This document shows positions 1 to 64,000 of a stretch of DNA of 64,000 bases, piece after piece (positions within the stretch are counted from its first letter, which is position 1; every line of letters starts with the position of its first letter). Origin of the DNA: Rhodocollybia butyracea (taxonomy: Eukaryota > Basidiomycota > Agaricomycetes > Agaricales > Omphalotaceae); assembly GCA_015501585.1 (NCBI GenBank), contig JADNRY010000025.1, positions 186,001 to 250,000 on the forward strand. The letters are read 5' to 3'. The notes beneath the pieces are model-generated. The model did not search any database. It worked only from the letters and a program-made list of their open reading frames with translations, and was not told where the DNA came from. A program made the position numbers and the translations under genes.

Positions 1-1
1 A

Positions 2-1275
2 GACTGGTCAAATGTTGCGATTGCATTCATATTCATCGTCTTCAATGTTGTATTCTCATACGTCTTTGATTTGGGAGTACAAGTCTCGTTGCTTGTTGCA
101 GCAATAAGATGTGTCGTTCAGCTGGCTATAGTGGGAACGTTGTTGCAAAAGGTGTTTGAGATGGATAGCCCGTGGGCTGTAGCTGGGGTCGCTTGTATGT
201 TTCGGCTTTGAATATTTGGGTTATTGACTGAACAGCCGCTTTTCGTTAGTCTTGCTCAATCTGATGGGAACTTTCGAAACAGGTTCGTATCCTAATAGTC
301 GATATTGACTGCAATCTCACCATTTATTAGTCGTCAACAAGTCGAAGAACAGACATCGGCATATGGTTAGTATCTGAATTCTCGACTGTCCGTGTCAAGG
401 ATCTCAACACCTAAACAGTTTCCTTCGGTCTTGCTTAGCATGCTCGCGTCTACTATCCCAATATCTATAATAGGTGTAAGATTTGCCTTATCTGTGACAA
501 AATTCTGGGAACCGTCGCAATACAGTAAGTTTCGCCCCTGGTGTAAAGCTACGCTTTGTTCATGATAAACCACACCAGTTCCCGTCGTAGGAATGTTATG
601 CGGAAGTACTATCAACGGCGTGGTTATTTCCACCACGTATATCTTGAAAACTATGCAGTGAGTTAGGGAGCATACAGTTTGATCTGTCTCAACGCTGATT
701 CTGGAATTCAGAGAGAACAGAGATCGAGTGGAAATGTATCTTGCTTTTGGGGCTTCCCGTATGGAAGCATGTAAACCCATCTTGGTGGATGCCTTACGCA
801 TAGCATTGACACCGACCATTAATCAAATGAGGTATGTATACCTGCATAATCTTCAGTCGACCCTACTCAAGGATGATCCAGCGTCCTGGGTATCATTTCG
901 ATCCCAGGCATGATGACGGGAGCCATCCTCGGTGGTTCTTCCGTCGAACGAGCGGCGAAACTGCAGATGATAATCATGTTCCTGATCTCTGCCGCTACCG
1001 CCTTGGCGTCAATCTGCTCTTCAGCATATGCTGTTTCCGTCGTGGTTGACAGCGACTCTCGGATTCGGCAGGATAGAATATACTCGAAGCCTTTGTATAA
1101 GGTTTCGTTCTCAGTACCGAAGTTCTTTTCTAGGATAAAACGTGCCATTGGTCGTCCGTTCAGGGCTGTATGGGGTGATTCTAAAGCTGCGGAGAGCAGT
1201 GAGGTTTTGGGTGAAGAACGCGCAGGATTACTCGGTAGACGATTATCGCACGAAGAGGCTCCGTCTTCAACTTAG
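2..1275 (+). CDS. UPF0014 family membrane protein (FetB/STAR2-like), copy 1, 5' partial
   Basis: The UPF0014 family comprises permease-type membrane proteins; bacterial FetB (YbbM) and plant STAR2 are ABC-type export permeases. Seven exons splice in one frame: 2-194, 250-282, 331-365, 419-524, 579-657, 712-831 and 882-1275, with GT-AG introns of about 48-55 nt. About 320 residues are visible. Family hallmarks in order are an N-terminal hydrophobic segment, a LLNLMGTFET stretch, NKSK, STIPISIIG, VVGMLCGSTINGVVIS, YLAFGASRMEACKP, ALTPTINQM and the GMMTGAILGGSS loop. The tail is polar and ends with TAG at 1275. The start lies at or just left of the window edge. I see no frameshift or internal stop. 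The ATP-binding partner is not in this window. A degraded second copy lies 4 kb downstream. Confidence 0.85.
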
Positions 1276-2351
1276 CAATCCAGATTTCTTTTCCGTACAC
1301 TCGCGCGCTTGGTCAGTTCATGGACTACAGCTGAATGGGCAGAAAGTTTACAGGTAACAGCGTGATACCGACTATAACCATTCCTGGCAACACCTTGCCT
1401 AGGGCTAGTAGGCGTTCATCTCGTGCGGCCTGTGGTTGATTTTCCAGTGGTCACCTTCCGCTCCTTCACTGGCGGTCCCTTCAGCGAATGAATTTTCTCT
1501 GGGATTACATGCACTGAATTTCACAGCAGTATCTTCCACCCAAGCGCTGTTCACGAACTTTGACATAGGTAAATTCCTTCTCTTATGGCTCCTGTCAGGA
1601 TCAACAGCACCGACGGGAGACGCTCAATTTCAGGTATTCGAAGAATAGCCTCTTCACATTGTAAGTCCTGCGGTAGCTTTACAACGCAACTGCAGTGAAA
1701 GACTTTAATTTACAGGACTTTGGCGATGCTGATGAGCGCCATGTGCCGTGTTCTGGTACTTATACCGACTTGAAGGGTTGCATGGAACGCTTTTTTCAAC
1801 ATGCCCCCACGCTTTTCTGCGTGTTTCAACCTTTCAAGCCGCACGTACCGATTTCATGCAGTAGCTCAAAAGGTTAATCGACGCCCCTTTTTGAATAACA
1901 GCTTTAAACCTCCATTAGGACTTGCAGGTCGTCGGTTCGCAGTTTGGTTAATCATGGCGGCACAATATCCAGCTTCGGTGCAGACCAGATCTCCTCTATA
2001 TTCACTTGGAAGGCGGCGACATTCGGCATTCAAGGCTTTTTTGCATTTTGATGCTCAAATATTCGCAGGTATCTGTCGTTGGCAAGGTCGTTGGTCATCA
2101 CCTTGCACAGAAACTAACGGATGTTAATCTAAGGGTGCATCAAGCTGTAACTCCTTTTCTGTTCTCTTTTGCGAAAAAAACGGTTCTTGTATCTTTGACG
2201 ATGGTTCAGCGGTTCGTGAACGAGTGGAGGATAACGATCTGACCAAAAATTTTCAGGCGTATCGCGGGCTGTTATGGTGCATAATGCTGTCTCCGATGTA
2301 CTTCCCGTGTCCTTCCTCTCCTTATGTCAAGTTTAAAACCCAGCGATTTTC

Positions 2352-3132
2352 ATGCAGCCACCACATCCTCCGCCCACTGCTCACTTTCGTCCATACATGA
2401 CCAATCTAGAAATGGAATTCGACAGGTAGTGCAGCTCCCATTCATCCTACAATGTTTTTTTAACGTGCCACAGGGTGCCAGTCACTAGACCTCAATTGAA
2501 TCAATCACTACTTACAGTATCGTCGCCGTTGGTACTCCCTGTACGGCGTGGTTTTTTTTTTCGCTGGAAACATGACTCATCGAATTTCGATAGCCATGGT
2601 TCTGGAGAGCCTTGGACCATGAAAAGGTGGTATGCATATGTCCAAGGTTATACTGGCTCTGAACGAGACTTCGAGCGTTGGCTCTGGGGCGTACCGGTTC
2701 TGCCATATATTAATAACGTCCCGTCCCCGCAATACCCATTGATTACGACTATGCTGTGGCCCTGGAGTTTTTTGCTGCTTCTTTCATGGCTGCAACAAAC
2801 AGTATCGATCTAGGCAGACAAGAGATAGTACGTTTTTTTCGCATTCTTTATTCTGATGACTTATTCAACGAGCTGTAGAACATTTTGACTCGATCCATCT
2901 AGGAATGCGATTCATGTGCCGTCTTTGTGGAAGTCCTTTCATGAACCAGAATTCTGTCACGCGCCACGAAGCCCAGCGATGCCCTTCCGCAGTTGAAGCC
3001 TGTGGTTCCATCCTATGGTGTGCATCGGTCCTTCACATTACAGATACCACTTTTCTCCTTTTACTAGACTTTTATGCGGTACTCGCCTTGCCACGCTCAT
3101 TTTTCACCACTTTTGTTTGTATTGCTATCTAG
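2352..3132 (+). pseudogene. Small C2HC zinc-finger gene, copy 1 (probably disrupted)
   Basis: An ATG at 2352 opens a proline-rich N-terminus (MQPPHPPPTAHF), then an intron of about 49 nt with the acceptor near 2474. The frame continues through an acidic/aromatic segment containing ERDFERWLWGVPVLPYI to a stop near 2813. A further exon from about 2905 encodes a zinc-finger-like unit with CxxC, twelve residues, H, four residues and C (CRLCGSPFMNQNSVTRHE). Between them the frame differs from copy 2, where the same stretch encodes a second CxH-rich finger (FHCFSHEC), so this copy appears frameshifted there. No function can be assigned beyond a likely zinc-binding or nucleic-acid-binding protein. 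The same order, UPF0014 gene then finger gene, recurs in copy 2. Confidence 0.45.
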
Positions 3133-3349
3133 TTCTTCAGTCGCCACAGATGTTTGATTTTCGTTTTCTTCATAGCTGCTAGTTTTTTCTTCTTTACGCT
3201 TGCTTTCCGTTCGTGGCCATCACTTGTATTTTTCCAACATCGCTTTCGAATTGCTCTGGTCTTTGCTTGCTACTTGCTTTCCTGGCTTTCCTCTTTTCGT
3301 CTTCAATACCTGTATTTTCTCAATGAGAGCCAACTGTTGTAGTAGAGTT

Positions 3350-4097
3350 TAATTCCCCTTCATCGATAGCATCTCATTCTTATTCTCATTCCAAATCCCG
3401 TTCCAGTTGTATCATAGCATATCGTAGAAAATGTGTCAGGTAAATAGTTGAGAAAATATCGAACGATTATCCCTAGAAATTGAAGGATAAAGTCATAGGT
3501 TTGAACCTGAAGAATAAACTTGGGAGAAAACAAATCCATGACATCATCAACTGTCGCTTTGCTTGTTCGTCTTGAACGGTCTTGCTGCTCTCTCATTCGA
3601 ATCGTTCGTGGCCATTATTTAACGCTTCTTTGACAACATCTGTCAATGTTTGGCCGTTGTAGCATCCGAACACTGAGTACTGAACGTTGAACGCTGAGCG
3701 CTGAAGGTTTGAACATCTCGTTTGAGTGATCTCGTACTGGTCCCTCCTTTCCCTGGACACCTCCCTCATCCTGGGACCTGCTAGAGGTGCAAGATAGATA
3801 TGATCTAAGGACGTTACAACATCTCCAACGAAACTTGTGCGTTCCCCCGTAAATCTAATCTATACTGAGGGTACAGCAAGCTTATTTACATCAATTTTTC
3901 GGGTTATCTATCTTCCTCATTCGAAGAGGTTTTTCAGCTGCCCTACTTTCGCCAACACTTCTTCAATTTACAGTCCCTGTTGCCATACTGCTGCAACTTC
4001 CAGGCGTCGCATCGCAGTGCTAAGGTGCCGGTTACTCGGCAGAATGACCACGTGAGAACGTTATCCTTTTCATGATTGATTCATCACTCTCAACGTA
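3350..4097. other. Spacer between duplicated units, no gene seen
   Basis: Only short ORFs without recognisable domains are present. The stretch is partly CT-rich and has a run of near-repeated GAACG/CTGAGC motifs around 3670-3710. I see nothing that supports a gene. Confidence 0.5.
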
Positions 4098-5173
4098 CTC
4101 GTGTTTACAAGTTTCGTTGCTTGTTGCAGCAACAAGATGTGTCCAACTAGCTGTAGTGGTAATGTTCTCACAGAAGGTATCTGAGACGGATATGCCGTGG
4201 GCCGTAGCTGACGTTGCTTGTATGTCTCGACTCAGAATATTTGGGTACGGCGCTCTTCGCTATTCGTTAGTCTTGCTTAATCTGATGGGGATTTTCAAAA
4301 CAGGTCAGTATCCTTTAATTAATATTGACCATAAACTCATCATTTGTAGTCGTCAACAAGTCGAAGAACAGACGATGTCAAGCTTCTTAACTCATTGAAC
4401 AGTTCCCTTCGGTCCTTCTTAGCATCATGACGCTCGCATCTACGATCCCAATATCTATAATTGGTGTAAGATTTGCCTTGTCTGGCAAAATTCTGGGAAC
4501 CGGCGCAATACTGTAAGTTTCGCCTTTGGTATAAAGCTACGCTTGGCTCATGATAAAGCACACCGGTTCCCGTCGTAGGAATGCTATGCGGAAGTACTAT
4601 CAACGGCGTGGTTATTTCCACCTCGTATATTTTGACAACGATACGGTACGTGAGTGAGAACGCAGTTACATTTGTCTCAACCCTCATTCTAGCATTCCCG
4701 TCTGAAATCATGCAAACACAACCCTCAGTCAACATTATTCAAGGACGATCCAGCTGGGCAATATTTCAATCCCAGACATGATGACTGGAGCCTTCTTCGG
4801 TGGTTCTTCCGAACGAGCGGTGGAACTGCAGATGATAATCACATTCCTAATCTCTGCTGCTGCCGCCTTGGCGTCTATCTGCTCCTCAGCATATGCTGTT
4901 TTCGTCGTGGCTGACAACGACTCTCGGATTTGGCACGATAGAATATACTCGAAACCTTTGTGTAAGGTTTGGTTCTCAACACCGAAGTTTTTTTCTAGCA
5001 TAAAACATGACATTGGTCGTCGGTTCAGGGCTGTATGGGGTGATTCTAAAGCTACGGAGAGCAGTGGGGCTTTGGGCGAAGAACGCGCAGAATTACTCGG
5101 CGATTATCACACGAAGAGGCCCCGCCTTCAACTTAGCAATCTAGATTTCTTCTCCGTACACTCGCGCGCTTGA
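4098..5173 (+). pseudogene. UPF0014 family membrane protein, copy 2 (pseudogene)
   Basis: It aligns exon by exon with copy 1 but is broken in several places. The N-terminal exon is truncated, with no start codon in the aligned position. A 3-nt deletion follows RC in the first exon. The exon equivalent to 331-365 is shortened and its donor is lost. A 2-nt deletion near 4483 shifts frame after the RFALS stretch. The C-terminus is also shifted relative to copy 1, near 5100. The segments STIPISIIG, VVGMLCGSTINGVVIS and GMMTGAFFGGSS remain readable. The stretch containing the YLAFGAS motif of copy 1 is largely deleted. It is unlikely to make a working permease. Confidence 0.8.
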
Positions 5174-6539
5174 TAAGTTCATGGACTACAGCTGAGTAGG
5201 CAGCAAGTTTACAGGTAACAGCATGATGGCCACTATAACCATTCCTGGCAACACCTTGCTTAGCGCGTTCATCTCGTACGGCCTGTGAAAGTTTCAACGG
5301 TCACCTTCACTGGCGGTCCTTTCAACGAATGAATCTTCTCTGAGATTACTGCATGCACTAATTTTCGCGGCAGTATACTGAAGCACTGTTCACGAACCTT
5401 GGCTTAGGTTAATTGGTTCTCTTATAGCTCCTGTGGCAGGATCAACAGCATCGACGGGAGACGCTCATTGAGCATTTATGGGGATCAGCTAACCGACGAA
5501 TAGCATTTTACGTTGTAAGTTCAGCTCTATAACGCTTGCAGTTGAAGATTTTAATTTACAGTAGTTTTGACAGTGATGAGCGCCGTAGCTTCAAAGTACT
5601 TATACCCTACAGAGTTGTACGAATGTACTTTCTCTGTATGCTCCTACGCTCTACTGCGTTCTTCAACCATTCGAGACGCACATACTGATTTCATACGGTA
5701 GGTCAAAGAGTTAATTCCCGCCCCTTTTCTGATAACAGCTTTAAACCTCCATTGGGACTTGCAGATGGTATGTTCGTGGTGGGGTTAATCATGGTGGCAC
5801 AATATTCAACTTCGGTGCAAACTAAATCTCCTAAATCTCCTCGACGCCCACTCGGAAAGCGGCATCTGTCGGTCGGCATTCCAGGCTTTGTATCGATAAA
5901 CCCTGTGTGGCCGGGAAACTTTCACACTGTAACCTGCCGTTCTGGCAACCCGACCTCTTTTTGTGAGGTTCACGGACATCCTGATATTCTCCGGCTCGTT
6001 GATCCATGGTGACTGTATGCTCAGTACATATCGATACTCAGATATTCACCAGTATCTGTCGTTGGTCATCAACCTTGAACAAAAACCGATGCGTGTTGAT
6101 CTGGGAGTGCATAAGGCTGCGACTCTTTATCTAATTCACCTCTTCAGCGAAGCGAACGGTTCTTGTGTATGGCGATGGTTCAGTGGTTCGTGAACAAGTG
6201 ACGGATAACATACGGTATGACCAAAGTCTCCCAAAAGCACCGCGGCTGTTATGGTGCGTAGTGCTGTCCCCGATGCTCTTCCCGTGTCTTTTCTCTCCTT
6301 ATACTTTATAACAAAGCGATTTTCCTCAAACCACTCTATCCCCCGCTCACCGGACTGGTCTTTGACACCCTTACGACTTCGTTCACTACCCACCTTCATC
6401 TCTACATCGTTCTAGAGATGCTATTTGGCAGGTAAGCCCTCATTCATCGTACGATGTTTTCTTTAACGAGGATGTTCATCCACAGTGTCCCAGCCACGCG
6501 CGCGCAAATATCCTATCACTATGCGCAGTACTGTCACCG

Positions 6540-7001
6540 TTGGTACTTCCTGTCCGGCGTGTTTTTTTCGCACTTGAAGACATAACTCATCAATTTTCAA
6601 ATAGCCATCGTTCTGGAAAGCCTTGCACCATGGAAATGTGGTATTCATTTGCTCAGGTCTATTCCGGCTCCGAACAAGAGTTCGAAGCATGGCTCTGGGG
6701 CGTACCAGTTCTACCATACATCCCTTCAAGCCACCAATACCCCGTCGATGATGACGCTATGACCCCTGGGCCACAGTTCCACTGCTTCTCTCATGAGTGT
6801 ACTAAAAAATATCTATCCCGCCAGAGTAGGGACAGTACGTATTTTATCGCGTTCTTTCGTCTGTTGACTTATTCGACCGTAGACCATTTCGATTCGACTC
6901 ACCTAGGAATGAGATTCGGGTGCCAATTTTGTGGAAACCTGTTCATGAACAGGAACTCCGTTAGACGCCACGAAACACAGAGATGCCCCCGACGCCCTTG
7001 A
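6540..7001 (+). pseudogene. Small C2HC zinc-finger gene, copy 2
   Basis: The open frame encodes SEQEFEAWLWGVPVLPYI, a CH-rich segment (FHCFSHEC) and, after a GT-AG intron near 6837-6888, the finger CQFCGNLFMNRNSVRRHE ending in QRCPRRP and a stop at 7001. This part reads better than copy 1. The proline-rich start exon of copy 1 (its ATG at 2352) has no ATG counterpart here, so a complete gene cannot be drawn. The two copies have complementary defects. Function is unknown; a zinc-binding protein is the most that can be said. Confidence 0.4.
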
Positions 7002-7490
7002 TGACACTCATGCTGTCCTGTGGTTCCATTCGATGGTGTTCGCATCATGGATACCGCTATTCCTCTCTCTACTAGAACTTTATGTGCTACACGTTCCTCC
7101 ACGCACTTTATCGGATAGATTTCCGCGCCTTGATCTGCCATGGTCATTTTTTGTTTGTATTACTGTTCAGTCGCCAAAGCTGTTTGTTTTTCGTTTTCTT
7201 CACAGCTCTGTCTGATTTTTTTTCCGTTCATCGTTATCACTTTGTATATTTTCCATCATCGCTCTCGGTTTGCTCTGATCTTTGCTTTCTACTTGCTTTC
7301 CTCTTTTCGTCTTCAGTTCGGACTTTGTATTTCATCCCTTTTGTAGGAAACCTCGCACCATTGTAGCCCTTTTCGTTGGTATTCAGTATGTACTGAATAT
7401 CTGTTCAATCGTTAAAAGCTATACGAAACAACTGCTCCTCCAACTTCGAACACGGTGACTGTATTCGTGATTGTACGTAGACACCATCAC

Positions 7491-7581
7491 AGACTCAAAC
7501 CAGTCCCTGCTATAAAGCAGTAGAATCACTCTCGCGACACGTCTGATCGTCAGTCATACAAGCAACGACTGGCTCGAATCT
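7491..7581. mobile_element. 91-bp inverted-repeat element (MITE-like), copy 1
   Basis: It starts AGACTCAAACCAGTC and ends GACTGGCTCGAATCT, imperfect inverted repeats of 15 bp. The interior shares several blocks with the element at 7965-8070. No clear target-site duplication is visible. It is too short to code. Confidence 0.6.
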
Positions 7582-7964
7582 AATACCAGGCTATAAAATT
7601 CTTGGTGCATGTATTGCTTCATCCGCTTCGTCCGTTTCGATGGATTATTGAAAACTGCGTCATCCAACTCGCGCCAACATTGATTTCAGATTGATATGCC
7701 CTTGCATCGCACCATAAGGCTCATACCCTGCCCCCCACATGGAGAATGTGGTACACGTACCATCGCAGTGGGTCAGATAATTCGAGCGTGTCCAAGCCAT
7801 TGACAGCATTTTACCGTCCTGTAAAAAACGCAGTTATCAGTTACAGCTACATGAACGTGGTAAGTCGCTGTGTATATGAGCTCTTCAGGGCTTCCGTTAT
7901 TATCTCGCTCTGAATAAATGCTGAGGCGGACCAGTAACGTGCCAGCTTTTGCTGATCAAAGCCT

Positions 7965-8070
7965 AGACTCGAACCAGTCCCCTGCTAGAGTTGTGATGTG
8001 AAAATCACAGCCTCGGACACGGCTGATCCCAGTCATCAAAGTGTCCAAAAGAAACGACTGGCTCGAGTCT
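7965..8070. mobile_element. 106-bp inverted-repeat element (MITE-like), copy 2
   Basis: The ends AGACTCGAACCAGTC and GACTGGCTCGAGTCT are inverted repeats with one mismatch and extend by one T/A pair. Direct repeats ATCAAAGCC (9 bp) flank the element at 7955-7963 and 8072-8080. A 9-bp target duplication with terminal inverted repeats is typical of Mutator-like elements, so this is probably a non-autonomous MULE derivative. Confidence 0.7.
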
Positions 8071-8902
8071 AATCAAAGCCACTCGCCCAGGGCCCAAAAA
8101 CCCGATTCAAGTTCCTAACCTAAACAAGTCAGCCTATTGAAGTTTAGAATTCAGTGCACCATGCTTATAAAGTTATAATTTAAAGACAGTACTTGTCTTA
8201 GACCTAATCAAGCTAGCTGGAGCGTCAGCGTCTTTCACTTTGAAGTAAACTACCCCGGCACCCAGATGCCAAGCCAACTGGTGCATACTCTTAGAAGAAA
8301 AAGCTCACCAAAAACGTGAAGAAGCACCTGTTCGTCACGGTTTCCTTCGATGACTTTGAAGTAAGCACCTTATTGTAATCAAGGCTGCTGGGACAAAGCA
8401 AGGCCTCTATTAGGTTGCGAAGCCGTCCAGGAACCTCTCTTACTTTTCGGATGCACACTCTGGGTTCTTGCCAATCTGGTTGCCTTTTGTATCTTTATCC
8501 TCATCGGAGTCATAGGGTGTAAGGTTACTCTAAAGGGATTTTTGTTTTGTATTTGCTTCTTATACCCGCTGTGATGCAATGTCTGCCTCCGTTGAATCCG
8601 GAAAGCTCATCGTTTTTTCATCTTGCATATTCTCCGCCTCAGCCAAGTCAAAGTGAAGGTGATCGCGTTCCGCGCAGATCACTCAACTCACAGTTATCGA
8701 GATATAGTAGTATATGATACTCGGCTCCGCTCTACAGCGGGATCCCAAGCGGGAACAGTCGGTCTTTGTCTTTGAGGTGAGGGGGGAAGCAGCGAGCTCG
8801 ACATACAGACGGAAGGTTGCAGACCCCACAAAAGGGGCGGGTAAAGTGTAATATGGGTACAGGACAGATACGTGTAGCTATTAGAGTAGTAGAATTATTA
8901 CC

Positions 8903-9148
8903 ATGATGGACCTCCGTAAAAATGATACCGCCTCCCCCTTCTTGAATTTACCCGATACCACATACCGAAGAGTGCACACCCTCCAGGCTTCGACAATTCC
9001 TTGCCCACAATTGTTCTCATCCATTGGGCATCCCTACCCTGCAAATTCAACCGCAGAAGTCAATTTCATTGGATTTAGTTCATGGTTCGCACAGGAGATG
9101 AGACCTGGAAGTCTTGTCAAATTGACAAGGCAAAATGGGTTATCATGA
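8903..9148 (+). CDS. Unrecognised 81-residue ORF, doubtful
   Basis: The ORF begins with an ATG (reading MMDLRKND) and ends in TGA at 9148. There is no signal peptide, no membrane segment and no motif I recognise. It is immediately followed by an AT-rich tract that looks different from its surroundings. It may be chance. Confidence 0.15.
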   Translation: MMDLRKNDTASPFLNLPDTTYRRVHTLQASTIPCPQLFSSIGHPYPANSTAEVNFIGFSSWFAQEMRPGSLVKLTRQNGLS

Positions 9149-9149
9149 T

Positions 9150-9310
9150 ATAGAATTTCTTTACTACTTGCTAGTTTTCTCAGCGGAAGAGGATTATTTT
9201 ATAGTCGTATTATACTAAATCAAACAACAGGAATTATTACATTTGCTGATCGAGGCTGGGGCTGAATTTCAATATTGCTAAGTAGTTTATATTGTTTATT
9301 TGAATTCCCT
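9150..9310 (+). other. AT-rich, mitochondrial-like tract (possible NUMT)
   Basis: This 160-bp stretch is much richer in A/T than its neighbours. One frame encodes a hydrophobic peptide (LLLASFLSGRGLFYSRIIL, then an ADRGWGW segment) if TGA is read as tryptophan, as in fungal mitochondria. I cannot assign it to a particular mitochondrial gene. Confidence 0.3.
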
Positions 9311-9463
9311 CGAGTCTTACCGTCACCCATGAATCAACATCCGCGCCCTATGCACGCCCTGTGCACTGTAACATTGTAGGACACTCAGGCCTTGACACTG
9401 ACAGACTAGAGGCTACTCGAGTCCCGATCGTCCGTAACGATAAGTAGAAGAAGAGGTCACCAT

Positions 9464-10407
9464 TCACCGTGTGCCATTGTATGTTCTAATACCCGACACT
9501 GACGGGACACCGTGACTGGGATTACCGCAGAAGAAATCAATGGAACATTTCGAATGTGAATTCGAGGATTTATCAGAGTTCCGGTACTCCTGATCCCGAG
9601 CACCGTAAAAAGACCCATGATGTTCTGAGAGAGATAAATTTGGTGAGTGGATAGCTTCAATGTGGCTATGACTGCATTCGCTCGGAGGTGCAAATGAAGG
9701 CGGTGTCGAGTTCATGATGCTAAGGCTAGGGTCAGGCTCAAAAGATTCTGGACGTTCCGCAGCATGAGCACGAGTTGTCTCAAGTGACTCAACCGATTCA
9801 GAAGGGGACCTAAGACGTGGGTCTATGTTGGAGACTGGAAATGCTGCTGATCGTAGACGATATGGTACTGGAGGATCAGGTTCGGAGAAGGTATTCGGGG
9901 AAAACTCCAATGCAGAACTGGTGGGTGCGATTAACGGTGGTGAAAACAGTGGTGAAAATGAATATGATGTCGATGTCGATGCCTGTTCAGACTCCGAAAC
10001 ATGTTGAAATTTTTGAATAGATGAAACCGTAGCAGAAAGAGTCTTCATAACATCTAGCATCACTTCGTCCTGTACATATGTCAATGTTATTGATTTAATT
10101 GATTATCCACAGACAGAATAACTCCAGTGAAAAGATAAAAAAGGAACACATACCTTGGACAGTTCTTTGCGAATTGTAATGGCGACTGGAAGACTGGAAC
10201 CTCTTCCAAATGGTTCGGCATCGTCCACTCGCGTTCCTGTCTTCAGTTGCCGAATCTCACTGATCAGCAAATGATTCTGTTGCTCAAGTGATCGGCACTT
10301 TTCCTCGAGTTCAGCGCAGTATCTCGCTCTGCGCGCGCGATATTCGCGTTGGGATTGGAGGTTTCTGGTTACGGGATTGTCATGTCTCGTTTGCGACCAC
10401 GAGCCAT
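9464..10407 (-). pseudogene. bZIP transcription factor, frameshifted near the start
   Basis: The basic region shows N-x7-R (RNLQSQREYRARRARY) followed by a leucine-zipper-like coiled coil (ELEEKCRSLEQQNHLLISEI), typical of fungal Yap/AP1-like bZIP factors. A GT-AG intron (about 10070-10154) joins this exon to a serine/proline-rich C-terminal exon of about 200 residues. The natural start, ATG at 10407, encodes MARGRKRDMTIP, a typical N-terminus for basidiomycete bZIPs, but then hits TAA. The basic region continues in another frame, consistent with loss of one base near 10373. The gene is divergent from fumarase with about 230 bp between starts, so the two may share a promoter. The single lesion could be a sequencing error. 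Confidence 0.75.
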
Positions 10408-10638
10408 TGTTCACTGATTTTTGAGTTGGTACAGTTAGAATTCAGCTGAAATCTATCATGGTGAGAAAAGAATTTTGAAGATATCTGCGACTTGCATTTA
10501 TTTTGTTGAAGAAAGTGTTGAGATGAGGGCAGAAGCCAAGCGGCGTTTTCAAATTGAGAGTGAAATTGGCGGCTGACTCAGCGAGCACCGGACCGTTACG
10601 CCGGATTCATGTGATATCGACGGTTCTTTGCGACTACA

Positions 10639-12568
10639 ATGCAATTCCGAATCGAAAGAGATACGTTTGGAGACCTTCAAGTGCCTGCAGATCGATACTG
10701 GGGGGCGCAGACTCAGCGGTATTAGTTTTCTGTATTTTTAATGATTATGATTATTCCAACATCCGATGACTGTAGATCTCTGCAAAACTTTGACATCGGT
10801 GGACCGACTGAACGCCTGCCACCTCCACTGATCAAAGCTTTCGCTATCCTCAAAAAAGCTGCTTCAATTGTCAATGTGGGCTATGGAATGGACCAACAGG
10901 TTGGCGAGGCGATTCAACAGGCTGCCGATGAAGTGCGCAGTTTAGCCTTCGCTCAAAAAAAATCAGTTTTTAAACCGTACAATTACAGGTCATCTCGGGA
11001 AAGCTCTATGATCATTTTCCACTCGTGGTTTTCCAGACTGGAAGTGGAACGCAGAGTAATATGAATGTTAACGAGGTTCGTCTGAAACAGGAATTAACAA
11101 GGTATACTTACGGTACTCATCGCCTGATCCTATAGGTCATCTCTAATCGTGCTATCGAGATTCTCGGTGGAGAACTAGGTTCTAAAAAACCAGTGCATCC
11201 AAACGATCACGTAAACATGTCGCAGTCGAGCAATGATACTTTTCCTACTGCAATGCACGTCGCAGCCGTCACAGAAATCAGTCAATCTCTCATTCCGGCT
11301 TTAATCGACCTTCGTGACGCCTTGGATGCAAAATCGAAAGCGTTCGAGCATATAGTCAAGATCGGACGAACACATCTCCAGGTAAAGTTTTGTGCTTTGT
11401 TTGCTTTTTTCCGGTGACTGATGACAATAGGATGCTACACCACTTACGCTTGGGCAAGAATTCAGCGGCTATGTCCAGCAGATCACTAATGGTATTGAGA
11501 GAGTTAAAGATGTCCTCCCTCGACTTAGTCTTCTGGCTCAAGGAGGTACCGCAGTGGGAACTGTACGCATGACTGCCCTTCCATCTTAGCACGTTGGACT
11601 CAATGTAATCGTAGGGATTGAATACCAAGAAAGGATTCGATGTCAAGGTCGCAGCGGAGATCTCAAAACTCACCGGTTTAGATTTCAAGACTGCACCCAA
11701 CAAGGCAAGTGTACCTCAAGTTCAATTCTTCCGCCTCATTCAATATTTTGAAGTTTGAAGCTTTAGCTGCGCACGACGCGCTCGTAGAGGCTCATGGTGC
11801 ACTGAACGTCCTCGCCGTCTCGCTCATGAAAATTGCGAACGATATCAGGTGTGTTTAATTCGCCCGCTGCTGCCTCGATATCTAATATACGTTCTAGGTA
11901 CCTTGGATCCGGGCCCCGATGCGGTTTGGGCGAGCTGAGCTTACCCGAGAACGAACCTGGAAGCAGTATCATGCCGGGGAAGGTAAATCCAACACAATGC
12001 GAAGCTATCACTATGGTCGCTGCACAGGTTATGGGAAATCAGACGACTGTCAGCATTGCTGGTTCAAATGGTCAATTTGAGGTTAGTGGCGTTTTGTCTT
12101 GATACTTGTAGGAGGAGCTAAGGCTTGCGACTCGTCGCAGCTGAACGTGTTCAAACCAGTCATTATCAAAAATGTATTGCAGAGCATCCGTCTACTTGCC
12201 GATGGTAAGATGACTAGAGAGGAATGGCACAGCATAAAACTGATTCTTTACCATAGGTTCCCGCTCGTTCACCAAAAACTGTGTCGTCGGTATTCAGGCC
12301 AACGAAGCGCGAATCAAGTCTCTATTGAATGAATCTTTGATGCTGGCTACAATCCTTAATAGCCATCTCGGATATGACAGTGCGTTATTTGTCATTTTTC
12401 AGATGCCACTAGTAGTTTATGCCTTTGTAAGATGTCGCAAAGTGCGCCAAGAAAGCCCACAAGGAAGGCACGACCTTAAAAGAGGCTACCGTATCCCTTG
12501 GCCTATTGTCTCCGGAAGAGTTTGACCAAAAGGTCCGACCTGAACTGATGCTGTATCCTGATCCTTGA
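10639..12568 (+). CDS. FUM1: Fumarate hydratase, class II
   Basis: It catalyses reversible hydration of fumarate to L-malate in the TCA cycle and cytosol. Eleven exons splice in frame over the whole family length (about 460 residues). Landmarks include [53 protein letters not shown], the [16 protein letters not shown] block, and the active-site signature [16 protein letters not shown]. The frame ends with PELMLYPDP and TGA at 12568. The sixth intron (11705-11753) uses a GC donor instead of GT. I chose ATG 10639 because the frame upstream closes at TGA 10612. No mitochondrial presequence is visible from this ATG, so either the product is cytosolic or a further upstream exon exists. No lesion seen. 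Confidence 0.92.
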
Positions 12569-12919
12569 GCCAAAGCACTGTTTGAGCTGGGGATAACCAT
12601 CGAGTGTAGAATATTTATTCAGGTGGGAGATGACATACCGTAGGTACGGCCTGACGTGTATTCCGATGTTGAGACTCATCATCTATAAGTAATGAGTCGT
12701 AGTAATACCCCGCAGATTATTTTGCCGTTGAGTACCCGTAAAAACCTCAATGTGGGCGCTTAAATTTGCCGGACGCGTCACCCATGTGATTGATGGCTTT
12801 ATTTTATGATTACGCGCTCGCGATGACCGACTCGGAGGCTAGCCTTTTGCCGCACGGCCGTCATCTTGTCGGCCACTTGTCTTGGTTATAAAGGCTTACA
12901 ACTAGGTTCTGGCACCATA

Positions 12920-13824
12920 ATGTCCCCTCCTCCAAGATTTTTCTACCGATTCTCGACGTCCTCGAGCTTTCCAGGACCTGACTACGAGTCCTTCCGTCGA
13001 TGGCACGGACATCGGCGCCCATCCCGTCTATTGTGGTTTGCAATCGGGGCAACCTCTGCAACAGTATACATAATGCACAAACAAGCTCACCAGAACGAAA
13101 AAGCCATGTACTGGAATAATTGCTATCGAGCTCCTGTCCATCAGCAGCCACAGAATAATGGAGACTTGAGCCAAGTTATGGGGGATTCGTTACCGACGGT
13201 CCCAGGTAACGGATACCCTACCCCGTCGCCTTACCCTTATTCGCATCCCCACCATCACTCTCATTGGAGTTGGGGTTTTGCCAGGGAACGGTCCTTCCAG
13301 TATCCCCCGGTATCTCCGCCCGGCGTAATGAGCGGAAACGAAAACGCCACTCCCTCTGGCCAGGTCCCATTGGTCTCTGTTCCTCCTACACAGTCCATAG
13401 AATCCCAATCGCCCCAAGTTCCCGCTCCTGCACCCACAGTCGCTCCAGTTCAAACACAAACTGTTCCCTGGGGTTTTGAATCCAAGTCTGAGCAGCAGAA
13501 GACGGAGTGGGAAGACGAAAGGCAGAGACTGCTTGCCAAAGCTCAAGATACGGTAAATATTTCTCTACTTCTTGTTGACTTGAGCTGTGGCTGACCACTG
13601 ATTCAGATGTCTGAGTTGTCCGAATCTACGTTAGATTCGCTATCCAGTACGGTCGAAGCACTGAAAGCCGTAAGTAACTGATTTTTTGATTGTCTTTGCT
13701 TTTGTTCAATCCTTGTCGTATCTATCAGAAACTCACTGAGCATCGTCTCAAACGCGAACAACAGCAGAAGATCATCGATAAGGAGCTAGAAGACCAGAAG
13801 AAGAAACCTGTTCGTTATGTATAA
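12920..13824 (+). CDS. Small membrane-anchored His/Pro-rich protein, function unknown
   Basis: ATG 12920 starts an Arg/Ser/aromatic-rich N-terminus (MSPPPRFFYRFSTSSSF), followed by one predicted membrane segment (LLWFAIGATSATVYIM) at about residues 38-53. A long proline-, serine- and histidine-rich region includes YPYSHPHHHSHW. A C-terminal charged coiled-coil-like helix is encoded across two GT-AG introns (about 13553-13606 and 13670-13728). The stop is at 13824. Length is about 260 residues. The N-terminal composition would suit a mitochondrial inner-membrane protein, but that is inference. The reading frame is clean through both splice sites. Confidence 0.6.
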
Positions 13825-14564
13825 TCGAGATAATTTACCCTGTCTCTGCAAGATTAAGTCAATTTGTAGCATTTAACAGTTTTTCCTTTCCGTTTTCCCT
13901 TTCTGTTTGCCTTGCATTTATCACTATCCTTAATTTTCTGTATTAAATCCCCAATCAATCCGTTAGTTGAGCTTTTCTGACTTTCCGTGAATTACTCGGC
14001 ATGAATTGCCAACTTAGGCTTCGAGTTGATTTAGAGTTGCCCGTAATACTCGCTTTGACATGTACAATTGGGGAATGCTTGGAAATATTCTATAGCCGAG
14101 GTCTTTACAGTTCTTGATTATATCAATCCTGCGTATCAGGATTCACCTGAAGTGTGTTCGCGTGCAAAAGCAATATAGAAGTAAGTGGTTTGGTGGTGTC
14201 ATCTCGTTAGTATTCATATTTATATATTGCTAGATAGTCGTGACGCAATGAACTCTTGTTTCTCTGTGGGGTTTCGGGTGGATGGCGAAGAGTGGTGAGT
14301 CTATATCTGATGCTCCTTGCTGCATCTATCATCTGGTATCTGATATCACCTCTGCGCTGGCGTTGGGATGCAGCTCCCAACGAGAACCCGGTGACAGTAT
14401 GCTGTGATTGCACGAGAACCAACCCAACCGTCGCGCCATCGTTGGCAGGTTATAGCGAGTTATCCGGAGGATAATGCGATAGAAATTCAAGAACATACAT
14501 ATTGTGCATTTACGAAGGAATGAAACCGACGGTCTCGAGATACACTTGAACGACGGAGAAAGTG
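13825..14564. other. Intergenic, no gene seen
   Basis: The region between two genes on opposite strands holds short ORFs only. I see no RNA gene, repeat or domain. Confidence 0.5.
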
Positions 14565-15106
14565 CTAATAACTGTCTACCTGAGCTCTCACGAATTCAGA
14601 TTCACCCGATCGACGCTCCTCTTCCTCGCTAACACTGGTAACATACTTCTCCAGCCCCACCATGGGCGGAAGTTGATCAGAACGAATGATCCATCCCTTT
14701 TGGATCAACCTTTCTAATACAGGGCGGCCAAGAGCCAAGTTCTGCAAGTCATATTGTTTCGACGATTCTCGTAGACAGTTGAGTACCTGTCGGCTGGGTC
14801 GAAAACATTCGCGCATAGCGGCGCCAGATCGTTAAGTGAAATAGGTATATAGCCATGAATTTTTACGAATGCGAAGATTGTTGTACCTGTCCTTGTGAAG
14901 GTAGTAGGCGTATCGATGGTATCGCATTCGGTGAATTCTGCGGTGTCACCACGAACATTTGGGGACCACTGGTATCTGGTCGCTCCAGCACCGGAGGCGC
15001 CGGTGAAGTACAACACCCAGTGGAATTTCCCAAGTTCGCCAAAGATCTGAGAGGTAGCGATGTAAAGGCTATCTGGTTCGAGTGGGACTGGTACCAAGCT
15101 GGACAT
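14565..15106 (-). pseudogene. Basidiomycete-type hypothetical protein with one frameshift
   Basis: ATG 15106 opens a protein with conserved-looking segments (FHWVLYFTGASGAG, IFAFVKIHGY, ENRRNNMTCRTWLLAAL). These resemble a widespread Agaricomycete family of unknown function as I remember it; this is not a checked match. After CRTWLLAALY the frame meets TAG. The expected continuation (LERLIQKGWIIRSDQLPPM, then a Glu/Arg-rich tail) lies in the next frame, consistent with one lost base near 14718. The frame then ends at 14565. No membrane segment or signal peptide is seen. If the lesion is a read error the gene is intact. Confidence 0.5.
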
Positions 15107-15499
15107 CGTACCGCTATCATATTCGTCGGTCGATGATAAAAGAGACAAACAGACACACATACGACATTGTAATCTTGGGACTGTGAGATAAGTAATGGAG
15201 ACGAAGCACCAATGGGAGCGCTGTGTCTTGAAAGAGTGGGGAATCAATTCGACGCAAGGGGTTGGTAGCCTAGAATTCCTAAAATGATGAGACTTGAACC
15301 TCAGATCAAGTACGGCCCGCAGCTTTCTGTGGGCTCATTTATCAGTGATGGAGAAGCTACTTTTACGTGACTATTTACTTGTACCACTTACAGTATTTTG
15401 TGTCCACGAGTTCGTTTTAGATTTTCAAGCTCCGCTGACAGGACCTATAGGTCTTTCAAGTTGCAGCTATTATTCTCCTCCTCTTCGCCTATCCTTCCT

Positions 15500-16363
15500 A
15501 TGTTCCTGGTGCTACTTCGCCGATTGCGGCTGGCGTTTTACACGCTCATATCGAGAACATCACTTGCAGCATTCGAGAAGCCAGATATCCATTTCTTCCG
15601 ATTCGGAATTCCTCTTGTCATGAAATGCACTCGACGTACCTTTTCAACCGAAGCCCATGCACTCGTATTTCTCGGATCCACTGGCCTCAAGCTTCCTATT
15701 CCACACCTCCTTGATTCGGTTGAGCTCGATGGAAATACTTACACCGTAATGACGCTCATGAAGGGAGTGCCACTTTTTGATGCCACTCTGCATAATAATT
15801 TGGGGAATCCAGAACATCCGATACCTATCAAATACGATGCCATTGCCACCGCCGTGCGTGAAGTTGTGGAACAGCTTTGGACTCTGGAGCAGCCGTTGAA
15901 GGACAAGGGAAAGGTCATGCTCAGCGCTAGTGGCCATGGCCTGCCTGATCCCATACAGTTCTTCGAACATTATATGAATCCACAGCCTTCTGTCCTTGAG
16001 CTCTATTACCACATAACACGACACCTTGATGAGGAAGGCCGACCGCAGTGGACCACAAAACATCTATTACAGGCATATCCAGAACCTATGCAGGCAGTTT
16101 TGGACGATGAAGTAGCTTGGGTACATGCAGATCTGAAAATGCACAATGTAATGATAGACCCAACAACAGGTGAGTTTGTGGGGATTTTGGATTGGGAGGA
16201 TTCAGGTTGGCGGCCGAGACATTGGCAGGTCCTTTGTTTGCGTTGGTACGGGCGGGCTCAGCAAGGCTGTTTCGCCAACTGTTTTCGTAGGATGCGTTTT
16301 CCAGACAAAACGGAAAAGGCCTACGACGCGATGCCCAAGCTGCTGTGCTATATGGCAACCTAA
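15500..16363 (+). CDS. Aminoglycoside phosphotransferase (APH)-like kinase
   Basis: Single-exon protein of 287 residues from ATG 15500. The N-lobe shows a lysine in a beta strand (LVMKCTRR) followed by a helix Glu (STEAHALVFL). The C-lobe has the APH catalytic loop with HADLKMHNVM and the metal-binding GILDWEDSG, then a WRPRHW segment common in fungal APH-like proteins. The family phosphorylates small molecules or is of unknown substrate in fungi, so the target here cannot be named. The N-terminal lobe looks slightly short, and an upstream exon is possible because the frame stays open to about 15398 without an ATG. It is convergent with the short U2AF-derived fragment. Confidence 0.7.
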   Translation: MFLVLLRRLRLAFYTLISRTSLAAFEKPDIHFFRFGIPLVMKCTRRTFSTEAHALVFLGSTGLKLPIPHLLDSVELDGNTYTVMTLMKGVPLFDATLHNNLGNPEHPIPIKYDAIATAVREVVEQLWTLEQPLKDKGKVMLSASGHGLPDPIQFFEHYMNPQPSVLELYYHITRHLDEEGRPQWTTKHLLQAYPEPMQAVLDDEVAWVHADLKMHNVMIDPTTGEFVGILDWEDSGWRPRHWQVLCLRWYGRAQQGCFANCFRRMRFPDKTEKAYDAMPKLLCYMAT

Positions 16364-16544
16364 ATTCTTGTTGCTCGGGATCTCTGTCCGATGAATTTAT
16401 TTCAGAACGGCTAGCCAGCGCTAAGCTTGTCCAGTTCTTACGATGAGCAGTAAAAACATTGAAGATTACCAAGTCGGTTAAACCGTGGCACTTTATGACT
16501 AAATGTTACGGCGCATCGGGATCTTCGAAAGACGAATACGGATA

Positions 16545-16890
16545 CTTACTGGACTGGGGCAACAGAGGTAGTAAGTTTGGGTGAGAGGGCACGGTGAACG
16601 AGACCTGTAGCATTGGAACACATACATACCGAGTACATAATCATACCCATAGCAATAACGAGAGTAATCATAAGAAAGACAAGAAAACGGATTTTTTTCA
16701 TACTCCCTTGGCGGCCTCCCTCAGGTTCTCTCGGTTCGCCATCTCCCCCCTGCGGAGAAAAAACAATCGCCAACAGCGGCATCGTCGCACTATCCTGCCC
16801 GAGCACAGTTGCAATGATACTCCTCCCCGCGAAGCTCCTCCCAGTAAGAGTCTCCACCGCCGCATTAGCGTACGTGTTGGAAGATTCTCG
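16545..16890 (-). pseudogene. Truncated copy of the U2AF large-subunit 3' end
   Basis: This stretch aligns with the last coding part and 3' untranslated region of the U2AF gene at about 19030-19400. It includes GRSFAGRSIIATVLG and AIVFSPQGG and the following MKKIRFLVF-encoding tract that lies downstream of the U2AF stop. The rest of the gene is absent. It cannot encode a working protein. It sits directly downstream of the MFS transporter gene. Confidence 0.8.
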
Positions 16891-16933
16891 TAAATATTAG
16901 TCAGTCTGCCCCAATATCATACATGCAATGGCA

Positions 16934-18728
16934 TTAAAGATTGTAGATAAACCAAGCGCTACGATCTCCAAGTCCAGACTTTTCCTGCTCCCGGGGAAGC
17001 CTCTTCCTAACTTCAGCCTTCTTCATGTTCTGATTCCACAGGTACAGCAGATTTAGACCTCCGAAAAACGCCATCGCAACGCTGAAGATTAGTAGGGTGA
17101 TGGTTGCAGATGTGTATTCAGGTGCTGCACTCAGAGATCCCAAAAGCCATGTTGCCAGAATACCACCAAGGTTAGTCATGATGAACCCAATAGCAATTGC
17201 AGTTGCACGGCGTGTTTGCGGAGCTGCGTTGTTTGAACTCCACGCAGAGAGTGTCGGCGCCGTTGTATAAGTTCCACCGATCGAAAGAAACAGTGAGCCA
17301 TATTGAACATGGTGAGAACGGGAGCCTGATGCATGAAAATAAATTAGAAGCAAGCATCAAGGCAAAGCATTTTTGCATACCTAGGAACATCGCAAAGCCA
17401 ATAACGCAGAGGATGGAGGAAATAATGACCACGAAACCACGGCAATGATAGCGATCCGATAGGTACGCCGAAAATATTGCCACAGCAAAGGCAACCGCGA
17501 AAGGAGGCACACTCAACAGTTGCGCTTTCGCGGCCGTGAACCCTAGCCCTTGAATGATTGAGGGTGAGAAACTACAACAACAAATAAGCCTCGCATTTCA
17601 CGATCCTTGAGACTCACTTACTACGCAAGTGAGTACAGCACAGCACCATCGAGGAAAAAAGTGATTGCCAATAGCCACACCTGAGGGAGTTTCGTAGCTT
17701 CAAGAACCTCCCTCCAACTAAAACTATCCTCGTCCTTTTGGGTATTGTCTTCCAACAGTTTGCCATTGACATAATTCTTTTCTTCAGGCGTGAAGAACCA
17801 CGCTTTATCAACAGAACGAGGAAGTGCAAAAAAGGAGAAGATGCCAAATAAAACAGTAAATATGCCCCTATGGGATAGTTAGGTCTGAAACAAATCACAG
17901 GATACATAGGCTTGCTCAATAATGAAAATCCAAGCCCAGCCCTAAAGGAATAGTCACAAGGAGAGGGAGTGATGAGCATTGGAAACGCACTGGTCTCTTG
18001 GCATCAATATGAATGATACCAAAGGCCAAAATTCCGGAAAAGGCACCTGAGATCGAGGCAGAAGCAAAAAACGTGGAGACTCTGGATAGAAATAAGCAGC
18101 GAATACATGCAGAGAGCATGCCATGCTGACCGAAGGTTCATTTTGTATCGAGGGTAGAAGTAGGATAGATAGAGAACAAGCCCAGGAAAGAGGCCACCTT
18201 CCAATAATCCGATGAAGAACCTACAGGCAAGAAGGCCCGAATATGAAGTGACAACACCTTGAAGCGTAGTGATAAGGCCCCAAAGAGTCAGCATTGTTGG
18301 AAGCATCAGATTGGGGCCTACAGCCTGATTGAGAGGAATCAGTATACTCTATCACCTTGGCATGAACAGACTTACTTTTAACATAAGATTTGACGGGAGC
18401 TCTGCAACAATGTACGGAACGTAGGTTACTGTGAGAGCAATACTGTATTGTTTGTTGGACATTCTGAGATTTGCCTGTAGACCCGCAACTCGAGCATTGG
18501 CCACATTGGTTCGGTCCTAGCAAGCTTTAGAGCGCAGGACACGTAGGCAAGAGTCTTACCCACCAGAAACGATAAAAGGTAGAACATTGCAACAATGGGC
18601 AAAACGTACATGTCAATTTTGCGCCAAACTTTCCTTTCCATCCTGGGATCCTCAACAATCTGGTATGCACTAGAGCTACCAAAGGAGGATGCATTCTTCT
18701 TTTCGATGTCTGTAAGCTCTGTGGTCAT
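16934..18728 (-). CDS. MFS transporter, anion:cation symporter (Dal5/allantoate permease-like)
   Basis: About 500 residues in eight exons on the minus strand, ATG 18728, stop 16934. Seen in order: a polar N-terminus, DMYVLPIVAMFYLLSFL, DRTNVANARVAGL, the VTYVPYIVAELPSN segment, a GLITTLQGVVTSY helix, the RFFIGLLEGGLFPG helix, RSVDKAWFFTPEEKNYV in the central loop, and C-terminal helices ending GLNLLYLWNQN. These match the ACS subfamily that imports organic anions such as allantoate, nicotinate or pantothenate; the substrate is not determinable. All splices keep frame. The fifth intron (17868-17915) needs a GC donor, since only that choice keeps the IIEGIFTV frame. The gene is flanked by a truncated and a full copy of U2AF sequence. 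Confidence 0.88.
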
Positions 18729-19196
18729 GAGATATTAAGAGCAGAAACGCTGTTGCATTGCTCGAATTTATGTAAAGACAGGGAATGGTTCGGATCATCC
18801 AGGTCCCAGGAATCGGCAGGTTTGAACATACAGGAGGTTTTGCGATTTTTTAACAGTGACAGGTGACACATTTGATTGAATCTGTACATACTTTTTGAGT
18901 TGCCTTTGTGATGCAGGCTACAAAAAAGCGGGGGAGGGACAATGCCTGACATACATAACGCCTTACAGGGCTAAACGCCGAAGCCCTGTAATACGTAACG
19001 CGTGAGATGACATTTCTAGGTTTTTGGGACTGAGGTAACAGAGATAACAAGAATAAGAGGGCAATGTGAACGAGACCTGTAACATTGGAACACATACATA
19101 CCGAGTACATATCATACCCATAGCAATAACGAGAGTAATAATAAGAAACACAAGAAAACGGATTTTTTTCATGCCTCCATAACTTCCAACAACCTC

Positions 19197-21550
19197 TCAC
19201 TCCCTCGGCGGCCTTGGCGCCTCTCCTTCAGGCTCCCTCGGCTCCCCCTCTCCTCCCTGCGGAGCAAAAACAATCGCCAACGGCGGCGTCGTCACGCTAT
19301 CCTCCCCGAGCACAGTCGCAATGATACTCCTCCCTGCGAAGCTCCTCCCAGCCAGACTCTTCATCGCTGCATTAGCGGACGTAGCAGAAGAGTATTTCAC
19401 ATAAACACGTCCTACACCCGAGGCTTCGTCGATGCGAGATGCGGAGAGGGGGTCGAGGGTGGCTGTACCACCAGAGCTGGGATCAGTAGCGCTGCCGTTC
19501 TCGATACCGAGTACGCCAGACATGGAAGCCGAATGCGTAGACGCAGTGGAATTAGTCCATTTTCCTGCCCCCGCGCCGCCTTTTGACGTAGCTTTGACAG
19601 GCCTGGGGATCCTTAAATCCTCGACCCGCCCAAAGTTTTCACACTCCTCTTTGATATCCTGGTACAAATCGCCGTAGTCTTCGTCGTCCATTAGGTCTTC
19701 GGGGGTTACCATGTTCAGCATCAGGAGGATCTTGCTCTCGCCGGAGCCTCCTCCCAGCCCGCCGCCCGGGTTGGAGTTGGCAGCGCCGTTGGTGGCGTTG
19801 GCGTTGGGATCGGAGTCGAAGGTAGCAGGCATGATCGGTCGAGGGATCTCTGGGAACTGGTCGTATGGTAAATTGGACACTAATGCTCCTGTGGCTGCGC
19901 CCGGTGTACCGGGTTTGGCGCCTACGGAGGCACGTTGGACGACGAGGTATCGGTCGCCGAGTTCCATACCATTGAGTGCTTGGATGGCGGTGTCTGTTAT
20001 GGATATGTCGGAGTATTCGAAGAATGCAAAGCCCTGAAACACAGGTTAGAAAGATAGGTAGGGAAGATGAAGGAGGAATACCTTGGACGGTCCATTCCCA
20101 TTTTCCCTAACCAAATTGAACGCCCTAAGCTCTCCGAAACTCTTCAATAACTCCATAACATTCTCTTCGTTCAGGTATGTCGGGAGACCTCCAACAAAGA
20201 CTTTGTTGAATGAATCTGGGACGTTCGTCGAAACGACTCCAGGGACCTGTACGATGGGCTGAGCGGTCGATGTGGGAATTTCAGCACCGCCATAGTCTTT
20301 TGGACGTCTGATTTTGAGAGGACCGTTTATGAAGATGATACCGTCGAATGCCATGGCTGATGTAGCGTCTTCGGCGCTGCGGAACTATGAGTAGGTGTTA
20401 GTTAAGGTTGATGTAAAATAAAAGAGAGAATGTGTTTACCTCTACAAACGCATAATTCTTTTCATAATTACACTGGACAGCAAGTACCGGTGGGCCAGTA
20501 CCGTTGCTTCCGCCTGTGGTGGTTCCCAGTCCCATTTCACCCATCTTTTGATTGAAAAACTCTGCCAAATTGACCTCGTTGACCTCTGGTGTGATGCTGC
20601 CTATATAGAGCCTCCTGCTCTGGCGACTGAGATTTGGATTGCTTCCTATGCCCATACCGAAAGTTTGTACTGGCATGGGTGGTGGAAGACCAGCGATACC
20701 GAGGATAGGAGGAATTTGAGTACGGTTTGCGCCTGGGAGATTGAATAGACCTGTTTGTTTGGCTTGCATGGCGGAGTATTGCTCGTAGCCGGGTGCATGG
20801 ACGTCCCAGCCAGAAGCTTTTCGGCGTCGTTGCGAGAGTGGAATGGCATTGTCAGGCGTGGGAGAACGTTTGGCAGGAGGAGAGGGAGAACGGCGAGGAG
20901 GAGGTCCACCACCACCTCCGCCTCCTCCGCCGCCGCCGCGACCTCCTCCTCCTCCGCCTCCACCTCCTCTGCCACGTCGGTCATCACCTCTGTCACGTGC
21001 ATGATATCTGTCGTCGTCTCTCGGTGGTCTTCTGTCGTCCCCGCGAGAGTACCTGTCTCTGTCTCCTCTTCCTCCGTCTCTGCCCTCTCCTCTCCTGCTA
21101 TACCTATCCGACCGCTCTCCTCTGTCTCCGCCTCTGTCTCCGCGATGTTCTCCTCGATGTCCACCATGTCCATGCCCGTCACTTTCATGACGTGACGAGC
21201 GATGACTGCCACGGTCGTCCCTGTCTCTGTCCCTGTCCCTATCTCTCTCTCGGTACGGCGCACGGTCTAGAAGCAAAGTATGAGTATAACCGACGATGTG
21301 TGCTGTCCACTGCGGGGTACGGGTCGCTAGCTATAAAAAAAAGAGCCGGAAGATATGACGCGAGGCTAGCTATACAACACAAACAGCATGGTGCACAAGA
21401 AACAAGCAGGCTTGGGATCCACCATGAGTTTATGAGTTTTTCATACGGAAAATGCAAATACAGGAAAAAAGAAATCGTCTCCCTCCCAATAGCTGTGGAA
21501 TTGAGCCGAGTGAAATGATACTAGAGAGACTTACCATGTTCTTCAGGCAT
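19197..21550 (-). CDS. Splicing factor U2AF large subunit (U2AF65-like)
   Basis: It binds the polypyrimidine tract at 3' splice sites. Four exons: a 16-nt first exon (21535-21550, MPEEH), then 20440-21266, 20082-20394 and 19197-20033. The N-terminus is an Arg/Asp/Ser-rich (RD/RS) domain with long glycine runs and PPRRSPSPPAKRSPTP. A tryptophan-containing linker (RRKASGWDVHAPGYEQYSAM) resembles the U2AF35-binding ligand motif. RRM1 begins RRLYIGSITPEVNE, RRM2 includes NKVFVGGLPTYLNEE and GFAFFEYSD, and the C-terminal U2AF-homology RRM includes the LMDDEDYGDLYQDIKEEC segment and GRVYVKYSS. All joins are in frame. A glycine/asparagine-rich insert precedes the last RRM. It is probably essential and single copy, yet its 3' end is duplicated at 16545. 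Confidence 0.93.
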
Positions 21551-22214
21551 CGTGCTTTATGGGTAGTGGAAGGAATGCACCGAGTTGTGAATGTAAAAGA
21601 AAAGCGTAGTGAGCCGGAGCGCTTATCCCGACGAGCGACCTTCGGCATTAATTTGTAAGCGGAATCGTGAGAACTAAATTCGGCGCCTTCGATGGCCGCT
21701 TTAACCTCAAACCGTTCCCTCGACTCTGGGATTTCGGGGCGCTCCCTCGAAATACCCGTATGCGTTCCAGAAGCTCATTGCAAGTCTTTTAATGCGCCTT
21801 GCTAGCCCTGAACGTGACTCAGCTACCAAAGTATAGTAGTACACATATTACCTCGTGCGATCGCAGCCTGAACAGCTTCTGGACTTTTACCTGGGCTATC
21901 TGATGTAGCGTAGTCAGCCAACATTGGTTCCCTGTCTACAGTGCGCCCTCAAAAATTCAAAAATATGATTGCAGGTTGGTATTTCAATGGCGCTCTAGAG
22001 GTCGTCGCTACACCTGTATGGTGTTATAGTACAAAATACTCTTCATTCAAGCCTAGCTTAACTATTACATTGAGCCTGCAGAGCATCCGTTATCTCTACT
22101 TAGGCTGTCAAGAATTTGGTGTTTGCCTCATGGCAGCACTAAGTCCAAATTAACGCATCAGCTACGAAAGCAAGTCCAAACCCCATAACGGCGTTATAGA
22201 TAAACAGCACTATC
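21551..22214. other. Intergenic, no gene seen
   Basis: The stretch between two minus-strand genes contains only short unrecognised ORFs. Confidence 0.5.
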
Positions 22215-23311
22215 TCAATCAAGGTCGTCTTCCACTTCAAAGAGCTGACAAGAACCATAATGTTCTTTCATCGCATCGTCTATCTCGCGTCCAATTACAG
22301 ACTGGACAATTGCTTGACCACAGCGGTAACAAAAATGCCTAGCCAGACAAAATCAGCCGATAGTACAAGTCGCTGGAAGTAGATTTACATACATATTGCA
22401 GCCGGGAGATAAACACTGGAAAGCTAGTGTCAGCAGAAAACGAAGTACTTTAGTTGGATACTCGCCGTCATATGATTACACCCTTCTATCTTTTGGAAAT
22501 TTGTATTACACCCTGGACATGCTTTCCATCCTTTTTCCCGCATTAGACTCTCAAACTCGTTAGTGCCATCGCAGGAGTGCTTTGGTGTTCCTGGCACATC
22601 CGTGTCAATAGTTTGGGAGCATTTCTTGCACCAAGAATGCACGCAATCTGGTAGAGGACAAGTAACAACGGTGCATTCTTGGTACTCTTCTCGGTCCATT
22701 AAAGTAGTTCGCGAACATCTAGACGCGGCAGTTGGGGACGCAGTGAGAGTCATAGAGTCTATGTCTTTAGAAGTTTTGACACAAACCTTATGCAATGGAC
22801 TGGGGTACCATGGCTCGAAAGCATCAACTCTTCAAGGATCTGGAAATCTTTCTCCGGTATATTCATCTGCTCAATGAGGCTATATTCAATAACTACAGCA
22901 AAATAACACCGTCAGCATGTAACATATGCTTTCATAAAACAATAACTTACTACTAGGATCCGCATGGGATTTATCACTCATACACGTAGGACACGCAATC
23001 GGGAACCGGCGATCCCTGATCTTCGAAAGCAAATATTGCAGAAAACATTCACGACAAAATTTGTGTTCGCAGTACTCGACCATAGCAAGATCTGTATTCA
23101 GAGTAAGCTCCATACACACTCCACAAGTGAAAGTGGGCTGCTTCGCTGCTTCAAGATCAGATGCTTCTTCCGCGCGCTGCAAGTTTTCTTTGTCTTGTCA
23201 GTTGTGTGCTAGGGCAACCAAGCAGTCTTCTTGTCCTTGGACCGAGTGACCCCAGTATAGCTCGGGAGGAATATCCGAATCATCGAGTATTGCAAGTAAT
23301 GGATCGAACAT
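22215..23311 (-). pseudogene. RBR (RING-IBR-RING) E3 ubiquitin ligase, in-frame stop in N-terminal part
   Basis: RING1 shows FTCGVCMEL, then CEHKFCRECFLQYLLSKI and CPTC. The IBR shows HCIRCSR (across an intron), VVTCPLPDCVHSWCKKC and HSCDGTNEF. RING2 shows WKACPGCNTNFQKIEGCNHM, a CLSPGCN exon and HFCYRCG. The catalytic Cys of RBR ligases is expected just after the CNHM element. Here CNHMTC joins across an intron (22416-22465) with a GC donor. The end is TGA at 22215. Upstream, MFDPLLAILDDSDIPPELYW (ATG 23311) runs in frame to VALAHN, then TGA at 23198-23200, then on in the same frame into RING1. The TGA either kills the protein, is a sequencing error, or is removed by a weak 42-nt intron (GTTGCC donor). 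The frame is continuous with the PIL1-like gene upstream. Confidence 0.72.
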
Positions 23312-25449
23312 ATCGGCGACGTCGTCATCGTAGGTGCTAATTCTCCGATTATTGGAAAACGAGTCTTGGTCTAGTGAAGCAAGTGATTCCCAAGTACCGG
23401 GAGATAAAGGTGGAGTGGCAGCAGAACCGGAGGGCGAACCAAGAGGATAATCTTCGTATGTATAGGTCGGAGCCGAAACTTCGATAGTCCTTCGTGCATC
23501 CAATGCACCCACGAAAGAAGGCAAAACAAAATCGTCTCCTTCTCCGATATCTTGGTCTAGCGATGATGGATGACGGTCTCGTAAGAAATAACCTGTTGCT
23601 TCTCCATGGGAGTAGGTACTAATTCTCTGATTATCAAAATTTGAGTTCGAGTCTGGTGATGATTGTCGTTCCCAAGGACTGGGCAGTACAGGCGGAGTGC
23701 CAGCACCAGAGGGCGAACCACGAAGATGGTCTCGGTATGTACCATAGGATGGAGCTGACCCTACGGTAGAGTTTCGTGCATCCAATGTAGCCGCGATAGA
23801 CGACCGTGAATCATATCCTTCTCGGTCTAGGGATGATGCAGATTGATGATCTTGTAAGAAATAACCTGTCACTTGGGAAATGTGTTAAACCTGCTCCCAC
23901 AACTGTGAACAAATAGATCCCGTACCAAAATCGCCTGGAATGTGAGATTGTTCTTCGGGGATTGTGATCGTAGAGCCCGTACCAAAACCATCAGGAGTGT
24001 GAGATTGTTCTTCGGGAATTGTGATCGTAGAGCCCGTACCAAAATCATCGGGAGTGTAAAACTGTTCGTAGGGGATTGTGATCGTAGAGCCCGTACCAAA
24101 ATCATCGGGAGTGTAAGAGTGTTCGTAGGGGATTGTGATCGTAGAGCCCGTACCAAAACCATCAGGAGCGTAAGACTGTTCTTCGGTGATTGTGATCGTA
24201 GAGCCCGTACCAAAATTATCGGGAATGTAAGAGTGTTCTTCGGGGATTGTTATCGTAGAGCCCGTACCAAAATCACCTGGAATGTGAAATTGTTCGTAGG
24301 GGATTGTTATCGTAGAGCCCGTACCAAAATCGTCGGGAATGTAAGACTGTTCTTCGGGGATTGTGATCGTAGAGCCCATACCAAATTTATCTGGAATGTG
24401 AAACTGTTCTGTAGAGGCTGTAACCGGAGAGACAGGAGGACTACGTTGTATTTCCGAGGGATTCATGAAGTGACCGGTACCCATTCTTTGCGGCGAAGCA
24501 ACATATCTAGGAGGATACGTACTAGAATCTCCGACGGCAGAGAAAACTACTTCACCAACGCAACGCGTTGCATCGCCAAGCAATGAGTTTACTCTCTGGC
24601 TGTTTATATCCAAAGATCGAAGCATTCCTGGTTGAGTATATTTTTCAGGAATTTCCTGTGTGAATGTTCGCAAGATGTTAGATACTGTAGCGTCTTTGAT
24701 TTTTCGAAAGCACACGAACAGCGACTATAAGCTGACCGAACTTCCCAATGATTGTACCCTTTTCGCAGCACTCTAATAACCCACCAAATTTGAGTCCCAT
24801 CCAAGCCTTGGTTTTGGATCGTTTCAAGTCTCCGAGGGAAGCCTCGTCCGACATAATTTCAGAATCCATGACGCCTATGTCCTTTCGGAGAGAGTCTAGT
24901 GCGTCCATCTGTGAACCATAGTTCTTGTGTCCTCGGGACGTCTTTGACAGCTTTTTTTCAGCAGCGTCCGCCTTACTGATGAGTGCCTTGCGCCTCTTCT
25001 TTAAATCGTGCAAAGCTTCCTCACGAGAGCGGACTGATTTCATATGGTTGCGAATCGTATCTTCGTGCGAGGCATAGTTCGAAATGGCAGTTGAGAACTG
25101 ACTGAGTAGGTTCGTAGATGCAGCTAGGATATCCTGGAACTCTGATGCCTCACCATCATTACAGAGCATGCGAAGAAGAGACGTACACGTAAATCTTTGC
25201 CTTCTCCAAAGCCCCATAGACCTAGTGCTTCCGCAGCCTTGCCAAAATCAACACTAAGTTTCTGAAGACTACACGAGTGAAGTGAGTCAACTACTAGATA
25301 AGAGTGAGTCGTGACAATGATAACGCTCACGATATCAGCACAGTCTTTTCAGCGCTGATCACATCCTGCAGCAGTTTCAGATCTTTGCTTCCTGCGAGCG
25401 CAGCGATTGATGAACTGTGCGCAAGTCTTGTACTAGCTGACCTGAACAT
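23198..25449 (-). CDS. PIL1/LSP1-like eisosome BAR protein with long repetitive tail
   Basis: PIL1-family proteins form the eisosome coat under the plasma membrane. ATG 25449 gives MFRSASTRLAHSSS, then spliced exons give LLQDVISAEKTVLIS, LQKLSVDFGKAAEALGLWGF, the SNYASHEDTIRNHMKSVRSR helix, KRRKALISKADAAEKKLSK and WMGLKFGGLLECCEKG, then EIPEKYTQPGMLRSLD. This matches the BAR-like core of basidiomycete PIL1 homologues. The tail has nine 19-residue repeats, then TAA at 23885. The same frame continues for 225 more codons with a duplicated block that looks like typical PIL1 tail (DDFVLPSFVGALDARR, SPSGSAATPPLSPGTWE) but has no ATG before 23311. The TAA may therefore be a nonsense change within the tail. 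Core assignment is solid; where the protein ends is not. Confidence 0.8.
23907..24420 (-). repeat. 57-bp coding tandem repeat, about nine units
   Basis: Each unit encodes 19 residues of the type FGTGSTITIPEEQSYIPDD on the minus strand. Eight full units and one partial are readable, with variation at the EE/YE, SY/FH and PDD/PGD positions. The unit keeps the frame. An open frame on the opposite strand is a by-product of the repeat. Confidence 0.9.
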
Positions 25450-27168
25450 GATTCATAAACGGTCGCTGGAGATATTTCGCTGTGGACGTGACAGCTTTGG
25501 GAGCTGAACTTTAATAACGTCCTGCCAGGGCATTCGCCGTGGCACGCGAATTCACAGCCTTTAGCTCTATGTATTGTCCGAATAACTCTGTGATGCGAGT
25601 CAGCTGGAGCCTGGCGCTTGCAGCTGATCATCTGGTCTCCGTCACGGTTGAAATCACTTCTCATCATGTTTCCACTCAATGTCTTCAACAGCATACTATG
25701 TAACTGACCCCGACATCTATGCGGATTCCGTACCCACACAGAAGTAATCACGCGTTCAACGTTCAGCGCCAGCTCTTAGGCCATGTCGTGTAATAAATCC
25801 TTCCTTCCTTCCAAGTCCTTAAGCGAAAGTAACCGACCTTCAAGAATGCGATTGACGGACTTACCTGCAAGGCTGCAACTCGGGCTCTTGCGTAGACAGT
25901 GCATGTATGCGTGTGAGCGGAGAGATATATTCGAGCCAGCTACTGCGGTTTGATTCGTGATTTGTGATTAAGTACGTTGTAGTTGTAGTTGGTTAAAATG
26001 GCCTGGCTAATGTAGTTGTTCGCTAAAAGCCTCGGCAGGCTGAGCCTGGCACAGAAATTGCCGCAACCCGGAGGCTCGCAAGTCGGAGGACAGCGCAATT
26101 TTTCAAACTAAGGAAGGCTGGAAAGCGCCGCTGTGGAATGAAGAGTCAAGCAGAGTAAATGACTCATGAAGCTGCACTGAAGCTCAAGTACTAGAACGCG
26201 GTCGTCAGAGTCCGAGTCGGGATATCTCAGATTGAATTAGATGCCGTAGATTCCAGCCAGAGTGACTGGATTTGAGGGTGAAATATTTTACTTTGAATCT
26301 TTATACCTAGTCTCCAAGTCATTACTTCCAACACTGATAGCATACAAACCAGATCACGACTGCAATAACGACGAGTCGGACATGATCAAAAAGCTGCATG
26401 CGAGAATCGAAGTGGTCAAATATACTTTATTACAGCAACTTGCAAGTCAAAAACCACTTCAATTCTCAGATATTATGTCAGGCTTAAGCTTCAGGCTTGA
26501 ATGAGCCTTGTAGCTTGTAAGCTCGATAAGCTATAGCAACTCGATAGCACTTTTGTCGGTTATAAGTATGGCCACACGTGCTCTCGCACTGCCACTGTCC
26601 GTATATACTTCGGTTCAACTTCGATTCGTCCTTCAGACCACCACGTATAATCCGTATAACGACTACTACCATTGTGTATTCTCCTGTCGCCTGTCGCCTA
26701 GCTTTGCCTCTAGAATATAACATGGTTCTGTCAATGTGTGCATCCTTTCGTTAGTGTTCTGTCAGGACTGGAGTCTCTGGACGACAGCCTTTCATCGGTC
26801 TATTTCAAATTTGCCAAGTGAAGTACTTGTTGGCTTTATGTTTCTCCTAGCCTATAACTAGCTTGTCCACAGTGTCATTACAGTATACATACTTTTGGCC
26901 TAATGACTGGCTTCAAACTTTTGACCGAGAGCCTTTGAAGTACAGAGTTGAGAGCAAGCTTGGAGCAAGCTAAATTGAGAATTTAGCGCTGTGGCGAGAT
27001 CGATCAAGATTGCGTGGGATGTGCCTATTTTGATCGATGCCATTTGGTACCCATTCATTTCTTTTCCGCCTAATAAAATGGCCCTTCGTGCTCGTTGGTG
27101 CTCGAGCACGCTTGCACGTCAACTTTTTTCAAGTGGCATCTTGGCTCTGAACCACCACCATCTTCAGA
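25450..27168. other. Long gene-poor stretch
   Basis: An 80-codon ORF at 26262-26504 (plus strand, starting MTGFEGEIFYFESLYL) is the only moderately coding-like segment; I do not recognise it. The rest appears non-coding, and the last few hundred bases probably contain the promoter of the SLC35F gene. Confidence 0.4.
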
Positions 27169-28915
27169 ATGTCGGATAAAGACTCCAAGGTCCTCCACTA
27201 CGCAGCTCCTACTCTCGAATCTCAGTCGGTCACCGGCAGTTCCGATATCGCTGCCAAGAGACCCCCCATCCAGTATTCTTCACCTAGTGCTTTCGTTACT
27301 AGTGTTGGAGAACGGCTCAGGAGTATTTTCACGAGAAGATTCCTCTTCTCGTTGCTAGCTGGGCAGGTTGTCTCCTTATGCATCACTTGCACCAATGTTA
27401 CGACCACAGAACTAACAAACCGTAACTGGAGTCTTCCAACCACGCAAAACGTATTTTTGTGAGTATTTTACTCATTTTCAGATACCAGGGACTAATGGAC
27501 TATTTTTGTGCAGCTATTTCGCTCTTTTCGCCACCTACACACCGTATACAATGTACAAATGTCAGTACTAGCTCCACGCTGTCTTATCTATATTGAGCTT
27601 CTTTATCATGAACTAGACGGTTTCAAAGGATGGGCTGAGATGGTCATGCGCGACGGCTGGAAATGTATGTGCTGCATATCATTTTTTTTCTTGTAACTAA
27701 ATTTGCCGCTGTCAGATATCATCCTAGCCGCATGCGATGTTGAGGGCAATTTTATGGTCGTGAAGGCTTATGAATACACGGACTTACTGTCCTGCATGCT
27801 ACTTGACGCGTACGTCATGCAGCTCCATCTGGCTCCCTAGTCTTATCTTTACCCCCAGATGGGCCATCCCAGTTTGCTTGCTGTTTTCATGGATCTATTT
27901 TCGAACGAAATATCATTGGACTCAGCTCCTGGTACGTATTTCTTTTTTTCCTCATCGCATATGCCTTGAAATTATCTCTTTCATTCGTCAAGGGTGTCTT
28001 CATTTGTATCTTGGGCCTTGGGCTTCTCGTTTGCTCCGACGAGCTTACAAACAAGGATTATCAAGCTGTTGCAAAGGGAAAGGGCGATGCATTCATGGTT
28101 GCAGGCGCGACGCTCTACGGTTTTAGTATGTTAGATGGATATTCGTTGCTCATTAGTTCTTATACTGTTCCTAGCTAACGCTACAGAGGAACTATTTGTC
28201 CGTAAGAGGCCTCTTTATGAGGTGAGTAGCTGGTTCGTTTGTTCTGGTCCAAGTTTTGTTAAATTGTAATCGTTTCGCAGGTCGTCGGTCAGCTAGGCAT
28301 GTATGGATTCATTATCTGCGTGTCTCAAGCCGCTGGCCTTGAGCGCAACGGTATGCACACGGCGACTTGGAATGGTGCCAATAGTATGTATTCGCCCATC
28401 TAGTGACCCCAGTAAATCAAACTTTATTTCCAGTTGGTCTTCTTCTTGCATACACATCTGCCATGTGCATCCTGTATACAACGGCGCCGATATTGTATCG
28501 CATGGCGTCTTCGGGGTACTACAATCTAAGCCTGCTTTCAAGTGATTTCTACGGCTTGATTTTCGGATTGGGTCTCTATGTACGTGCTGTCCACATTTTG
28601 CTAGGTAAACTATGAGACTCACGAGTGCTTCATCTAGCATTATCAACCATATTGGCTATATTTTGTCGCCTACGTTATCGTTCTCATCGGTTTGATCACG
28701 TATTTCTGGTATTCCGCTCGTCAGTCTTGTTTATCTGATCAATAGTGTTGTTGAATACTAACGCAGCCTCTCCAATCCCTTTCCCTCACTACCCCTTCCC
28801 ATTCCGCCATAACACAGCCGAAGATCAGGCCGAACTAGCTCCAGAAGCGCCGACGTACGTCCAGGAGCAGAGAGCGGATTTACGTGGCCCTCAAAGGATT
28901 GCCGGGAACCTTTAG
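27169..28915 (+). CDS. SLC35F1/F2/F6-type solute carrier (nucleotide-sugar/drug-metabolite transporter superfamily)
   Basis: Eleven exons splice in frame from ATG 27169 to TAG 28915. Family landmarks are the first helix FLFSLLAGQVVSLCITCTNV, YIILAACDVEGNFMVVKAY, TDLLSCMLLDA, WAIPVCLLFSWIYFRTKYHW, GVFICILGLGLLVCSDELT, DAFMVAGATLYGF followed by NATEELFVRK, then helices VVGQLGMYGFIICVSQAAGL, LLLAYTSAMCILYTTAPILY and PYWLYFVAYVIVLIGLITYF. This is the SLC35F arrangement with about ten membrane segments. The substrate in fungi is not established. The C-terminal tail is polar and acidic. No lesion is seen. Confidence 0.9.
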
Positions 28916-29752
28916 AAGGCCCTGGTCTAGCTCATAAACGGTAAATGATCTAGGTACGATATTCGAGGATGTTGTATATCTTTTTTGGTCTAATTAGCAT
29001 GTAGTGTACAAGTCTATACTTACCAGAGTCTAACGTGTATTGCGCTATCCCGATGAGGTTACAGATTTGAACCCTTTCTTGGGTCTCGCAAGTATGTGGT
29101 AGCACTAGGAAAGCAAAGGGAAAGAGCGATAATTGCCTCAGGGAGATTTATGTAGACTTGAAACCTACAGCTACAACATAAGCTTCTGAATCTTGGGGCA
29201 CGGTCCTTTGACAGGTCCCCGACAGTGGCAAATTCCGTTAGCTACGGAGGGGCCAGCATACTTTTGGCAAAAGGGAAGCCCATGATTTTACGTTCGGCAG
29301 CAGTGCGCTCCAAGAACACCAAGACGTCGGTTATGTGCTACGTCGGTGTGCTAGTATAATGTATTCGCCTCAATTTCGCAATTGCATAACTCCCTTGGGA
29401 CGTGGGAGGGGTATCGTAAGTACTGCGAGATATCGTCTTGTCATCCTTGTCATATCGATATAAAAATGATAAAAGGGCGAAAGGAAAGGCGGAAAAGAAG
29501 GGGGACTGGTGAAGGGTAAATGGATAGACAAGGAGGAAGAGAGAAAAAATAATAAAATATACAGAGATAATAGCATTGGTTTTGAGTGAGGAAAGGTAAG
29601 ACAGAGGACAGAGATGAATGCACGCCACAAAGAGAATGTGGTGCGGACGGTAAATAACCAAATGAGTGAGTCAGTCAGCATGCGAAGAGAGTATCAACCA
29701 AGGAACGGCGCGCGGAAAAAACCCGGAGAATCATGCAGACAAAGACATAAAA
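28916..29752. other. Convergent intergenic region, no gene seen
   Basis: It lies between the 3' ends of the SLC35F and LRG1-like genes. On the minus strand it is pyrimidine-rich (29440-29640), which creates long hydrophobic-looking but unsupported ORFs. Confidence 0.5.
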
Positions 29753-32700
29753 TCAACCAGTCCGTTGACGAGGAGGATTAGGAGTGTAGTTGTTTGGGTT
29801 GGGATACTCGCCGCTCGCCCGAGGTTGTATATATGACGATGGCCGTGAAGGTGTTGGTAGTCCATTGGAATTGATGGAGTGCATCGGGGGCCGCGGAGAC
29901 CCCCATTCTTCAGGCTGAGGCTGCGGCGTCCGTGAAGTGCCCGTATTTCCAACGTGTCCATGCTGTGAAGAAGACGAAGGATAAGAAGGAATAGGTTGTG
30001 TCATTCCATAAGATCGCTGGGGGACACTAGGGGGTGGTGGCCGCTCAGAGACTACAGGTGACGGTCCAGGTGTAATACGAGGAGTACTACCGTTCGGTCC
30101 GTTATACAGCCCAGGAGTAGGCAGTCTGCTCCCATTCACCGACTTCACTTTCTGGTACGTATCGCACTTTTTCATAAATTCTTTACCAGGAAGTTCCATC
30201 GAGTTGACGAAGTATTCTTGGTCATGAAGAATTAACATGAATTCTTCTGGAACGGCAAAGAACTCGTCCTGGTTCTCCAGTAAGCTGGTCACCACACCGA
30301 TAGCTTTGAAACTTTCATCTCGAACGGGGCCTTGGCTTCGGGTGTATAGTATGCTGGGACATATAACAGTCGCGAGATTCCCGAGATCCATTTTGCTACC
30401 AGTGACCTCGTCCATATGAGCAAATGAAGCCACCCACTTCAGAAACACGAAAAGGACCTCCATTGTATCTCGATGCGCCTTGGGCATGATGATGCATAGC
30501 ATGTGCAACAACCTTTTGCGTTCGTCATCGTTCTTGATACCTAAGAAGACATCTACTCAGTAAACACATACAAAGGCGGTAAAAAATTTCGACACTCACC
30601 GTGAGCTCCTACCCAGAGTCTGTACAGCTTGAAGGTCATAAGCGGCTCAGGTAATTCCCGTAAGAATTTCTTGAGCAACGCAGCTAGCTGAACAGCGTTA
30701 TCCTGACTGAGATCGACAGAAAGGGGATCTTTGTTAATCGCGTCGGTGAGTTGCCTCAACCGTCCAATGTTTCCGTTCTTGCGGAATATGCCCTCGACAG
30801 ACATATCTACACAATTCCGTCAGAGAAAATCCTCTCGACGTATATACGATCACTTACCCATCTGCCTCATCGCAGAAATAACATCATCTATAAAACTCGG
30901 CACTCTCAACGTAGCCCGTGAAGCACCCAGAAGTGAATCGACGCCTTCCTGTGATACCAAATCCTCTAGCGGAACACAAAACGTGCCTAAATCTCGCATT
31001 GAGAAATTATATGAGAATACAGCATGAGAAGAAACAGTTACACACCGGTCTTCTTCTTCTGACTCTTCTTATCTCCCCTCCCCAATAACGTTTTCCAAAA
31101 CCCTGTCTTCTTCGCTTCCACCATCTCCAGCAGCTCCTCCAAGTCAATCTGCTCTCTAAGCTGCGATCGTATGAGTACCAGTACTGCTGAGTACTTTACG
31201 ATCGCCGACTCGAGCACACTGAGCTCTGCGACGTATGGTATGGAATTCATCCGCGGTAGAGACCGCTGTTGTTCTCGAGCTTGGGCAGCCTCAATGAGAG
31301 GACCGATGTCTGCGAGTGTGATGCTATCGTCCGCTGGAGGGATATTCAGCATTCCCTGTTGGTATTGGTCTTCCGACCCAACTGCGGGCGAACCCGGCTG
31401 GCTCTGTTCATCGATGATCTTCACCTCGGTGTTTCGCCCAAAGGAAGGTTTAAGCAGACTCTGGCCATTATTCACATCTAAAGGATTCATGTTCGGCCGT
31501 GTGGATTGTTGTTGGAGATATGAAGGCGTATGTGGGGGAGGTAGGTTTGGCGACTTGGTCTGTTGACTGAGTACGGCTTGTTGGTCCTCATTATGGTAAT
31601 GCTGGTGATGTTGGTGCGGGTGATGGGGTTGAGTCGCCTCTTGCGATTTCTGGGAAAGCAAGACGTTGGACGGGTGAACGCTTCGGCCGGCAGGACTTTC
31701 GATGATCGTAGAACGTTTCGGTAGCCTTGCAGTTGCCGATAGTTTGCGATCGAGATGGACCTGCTTCATGCGCATGATGTCGGCGGAATTGCGGTATGGG
31801 TCGGTTTCGGAGGATTGGCCTTGTGGGGTAGACGATGGAGCTGTTGGTTCTTTCAATATAGAAAAGAGATGGTACGGAAGGGAACACATAGAAGACTCAC
31901 CAGGTGAGAGTGGTACGACGCCTTGCTTTCTTAAAAGCAGATATAACCTCCGCAACGCAACGTTTAGCAGGAACGCATATTGCTCGAGTCTCTGCACGGC
32001 TTTGAATCCCCCTCGACACCCTGTATGCGCATGGTCTGTGCATAAAATCACTGTTGGCACAGACCCAAATGAGGCCGTCTCCTTCATCGTATCCACCTCA
32101 TAAACAAAAAACCCAACATTGGCAGGAGGCCTTCTGGCTGACGTGAGCTTGGGCGGCTGAGTGGACGAGCCACCATCTGCTGACGTATCTCTTTCCTTCT
32201 CCTTGTCCTTGGCAACTGTAGGTGGAAGTGGTATCTCGGCAATCTTCCCGCAAATCTGGCATCCGACACATTTTGAATGCCATCTCTGATAGGTTCCGAG
32301 CCTAACGCAATCTTCCTCCACAGTCAATCCACACTTCACGCACAGATCGCTAGGTGGATGGCTAGAGGATATCTGACCAGCCCCATCTACGCCCGAACTC
32401 GTTGCAGTAGTAAACGGCGACTCGCCTGCATTTTCTGGTGCTAGACTTCGGAATCCATACGTCACACCCTGCGTGCCTGTGTTCCCGTTCCCATTTAGGA
32501 CCACCTCACCATTCTGACCTTTGATCATCCTCCGTGCGGACGGGTTCCCACCCTGCACTGCGAGGAGGTGAAGTTTATCGAGGAAGCCTGCCATGGCTTC
32601 GCCCTGCCGCAGCGTTGCATTTCCAGAATTTCCAGTTTGTCCAGGGGCTTCACGTTCAAGCTTGAGAGCGCCAGTGAGAGCGATTCGGATGAGGATTTTC

Positions 32701-34162
32701 AGGTAGTGCGCGAGGCCTGTCACCAAGGCGAGAAGTTCTTGCGTCATGCCCATCCTACGTGACCCGGTCTCTTGGGTATGTGAGAGTAGAGTGAAGAGCT
32801 CGACGGTTTTGCGGCAAAGCATACGAGCCTCACGGACGTGCGACATGCCTAATAATACGTCAATGAAAGTGTTTCCGAGTGATAGAGAAGTGTCAGGTAC
32901 CCTTCATAGTAAGCCTTGCAAAGTGGAACTCGAGATCATCGATCGATGCAAAGAGAACCTCTACATGTAGGATAAACTTTTCGGCCATCCGGATTGCATC
33001 AAGGTATTGGCCATTGCTGACCTGGCGGAGCATGTCCGAGATGCAAGCTGCGCTGGATTCCTCGAATGCTGATAAAACGCTGTAGAGAATGGTTAATTAG
33101 AAGTATGTTGGCAGATGATCGACGTACGTCCATATCCGATAGACTAGCTGCTCCATGCGAACTTGCTTCTCCTTCAACGATGCTGGAGTCTCTCTCCGTT
33201 CCTCTTCCACATACTCTGGCTCTTCCGGTTCACCCTCTATGCTTGCTGGCCGCCTCGAAACAACCTTCACATTCCAAAACTTGTTAATCATATAACATTC
33301 GGGATGCCAGCATTCGTCTCGCATGTTGCGATTGATTTCAACAAATTGTTTCAGTATAGCGGTAGAACAGCCAGCACATTTAGTGGCGAATCGGGCAGAG
33401 TAGTGGAAATGACAATACACGTCTCCGTCGTGTTCATAATACGAATCTTGAGGGCCAAAGAGAGTTGCGCACAGTGAGCAGGTGAAATGTTCGACGTGGT
33501 ACTTTTTATCTTGGAAAACAAGTCAGCAGCATGACTAGAGCATACGCAATGGCTACTTACTACACGCTGTAATATAGCTTCCTCGGAGAGCCATGCCGCA
33601 CTTTGCACAGATGAGATTGAGGCGTCGAAAGTAGTCGCGCTCGCACAGAGGCTGCTGTTTCCCGTCCGGCCCATCGATAGGAAAGAACTTGGAAGCTACA
33701 ACGTCTCCACAGTCCTGGAAAGAAATGAGAAGTATCCATGAAAGAACGGCTAGCGACTTGCCATGCATTTGAAACAATTCAGATGGAAAACTGTCCCTAA
33801 AGCTCTGACAAAAGGACCTTGCATTGCTTTCCCACATGATGCGCAGGTGCTGGAAAGAGAAAAAAGTTTAGCTGAGGCCGGGAGATGAAGAACGCTAACT
33901 CACGTGGAAACCGAGGCGGTTGTTGGCGGTGGCTTTGCGCTCGAGGACGAACCGGACGATGATGAGTTGAGTGAATCTGTGCTGCGTCGTTTTGATGTGG
34001 GAGAGGAAGTATTGTGGTTGAGATCCTCGCTGAGAACTAGTGGTAAGCCGTATGAACCGGTTGGACCTTCAGCAGAGGCGGTGCGGTGTTCGTCGCAGCG
34101 ATGTAGGGGTCTGAGCCTTGCCTCGGCGTTGGTCGTGTCGGGGACATCCCCGAGTTGTTCAT
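29753..34162 (-). CDS. LRG1: LIM-domain RhoGAP (LRG1-like)
   Basis: Rho-family GTPase-activating protein that in yeast acts on Rho1 in cell-wall and polarity signalling. LIM1 starts TTCASCGKAMQGPF with HLNCFKCMDCGD. LIM2 starts LICAKCGMALRGSY with HVEHFTCSLC, CHFHY and CAGC. The third LIM starts DLCVKCGLTVEEDC with CVGCQICG and CTDHAH. A long Gln/His/Pro-rich linker follows, then the RhoGAP domain with arginine finger GIFRKNGNIGRLRQL, AVQLAALLKKFLRELPEPLM and NLATVICPSIL, and a proline-rich tail to 29753. One 1.8-kb exon spans 31038-32846. One intron (33715-33761) has a GC donor. At the N-terminus, ATG 34162 reads MSPTRPTPRQGSDPY and LLKVQPVHTAYH, then TAG near 34039. The rest follows in another frame, suggesting one lost base. 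Confidence 0.88.
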
Positions 34163-34619
34163 CGTCGAAGATCAAGCCGGCCAGGGCGCTCACGATAGGG
34201 AAAGTAAAGTTGTGAGTCTTGTGACAAAGGCTCCAGTCACACACCACACGTCAGCGCTTGTTGGGCGTCTACGGCTCAAACTCCCGCTCGCACGTTCCAA
34301 TTGTTTTGCAAACTCCACTCACTCCCACTTGGCGATTTATCATCAATTGTTATTACTATTAAGGACGACTTCTGCCTACGAGTCGATAGCTGTTCCATCA
34401 TTGACAAGTGAAATATCAATACAAACTTGCCAATATCTAATTTGGTAGCGCTCTTGGCAAAGTCAAAGGTAAAATTTCCATGAAGACCGTACCAGACCAT
34501 ACCCTGTGGGTATATGCTCATAAGCTATGAAGCAAGTTATAATAGTAGATTGTTGTTGTAGCAGATGGTAGATGAGTGATTCGAACAGAGATAGGCTATT
34601 GAAAGCCACCAAGGCTTGA
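34163..34619. other. Intergenic, 5' side of the LRG1-like gene
   Basis: No gene is seen. It probably holds the LRG1-like promoter, and the left border of the kinase duplication is near 34620. Confidence 0.45.
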
Positions 34620-36390
34620 TCTCGTAGGTTTTGTATTACTTAGTCTTCTTTGGTTGCTTTAGTGAATCTATCATCTTTATTCTCTCCCTCCAATGTGCTA
34701 CTAAGTCCGCTTTGGCAGCACCGTGTCACTTTCTCCAGGTCTACACAGACACGGGAAAGTTAGTTCTGTGCAAGGTTCTGTGGGGAACAAGTTTTCGCAT
34801 GTGTGTACTTTGGGTCAGCTTGAAGATCTATTGTTGTACCGTCAGTTGACCTCCGCACAGTGACATGCAATCACCAAACGTTACTGTCAAGGTTGTGAAC
34901 AGCTTGTACTTAAAATATGGACGCAGGGCCTGCCATGTGCGATGTCTTTTTGCCAGATTTATCTGCAATTCTTCCTGATACTTTCTTCATTGTTTCAGAA
35001 GCATGATATACATGCGCCTCTGCTTTAGCACCAGGGTTCGTTTTTCTGAGGAGACGCCCCTCCTGGTTCTCTCCATCGAAGAAACCTAGTGGCTCCAAAC
35101 AAAAACGAAGACCACTTTATAAAGAACGCCGAGATCAGCAGATAGTATCGTTGAGTCTGTCACCAGGGTGCCTATGACTGTGAACACCACTTCGAATGAC
35201 CGGCAAGGTCCCATCCTTGGAGTCTTCAACCTTCGTTGTCGCATTTTCAAACCGTCGGGAGCAGCTCCGGAGGTGCAACAACACGGAGATAAAGTGGGGG
35301 ACCGAGGTATACTGAGTGAGCTCTTGTATACCCTCGGTGAGATAGAATTGAATAAGTACACGTACAGAGGAATTCGACGGAGTACTGCTGGCAGTGCTGA
35401 GTGCGAAAAGCAGAATATCGAATCAGTCAGCAAGGTAATAATCCGCTGGGGAGGTGCTTTATCTGATGTCGGACTCGGCCAGGGGTGGAGACTATACCCC
35501 AGATGATATGTAGACGCAGCAAGCAGCACTAAAGTTAAAATCACGACTATCAGCCAGCCAAAACAAGGGTCATCTTGAAAAAAATCAATTCCTCAGGCTG
35601 CTAATACCCGAGAAGTGTCCTAGAATAGCGATTTGCAGGTTCGTATTGGATATTGGACATAATGAAGGATGGGCTAGTTGTTAAGTACATCGGTGAGTAC
35701 TTTCCACGTATTTTACACCTGCACTGCGAGCACAGTCGGTTTTAGTCTTCGAGACGAGGGTCGTTCACTGGAGGTTTTCAAGTAACAGCTTAAGGCTAGA
35801 AAAACGAGCATATACAGACAGATTAAACGTTAAAAGAGGAGATCACCCATGGTAATGGATAATACATGTAGATAGGAATTGGGTTGGTTCAAGTAAGCGC
35901 CAAAATGTCGTGACTGATCATGCCACCGTGACAACGAAGTTCTGTCTTTCGAACTACGCAGACTGAATATATTCAATGGAAGGTATCTCTTCAGCTGTTT
36001 CTACTGCCACACTGACACGTTGACATCATAAACTTTCTTTTTTTTGCAATCATCCCAGTAATGCAACACATACCATAGCTCGACATCTTCTTGATCTTTC
36101 ATGTCCGAGAGAGGAAACCGAATCGCGTCAGAATTGATAACGTTGGGCTCAAAGAAAACTTCGGACATGGTACCCAGCAACCGTCGGAGAGCTAAGCTTT
36201 CCGAAGCTATGGCTTGTTCTAATCTGAACCCGTAAAGCTCTCAAGATGCATGGTACTTACGCTTAAGCTAAAAGTGTCAATCAATCCCTCAAGCGCCCAA
36301 GAATCTACTTGAAAACTCGTGACATTGATATATACTTACATATAGCCTCTATCGGAGTCTATATGGCTAAATGTTCAGCTTTGTTTGAGA
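34620..36390. other. Upstream half of unit A, no intact gene
   Basis: Minus-strand ORFs at 35086-35544 and 34910-35098 are partly matched in unit B but do not align as clean proteins, so I treat them as decayed or non-coding. One contains hydrophobic stretches (MILTLVLLAASTYHLGY), perhaps the remains of a membrane protein. Confidence 0.35.
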
Positions 36391-39010
36391 ATGCTACCAA
36401 CTCTATCTGCCAGGACCAGTTCCCAAATTCTTTCCTTTATAGCAGCTGATGACCACGATGACTCGGACGAAGACTTCAATGACCTTGTTACAACCTTGAA
36501 TCGAGAGGAGTCATCGGAGGCGATGGAGCTGCTACAAATGGTCGGCTCATTTGCTCTCATATGTAGTATGCTTCATAAATTCATGCTTATGATGCAATCC
36601 AGGAGCTTGACCGTGCGCGTGCTACAAATCACTCTCAATTCGGGAAGAGATCGAAGAGATGTTTTAAAACTCATGCGCCGTTTGAATCGCCAATATGGAG
36701 TCCTTCCCCCTTCAATGGTTCTTGATGGTCTTGTCTGCGAAAGTAAGCGTGCGGTGAAAGGTGGAGGCTTCGCTGTATGGCTTCTGTTCAAACGATATCC
36801 CAGTTACTCATGTCTTTCCTGGTAGGATGTTTATGTTGGACGTTGGAATAATCGACGCGTCTGCATGAAGGTTTTGCGGTATTTCCAAGAAGGCTCGGAG
36901 AGAGAAACCTTGCTCAAGGTATGTCGATTGGACCTGAATCATCCTGAAACGAATATTGAGGATTTACCTACAGGCATTAAGTAAAGAGGTTCTGTTGTGG
37001 AGGCAGCTCAATCATCCAAACATCCTTCCTTTCCTTGGTGTAAATACTGAAATGTTTTCGCCACCTTCTGTATTATTTCTCCTTGGATGTTCAATGGCGA
37101 TATTATCTCATATACTCAGAAACATCCATTGGATTTGGATATGAAATTGAAACATGTGTGTACTCGCTCTTCTTCGTAAATATACTCATCGACGATAAAT
37201 CATAGGCTGCTCAAGTCGCCGAAGGCCTTGTCTATTTGCATGGACTCGATCCGCCTGTAGCTCACGGCGACATCAAAGGGGTTAGTCAACCATCTTACTT
37301 GTGGATCCTCACTCACCAATCGGCAGGCCAACATTTTGGTATCTGACGATCGTCGTTCCTGTTGTCTTGCTGACTTTGGCTTATCTGTTTTGGATACGCA
37401 ATCCATGAACCCAACAAAAACTGCTTCCACTCAAGGCTCACTCCGTTGGCTAGCACCGGAATTTATCAATCCTCCTTCTTATACTGTGGCGGGAGCCGGA
37501 ATGCTACTACCGCGAGATATCTATGCATTCGGGTGTACAGTAGTCGAGGTAAGCCTTCCAAAAGGCTGAGATATAATATCTCAAAGGCATATGTAGATCT
37601 TGACTGGGACACCGCCATTCTCGCATATTTCTCAAGAAATCGCTGTTGCAATGAAGGTCTTGGGGGTGAAAGGCCTTCGCTTCCTGCAGAAACAATCCCG
37701 CGAGAATCTGCCTTCAAATCAATGCATTCAGTATTGGAACGGTGTTGGTCAGAAAAAAATAGTGAACGACCTAGTGCACAGAGAATTTTGGAATTGATTA
37801 CCAACCCGCAAGACCTTTCACTTCTAGGCTCAGTGCAAGTGAGCAAGGTTCGGGTTGTTGCACCATTCATACGCTTAGCAGTGACTAATGCTTTCATCAT
37901 TGTAGAATACAAACGAAGAACAGCGCGGCGTTGTTGCCACTGGGTTCGTCCATGGTCCTGCTCGCTCTGCTAGTCAACGATCCTTCCCGTTTGATTCGCC
38001 CCAACAGCAGCAGTCAGATCCTTCTTCTCCCCATATCTTGACTGCATCTCTCCACAACCCCGAGGCTTTGCCTTCAATAGTCACCGCTGCACCACAGATT
38101 CGTCCTCCTGAGCCTTCATCTAACGAGGTATCGGTCGACGCATTAGATTTTGACCAGCCCTCGACTCTCGAAATGTATTCCAAGATCTTGTTATTCAAGA
38201 ATGATCATACGCGCAATACGCTGGTGTCTCCCACACCAACAACGCAGCAATACCAGGTCGTGCAATCGATTGCTCAGAAGCTTGGATTGTACCATTACTT
38301 TGTTGGCGAGGGTGACGAGATGTGTGCAGTTGTGGCTCGCGCTGACCCGCAAAGGGTGCGTTTTTCTGATCTTTTCAATCTTCCCTTCTAACGATTCCAC
38401 TGTAGCAGCAAGCGCCTCGGGAAAGCTTGCCAGGCCCCTCTTCTACCAAGACTGTTTCTCCCACCAAGGATACTTCCTTATCTTCCTTCGAACACTTGAG
38501 TGTTTTGGAAGAAGCCCAAATTTCTCCTCCCGAAGCTCCATCTGGCGAGGTATTAATCGATGAACTGGATTTCAACCAGCCCTCGACTCTCAAAATGTAT
38601 TCCAAGGTCCTGTTGTTCAAGAATGATCTTACACGTACTGAGCTAGTATGTTCCACCCCAACGCCCCAGGAGTACCATGTTGTGAAATTGATTGCTCAGA
38701 AGCTTGGATTGTACCAATACTCTGTTGGAAAGAGATCCACGATTGTGACTCGCCTTGATGATACACAATTAGGTCCTCTGCGAAAGTATATTATGCCCCA
38801 GCTTTGTTGGAGTCAGCAACATCAATGGCTTATGCGAACCATTTCCACGGTGACGCGCTAGCTGGCAGTTTCCCGGTCAGCAGTTATAGCAGTTATAGCT
38901 CGAGCATCGTACATCAGCCGGCTGGCGTCATAGAAAGAGACAGCTTACCTTGGGATGATCCATTGTTGAATCAAGCATGGAGGGATTATCAAGAACGGGT
39001 AGGACAATAG
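36391..39010 (+). pseudogene. TKL-like protein kinase with two R3H-like domains, copy A (frameshifted)
   Basis: After an acidic N-terminus (ADDHDDSDEDFNDLV), a helical region LRRLNRQYG-like precedes the kinase. Landmarks are the GGGFADVYVGRW glycine loop, VCMKVLRYF (catalytic Lys), WRQLNHPNILPFLG, HGDIKGANIL catalytic loop, LADFGLS, LAPEFINPPSY, DIYAFGCTVVE and RPSAQRILELI. The tail carries two R3H-like segments (SIAQKLGLYHYFVG and LIAQKLGLYQYSVG) and ends IERDSLPWDDPLLNQAW. Relative to copy B there are single-base losses near 37065 (after NTEMF), near 37655 (a G run) and a shift near 38790, so the frame is broken three times. The kinase class, with an HGD rather than HRD loop, is expanded in Agaricomycetes. 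Substrate unknown. Confidence 0.75.
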
Positions 39011-39384
39011 GGTGTGGATGGCGACTCGTAGGACCAGAGTGTTGTAATAGCTATGGTTCCAAGAGGTACATTGAAATTAGGCTACTGTCAACCGACTGTG
39101 CTGAGGTTGGTAATCACTGAGATTACCACGCGAACCGTCTGTGTGGACCACGCTATATTTGACAAGCAAGAAGAGGTGTACGAGGTAATGGTAAAGAAGG
39201 AAATGCCACAGATGAGACCAGTAAATAAGTGTAGCGACAATTATAACAAGTGTAGTAAGAGTGTTTACAGCTCTTCCCCATGAAGGGCTTGCAGTAAACT
39301 CATCGTCGTGCAGAAGAATGATAAGCCTCCAGAAACCTACGTCCGAATTTGGTTCACAGTCCCATTTCCCTTCCCTCATAGTGG

Positions 39385-41094
39385 GTTTGTATTAAGTAGT
39401 TTTCTTTGGTGGCTTTGGTGAATCCGTCATCTTTATTTCCCCTCTTTGTACTACCAAGCCTGCTATGGCATCGCGTCTGTCTACACACGAAAAAGTTAGT
39501 TCTGACTCTTCTGAGCAAGGTTCTGCATTTTTCGTGCATCTCGGGTCAGTTTAAGAATTGTTATAGGGCCGTCGGCGGTTGACCTCTGCACACTGTCAAG
39601 GCTGGGAATAGGTTTTATACTGGAAGAATGGCTGTAGGGCATGTCCGATGTCTTCTTGCTAAATTTATCTGCAGGGGCCCCTCCCAATGCCTTCTATACA
39701 TGCGCCTCTGCTTTATGACCAGGATTCTTCTTTCTGAGGAATTGACATTGCCGAAAATCTCCGTCAAAGAACGCTAGTAGCTCCAATTGAGCTCCGAGAA
39801 ACAAAAACAAAAACCACATTTGGAACATCAAAATCGACAGTCACCATCGCTGAGCTTGTCACCAAGATGTGTAGACCACTCCGTATGACCGGCAAGGTCT
39901 CATCCTTGTTCGAATGGTCGGGGAGCAGCTCTGGAGGTACAGCGCTAGCACGAGGGGGGACCGGAGTATGCTCTCGAATTGAATAACAGGTAGGAGCTTG
40001 ACGGAGTGTTACTGCCAGTGCTGAGTACGAAAAGCTGAATATCAAATCAGTCACTGAGGAGATAATTCGCTGGGGAAATGTGCTCTATCTTATGCCGGGA
40101 TCGATTGGTGGTGTAGACTAGACTCCAGATGATATGTAGATGCAGCAAGTAGTACTGGTGTTAAAATCAGGAATATCCGCCAGCCAAAACACGGGTCATT
40201 GCCTGAGCAATACTCCTCAAACTTGAAGTATTGGAAAAAAATCAGTCCCTCAGGCTGCTCCTTAATACCCAGGAAGTGTCTTTAGTCCTAGAACAGCGAT
40301 TTGCAGGTTCGTATCGGATATTGGATATAATGAAAAATGGGCTAGCTGTTAAGTAGATCGGAGAGTACTTTCCACGTACCCAGTGAACGACTTTGAAAAC
40401 CGTGCTGGCAGAAGCTGGCAGTGTAAATGGAAGATAATGTTGAAATAAGGTGTTTTATTTAAGGAATAGCTTAGGGGAAAATGAGCATATACAAGCAGGT
40501 TAGAGGTTTAAAGAGGAGATCACCCACGATAGTGGATAGTTGATACTAATAGGGATTGACATGAAGGTGGCTTGCAAGGTGGCTTGCAAGTTGTACATTG
40601 AAGTAAGCGCCAGTCTTCCAAAATGTCGTGACTGATCATGCCATCGTGACAGCGAAGTTCTTTCTTTCGTCCACTTCAAACTACACTCAGACCGAATCTA
40701 TTCAACGGGAGGTAATTATAACTCTTCAATTGTCTCTGCTGCACCACTAATGCGCTGACCTTGGTACAGGATCTTCCTTTTTGCAATCAATCATCCCAGT
40801 GATCCCACAAGGCACTCATCACTCATACCATACATCTTTCATGTCCTACAGGAACCGGATCGCGCAAGAATCGATAACGTCGCGCTCAACGAAAAACTTC
40901 CGACATGGTATCCAGTAACTGTAAGCTTTCCGAAGTCATGGCTTGTTCCAATCTGAAACCGTACAGCTCTCAAGATGCATTGCCCTCTCAAGCCAACATG
41001 ATGCCTTGCCTCAGGCCTTAACTGAAATCATATCTACTTGGAAACTCGTGACATTGGATATGTAAAGCCCTTTGCTGTCCACCTTTGTTTGAGA
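39385..41094. other. Upstream half of unit B, no intact gene
   Basis: It aligns with 34620-36390. A minus-strand ORF (39764-40054) partly matches its counterpart but has drifted; no supported gene. Confidence 0.35.
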
Positions 41095-43371
41095 ATGCTA
41101 GTACCAACTCTACTATCTACCAAGGCCACTACCGAACTTCTTTCCTTTATAGAGGCTGATGACCACGATGACTGGGACGAAGACTTCAATGACTTCGTTA
41201 CAACCTTGAATCTAAAGGAATCATCGGAGGGAATGGAATTGCTACAAACGGTAGGCGCGTTTGCTCTAGTATGCTTCCTAAATTCATGCTTATGGTGCGA
41301 TCCAGGAGCTTGACCGTGCGCGTACTACAAATGACTCTCAATTCGGGAAGAGATGGAAGAGATGTTTAAAACTCATGCGCCGTTTGAATCGCCGATATGG
41401 AGTCCTTCCCCCTTCAATGATTCTTGATGGTCTAGTCTGCGAGAGTAAGCGTGCGGTGAAAGGTGGAGGTTTTTCTGTACGACTTCTGTTCAAACGATAT
41501 CCCATTTACCAATGTCTTTCCTGGTAGGATGTTTATATTGGACGTTGGTATGATCGACGCGTCTGCATGAAGGTATTGCGGTATTTCCAAGAAGGGTCGG
41601 AGAGAGAGACTTTGCTCAAGGTATGTTAATTGGACTCGAATCATCTGGAACGAATACTGAAGATCTACCTACAGGCATTAAGTAAAGAGGTTCTGTTGTG
41701 GAGGCAGCTCAATCATCCAAACATCCTTCCTTTCCTTGGTGTGAACACCGAAATGTTTGCGCCTACCTTCTGTATTATCTCTCCTTGGTTGTTCAATGGC
41801 GATATTATCTCATATACTCAGAAACATCCATTGGATTTGGATATGAAATTGAAACATGTTTGTGCTCGTTCTTCTGCATAAACATACTCATGGACAATAA
41901 ACCATAGGCTGCTCAAGTCGCCGAAGGCCTTGTCTACTTGCACGGACTCGATCCGCCTGTAGCTCATGGCGACATCAAAGGGGTTTGTCAACCCTCTTAC
42001 TTGTGGATCCTCACTCACCAATTGGCAAGGCGAACATTTTGATATATGACGATCGTCGTTCGTGCTGTCTTGCTGACTTTGGATTATCTGTTTTGGATAC
42101 ACAATCCATGAACCCAACAAAAACTACTTCCACTCAAGGCTCACTTCGTTGGCTAGCACCAGAATTCATCAACCCTCCTTCTTATACTGTGGCGGGGGCC
42201 GGAATGCTACTACCGCGAGATATCTATGCGTTCGGGTGTACAGTAGTCGAGGTAAGTGTATCAAAAGGCTCAAATCCACCATATCTCAAAGGCATCCGTA
42301 GATCTTGACTGGGACACCACCATTCTCGGATGTTCCTCAAGATATCATTGTTGCAATGAAGGTCTTGGGAGGTGAAAGGCCTTCGCTCCCTATAGAAGCA
42401 ATCCCACAAGAATCTGTCTTCAAGTCAATGTATTCAATATTGGAATGGTGTTGGTCAGAAAGAAACAGTGAACGACCTAGTGCACAGAGAATTTTGGACT
42501 TGATTACCAACCCGCAAGACCTTTCACTTCTAGGCTCAGTGCAAGTAAGCAAGGTTCGAATTGTTGCGCCATTCATATTCTCAGCGGCGACTAATGTTCA
42601 TCATTGCAGAATACAGACGAAGAACACGGCAGCGTCGTTGCCACTGGGTTCGCCCATGGTCCTGCTCGCTCTGCTAGTCAACCACCCTTCTCGTTTGGTT
42701 CGCCCCAACAGCGGCAGCCACATCGTTCTTCTCCTCACATCTTCACTGCATATCTCCACAACCCCGAGGCTTTGCCTTCAAAAGTCCCTGCTGTAACACA
42801 GACCCCTCCTCCCGAACCTCCGTCCTACGAGGAATCGATCGATGAGCTGGATTTCAACCAGCCCTCGACTCTCCAAATCTATACCCAGGTTGTGTTATTC
42901 AAGAACGATCCTACACGCACTGAGATGGTGTGCTCCACGCCAACACCCGAGGAGTACCATGTTGTGAAATTAATTGCTCAGAAGCTTGCATTGTACCATT
43001 ATTCTCTTGGAAAGAAATCCACGATTGTGACTCGCATTGATACACAATCTGGGCGTATTGTATCTGAGTCCCAAACTTTGGCGGAGTCGGCATTGCTACC
43101 GTTCGAATCTGTTTACCAAGCACAATTCCATGACTACACAGTAGGGGGCAATTTGTACTCAATACTTGGCGAAGCGGAAGATGACGGAGGAGGAAACTTT
43201 GTCCAATACTACATAGGCGGAGCGGGAGGTGGCGGAGAAGGAGATGGCGTGGTTATTAACTCGAGCATCGGACATCGACCGGCTGGCGTTATCGAAAGAG
43301 ACAGTTTACCTTGGGACGATCCGTTGTTGAATCATGCATGGAGGGATTATCAAGAGCGGATAGGACAATAG
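41095..43371 (+). pseudogene. TKL-like protein kinase with one R3H-like domain, copy B
   Basis: From about 41540 onward every exon splices in frame. Landmarks are VCMKVLRYF, WRQLNHPNILPFLG, APTFCIISPWLFNGDIISYT, VAHGDIKGANIL, LADFGLSVLD, RWLAPEFINPPSY, DIYAFGCTVVE, LTGTPPFSDVPQDI and CWSERNSERPSAQRILDLI. A proline/serine linker and one R3H-like segment (LIAQKLALYHYSLG) follow, then a glycine-rich stretch and IERDSLPWDDPLLNHAW to TAG 43371. In the pre-kinase exon a T run is one base shorter than in copy A (GATGTTTAAA at 41361), which puts TAA in frame. That is the only lesion I see. If it is a read error, this copy is the functional kinase. Confidence 0.75.
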
Positions 43372-43742
43372 GGTGTGAAAGCACTGTGAAGCTCGAGTAG
43401 GACCAGACTGTTGTGATAGCTTTGGATCCAAGTAGGTGCATTGAAACCAGGCCACGAAAAACCGACTTTACTGAGGGTCAGTAATCACTGAGGTCACAAC
43501 GCGAACCAATTGAAGGACCATGATACTTGCTTATAACTTTACGAGATGTACAAGATAGGTAAAGAACAACTAAGGAATCGCGTAAACAAGTGTAGCGACA
43601 CGCGAATAGGGTAACTATAACAAGTCGACTACTATAGGTTGTTCTGCGTGAGCGCCGTCCAGAAACGTACACGTGGCTGTGTCCAAATTAGTGTTTCACA
43701 ATTCCGTCCCGTCCGTCCGTTCTCTCATACTTAATCCTCATA

Positions 43743-44575
43743 ATGACATTCAAACGTCTGCCCTCGCTCTGCGTTCTCCTTCTATACTCCGCGCTGGCTG
43801 CGAACGCCCTTCATTTCTACCTAGACGCAAACGAGAAAAGATGCTTCATTGAAGAACTGCCAACAGATACTGTAGTCGAAGGTGATTTCAAACAACGAAC
43901 CATTCCTCCGAGTCTCAACAAGAAGTTTGTTTTCAAGGTCATTACCGCGCTCTAGAATGGTCAGAAGCACAGCAGAAATACATGATAGATGATAATTTGG
44001 GGATACACGTCGAAGTAGAGGTATGCTAACTCAACCCTAACTGAAAAACCCCCGTTCATTTTCATTTCTTTTTGATATCTTACAGGAAGTAGAAACCGGA
44101 CATAAAGTCACCAAAAGCAAAGGCCCCTCCGACGGTAAATTCACATTTACGTCGCACGAAGCTGGAGACCATTCCATCTGCCTTTCAACCAACTATACCT
44201 CCTGGTTTTCTTCGACCCACATTCGTCTGTACCTCGACATCGTCGTAGGCAGTACCCGACCCGATACCGAACATGACCGAACACATGTGTCGGAGGTCGC
44301 TGCGAAGGTGCGGGATTTGAACCAGAAGCTCGAGGATATCCGGAGAGAACAGCAGTACCAGAGAGAGAGAGAGGCGGACTATAGGGATTTAAGTGAAAGT
44401 ACGAATTCGCGAGCGGTGTGGTATAGTGTTGTGCAGATTGCGGTGCTTATTTTGACGTGTGCGTGGCAGTTGAGGCATTTGAAGGTACGCTGCGAAAGAC
44501 TTTTTTGTTTCTGTGCTGAGCGCTGAATGAATTTGGGTTGTTTAGAACTTTTTCGAGGATCGGAAATCGAGGTAG
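43743..44575 (+). CDS. p24 family cargo receptor (EMP24/GP25L, alpha-like)
   Basis: p24 proteins cycle between ER and Golgi in COPI/COPII vesicles. ATG 43743 starts a signal peptide (LCVLLLYSALAANA), then the GOLD domain LHFYLDANEKRCFIEELPTD. An intron follows VVEG, then HYRALEWSEAQQKYMIDD, and after a second intron EVETGHKVTKSK, GKFTFTSHEAGDHSICLSTN and HIRLYLDIVVG. A coiled coil (RDLNQKLEDIRREQQYQRER), one membrane segment (YSVVQIAVLILTCAWQL) and a short tail across a last intron (NFFEDRKSR) finish at 44575. All splices are in frame. A dead copy is at 62540-63260. The extreme C-terminus lacks a clear KKxx signal. Confidence 0.92.
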
Positions 44576-45337
44576 TACGATGCGGGTTTTCCGTTGTACG
44601 ATTGGCGATGGTTATTTATGTCAGTTAATGGCGACGAAATGAACTTATTTTTTTTTCGAAATGCGAAATAATTGTTTTGACGCGTCGATATGAATCGAAG
44701 GCACTTTGCAGGTTTTTCTCTTTCAGTTTGGAGATAAAGCGCCAGAATTATGGTTAGAATCTGGAGGGATGGATCGTGTATCAAAAGATTTGTTTGACTT
44801 GCTGGCCGTCTTTGGACGTAGCAGTGGGTGGTTGCATCTCCTGTTCTGACCCTCAGTTTGAACGGCGAAGCTTCAAGCCGTGCTATCACCCTACAGAAGC
44901 ACGTCTTCCGGATATGAGGCGCCTCGAGTTACAATAACTCTCTCTCAGTGCACCAACCCCGCGCCACCGTGACTCTGGCACTAGCCCTAATAACGACGCT
45001 CAACAACTCAACATCCCCAATCTTCACACCATTTTGCGTCCACGAGCCATCTAACCTTTAATCGTTCATATCGCTTCTTGCTAGACTGGACACTGATATG
45101 AACGTGTTCACTGTAACAGGACTCAGTTCCTACCATCTGGTTATGAAGCCAAAATGTAATTTCGAGGCGAAGTGGAGTCCGGTTCCGACATACCAACAAG
45201 CCTGTGACTGATATGTTCAAAAACAGCGAATTAGTAGGATTTTTGATTCGATTGCAGTTTACAAGACCCTCTCTTCCCTTCGGCCAGAGTCGGGGATGTA
45301 CATACACCTCGATTTTCAAGTTATCGAAATCTATTTC

Positions 45338-46160
45338 TCAGCCTCTCAGTTCTGTTTGGGTTTTGGAGATAGCAGACAGTCTTTCCTGTTCACCAGATAT
45401 GTCAGCCAAACAGAGCTGTGCCACACGAAATACGCTCACCAAGACTTGCGATCGAGAACGCATTTGGCCACAAGTGACAACCTGAAATACATCTCCAATG
45501 CGGACATCATGAGCATGTCCAGCCTTGACAAGGTACCTGCCCTCTCCCTCATCGCGCCCACCGAATACCTTAAATAGATCTCCCATCGGAGCGACTTGCC
45601 CATCGGGCCCAAAAACGTTTATTTCATCTGCTTTCACAGGCTTCTTGTTCCCCGCCTCATCAGCTTCGTGGAACCACAGCTCTAGCAAGGCACCCTCCAG
45701 ATTGAAGACAGTGCTACCAAACGAATAGTACAGCTTCCGGTCGGAAGTTCCGAATGGGTGGGTTTCGGGGTTGGTGTCTTGGCCCTACAAGTTTCCAACA
45801 TCAGCCTCTGTGCCAAAAGGATCGTCTTATCATCATACATAAGTTGGCCGTTGAGCCCTTTCAAAACACATGGCCCATAACTACGCGCTTCAACGATACC
45901 AAGCATCCACTGGGCCAACTCGTCGGTCAAAGAGCTGCGCGGAAAATCACGGGGTAAGCCAGAGTCCTGTAGCAGTGCGGAGTGTTGATCCATTAGGTTC
46001 CAGGCTTTGGTTTTGATATCCTACCCCCTCAAATTATTTATTAAATTTGAACTCAATCTTCACTAGCATTTGTAGAGCCTGTTATTCCTGAACGCACCTG
46101 CGTTTCTGCTGGGCCTTGAACTTTCAAAGAAGAAAACTTATTATGGAGCTGGTCAGACAT
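45338..46160 (-). pseudogene. Hypothetical protein with one frameshift
   Basis: ATG 46160 starts MSDQLHNKFSSLKVQGPAET, an intron of about 75 nt follows, then WNLMDQHSALLQDSGLPRDF, SLTDELAQWMLGIVEARSY and GQLMYDDKTILLAQRLMLET. The continuation THPFGTSDRKLYYSFGSTVF, LLELWFHEADEAGNKKPVKA, GPDGQVAPMGDLFKVFGGR and VRIGDVFQV lies in another frame, consistent with one missing base near 45788. The end is at 45338. I recognise no catalytic domain. It feels like a conserved basidiomycete family, but I cannot name it. It overlaps the block X that is duplicated near 63.3-63.9 kb only at its distal 3' side. Confidence 0.5.
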
Positions 46161-46743
46161 GGTGGAAATGAGACAAGCGTTGCTCGATTTACAAATCCGG
46201 TGAAGCGCCCTTTTGCCTTTCGCGTCAACGGAATTACTTGAGCGGATTCACCCTTCACGAGAAAGAGTCTCTGGGAAAACCAACCGGTCACCGATACAGT
46301 TTTGCTTCTTTTTGTTTTGTTTCTTGAGTTCCCATCCCATCTCACGTACTCGAAGGTTGCAGTGCTATAAAGATCCCAGTCCATAGGCTTTGAGCGAGGT
46401 AAGTAGCAGCCTTCAACCCACTTCCCCAATGTACGTACTCTCATCCCATCACCATTGCGTTACACACATCAGTTTATTGATCGTCGTGTTCTGTCTGCTT
46501 ATAGGAGACTATGTTTGGGCTAGTATGTATGTGACCTTACGAATGCCATTTCGAGCACTTACTTCGGGGGTTACTTGAAGAAACATTGATAGTGAAGAGT
46601 AGAAGAATCAAATGAGGATGAATGTCGTGATTGTAGCGTGGGGTAGACAGTGGCACTAAGATACGGAGCTGAGGTATGGTTTGAACACTAGAGTTTTTTC
46701 CTATCGTGCATCATTTAAAGCTGTAAGTTACTCGTACATACTA

Positions 46744-47438
46744 CTACATATGGACATCTGGGTTTACCCCCTCAAGTGCCTTGCCTGGATTTTCTGAGGA
46801 AGTGTTATAATATATTGGAGGAAATCTTTCAAGCACGTTCATTGTCTTTGGCACCATTTTTTGCACCGGCGCAAACTCCTTCATAAACGGGAAATAGTAG
46901 TGTCTCGCTATTTTAAGGGAGGGATGATGGAACTGGTAGAACTCGACAGGGTCGTGGTTGTCGATGGTACCGGCAACAAGTGAACCAATCAGACCGTGAG
47001 TCACATCAGTGACGACCAATCCGTAGCATAGCCTGGGCAGATCACACAAATGGCCTCCATGGAGCCCGTAATAAAACACGGCTGAGGGGTCGAATTCTAT
47101 AGGGTGACTGTTTGGTGGCCCCTGACCTGTAATGCTAACAAACTTTGGCGACTCCGACTTTGACAACGGATTCCTTCCGGCACCGACTCGATGTCTTTAA
47201 GGGAAGTCGTGATGTGCTTCAGCGCTTCGGGTGGGACTGGTACTCCAAGTGGTTTACCCGTTACATCGAACCCCTGCACTATAAACTGGATCTCGCGTCG
47301 CTCCTAGTTTCGGAATAGTCAATAAACCAGAATCGACGTATAATGAATATATCGTACCAGCGTTGGTGCAGCACACGCAGGGGAAATGAGGAACGCGAGC
47401 AGGACATTGAAACCCAGCGAGTGACGTGTGAAGAACAT
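46744..47438 (-). pseudogene. Small secreted protein, copy 1 (one frameshift)
   Basis: ATG 47438 gives a signal peptide (LLAFLISPACAAPTL, cleavage expected after the ACA/APT region). A 56-nt intron follows, then ERREIQFIVQGFDVTGKPLG, VPVPPEALKHITTSLKDIE and, after an apparent one-base loss near 47165, SKSESPKFVSITGQG, the AVFYYGLHGGHLCDLPRLCY segment and IGSLVAGTIDNHDPVEFYQF. The end is at 46744. It is paralogous to the intact gene at 59226-59874 with strongly diverged mature regions. Function is unknown; small secreted proteins of this kind are common in fungi. Confidence 0.6.
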
Positions 47439-47552
47439 GGGGGAGATTATCAGATGCTTTTGTGCGAGGAGGGGACGGGAGGAGCGTTGGAGCTGAGATG
47501 ATGGCGATAAACGAAACGAGTGAACTGGACCAGCAGCTAAGGGAAGAGCTTG

Positions 47553-47574
47553 CTCTTTCGTTTCATTTATATCC
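47553..47574 (-). promoter_or_regulatory. TATA-like promoter element, secreted protein copy 1
   Basis: The minus strand reads GGATATAAATGAAACGAAAG about 120 bp upstream of ATG 47438. The same 22 bp are identical upstream of the paralogue (59995-60016), whereas the surroundings have diverged, which supports a conserved core promoter. Confidence 0.5.
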
Positions 47575-47599
47575 TCAATGCAATAGGCATTTGCATGTA

Positions 47600-48788
47600 T
47601 GATGAGTTGACACAGAAAGATTTACGAAGTATGTATTGTTGTCAATTTGCGAAACAGACTCACCAAGAACAGCAACAACCGGACCCTGGACGATAAGCAG
47701 GACCCTGATCCCGGTTTGCATCATAATGCATTTCGGTGCACTTCTGTGCATTTCCCCTCAGGACGGCCGGGAGGTGCTGAGATTCAGAGACTGTCTTGTA
47801 GCCTACCACTTCCATCCCACCCACCAGGACACCTTCACTTCTCGCTACGTTGGCAAAACGCACGCACATCAGCTGGGGCGGCGGCAAGTATCATGGCTTG
47901 CGACACTTATATCATCAGATGCCAGCAGATATCCCTCCAGATGGACCGCGGTTTATACTTGGGGTTCTTGATGTACCGTCTTGCGTGCAGAGGCATGCAA
48001 GGCCTTGCAGGGCTTGAGACTCTAGAGGAATCTTGTAAAAAAGTGACCAATGCCAGACGGGTTTGCTCATTTTTTTCCATTCCATTTCGGAGCGTTTCGA
48101 TTGCGTTACGGACTGGTGGTGGGCACTGGGGGTGGTGGTGGAGTAACCGAGATCGGTGCCGAGCTGCTGCACTGGTTCTCTTTTGCGTTTTGCAAATGCA
48201 TCTGCGCGCCTAGTTTTAGGTGTCGTTCGTGCCGTTGGCATCTAGAAATTCGACACAAGAGACGCGACATGTCTTTCACCGATGTCTCCAGGCTTGAGGA
48301 AGGACTCGAGTGGAAAGTCTCAATTATGTCTACTCGTTCCAGTAGCCAAGAACACGGTAGACTTTGGTATTGAATACTGAATGTGTGACTGAACTGAATG
48401 CGTGAAAATTTAAGATATAAGACTTTATTAGTTCAAGTTGAGGATGGACCAAGAGGAGAGTGGGGCTCAGCGTAAAAGGGCCCCATTGAGTGTGGCGCGC
48501 GGCGGACTCAAAACCCTTCCAACAAAATCGGGTGTCGTAAAAGCTTGGACTTCTTCCGTACTTGCGTTTTCACTCCCTTGAAAAGGTATACCAGATTTTT
48601 TTTCTAGACGTATGCCTAGAGTGTGGTAGAATAAGATGCGCAGCTGGCTGACTACTAGCTGACGACTGGCTGTATGATATCGTGGAAGCGCTACATCACT
48701 CGTTCACAGAAAGTCTCGTTTAAACATTATTGAAACCTCTCGAATACGAATATTCGTAATTCCATGATGATGATTGATTATCTAAAAT
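47600..48788. repeat. Duplicated non-coding block C
   Basis: Bases 47600-48560 align with 60060-61700, apart from an insertion in the latter. ORFs here are not supported as genes. The stretch ends at the left end of the transposon. Confidence 0.65.
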
Positions 48789-48851
48789 ATGGCAACAGAG
48801 AGAGGACAGCTCGTTTTTCAAACGCCGGCCATCACTGCCGATGCCAGGACC
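48789..48851 (+). repeat. Left terminal inverted repeat (63 bp perfect)
   Basis: Identical over 63 bp to the reverse complement of 54210-54272. Imperfect similarity extends further inward. Confidence 0.95.
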
Positions 48852-49312
48852 TTAAGTACCGATTGCGCCAGTGAAATCAGGTGTTCAGCGTAGCGTCCAG
48901 TCCACCGTGTCGCCTTCGTTGGTTTATTTGGTGGATATAATTTTACCATTGAACAGTATTGAGCATCCAGTTTACTTCCTAAATAAATTTATCCTGTACT
49001 AGATTTACATCTGAAATTGAATACTATAAGACGAACTCAGTCAGTGAAAGTATGTGGTATGCTCCTGTAGTAGTAGTAGTAGAAATACATTGTAAACTTT
49101 TGTATGTCCTCGTTGTCTACCGGTAGTGCTCCCCAGCTGTGATTAACGCTGGCCCTGGCTACTGCTACCTCGAGGGTGAGTGTTCGATCCTTGGTATGCC
49201 AGATGGTTTTTATTGCATCAATTACCTACTTGTTTGTTCGAGCTTTTTCATGCGCTCCAGCGCACGAGAAAGCTCAGACAAACATCTTCACTGATCCGAG
49301 AGGCTGTGCAAG

Positions 49313-49358
49313 TTTGTTTGGGCCACCGCAATCTTGTTATTGCGGTGGCCCAAACAAA
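49313..49358. repeat. Perfect 20-bp hairpin in transposon leader
   Basis: Left arm 49313-49332 (TTTGTTTGGGCCACCGCAAT) and right arm 49339-49358 are perfectly complementary, with a 6-nt loop CTTGTT. It lies 41 bp upstream of the transposase start. Confidence 0.9.
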
Positions 49359-49398
49359 GATTGAATGTCACTAGCGCCCAAAGTGTACCTTTTTGTGG

Positions 49399-51251
49399 AT
49401 GTCTAAACGGCCACGAAGTCCACAAGAAGGTGAGGCTTCTGCTGAACCGGAAGATAAAAAACCCAAAAAAAATCAACACCTACCTCTTCGTAAGTCACTG
49501 TTTCATGTCTAACAGGTGTATAACACAGGTCGGTGACATATAGTCTCTAGCTCGGCCTGCATCAGAGCTCTATCGCTGGATCCATTACTACTGGCACCTA
49601 GGATTCAGTGACAAGCAAATCGCAAGTCATGTTCTTGATCATTTTGATCGCGAAAAATTTGGCATCAGGTAAACCGTAAAGTTATATCACTTATGCTTTA
49701 CTTTGCCTAAAGTAGATGGAATTAGCTCCAAGTCTGTTCAATGGAAGCGCAAAGGGCTCAAGCTTCTGGGAACACGCCAGCAAAAGGCTTCATTTGCCAC
49801 CGTCATGCCCCACTATCTGGAGCTTCGTAAGCTCTATCCCAAAATGGGTGCTCGGACAATGGTAACAGTATTGAGGCAAGATTATAATCTCAAAGTGCCA
49901 GAGTATGTATTTGTAGAATCTTCTCAGGTTACTGCTCAATTTTATCTAACAACAGGAAACTTCTAAATGATTTCTTCAATACCGTTGAGCGTGATGAAGT
50001 CAAGCAGCGGAAATTCAAACGTTTCAAGCGCAAGCGCTTCTGGAGTGCTGGTATTATGGACGTACTTACTATGGATCAGCATGACAAGCTTAAGCGGTTT
50101 GGATTGTGGTTTCATCTTGGCTTTGATCCCTTTCCTGGTAGAATAGCATGGCTTCGTGTTTGGTGGTCCAATCGAAACCCTAAAGTCACATCAAAATATT
50201 TTCTGGACTCTTGTCGGGAGAGAGGCGGTACAGTAGTGACAGCATAATGTTCTGCACAGTTTCTAACTTATATGATAGGTGTTCCATTGGTTTCTCAGAG
50301 CGATCCTGGCTCTGAAAATTATGGCCCCGCCAATTGTCAGACAGCAATCCGGCATCGCTTGGACCCCAGTCTAATTGCAACCCGCCAGCACCGCTGGAAA
50401 AATCATAGTTAAAATGTGAAGCCTGAATCGGTGTGGTCACAAACTCGTCGTGGATTTTTCCCTGGGATTGAGAATGTTCTCGATCAGGGTGTTAATCGAG
50501 GCCTGTTTGCTCTTGAGAATCCCATGGAAAAGTCTGTATTTTCTTGACTGCACACACTCTCATTAATCTTTTATTTTGTAGGTTAACACTTCGTTACTTG
50601 GCTATTCCTCTTATTCAGGCCCTCTGCAACTCATATGCTTGTCGCTATAACTCAAGTCCTCGACGTCCAGACAAGCGAAAAGTTCTTCCACAGGGTATTC
50701 CTGATTTAATCTGTGCGAAGCCACACCTGTATAATACTGAAGATTTTACGGTGAGATTTTAATCATTACACATTTTGTAGGATGGGTTTTTATAGAAATT
50801 TCAGGTGAAAGTTCCTCCTGAACTTTTTGATGAAATGGAGGCCAAGTATGCACCTCCCGACGATCCATCTCTACAGCTTACCCCACCGGAGTTTCAAGAC
50901 ATCGCAGATAATATCTATCAGCAGCTAGGCAGCCCAATTGTCACACTTGACAACCTTTGGAGTGTTTACACTGATATGCTAGCAGGATTAAAGCAGTTGC
51001 GGGAGACGGAAGTGGAATCTTTTCAGACAGTCATGAATACTGCCGATGCCGCATTTGACTCTAATATGCCTTTGATTCCAAACCTGAAGGAGTTGCGTGA
51101 AGGACTTGAAATCATGCCTGGCGGACCTCATTATATGGGCGGCTTAAATGCAGGAAAGGGACCTGATGTTCTGGAACAGGAAGAAGATGACGAGGAAGAT
51201 TTGCGAGAGTATGCCGAATGGACCGAGCTTGAAAGTGAAGCCGAAGATTAG
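49399..51251 (+). pseudogene. Integrase-like DDE transposase, one premature stop
   Basis: ATG 49399 starts MSKRPRSPQEGEASAEPEDK with a basic patch KKPKK. After introns the frame gives ELYRWIHYYWHLGFSDKQIA, an HTH-like region (FGISSKSVQWKRKGL) and MPHYLELRKLYPKMGARTM. The catalytic core follows: TMDQHDKLKRFGLWFH (first Asp), AWLRVWWSNRNPKVTSKYFL, SQSDPGSENYG (second Asp) and KPESVWSQTRRGFFPG (probable Glu, about 40 residues after the second Asp). C-terminal exons end with an acidic tail (EQEEDDEEDLREY) at 51251. The layout resembles integrase-core proteins common in basidiomycete genomes. TAA at 50410-50412 interrupts the frame between the second Asp and the Glu; no intron can remove it. All six introns otherwise keep frame. 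Confidence 0.8.
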
Positions 51252-51304
51252 ATTAAAATATTTGTTATTCTCTAAAATTTGACTCCTTATTTTCTTACGC
51301 TCAA

Positions 51305-53908
51305 ATGGCTACTTCGACAAACCAGAATAACCTTGCAGGTATTCCGGGTCACCAACTCGAAGCAGAATACACAGAAGCTGCTCCAACAGACCTTATTTGC
51401 CAATGTCCCTCATGCAAAAAAGTTGCTCCTTCTCTCGAGTACATTGGTGGCCTTAATGGTGCAGGCCGTCACTTGTGCCCAGAATGTGCCAATTATTATC
51501 GCAATAAAGCTACGACTCGTCGTAGAAGTGGCATGTCTTTTATTTTATTGTCTGTGCTTTTGTTCTCATTATATAAAATTTATAGAAACTGCGCCTCCAA
51601 CTATACCAGCACCAATCCTGCACCCTGGCTTTGATGAGTCTGAGGATATTCGAAAAGAGAACGCACGTGCACAGCATGGAGGTCAATTTTATTTTTCCTT
51701 TGATAATAGCAGTATTTAACATAATGAGTTCAGAGCCAGGCAAAGAAATTCGGATCAGAACCTTATCTTCGTATGCTCCAGCTCCTATTCCTGTTAACAA
51801 TGCTCCTCCGCAATATGTTATCGATGGAGCGGGAAACCAGTTTTTAATTCCTGCAGCACCTGCATCAGTGGCACAGTCAGGATACATCTCTGTGGCTACT
51901 CGGCCACAAGTTGTATGCTCATCATCTTATGGGTTTCACCCCACATCGAATCACTCTGGTGTCCAGGTTGGCCTTCCAGGAGTATCACCATTGCTTCCAT
52001 CACCTATTTCTGCCCTGCCAGCATCTTCGAAAGCAGTTACACTCAATGGACAAGGGTACGGGTATACATCCAGTCACACGCAATACAACAGTCACCGTGT
52101 TCAGATGGCCGGCATGGCTTATGCCACAGATATCGAGAAGAAAGGTATCATTGAAGTACAGATAGTCGAATTTCCAGAGAGCAAAAGAAACTGGAAAACA
52201 GTAGGTGTGAGTACGAAATTTTTGAGCGGCAATGGAAATTCCACTAACGATGCATACCATAGGCCATTATGGTGGTCAAGTCGGGAGTTCCTGTTAATAT
52301 TGGTGCTCATGCACTGAAGACGTTTGCATTCTCTGTTGTACTACCGTTGTGGAATGAATGGTCGCATGGTTACCCCCTATCCATCGATGATCTCAGCTTA
52401 AAAGACAAAAATTTTGAAGAGATATCACCTCCTCTCAACAGTCCTGATGTTGATTGTATTCAAACTCACTTCTTCATTCCTCCCAAAAAGGCAAACGCGC
52501 CACCTACCCTGAAAAAGGATAAGGTCCTTGTCCTTCTCCACATTCCGAACAAACTCCTTGGTCAGGTTGAATTCGAAAAAATCAATGGGTCAGCAGAAAA
52601 TGAGCCCATGACTCAACCCATGACACCCCCAAAACTTATCACACCTTCATTAGGCATGCGGAGAGCCCATGAACCCTCTACTACTCCTCCGAGTATCAAG
52701 CATAAAAAATCACGGACTGAACCTGAGTCATCGGAGCTCATATACCATTCTCCCGACCGTAAACGGCTCGCCATGGCTCTGCGAGAGGAGAAGATCCCAG
52801 TTAGTAAGAATATTCCAATTTGTACGTGTTATTTTTCAAACAATTATATTTATCGTTACTAACAGAGCTACTTGTAGTGCATGAGTCTGCAATTCCAGTA
52901 CGAATTTGGCGTGGAAAAAATCTTCATCTCGACGAATTGATCTCGTTGGCCTCCCGCGGTGCAGATTGGAGCGAGTACTGTGATGAGGGACCGTCAAGCA
53001 CACTATGCGTTGACTTGAGACCGAAAAAGGCCTTGACGGGCGAATTCAAAATGACCAACTTGGGTCGAAGTCAACCGCCTGTGTTCGATGGCCCTGAAAT
53101 TGCCATTAAACAACTCTTTTTCACAAAAACGGTCTTCAAGTCGAAGCCGCATGAGGACCCCAGCGGTAGTAAAGATCGGGAAACCAAGGTTGAAAAGGCC
53201 ATCTATCCATATGACCCCAAAGTCCAACATCCCGCTCTTGTGATGGAGCTCAAGCTGACGCTGTGGGGACGGGCATTGCTCAACCTAGTCTATGCCTACA
53301 TCAAGTCTGTCAACCCCGAGGAGGACATCAGTAGATTCATCGAAGTCCCTCAGTTCCGTTTTACACAGGTTGCGCTAGCAGTCGAAATGCTTCCTTCTTC
53401 GGAGCCGGGAGCCAGGCCTAAAGTTTTTCTTTTGGAAGAAAATTTAGAGACAATGAAGCAGGGCCAATTTAGGAAGTATATGTCGAATATGCCTCACATT
53501 TTCTTGATTTTTGATGATAAAGAGAATGCTGCACGAGCAGACTTCCTCAGATTTGCCCAGCATGTAATGTACTGGAAGACTGGTAAATTAGCGTATGTTT
53601 CTGACTTCCAAGGTACGAGTCTATACAACATTCTCCATAAACACTATCTGATTAATGAACCCCTCCAGGAAACGACTCAGTGCTCACCGATTGCCAACTT
53701 ATGACTCACCGGTAATGTCCTTTGGAAGTTTATGCCTACACTTCGCTGTGCTCATCATGTTAACAGGCAGCTTGGCCGTGTCTTTGCTGAGGGAAATGTC
53801 CCGGAGGGATTCGAAGGCCTCGAGTCTCATCATGACTGCAACAACCGTTTCTGCGAGTTTTTCAACCTTCCTTCGATGGATGAGATTGAGCAGGCTGAAG
53901 TACAGTAA
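51305..53908 (+). CDS. Alpha-kinase family protein with N-terminal zinc-binding region (transposon cargo)
   Basis: Atypical alpha-kinases (eEF2K/myosin heavy-chain kinase family) are Ser/Thr kinases. ATG 51305 begins MATSTNQNNLAGIPGHQ. A four-cysteine zinc-binding motif follows (ICQCPSCKK and HLCPECANYY), then a long Pro/Ser-rich linker, and from about 52870 the catalytic region: RIWRGKNLHLDELISLA, GEFKMTNLG, IAIKQLFF (putative ATP-binding Lys), RADFLRFAQHVMYWKTGKLA, YVSDFQGNDSVLTDCQLMTH, VFAEGNVPEGFEG and HHDCNNRFCEFFNLP (zinc-binding His/Cys of the fold). The stop is at 53908. All seven introns splice in frame, one (51531-51585) with a GC donor. No lesion is seen, unlike the transposase 53 bp upstream. 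Whether it serves the element or the host is unknown. Confidence 0.82.
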
Positions 53909-54209
53909 TTCTTCTCAACAACAAAAGGTATTAAAGCAGTACAATACCCTCATTTTCCTTCTCTCAATCACATTATTTATGCGCTCGAGCAACACAGTAG
54001 CGTGGCTGTGAACATTGGAAGTAATGAATGCCAGCTCGCAACATAAGTGCACATATAGTATTCAACTTGATATGGCTCAATGGTACGGCGTACAAGACAA
54101 ATTTATATACTTAAAATAAATCACCAAAGGCGACGCGATGAGCAGAAATGTCGACGCTACCACTACGCCGAAGTGTGCACCTGATTTTAATGGCGCAACT
54201 GGTAATTGG

Positions 54210-54272
54210 GGTCCTGGCATCGGCAGTGATGGCCGGCGTTTGAAAAACGAGCTGTCCTCTCTCTGTTGCCAT
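54210..54272 (-). repeat. Right terminal inverted repeat (63 bp perfect)
   Basis: Identical over 63 bp to the reverse complement of 48789-48851. Confidence 0.95.
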
Positions 54273-54329
54273 ACTAAAATACATACCAGAAATACACATC
54301 AAAATACACACCAAAAATACAAAGATAAC

Positions 54330-55169
54330 TCATCCAACAACGCAACCTGCGTCAGGATTTGCAACAAAGTCTTCATCTTCGAAGCTGATTCTGGCACACC
54401 CATATTCATTATCCAGAACCATCGAATCGTCTGTCTCGTCATTGATCGCAGCGATATCCCCAACATAAAGGTGTTTCACTCCCAGCAAGTCGCTGAAGAC
54501 TGATGCTTGGTTGGAAATAGCGTCAGACATCAAAACACGGCTGTGTTTTGTGCCCGCCGTGATTGAGCCTTTAAACGAACGCGGAATTTTGACTGTTATA
54601 TCTCCCAAAAGGGAGGTAGAGTGCAAGTGCAAAGTAAAGGGCGGAGATGGACCTTCCCTGTGCTGCGAATGGAGTGATTGAGCCACGGCGAATTGATTTA
54701 GAAAGGAAGGTTCAGCTCACGATATGTACGCGAGTAGTCCAGCACGGGGATGATATATTCAGCAAGACTTTCTTTCGACTTCTGAGTATTGGTCTGTCCC
54801 AAAGATACAGCTCCGAAGTTACACGTCCGAATTCTGATTTAGCATAGAAGTTGCTGCGCGTTTCTTCTGTTTCTCCTTCAGGCAGAGGAGGGAGCCAAGC
54901 GCTGGGAATTTCCAGCGACGGGTCAAGGATATATGTTCCTTCAATAGCGTTGTTTTTTTGGGTGAATACTACAAAATTACATGGTTTGGCATTCGCTGGA
55001 AGCATGAAGGGTGCCTTGGATGACGAAGATCGGGAGTTGGTATATGGGGGAGGTGAAGTGGCATCCTGTTTGAAAAGTTGTACAAGATATCGAAGATGTA
55101 GTTGCTACAACATACCCGATCTGAAGGGAGAGGAGTTTCAGTCGATTTGTTCTCGGGTACTGGAATCAT
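54330..55169 (-). CDS. DUF7330-like hypothetical protein
   Basis: ATG 55169 gives MIPVPENKSTETPLPSDR, an intron of 50 nt, then DATSPPPYTNSRSSSSKAPF, SEFGRVTSELYLWDRPILR and a second intron of about 58 nt. HREGPSPPFTLHLHSTSLLG, DITVKIPRSFKGSITAG, LGVKHLYVGDI and NEYGCARISFEDED follow, to the stop at 54330. The repeated beta-strand pattern (polar/apolar alternation, IPRSFKG) resembles a basidiomycete family that I associate with DUF7330; that name is from memory. No membrane segment is seen. The frame is clean. The transposon right end lies 58 bp past its stop codon. Confidence 0.65.
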
Positions 55170-55516
55170 GGTCACTGCAAGTTACAGAGGTAGGAACGTG
55201 CTCCTCCAAGGCGCGCGCGGGCCGCGAGATGAGACTTTAATCACGTGGTTGAGGCGCTCGTTAATACCATCGTTGAATTCTCCTGTTCAAGTCCCAGATC
55301 CCCTTTCTCAGTTTGATCTATCCAATGCCCAAGAACATTGTCCTGCAAGTTAACTCCAATGTGCCTACTCTCCTACTCATAATTCTAATCTTCGAACCGA
55401 ATCTGAGTTTGCCGGAAAGTCCACAGCTTGTGAAGGATTGCGCCAATCAAGAAACATGCGCTTCAAATAAGTACACCCAAGGCACTGATCCTTCCCTTCT
55501 GCTTATAAAACAATGA

Positions 55517-56374
55517 ATGTCTACTGTAAAGCGTAAAATACTCATCTTGTACGGAAAGGGAGGCGTAGGCAAAATCAACTTTACAACTTTACGGTGCAAT
55601 TGGGATGAGCTTTTTGCTGCTGACGCGCTGACGAATCAACACAGGTGAACCTCTACTCCAACGATTCTTGGAATAGCTTCAGAACAAGTCCATTCGTCTT
55701 CCACTGGCTGGTCGCCTGTATATGTACAAGACAACCTTGCAGTAATGTTCCGTCGGATTCATGCTTCCCTCTGCTCGTGACACGGTAATGTGGCGAGGGC
55801 CTAAAAAGAACGGGTTAATATCTCATTTCCTCAAAGACATGGATTGGGGCGACCTTGACTATCTGGTCGTCGATATCGATACTCCTCCGGGGACATCCGA
55901 TGAACATCTGAGCATTGTGCAGTTCTTGAAGGAGAGCGGTATTCATGGAGCTGTTCTGATAACTATATCGCAGGAAGGTGCGTTGTAGGATGTAAGTACA
56001 CCGAGAGATTAACTTTTTGTAAAAAAAAAAAAAGGTTGGAATACGGATATTGGGTATCGTGGAGAGAATGTCTGGATTTGTGTGTCCGTCTTGTAATACG
56101 GAGTCGCAGATCTTCAAGCCGGGTACAGGTGGTGCGAAGAGACTGGCAGAGGAGACGGGTATTGAGTTATTAGGTGCAGTGTCTTTGGATCCGAGGATAG
56201 GAAAGAGCGCCGATTATGTATGGTGTCAGCTTCTTGGACGAGTATCCCGATAGTCCTGCTACCACCGCGTATCTGGATATCATAGACCGTGAGCTTTGGT
56301 TCACTTTTGCTTCTATCCGTCGTACTCAGTTCTTTTCCACTACAGGCATCAAGGCAATTCTCGGCGACAACTGA
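55517..56374 (+). pseudogene. CFD1: CFD1/NUBP2-like Fe-S scaffold P-loop NTPase (pseudogene)
   Basis: CFD1 with NBP35 forms the cytosolic Fe-S cluster scaffold. ATG 55517 reads to the P-loop YGKGGVGK, after which the frame is lost. [39 protein letters not shown] and [20 protein letters not shown] remain, then TAG near 55986. Downstream, GIRILGIVERMSGFVCPSC contains the CPxC metal-binding motif, followed by KPGTGGAKRLAEETGIELLG. A 4-bp insertion near 56213 shifts frame before FLDEYPDSPATTAYLDI, and the last exon encodes IKAILGDN and TGA at 56374. A 13-bp A run at 56022 sits where coding sequence is expected. With at least four lesions this is a decayed copy; a functional gene should exist elsewhere. 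Confidence 0.82.
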
Positions 56375-56499
56375 TCGCTAATGGGGCTGTAAGTACTCAG
56401 TACTCAAGCTCCTATATGCGACTTGGCCGCGCCTAAGGAGTTGGAAGGGTGTAATGAAGATCGGAGGACAGACTAGAATTGAGAGACGCGACGGGAAGA

Positions 56500-56520
56500 G
56501 ACGAACGAACGAACGAACGA
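56500..56520. repeat. GAAC microsatellite
   Basis: Four to five consecutive GAAC units downstream of the CFD1-like pseudogene. Confidence 0.8.
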
Positions 56521-56609
56521 TGGAGCCAGAAACGTCGATTCGAACAAGGAAACCGGAAATAAAACACAAAAATAAAGGCGAAGTTAAGAAGGGCTAAGTA
56601 GTAACGATA

Positions 56610-57213
56610 TCAGTCCTATGGGTGAAATCAGCAAGGTAATCCAACAGTAAGGCGATGGAAAAACATACCAGGGTTCTCCATCCCTCCATCTTTAGTCCTG
56701 AGATTTCAAGCGTATTCCCTATAATTTCTGGACTTTCCCCGACGTCTGCATCGGCCGCCGGTGTCGCGTCTGTGTAGCGGAATGCCTTAAGCCCTGGCGG
56801 AGGCCCAGCCCACCCAGTCCTCGTCACTGTACAGTCATACCCGTACGGCAGAGCCCAGCCATGCGCCACGACCATTCCATCTGAGACCACGTTCGACGGT
56901 GGAATTACGATACCTCCCACTGGTACAACCGTGTTTGGTGCCGTTACAACAAAGTTGAGGTCGATAGCCGGCCCGCCCAGCCAGGGCTTCCACGCAGGGG
57001 CACTCGTGTTTCGAGGCAGACGAAGATTAATCCAGGCGCCAGGGAATGGTGCGAGAGTCGTATGGCGACGCCTGGAAATTCATGGGGTATTTCAATATCC
57101 GTCAGCTGTTTCTCTAAGAGCTGAGCGAAGGAAATCGGGCTTATAACTGAGAATTCGCTGTCAATGCTATGCTGTAGGGCTTCAGCGCTTCAGCAAAGAC
57201 TTGGTACTTACAT
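56610..57213 (-). CDS. Unrecognised gene
   Basis: The best-supported part reads AWINLRLPRNTSAPAWKPWL, GGPAIDLNFVVTAPNTVVPV, GGIVIPPSNVVSDGMVVAHG, YGYDCTVTRTGWAGPPPGL and ISGLKMEGWRTL, then an intron of 52 nt and a two-base end at TGA 56610. ATG 57213 (MAS after a 5' intron) is a possible start, but the join to the main exon is uncertain. No family recognised. Composition suggests a soluble beta-rich protein. Confidence 0.45.
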
Positions 57214-59225
57214 GCCATCGTAGTGGCGGGGAAAGAAAGTGAAAAAAACTACTTTGAATAATCCGAATAATTATGACCTTCTATACATAATAGACACTTC
57301 TTCTTATCACGATCCGCTATCGATTATACCGTGCCTGAAGCCGATTATAGGCTCAGACACCCTTAGGAATTTAAGGTTGAACGTTTTGAACATTGAGCTC
57401 TAAGCAACTACCGATACAGTAGACAAAGTTGATTCGCGATGGACATATCCGAGCGATGTAAGCTGTAGCAGGCGTTCCCATCTTTAAGCACGATGGATTG
57501 GGTTGAAGCTTTGAAGACTGAGCGCTTGAGTGGCCAAGTAAGTATGTCAGTAAGAGACACGATTTGGATGCATATACTCAGATAAGCTTTGAGATTTGAC
57601 ATCCTGGCAGCATATAAAACCAGCCTGTTACTAGTGCGCGATCATATAACCATCACTTTTACTTGAAGGCAGAAGGATGGAACTATGTTACTCAAAGTAA
57701 CACAATAACTCTCAGTGTACCAAACCTCCCACGGAAAGTCGAACCTTGAATGCGACTCGGAGGCCATCGTATTATCGATTTATTTACATAAATGTTTACA
57801 TCCTGGTGTTTTTAGCCCCATGTAGACCTTCTGACGAGCCGCACAACCTGGAACGGTGGTACAGGGACTGACGGTTTCCTTTCTTTGCCGTTATGGGAGA
57901 CCTTGTGTGTTTGGTGTTGGAACTAAGAGACACGTTAGTACGATGTACAACTAAGCTCAGCCAGAAGTGATGAAGGCTAAATCATATTACCATACCTAAG
58001 AGACACGTTAGTACGATGTACAACTAAGCTATAGGTACAGTATGAGCATAATGGACATAGAGCATAAGTATAATAGACATACCTCAGCCAGAAGTGATGA
58101 AGGCTGAGGAAAAGAAGGGAACGTCAATACGTACAGTATAAGTAGAAATCCGTATCAGTGAAATAAAAGTTAAAACAAATGATAAGAACTCGGGTCTGAT
58201 ATCTACTCGGTATTGGAGCTGTACATACCGGCGGCCATATACCGCGGACCGAATATCCAACATTTGGGGGTGTATCTATCTATGATCACCTTGCATACTT
58301 CCAAGCCCTTTGGACCGTGATCTGGCTACTCCCGCGTCCAAAAACTAATCTATGGCCTCCTACAGTCATGATGTTCCTTGTGATACAACAAGTATATGAG
58401 AAAGCACCAATACGATACCATACTCTGTCAAAGTTACGGGCTTGAAGCTGAGCCATGCCAGGTAGCTCAGTCTCACGGCTCCAGGTTCCCATCAACAAGT
58501 ATCCGGAATGAGCGACGATGGGCGGGTGGGCCTTAACGCAAAGTGATGGTGTGTTAAACAAAGAGGGGATTCCCTTCCAGAAATAATGCAAAGGACAAAT
58601 AGCAATGAGCCTGAGGATGCAATACACCATGGAAGGGGAAAAACAGTCGGACACTTGATGGAAGCCAAGATCCCAAGGTGGTAAAAGAGATTAACAAAAG
58701 AATTCAGTAGAAAGATAGAAAAGAGTGTTGATTAATTGTTGTGAAAGGTATCAAAGAGAAAACTTGGAAGGATAGATAAGGAGAAACTTCATTTTAAACC
58801 AAGGGATGATGAGGTGGGTGGGTGAAAACGCGAGGATTTTGTGAGCCTCGAGAGCTGAATCCGAGTCTAGTAGCGCAAATGACGCGAACGACATGGCAGT
58901 GAGCATGAGAAAAGAGACGGTCACATCACTCCCGTGACCGTCGGACATAGAACAATGTATGCTGCCTATCTCCTACGTCAATAAACCTCATACTAGGCCA
59001 TACAAAGATGAATAGATCAAATACATAGATCAGACTAGCAAATATCCGGAAATTCCTAGTAAACGACAAATTACATTGTTGTCTTCCATCAGCTTCCATC
59101 TTCTCTACTTGATAGCTATCACATCTCAAATGCTACATCTCGTGTGACCGTCCCCCCCCCTTCTTTAATTGACTGTCTTCCGCATTGGTGGCGGATCACT
59201 TTCACCCACTTCATCTGGCAGAGGT
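57214..59225. other. Gene-poor stretch with short direct repeats
   Basis: No supported gene. A minus-strand ORF at 58286-58654 (containing GYLLMGTWSRETELPG) is moderately protein-like but unrecognised and isolated. The direct repeats at 57923-58105 are annotated separately. Confidence 0.4.
57923..58105. repeat. Interleaved direct repeats of 35 bp and 23 bp
   Basis: A 35-bp sequence beginning CTAAGAGACACGTTAG is repeated exactly at 57923-57957 and 57996-58030. A 23-bp sequence beginning CTCAGCCAGAAGTGAT is repeated at 57956-57978 and 58083-58105. Confidence 0.9.
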
Positions 59226-59874
59226 CTAGCTTCCTTTTGCGGTCCGCTCTCCGTCCGCATCACCATTCGCTCTATTGGCCGAAAGTTCCTCATTCGCCGC
59301 AACTTCATTACTGGCACAAAGTTCGTCAAAAACAAAGAATAATAGGGTGAGGCTTTTTGCAATGGTGGGTTGATGGAAGTCGGTAGATATGTGGTCGGTG
59401 GTAACACTGACAATTGAACCAATCACAGTTTTCTCCTCCTCTGGGGTGATGACATATCTGTAGCATTTCGTGTGGGGGGGAGCACCCAACACGCCTCCCT
59501 CGAGCTCGTAATAGAACATCTTCGCGGCGTCGAATTTTGTAGTGTCCATTGGCCCTTCATATTTTATGCGATCCGAGGAATCAAGGAACGAAGGAAGGTA
59601 CTTCTTTCCTTTCTTCCATGGAAACATGGCTGAAACGGATGCCTTGATGTTCTTCAGCGCTTGGGGTGGCATTGGTATTGGATCACCGTTTACACGGAGC
59701 GCTCGCACTGTATACGTGGTGCCAGTTTCGCGTCGCTCCTAGTTTTGGAATAGTCAATAAACCAGAATCGACGCATCATGCTCATGTATGTCTTACCAGC
59801 GCTGGCGCAGCACACGCAGGGGAAATGAGGAACGCGAGCAGGGCAAGACCCAGCGAGTGATGTGTGAAGAACAT
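59226..59874 (-). CDS. Small secreted protein, copy 2 (intact)
   Basis: ATG 59874 encodes a signal peptide (LALLAFLISPACAAPAL). A GT-AG intron of about 58 nt follows, then ERRETGTTYTVRALRVNGDP, PMPPQALKNIKASVSAMFPW, a basic patch KKGKKYLPSFLDS, KMFYYELEGGVLGAPPHTKC and IGSIVSVTTDHISTDFHQ. The end is acidic and Ala/Asn-rich, with the stop at 59226. About 195 residues. It has the same gene structure and signal peptide as 46744-47438, but the mature protein is strongly diverged, which would suit diversifying selection or relaxed constraint. Function unknown. Confidence 0.72.
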
Positions 59875-59929
59875 GGGGGAGTTAATCAGATGCTTTTGTG
59901 TGAGAGCAGTGAGGAGGAGCGTTGGAGAT

Positions 59930-59953
59930 GATGAGATGAGATGAGATGAGATA
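59930..59953. repeat. GAGAT microsatellite
   Basis: About four GAGAT units in the 5' region of the secreted-protein gene; absent from the paralogue's leader. Confidence 0.8.
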
Positions 59954-59994
59954 ACGAAACGAGTCGACTGAACCAGCAGTGGGGGAAGAGGTTA

Positions 59995-60016
59995 CTCTTT
60001 CGTTTCATTTATATCC
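59995..60016 (-). promoter_or_regulatory. TATA-like promoter element, secreted protein copy 2
   Basis: Identical over 22 bp to 47553-47574, about 125 bp upstream of ATG 59874. Confidence 0.5.
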
Positions 60017-60059
60017 TTGACGCAGGGTACATGTACATGTGGATATATGATGAATCGAC

Positions 60060-61700
60060 CCAGAAAGACTCAGGGAGCACCGAGTCAATTTACGAAACAT
60101 ATACTTACACGGCCAAACCCTCCCTTGCGGCTCGGGCTGAGAAAATCCGGTGGTCCTGAGTAGAGAAAAGACGTTACTTATACCAAGCAGGGTCTTGCAC
60201 ATGCGCAGGATAGGACCCTGGACAATAAGCCTATCCATGATCCCGGTTTGCATCATAATGCTTTCCGGTGCACTTCTCTGCACTTCCCCTGATGGCCGGG
60301 AGGTGCTGAGAGACTGTCTTGTATGTGGCCTACGTCGATGTCCACTCCGTTCCACCCACTGGCACATCTTTACTTGGCAAAATGCACTAAGGCGGCGGCA
60401 AGGGGCTGCAAGGGGTCATGCATATGGCTTGCGATAGTGTGTATCGAGGCCGGGTTTGATGGGTCTCATTCTGATCCAGGAACATGTCATAATCCGTTAC
60501 AGATGAGTCAGTTGTGACAATACATTAGAGTGCGGGCCAAGGATCGGCAGATAAGAGTCGATAATGCCATCTCATGCCATGTGCACATAACTGGGACTGC
60601 TATAGGTGTAGGTACTACACACCAAAAGTAACGCTGGCTGGGTATGGTCTCAACGCTTTATACTCAATTGAAGTACAATATACATACACAAAGAAAGGGC
60701 CCGGCCTCGCTTTGACGCAACTTTGACGCCAAATTTCCGGCACACAGGCCCTGTTAATGCACCATGCGGCACGATCGGCTTGTTGTGTGTTTTTAGAACT
60801 TTGCACACATAATTACCTACATATAATTGAACAGCCATATTGCGCAGAGTATGGCTTGTACAGCGCTGCTTTACTGCCAACTTGCTTGCTAGATATGTGG
60901 AACAGCGACAAAAAAGATTTAACTTTATTCCCTCCGAAATCAATTTTATTACCAGGCTATCCGGCATCAGGAGCCTGGAGTTGCACTATGGAGTTAATTA
61001 TCAGGTGATGTGACTCCCGTGATATCGGAATGAGACCCATCAAACGGTCCCTCAGTGTGTATCAGAGTAGTGGGGTATCATCAGATGCCCCTGATCACGG
61101 TTTATACTTGAGGTTCTTGATTAGAACAATTTTCTTCACTCTTGAGAATTCTGGTATACGAGACTAGTTCTTGAGGTTTCATACCGTCTTGCGTGCGGGG
61201 GCCTGAGACCTCCTGAGACTGGCCGGAGGAATCTTGTGAGAAAGCGAGGAAAGACAGACGAGTTTGTTTGCCCTCATTCCAATTCTGAGTGTTTCATGTT
61301 CATCCGGATTGCGTTGCACCGGTGATGGTGGTGGTGGTGGGATTGGTGCCAAGCCGCTTCACCGGCTCTCTTTTGGGTTTTGCAAATGCATTGGTGTGCC
61401 CAATAATGTAAAGGTGTTGTTGGCATCTTAGAAATTCGATGTCAGAGACGCGACAAGTCCTTCCTGGATGTCTTCAAGCTTGAGGCCTTGAGGGAGGACT
61501 CGATTGGAAAGTCTCGATTATGTCCACTAGCTACAAACACGGCAGACATCAGCACTGAAGGCGTGACTGAAAGCATGAAATCCAAGATCTAAGAGTTCAC
61601 ACTGTTCAGTCGGGGATGGATGAAGAGGAGAGTGGGGCTCCGCATAAAAGGCCCCATCAAGTGTGGGCGTGCTGCAAAATGAGGCGTTGTAAAATCTTGG
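60060..61700. repeat. Duplicated non-coding block C', interrupted by an insertion
   Basis: It aligns with 47600-48560 on both sides of the 608-bp element at 60446-61053. No supported gene. Confidence 0.65.
60446..61053. mobile_element. 608-bp non-autonomous TIR element with 10-bp target duplication
   Basis: The ends are inverted repeats of about 30 bp (25 of 30 matching; shared core GTTTGATGGGTCTCATTC). The 10-bp sequence AGTGTGTATC flanks both sides (60436-60445 and 61054-61063). The homologous block at 47.9 kb lacks the insertion. No transposase is encoded. The 9-11 bp duplication suggests a Mutator-like derivative. Confidence 0.82.
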
Positions 61701-62539
61701 GACTTCCCAAGGAGTATCCAGTACACTCGTATACTGTTCGCTATCATTCATTAAGCATCGAAATACCCACAGTACTGACTTGGGGTTCCAGGATGAAGAT
61801 TTCAAACTGTTGAAGCGGCCCACGAGAACAGATACTACCTTCATAAAAATCCACGGCTCCCACTTCCAAAGCGGCCTCCTCTCCTAAGCCCCATATAACG
61901 GATCCTTTTCCTCTTGACTCCTCTGCATTTCCCTCTGGCCCTTTCCTCGTCTGCTTCTTTCTGAGTTACTCATGCGTGCAGAGCCTCTTACCTTTCGCGT
62001 ATGTTCCTGCACGCCTGCCAGCTTTCGTTGTTTTGTATCATTGGAACCCAGCTGTGGAGCAAGATTTAATTAATGTATCTTGGTTCGACATTCGTGGTGC
62101 CGGTGAGAGTTGCTGTTCGGCGGGTGTTTCGGTCCCTAGAGATTATTATCGAACGAGGAAATGTTCGGTACTCACATGCTACTTTTCGGTAAAACCAGCG
62201 GCTTGTGGCCCTTTCTTTCTTTCTCCTCTTCCTCCCTAGCTCGTTCTTCCCATATATTAGAGGTGTGGTGTAGACTCGGACTCTGGTGAGGTATTACCGT
62301 ATGGCGTATGGTTTATGAAGAAAGGCGGTGGTGATAATATTGAGCCGTATACACTACTTTAAAAGCCTGTAAGTATAGTATATGTTCATCTGAAGCTTGA
62401 AGAAGATGGCGATTGAGTTACATCCAAAGGATTTTTAGCGCCTTTTGTCATGTGCAAACGGGCATGGCGCTTATTCACGAACGTCCTTCAAGTTCATTTC
62501 TACAGAACATACTACCTACGGGCCCCGGCTGTTCCTCAA
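61701..62539. other. Intergenic, no gene seen
   Basis: Short unsupported ORFs only. Confidence 0.45.
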
Positions 62540-63260
62540 TGGGACCGCGCGAGTTCTTCCTTCCTTCCTAGACGCAAATGGGACGCAAACAAGAAAAGAT
62601 GCTTCATCGAAGAACTGCCAACATATAGCATAGTCAAAGTTGACCTCAAACTCAAACAATAAACCATTCCTCCGAGTCTCGACAAAAAACTTGTTTTTCA
62701 GGCGCTCTCGAATGGTCGGAAGTACAGCAGAAATACACGATAGATGGTAATTTGGGATACACGTCGAGAGGTATGGCACTTGTGTTTCTTCAATTCTAAC
62801 TTGAAAATTCTAATTGAAAACGCTCATTCTCTTTCTTCGATATCTTATATAGTAAGAAGTAGAGACTTAGCATACAGTCACCAAAGCAATGATCCTTCTG
62901 ATGGCAAATTCACATATACCTTGCACGAAGCCGGAGACCATTCGATCTGCCTTTCCACCAACTACACCTCTTTGTTTTCGTCGACCCACATTCCTTGATA
63001 TCGTTGTAGGGAGTACGCGACCCGATACCGAACATGATAAGATGCGTGTCGGAGGTGGCTACGAAAGTGCGCAACTTGAACCAGAAGCTCAACGATATCC
63101 GGATGGAACAGCGGTATCAGGGAGAGGGAGGCTGATTATAGGGATTGGAGTGAAAGTATGAATTCGCGAGCGGTGTGGTATAGTGTTGTGCAGATTGCAG
63201 TGCTTATTTTGATGTGTGGATGGCAGCTGATTCAAGGATCAGACTCCAATCGAGGTAGTA
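62540..63260 (+). pseudogene. p24 family pseudogene
   Basis: It aligns with the intact p24 gene at 43743-44575. Preserved pieces are KRCFIEELPT, the intron-like tract, GKFTYTLHEAGDHSICLSTN, CQKLNDIR-like coiled-coil remains and the NSRAVWYSVVQIAVLIL membrane segment. The signal peptide is replaced by unrelated sequence, the frame is broken several times and the end is missing. Not functional. Confidence 0.85.
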
Positions 63261-63900
63261 CGATGCGGGCTTCCATGTTGTACGATGGTTGTTTATGACG
63301 AAATGAACTCAATTATTTTCGAAATGCAACGCGTCCGCGTCAACCATGAATTGAAGGCGCTTTTCAGGTCTTCTCTTTCAATTGGGAGATAATCGATCAA
63401 ATGCCAGATTTAATGGCCAGAATACGGAGGGATGGACCGTGTATCAAAAGATGTGTTTGACCTGCTGGCCGTCTTTGGACGTAGCACCCTCAGTTTGAAC
63501 GGCGAAGCTTCAAGCCGTGCTGTCAGCTTGCATAAGCACATCTTCCTGATCCAATAACTCTCCCAGTGCACCAAACCCGGCCACCGTGATCATTTCTCTG
63601 GCACCCCTAACAACGACGCTCAACTCAACACCCCCAATCTTCACACAGTTTCCATCCACGAGCCATCTAACTTGACCGCTCACACTGCTTTTTACTAGAC
63701 TGGACGCTGATACTCATGAAGATGAACGTGTTCACTGTAACAGGACTCAGTTCCCGCAAAGCCCCAAGGTTATGTAGCCAAAAAAGTAATTTCTAGGCGA
63801 AGCGGAGTCCGATTCCACCGTAACAACAACGATTTTTGATTCCATTGCAGGGTACAAGACCCTCCCTTCCCCCGGTCAGAGTCGGGGATGTAGCTACGCC
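63261..63900. repeat. Duplicated non-coding block X'
   Basis: It aligns with 44560-45300, the 3' flank of the intact p24 gene, including the CAAGCCGTGCT and CCATCTAAC stretches. Similarity fades near 63900. Confidence 0.65.
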
Positions 63901-64000
63901 ACTTCCCTGTCCCTTCTTGGCCTAAGTTTTAGAAGACATCGATGAAGCTTTGAATAAAATGAGACGTGAAGTGGACATGAGCACGTAGGGACGTTACCGA

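Follow-up and report, generated by a model that had tools for sequence, protein, structure and literature searches.

A TET-less IS3EU-type DNA transposon of Rhodocollybia butyracea with transposase and alpha-kinase genes on one strand

The 64,000-nucleotide stretch of the Rhodocollybia butyracea (Agaricales) genome analysed here, which as a whole we call the window (contig JADNRY010000025.1, positions 186,001 to 250,000 of the forward strand), contains a 5,486-bp DNA transposon (48788-54273) with two genes on the same strand, one for a transposase and one for an alpha-kinase (Table 1). The element is genuine and clearly delimited, and it represents a pairing with an alpha-kinase that has been noted in rusts, here without TET and with both genes on one strand. 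The explanation towards which we lean is a two-gene IS3EU-type transposon whose alpha-kinase belongs to the element as an accessory transposition protein and works for it. From the sequences compared, the kinase seems to be a functional component of the transposon and not something carried along by accident, and its role would probably lie in regulating transposition or in escaping silencing.

Table 1. Features of the transposon and its flanks (window coordinates).
Feature	Position	Strand	Remark
Left target-site duplication, CTAAAA	48782-48787	.	Single copy, as TCAAAA, at the empty site on C58
Left terminal inverted repeat, outer 64 bp perfect	48788-48851	+	96 nt at 93% overall
Perfect 20-bp inverted repeat with 6-nt loop, 5' region of the element	49313-49358	.	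Similar sequence in many other contigs
DDE transposase gene, 7 modelled exons	49399-51251	+	
Transposase exons	49399-49489, 49551-49668, 49726-49902, 49956-50227, 50279-50531, 50582-50750, 50805-51251	+	
In-frame TAA interrupting the transposase of the window copy	50410-50412	+	Annotated relatives, e.g. P0005, uninterrupted there
Spacer between the transposase and alpha-kinase genes, 53 nt	51252-51304	+	
Alpha-kinase gene, 7 exons, open frame, 756 aa	51305-53908	+	Equals P0001
Alpha-kinase exons	51305-51527, 51586-51681, 51734-52206, 52263-52821, 52878-53612, 53669-53711, 53767-53908	+	
CxxC-x20-CxxC, putative zinc-binding motif, kinase N terminus	51404-51487	+	
Right terminal inverted repeat, 64 bp perfect	54210-54273	-	
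Right target-site duplication, CTAAAA	54274-54279	.	

The ends and the flanking duplication fit the IS3EU superfamily. IS3EU elements are described as having TA..TA ends and usually a 6-bp duplication (PMC10045372), and the TET-bearing families of rusts, in the available part of their description, as having TAYGG..CCRTA termini (PMC12730594); inverted repeats of >30 bp are stated for the same families. Here the termini read TATGG..CCATA, the perfect inverted repeats measure 64 bp and CTAAAA flanks the element at both ends. The initial annotation had reported perfect 63-bp terminal inverted repeats and an 8-bp near-duplicate flank; the repeats are indeed perfect but one base wider per end, and the flank is more aptly described as a 6-bp target duplication, CTAAAA, without mismatch. 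Within the element, bases ~512-571 have matches of 80-93% in many other contigs, which suggests that the element contains a small dispersed repeat. Bases 321-404 (window 49108-49191) match C884, C639 and C451 at 88%, parts of them recur in many more contigs, and the stretch resembles, read by eye, a tRNA-derived short repeat.

An empty site was sought in the same genome with a query that joined the two element flanks and kept one CTAAAA. The element-free site C58:28565-29001 matches this full 448-nt query at 95% (426 of 448 columns identical; one 11-nt gap, away from the junction), and its junction is exact, with TCAAAA replacing CTAAAA. Two less similar sites (C1255 and C550:173411, 78-79%) likewise span the junction without the element. 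Since the same genome holds an insertion-free site at 95%, the kinase moved with the element, and the proposal of a DNA transposon enclosing an alpha-kinase gene is thereby borne out for an intact kinase. A bounded unit with an empty site is more than chance. The site on C58 also rules out a host gene caught between repeats. The right flank itself (window 54280-54499) resembles, at 78-88%, a tandem series at C550:173-183 kb and C1255, a likeness that reflects a gene or segment family repeated locally.

The plus-strand gene read earlier as an integrase-like DDE transposase, the type found in IS3EU, proved to be one. The Pfam rva_4 integrase core scores 25.9 bits against a cut-off of 26 (0.1 under), and the protein collection holds 123 homologues, many with PF24764; among the 120 listed, nearly all are Agaricomycetes by name. 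Residues D165, D224 and E265 (P0005 numbering) are invariant in 12 aligned relatives, a set that does not include the window copy, and presumably form the catalytic triad. The TAA of the window copy precedes the position of the last of these presumed triad residues. Because its transposase stops before the third catalytic residue, any further movement of the window copy should require the transposase of another copy, although it has moved in the recent past.

The second gene was likewise correctly taken for a multi-exon plus-strand alpha-kinase. Its spliced translation is identical, letter for letter, to the NCBI-annotated P0001 (BDP27DRAFT_1418217, 756 aa), and PF02816 (Alpha_kinase) scores 34.8 bits against a curated cut-off of 21.3. 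The alpha-kinase landmarks Lys, Glu, His, DxQG, LTDxQ and GN, which we take to make up the active site, are present. Residues K528, E637, H679, D693, Q695, G696, D703, G719, N720, H732, C734 and C739 are invariant in the kinases of the window, of Lentinula and of a second element family (family B, below). The Lentinula lateritia kinase (P0003) shares 56% identity with that of the window. Near the C terminus, where the zinc motif of the family is HxC-x3-C, the window and Lentinula kinases have HDCNNRFC (C-x4-C), longer by one residue than the HRCNKFC (C-x3-C) of the Arthromyces matolae protein P0116. The CxC/CxxC zinc motif mentioned in the initial annotation could be placed at the N terminus in the form given in Table 1, where it may bind zinc. 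A similar N-terminal CxxC motif with x24 spacing occurs in both examined family-B copies, and the window's pattern was not found in the examined stretches of C647, C712, C823 and C525; the CxxC pattern has five occurrences across the six frames of the whole window. A structure prediction of P0001 from four sequences (mean pLDDT 29) was set aside. Two protein searches with the kinase gave three proteins each, a number that does not show rarity, since only 7,995 candidates were scored.

Exon-wise searches of the genome, whose match lists are lower bounds, placed alpha-kinase matches on 13 contigs (C583, C850, C180, C712, C759, C459, C816, C1227, C823, C525, C647, C550 and C465) and matches to the transposase clade of the element on 12 (C550, C465, C647, C712, C459, C816, C927, C583, C727, C180, C525 and C823). 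Ten of the 13 kinase contigs also carry an element-clade transposase, with matches within ~6 kb, and a kinase was detected on 10 of the 12 transposase contigs. These counts rule out a simple duplicated host kinase. Among the kinase-only contigs, C759 holds a TIR-bounded family-B derivative whose transposase part is lost, C850 has kinase stretches that duplicate the C583 ones at 98-99%, and C1227 gave no sign of an element-clade transposase in the genome search. Conversely, C927 and C727 have a transposase-clade match without a detected kinase, as judged from the genome search lists only. Several of the ten linkages depend on transposase matches that are partial, namely those at C583, C180 (E-value 4.5e-5), C525 (3.8e-5) and C823 (3.3e-4); the ones at C823 and C525 are backed by the family profile at ~1e-14. 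There are two alpha-kinase matches each on C583 and C850 (L006, L007, L010 and L016), and their near-identical stretches adjoin an unrelated high-copy repeat (beside L010), possibly another mobile unit.

The contrast set consisted of 98 PF24764 matches, which amount to 50 other rva_4 loci. A detected kinase is never closer than 10 kb to any of the 50 (the smallest distance, on C712, is 11.5 kb), and the kinase profile found nothing in the 30 of them that were examined over ~1.5 kb per side; this profile sees the window's branch only and misses the kinases of C583, C850, C180, C1227, C823 and C525. The genome searches also missed the window's own genes, PF02816 its kinase and PF24764 its transposase, because these are intron-split or diverged, and absence from the lists is therefore weak evidence. 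The viral contigs held no relative of the transposase or of the kinase.

Several element families share the pairing, in differing arrangements. The copies of family B (C459, C816 and C759) are 96-98% identical, and the family's kinase and transposase are divergently oriented. At C759 (31510-38332), where alone a full-length family-B left end was found, the kinase lies inside matching TATGG ends with a TATTGG duplication on both sides; no TATGG..CCATA pair was present in the examined stretches of C459, C647, C712, C823, C525, C180, C1227 and C583. Family B (L083, L082 and L011 on C759; L084, L081 and L080 on C816) also contains other open frames, which extend over several kilobases and gave no clear Pfam match; in one of them there is a chromodomain-like stretch below the cut-off. 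The two genes lie on the same strand in the window and in P0116, are divergent at C459, C816 and C647 and are convergent at C712. P0116, from a 7,354-bp contig of A. matolae, is a single, automatically predicted protein that combines an alpha-kinase domain (58.4 bits) with a transposase core (58% to the window's), in the gene order and strand of the window. Since the pairing is kept although the order of the genes has changed, it is probably the pair that is selected, and fixed synteny would not explain it. The initial annotation had called the kinase cargo; it does travel with the element, but the word understates a gene linked to one transposase clade across several families.

Kinase and transposase phylogenies, which had been proposed for comparison, were built with FastTree from five kinase-transposase pairs. 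Both genes place the window next to Arthromyces as its sister (support 0.99 and 0.85), and the remainder is poorly resolved. Of the two genes, the kinase changes more quickly (38% for the kinase vs 58% for the transposase between the window and P0116), and constraint on it may accordingly be weak.

One other long copy of the element exists in the genome, on C465, where it is split into three pieces that are 97-99% identical to the window element; inserts interrupt it, and its first 1,899 bases are missing. Over 657 of the 735 nt of kinase exon 5 and 39 of the 43 nt of exon 6, the alignment with the window shows 41 differences, of which 30 are C>T or G>A. Nine changes are silent and 32 are not (neutral expectation 11.9 and 29.1), so there is no silent excess, and four new stops have arisen; by this comparison the C465 kinase decays as a dead copy does. 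A 1.6-kb relative at C1:1030702-1032312 (L005 and L004) has inverted ends ~90% like the repeats of the window, with neither transposase nor kinase among its open frames, and is likely a non-autonomous relative. To the question raised earlier, whether full-length copies always contain both genes, the long copy answers that both are there, and the short relative has neither.

This neutral decay with its stop changes, the short relative that has neither gene, the varying order and orientation and the faster evolution of the kinase would suit a reading that we think rather unlikely, namely that a host alpha-kinase was picked up and is carried without benefit, the several families deriving from one old capture and subsequent drift. 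The lack of conserved order and orientation and the faster kinase change, together with C927 and C727, stand against an element-serving kinase, as do the zinc motif not found in the examined stretches of C647, C712, C823 and C525, the partial matches behind several linkages and the missing silent excess at C465. A passenger fits poorly, however, with a kinase frame that is open in the window copy while its transposase has a stop, with active-site residues that are invariant across the window family, Lentinula and family B, and with pairing on 10 of 13 kinase contigs. For an accessory protein of the element, which we prefer, the N-terminal zinc motif and the middle region would place the kinase on its substrate, most likely the transposase or transpososome, through which it might set the timing or dose of transposition, or a host chromatin or RNA-silencing factor.

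Among solved structures, a profile built from six relatives matches those of the TRPM7 kinase (1ia9), of eEF2 kinase and of myosin heavy chain kinase A. The likeness to the eEF2 and TRPM7 kinase domains could point to an enzyme that, like eEF2 kinase, acts on the translation or physiology of the host, with the result that cells bearing the element gain an advantage or exert less silencing on it; but the match is limited to the catalytic domain, and we hold this to be somewhat less likely even than a passenger. It is very improbable that transposase and kinase form one protein with the intervening stop spliced out, as two annotated fused gene models (P0002, of the C465 copy, and P0116) and the close spacing of the genes in the window element might suggest, for both models are automatic predictions, P0001 is annotated in the window copy as a kinase alone, and the genes are on opposite strands in family B, C647 and C712.

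The view stated in the initial annotation, that cut-and-paste elements normally carry only transposition genes, leaves out of account that alpha-kinases in TET-bearing IS3EU families have been published (Kojima 2025, PMC12730594), where the available part mentions the kinase in passing and leaves it undiscussed. The rust elements resemble ours in their IS3EU ends, 6-bp duplications and the union of transposase and alpha-kinase in one element, and in that partial account have a TET/JBP gene between oppositely facing transposase and alpha-kinase genes (PMC12730594), whereas the window element has no TET/JBP gene, both genes on one strand and an agaric host. A Pfam search of the element's two genes gave rva_4 and Alpha_kinase only, and PF12851 (TET/JBP) has four matches genome-wide, which all score below the cut-off and lie outside the 13 kinase contigs, C550 included, so the kinase-transposase pairing here is independent of TET. 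IS3EU/GingerRoot, as far as its account is available, shares the TA..TA ends, the 6-bp duplication and the integrase-like DDE transposase (PMC10045372), but the word 'kinase' occurs there 0 times. KDZ and other TET/JBP-carrying transposons are similar, in the part of PMC12730594 available, in bearing an enzyme gene on a fungal DNA transposon that is thought to be an anti-silencing aid, and differ in both enzyme and transposase. Outside subscription journals and Repbase, we found no further publication linking IS3EU transposons and alpha-kinases. New are the occurrence in Agaricomycetes of a form that lacks TET and has both genes on one strand, the empty site of this element and the tie of the alpha-kinases of one genome to one transposase clade.

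A marked expansion or enrichment of alpha-kinases has been reported for some basidiomycetes, including rusts (PMC4469406, PMC5295586), and one alpha-kinase is listed with the rust proteins under diversifying selection (PMC4150398). These numerous PF02816 genes are comparable to those described here but are treated, in the available parts of the three papers, as ordinary gene families with no transposon link. The wider interest lies in an alpha-kinase gene family tied to one transposase clade, as are most detected alpha-kinases of R. butyracea. It is conceivable, though we would not expect it, that the alpha-kinases of mushrooms, and perhaps the expanded ones of rusts, are largely a selfish family, a kinase dedicated to one IS3EU clade, with either the clade's own transposase or the silencing machinery of the host as its phosphorylation target. 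If so, these would be the first eukaryotic DNA transposons with their own kinase as part of the transposition apparatus. If the tie is general, counts of alpha-kinases would measure transposon load, not host signalling, and the puzzle of their expansion would become testable. With two genes and two ends, the element is a simple system in which to ask whether a transposon can carry a kinase that controls itself or its host.
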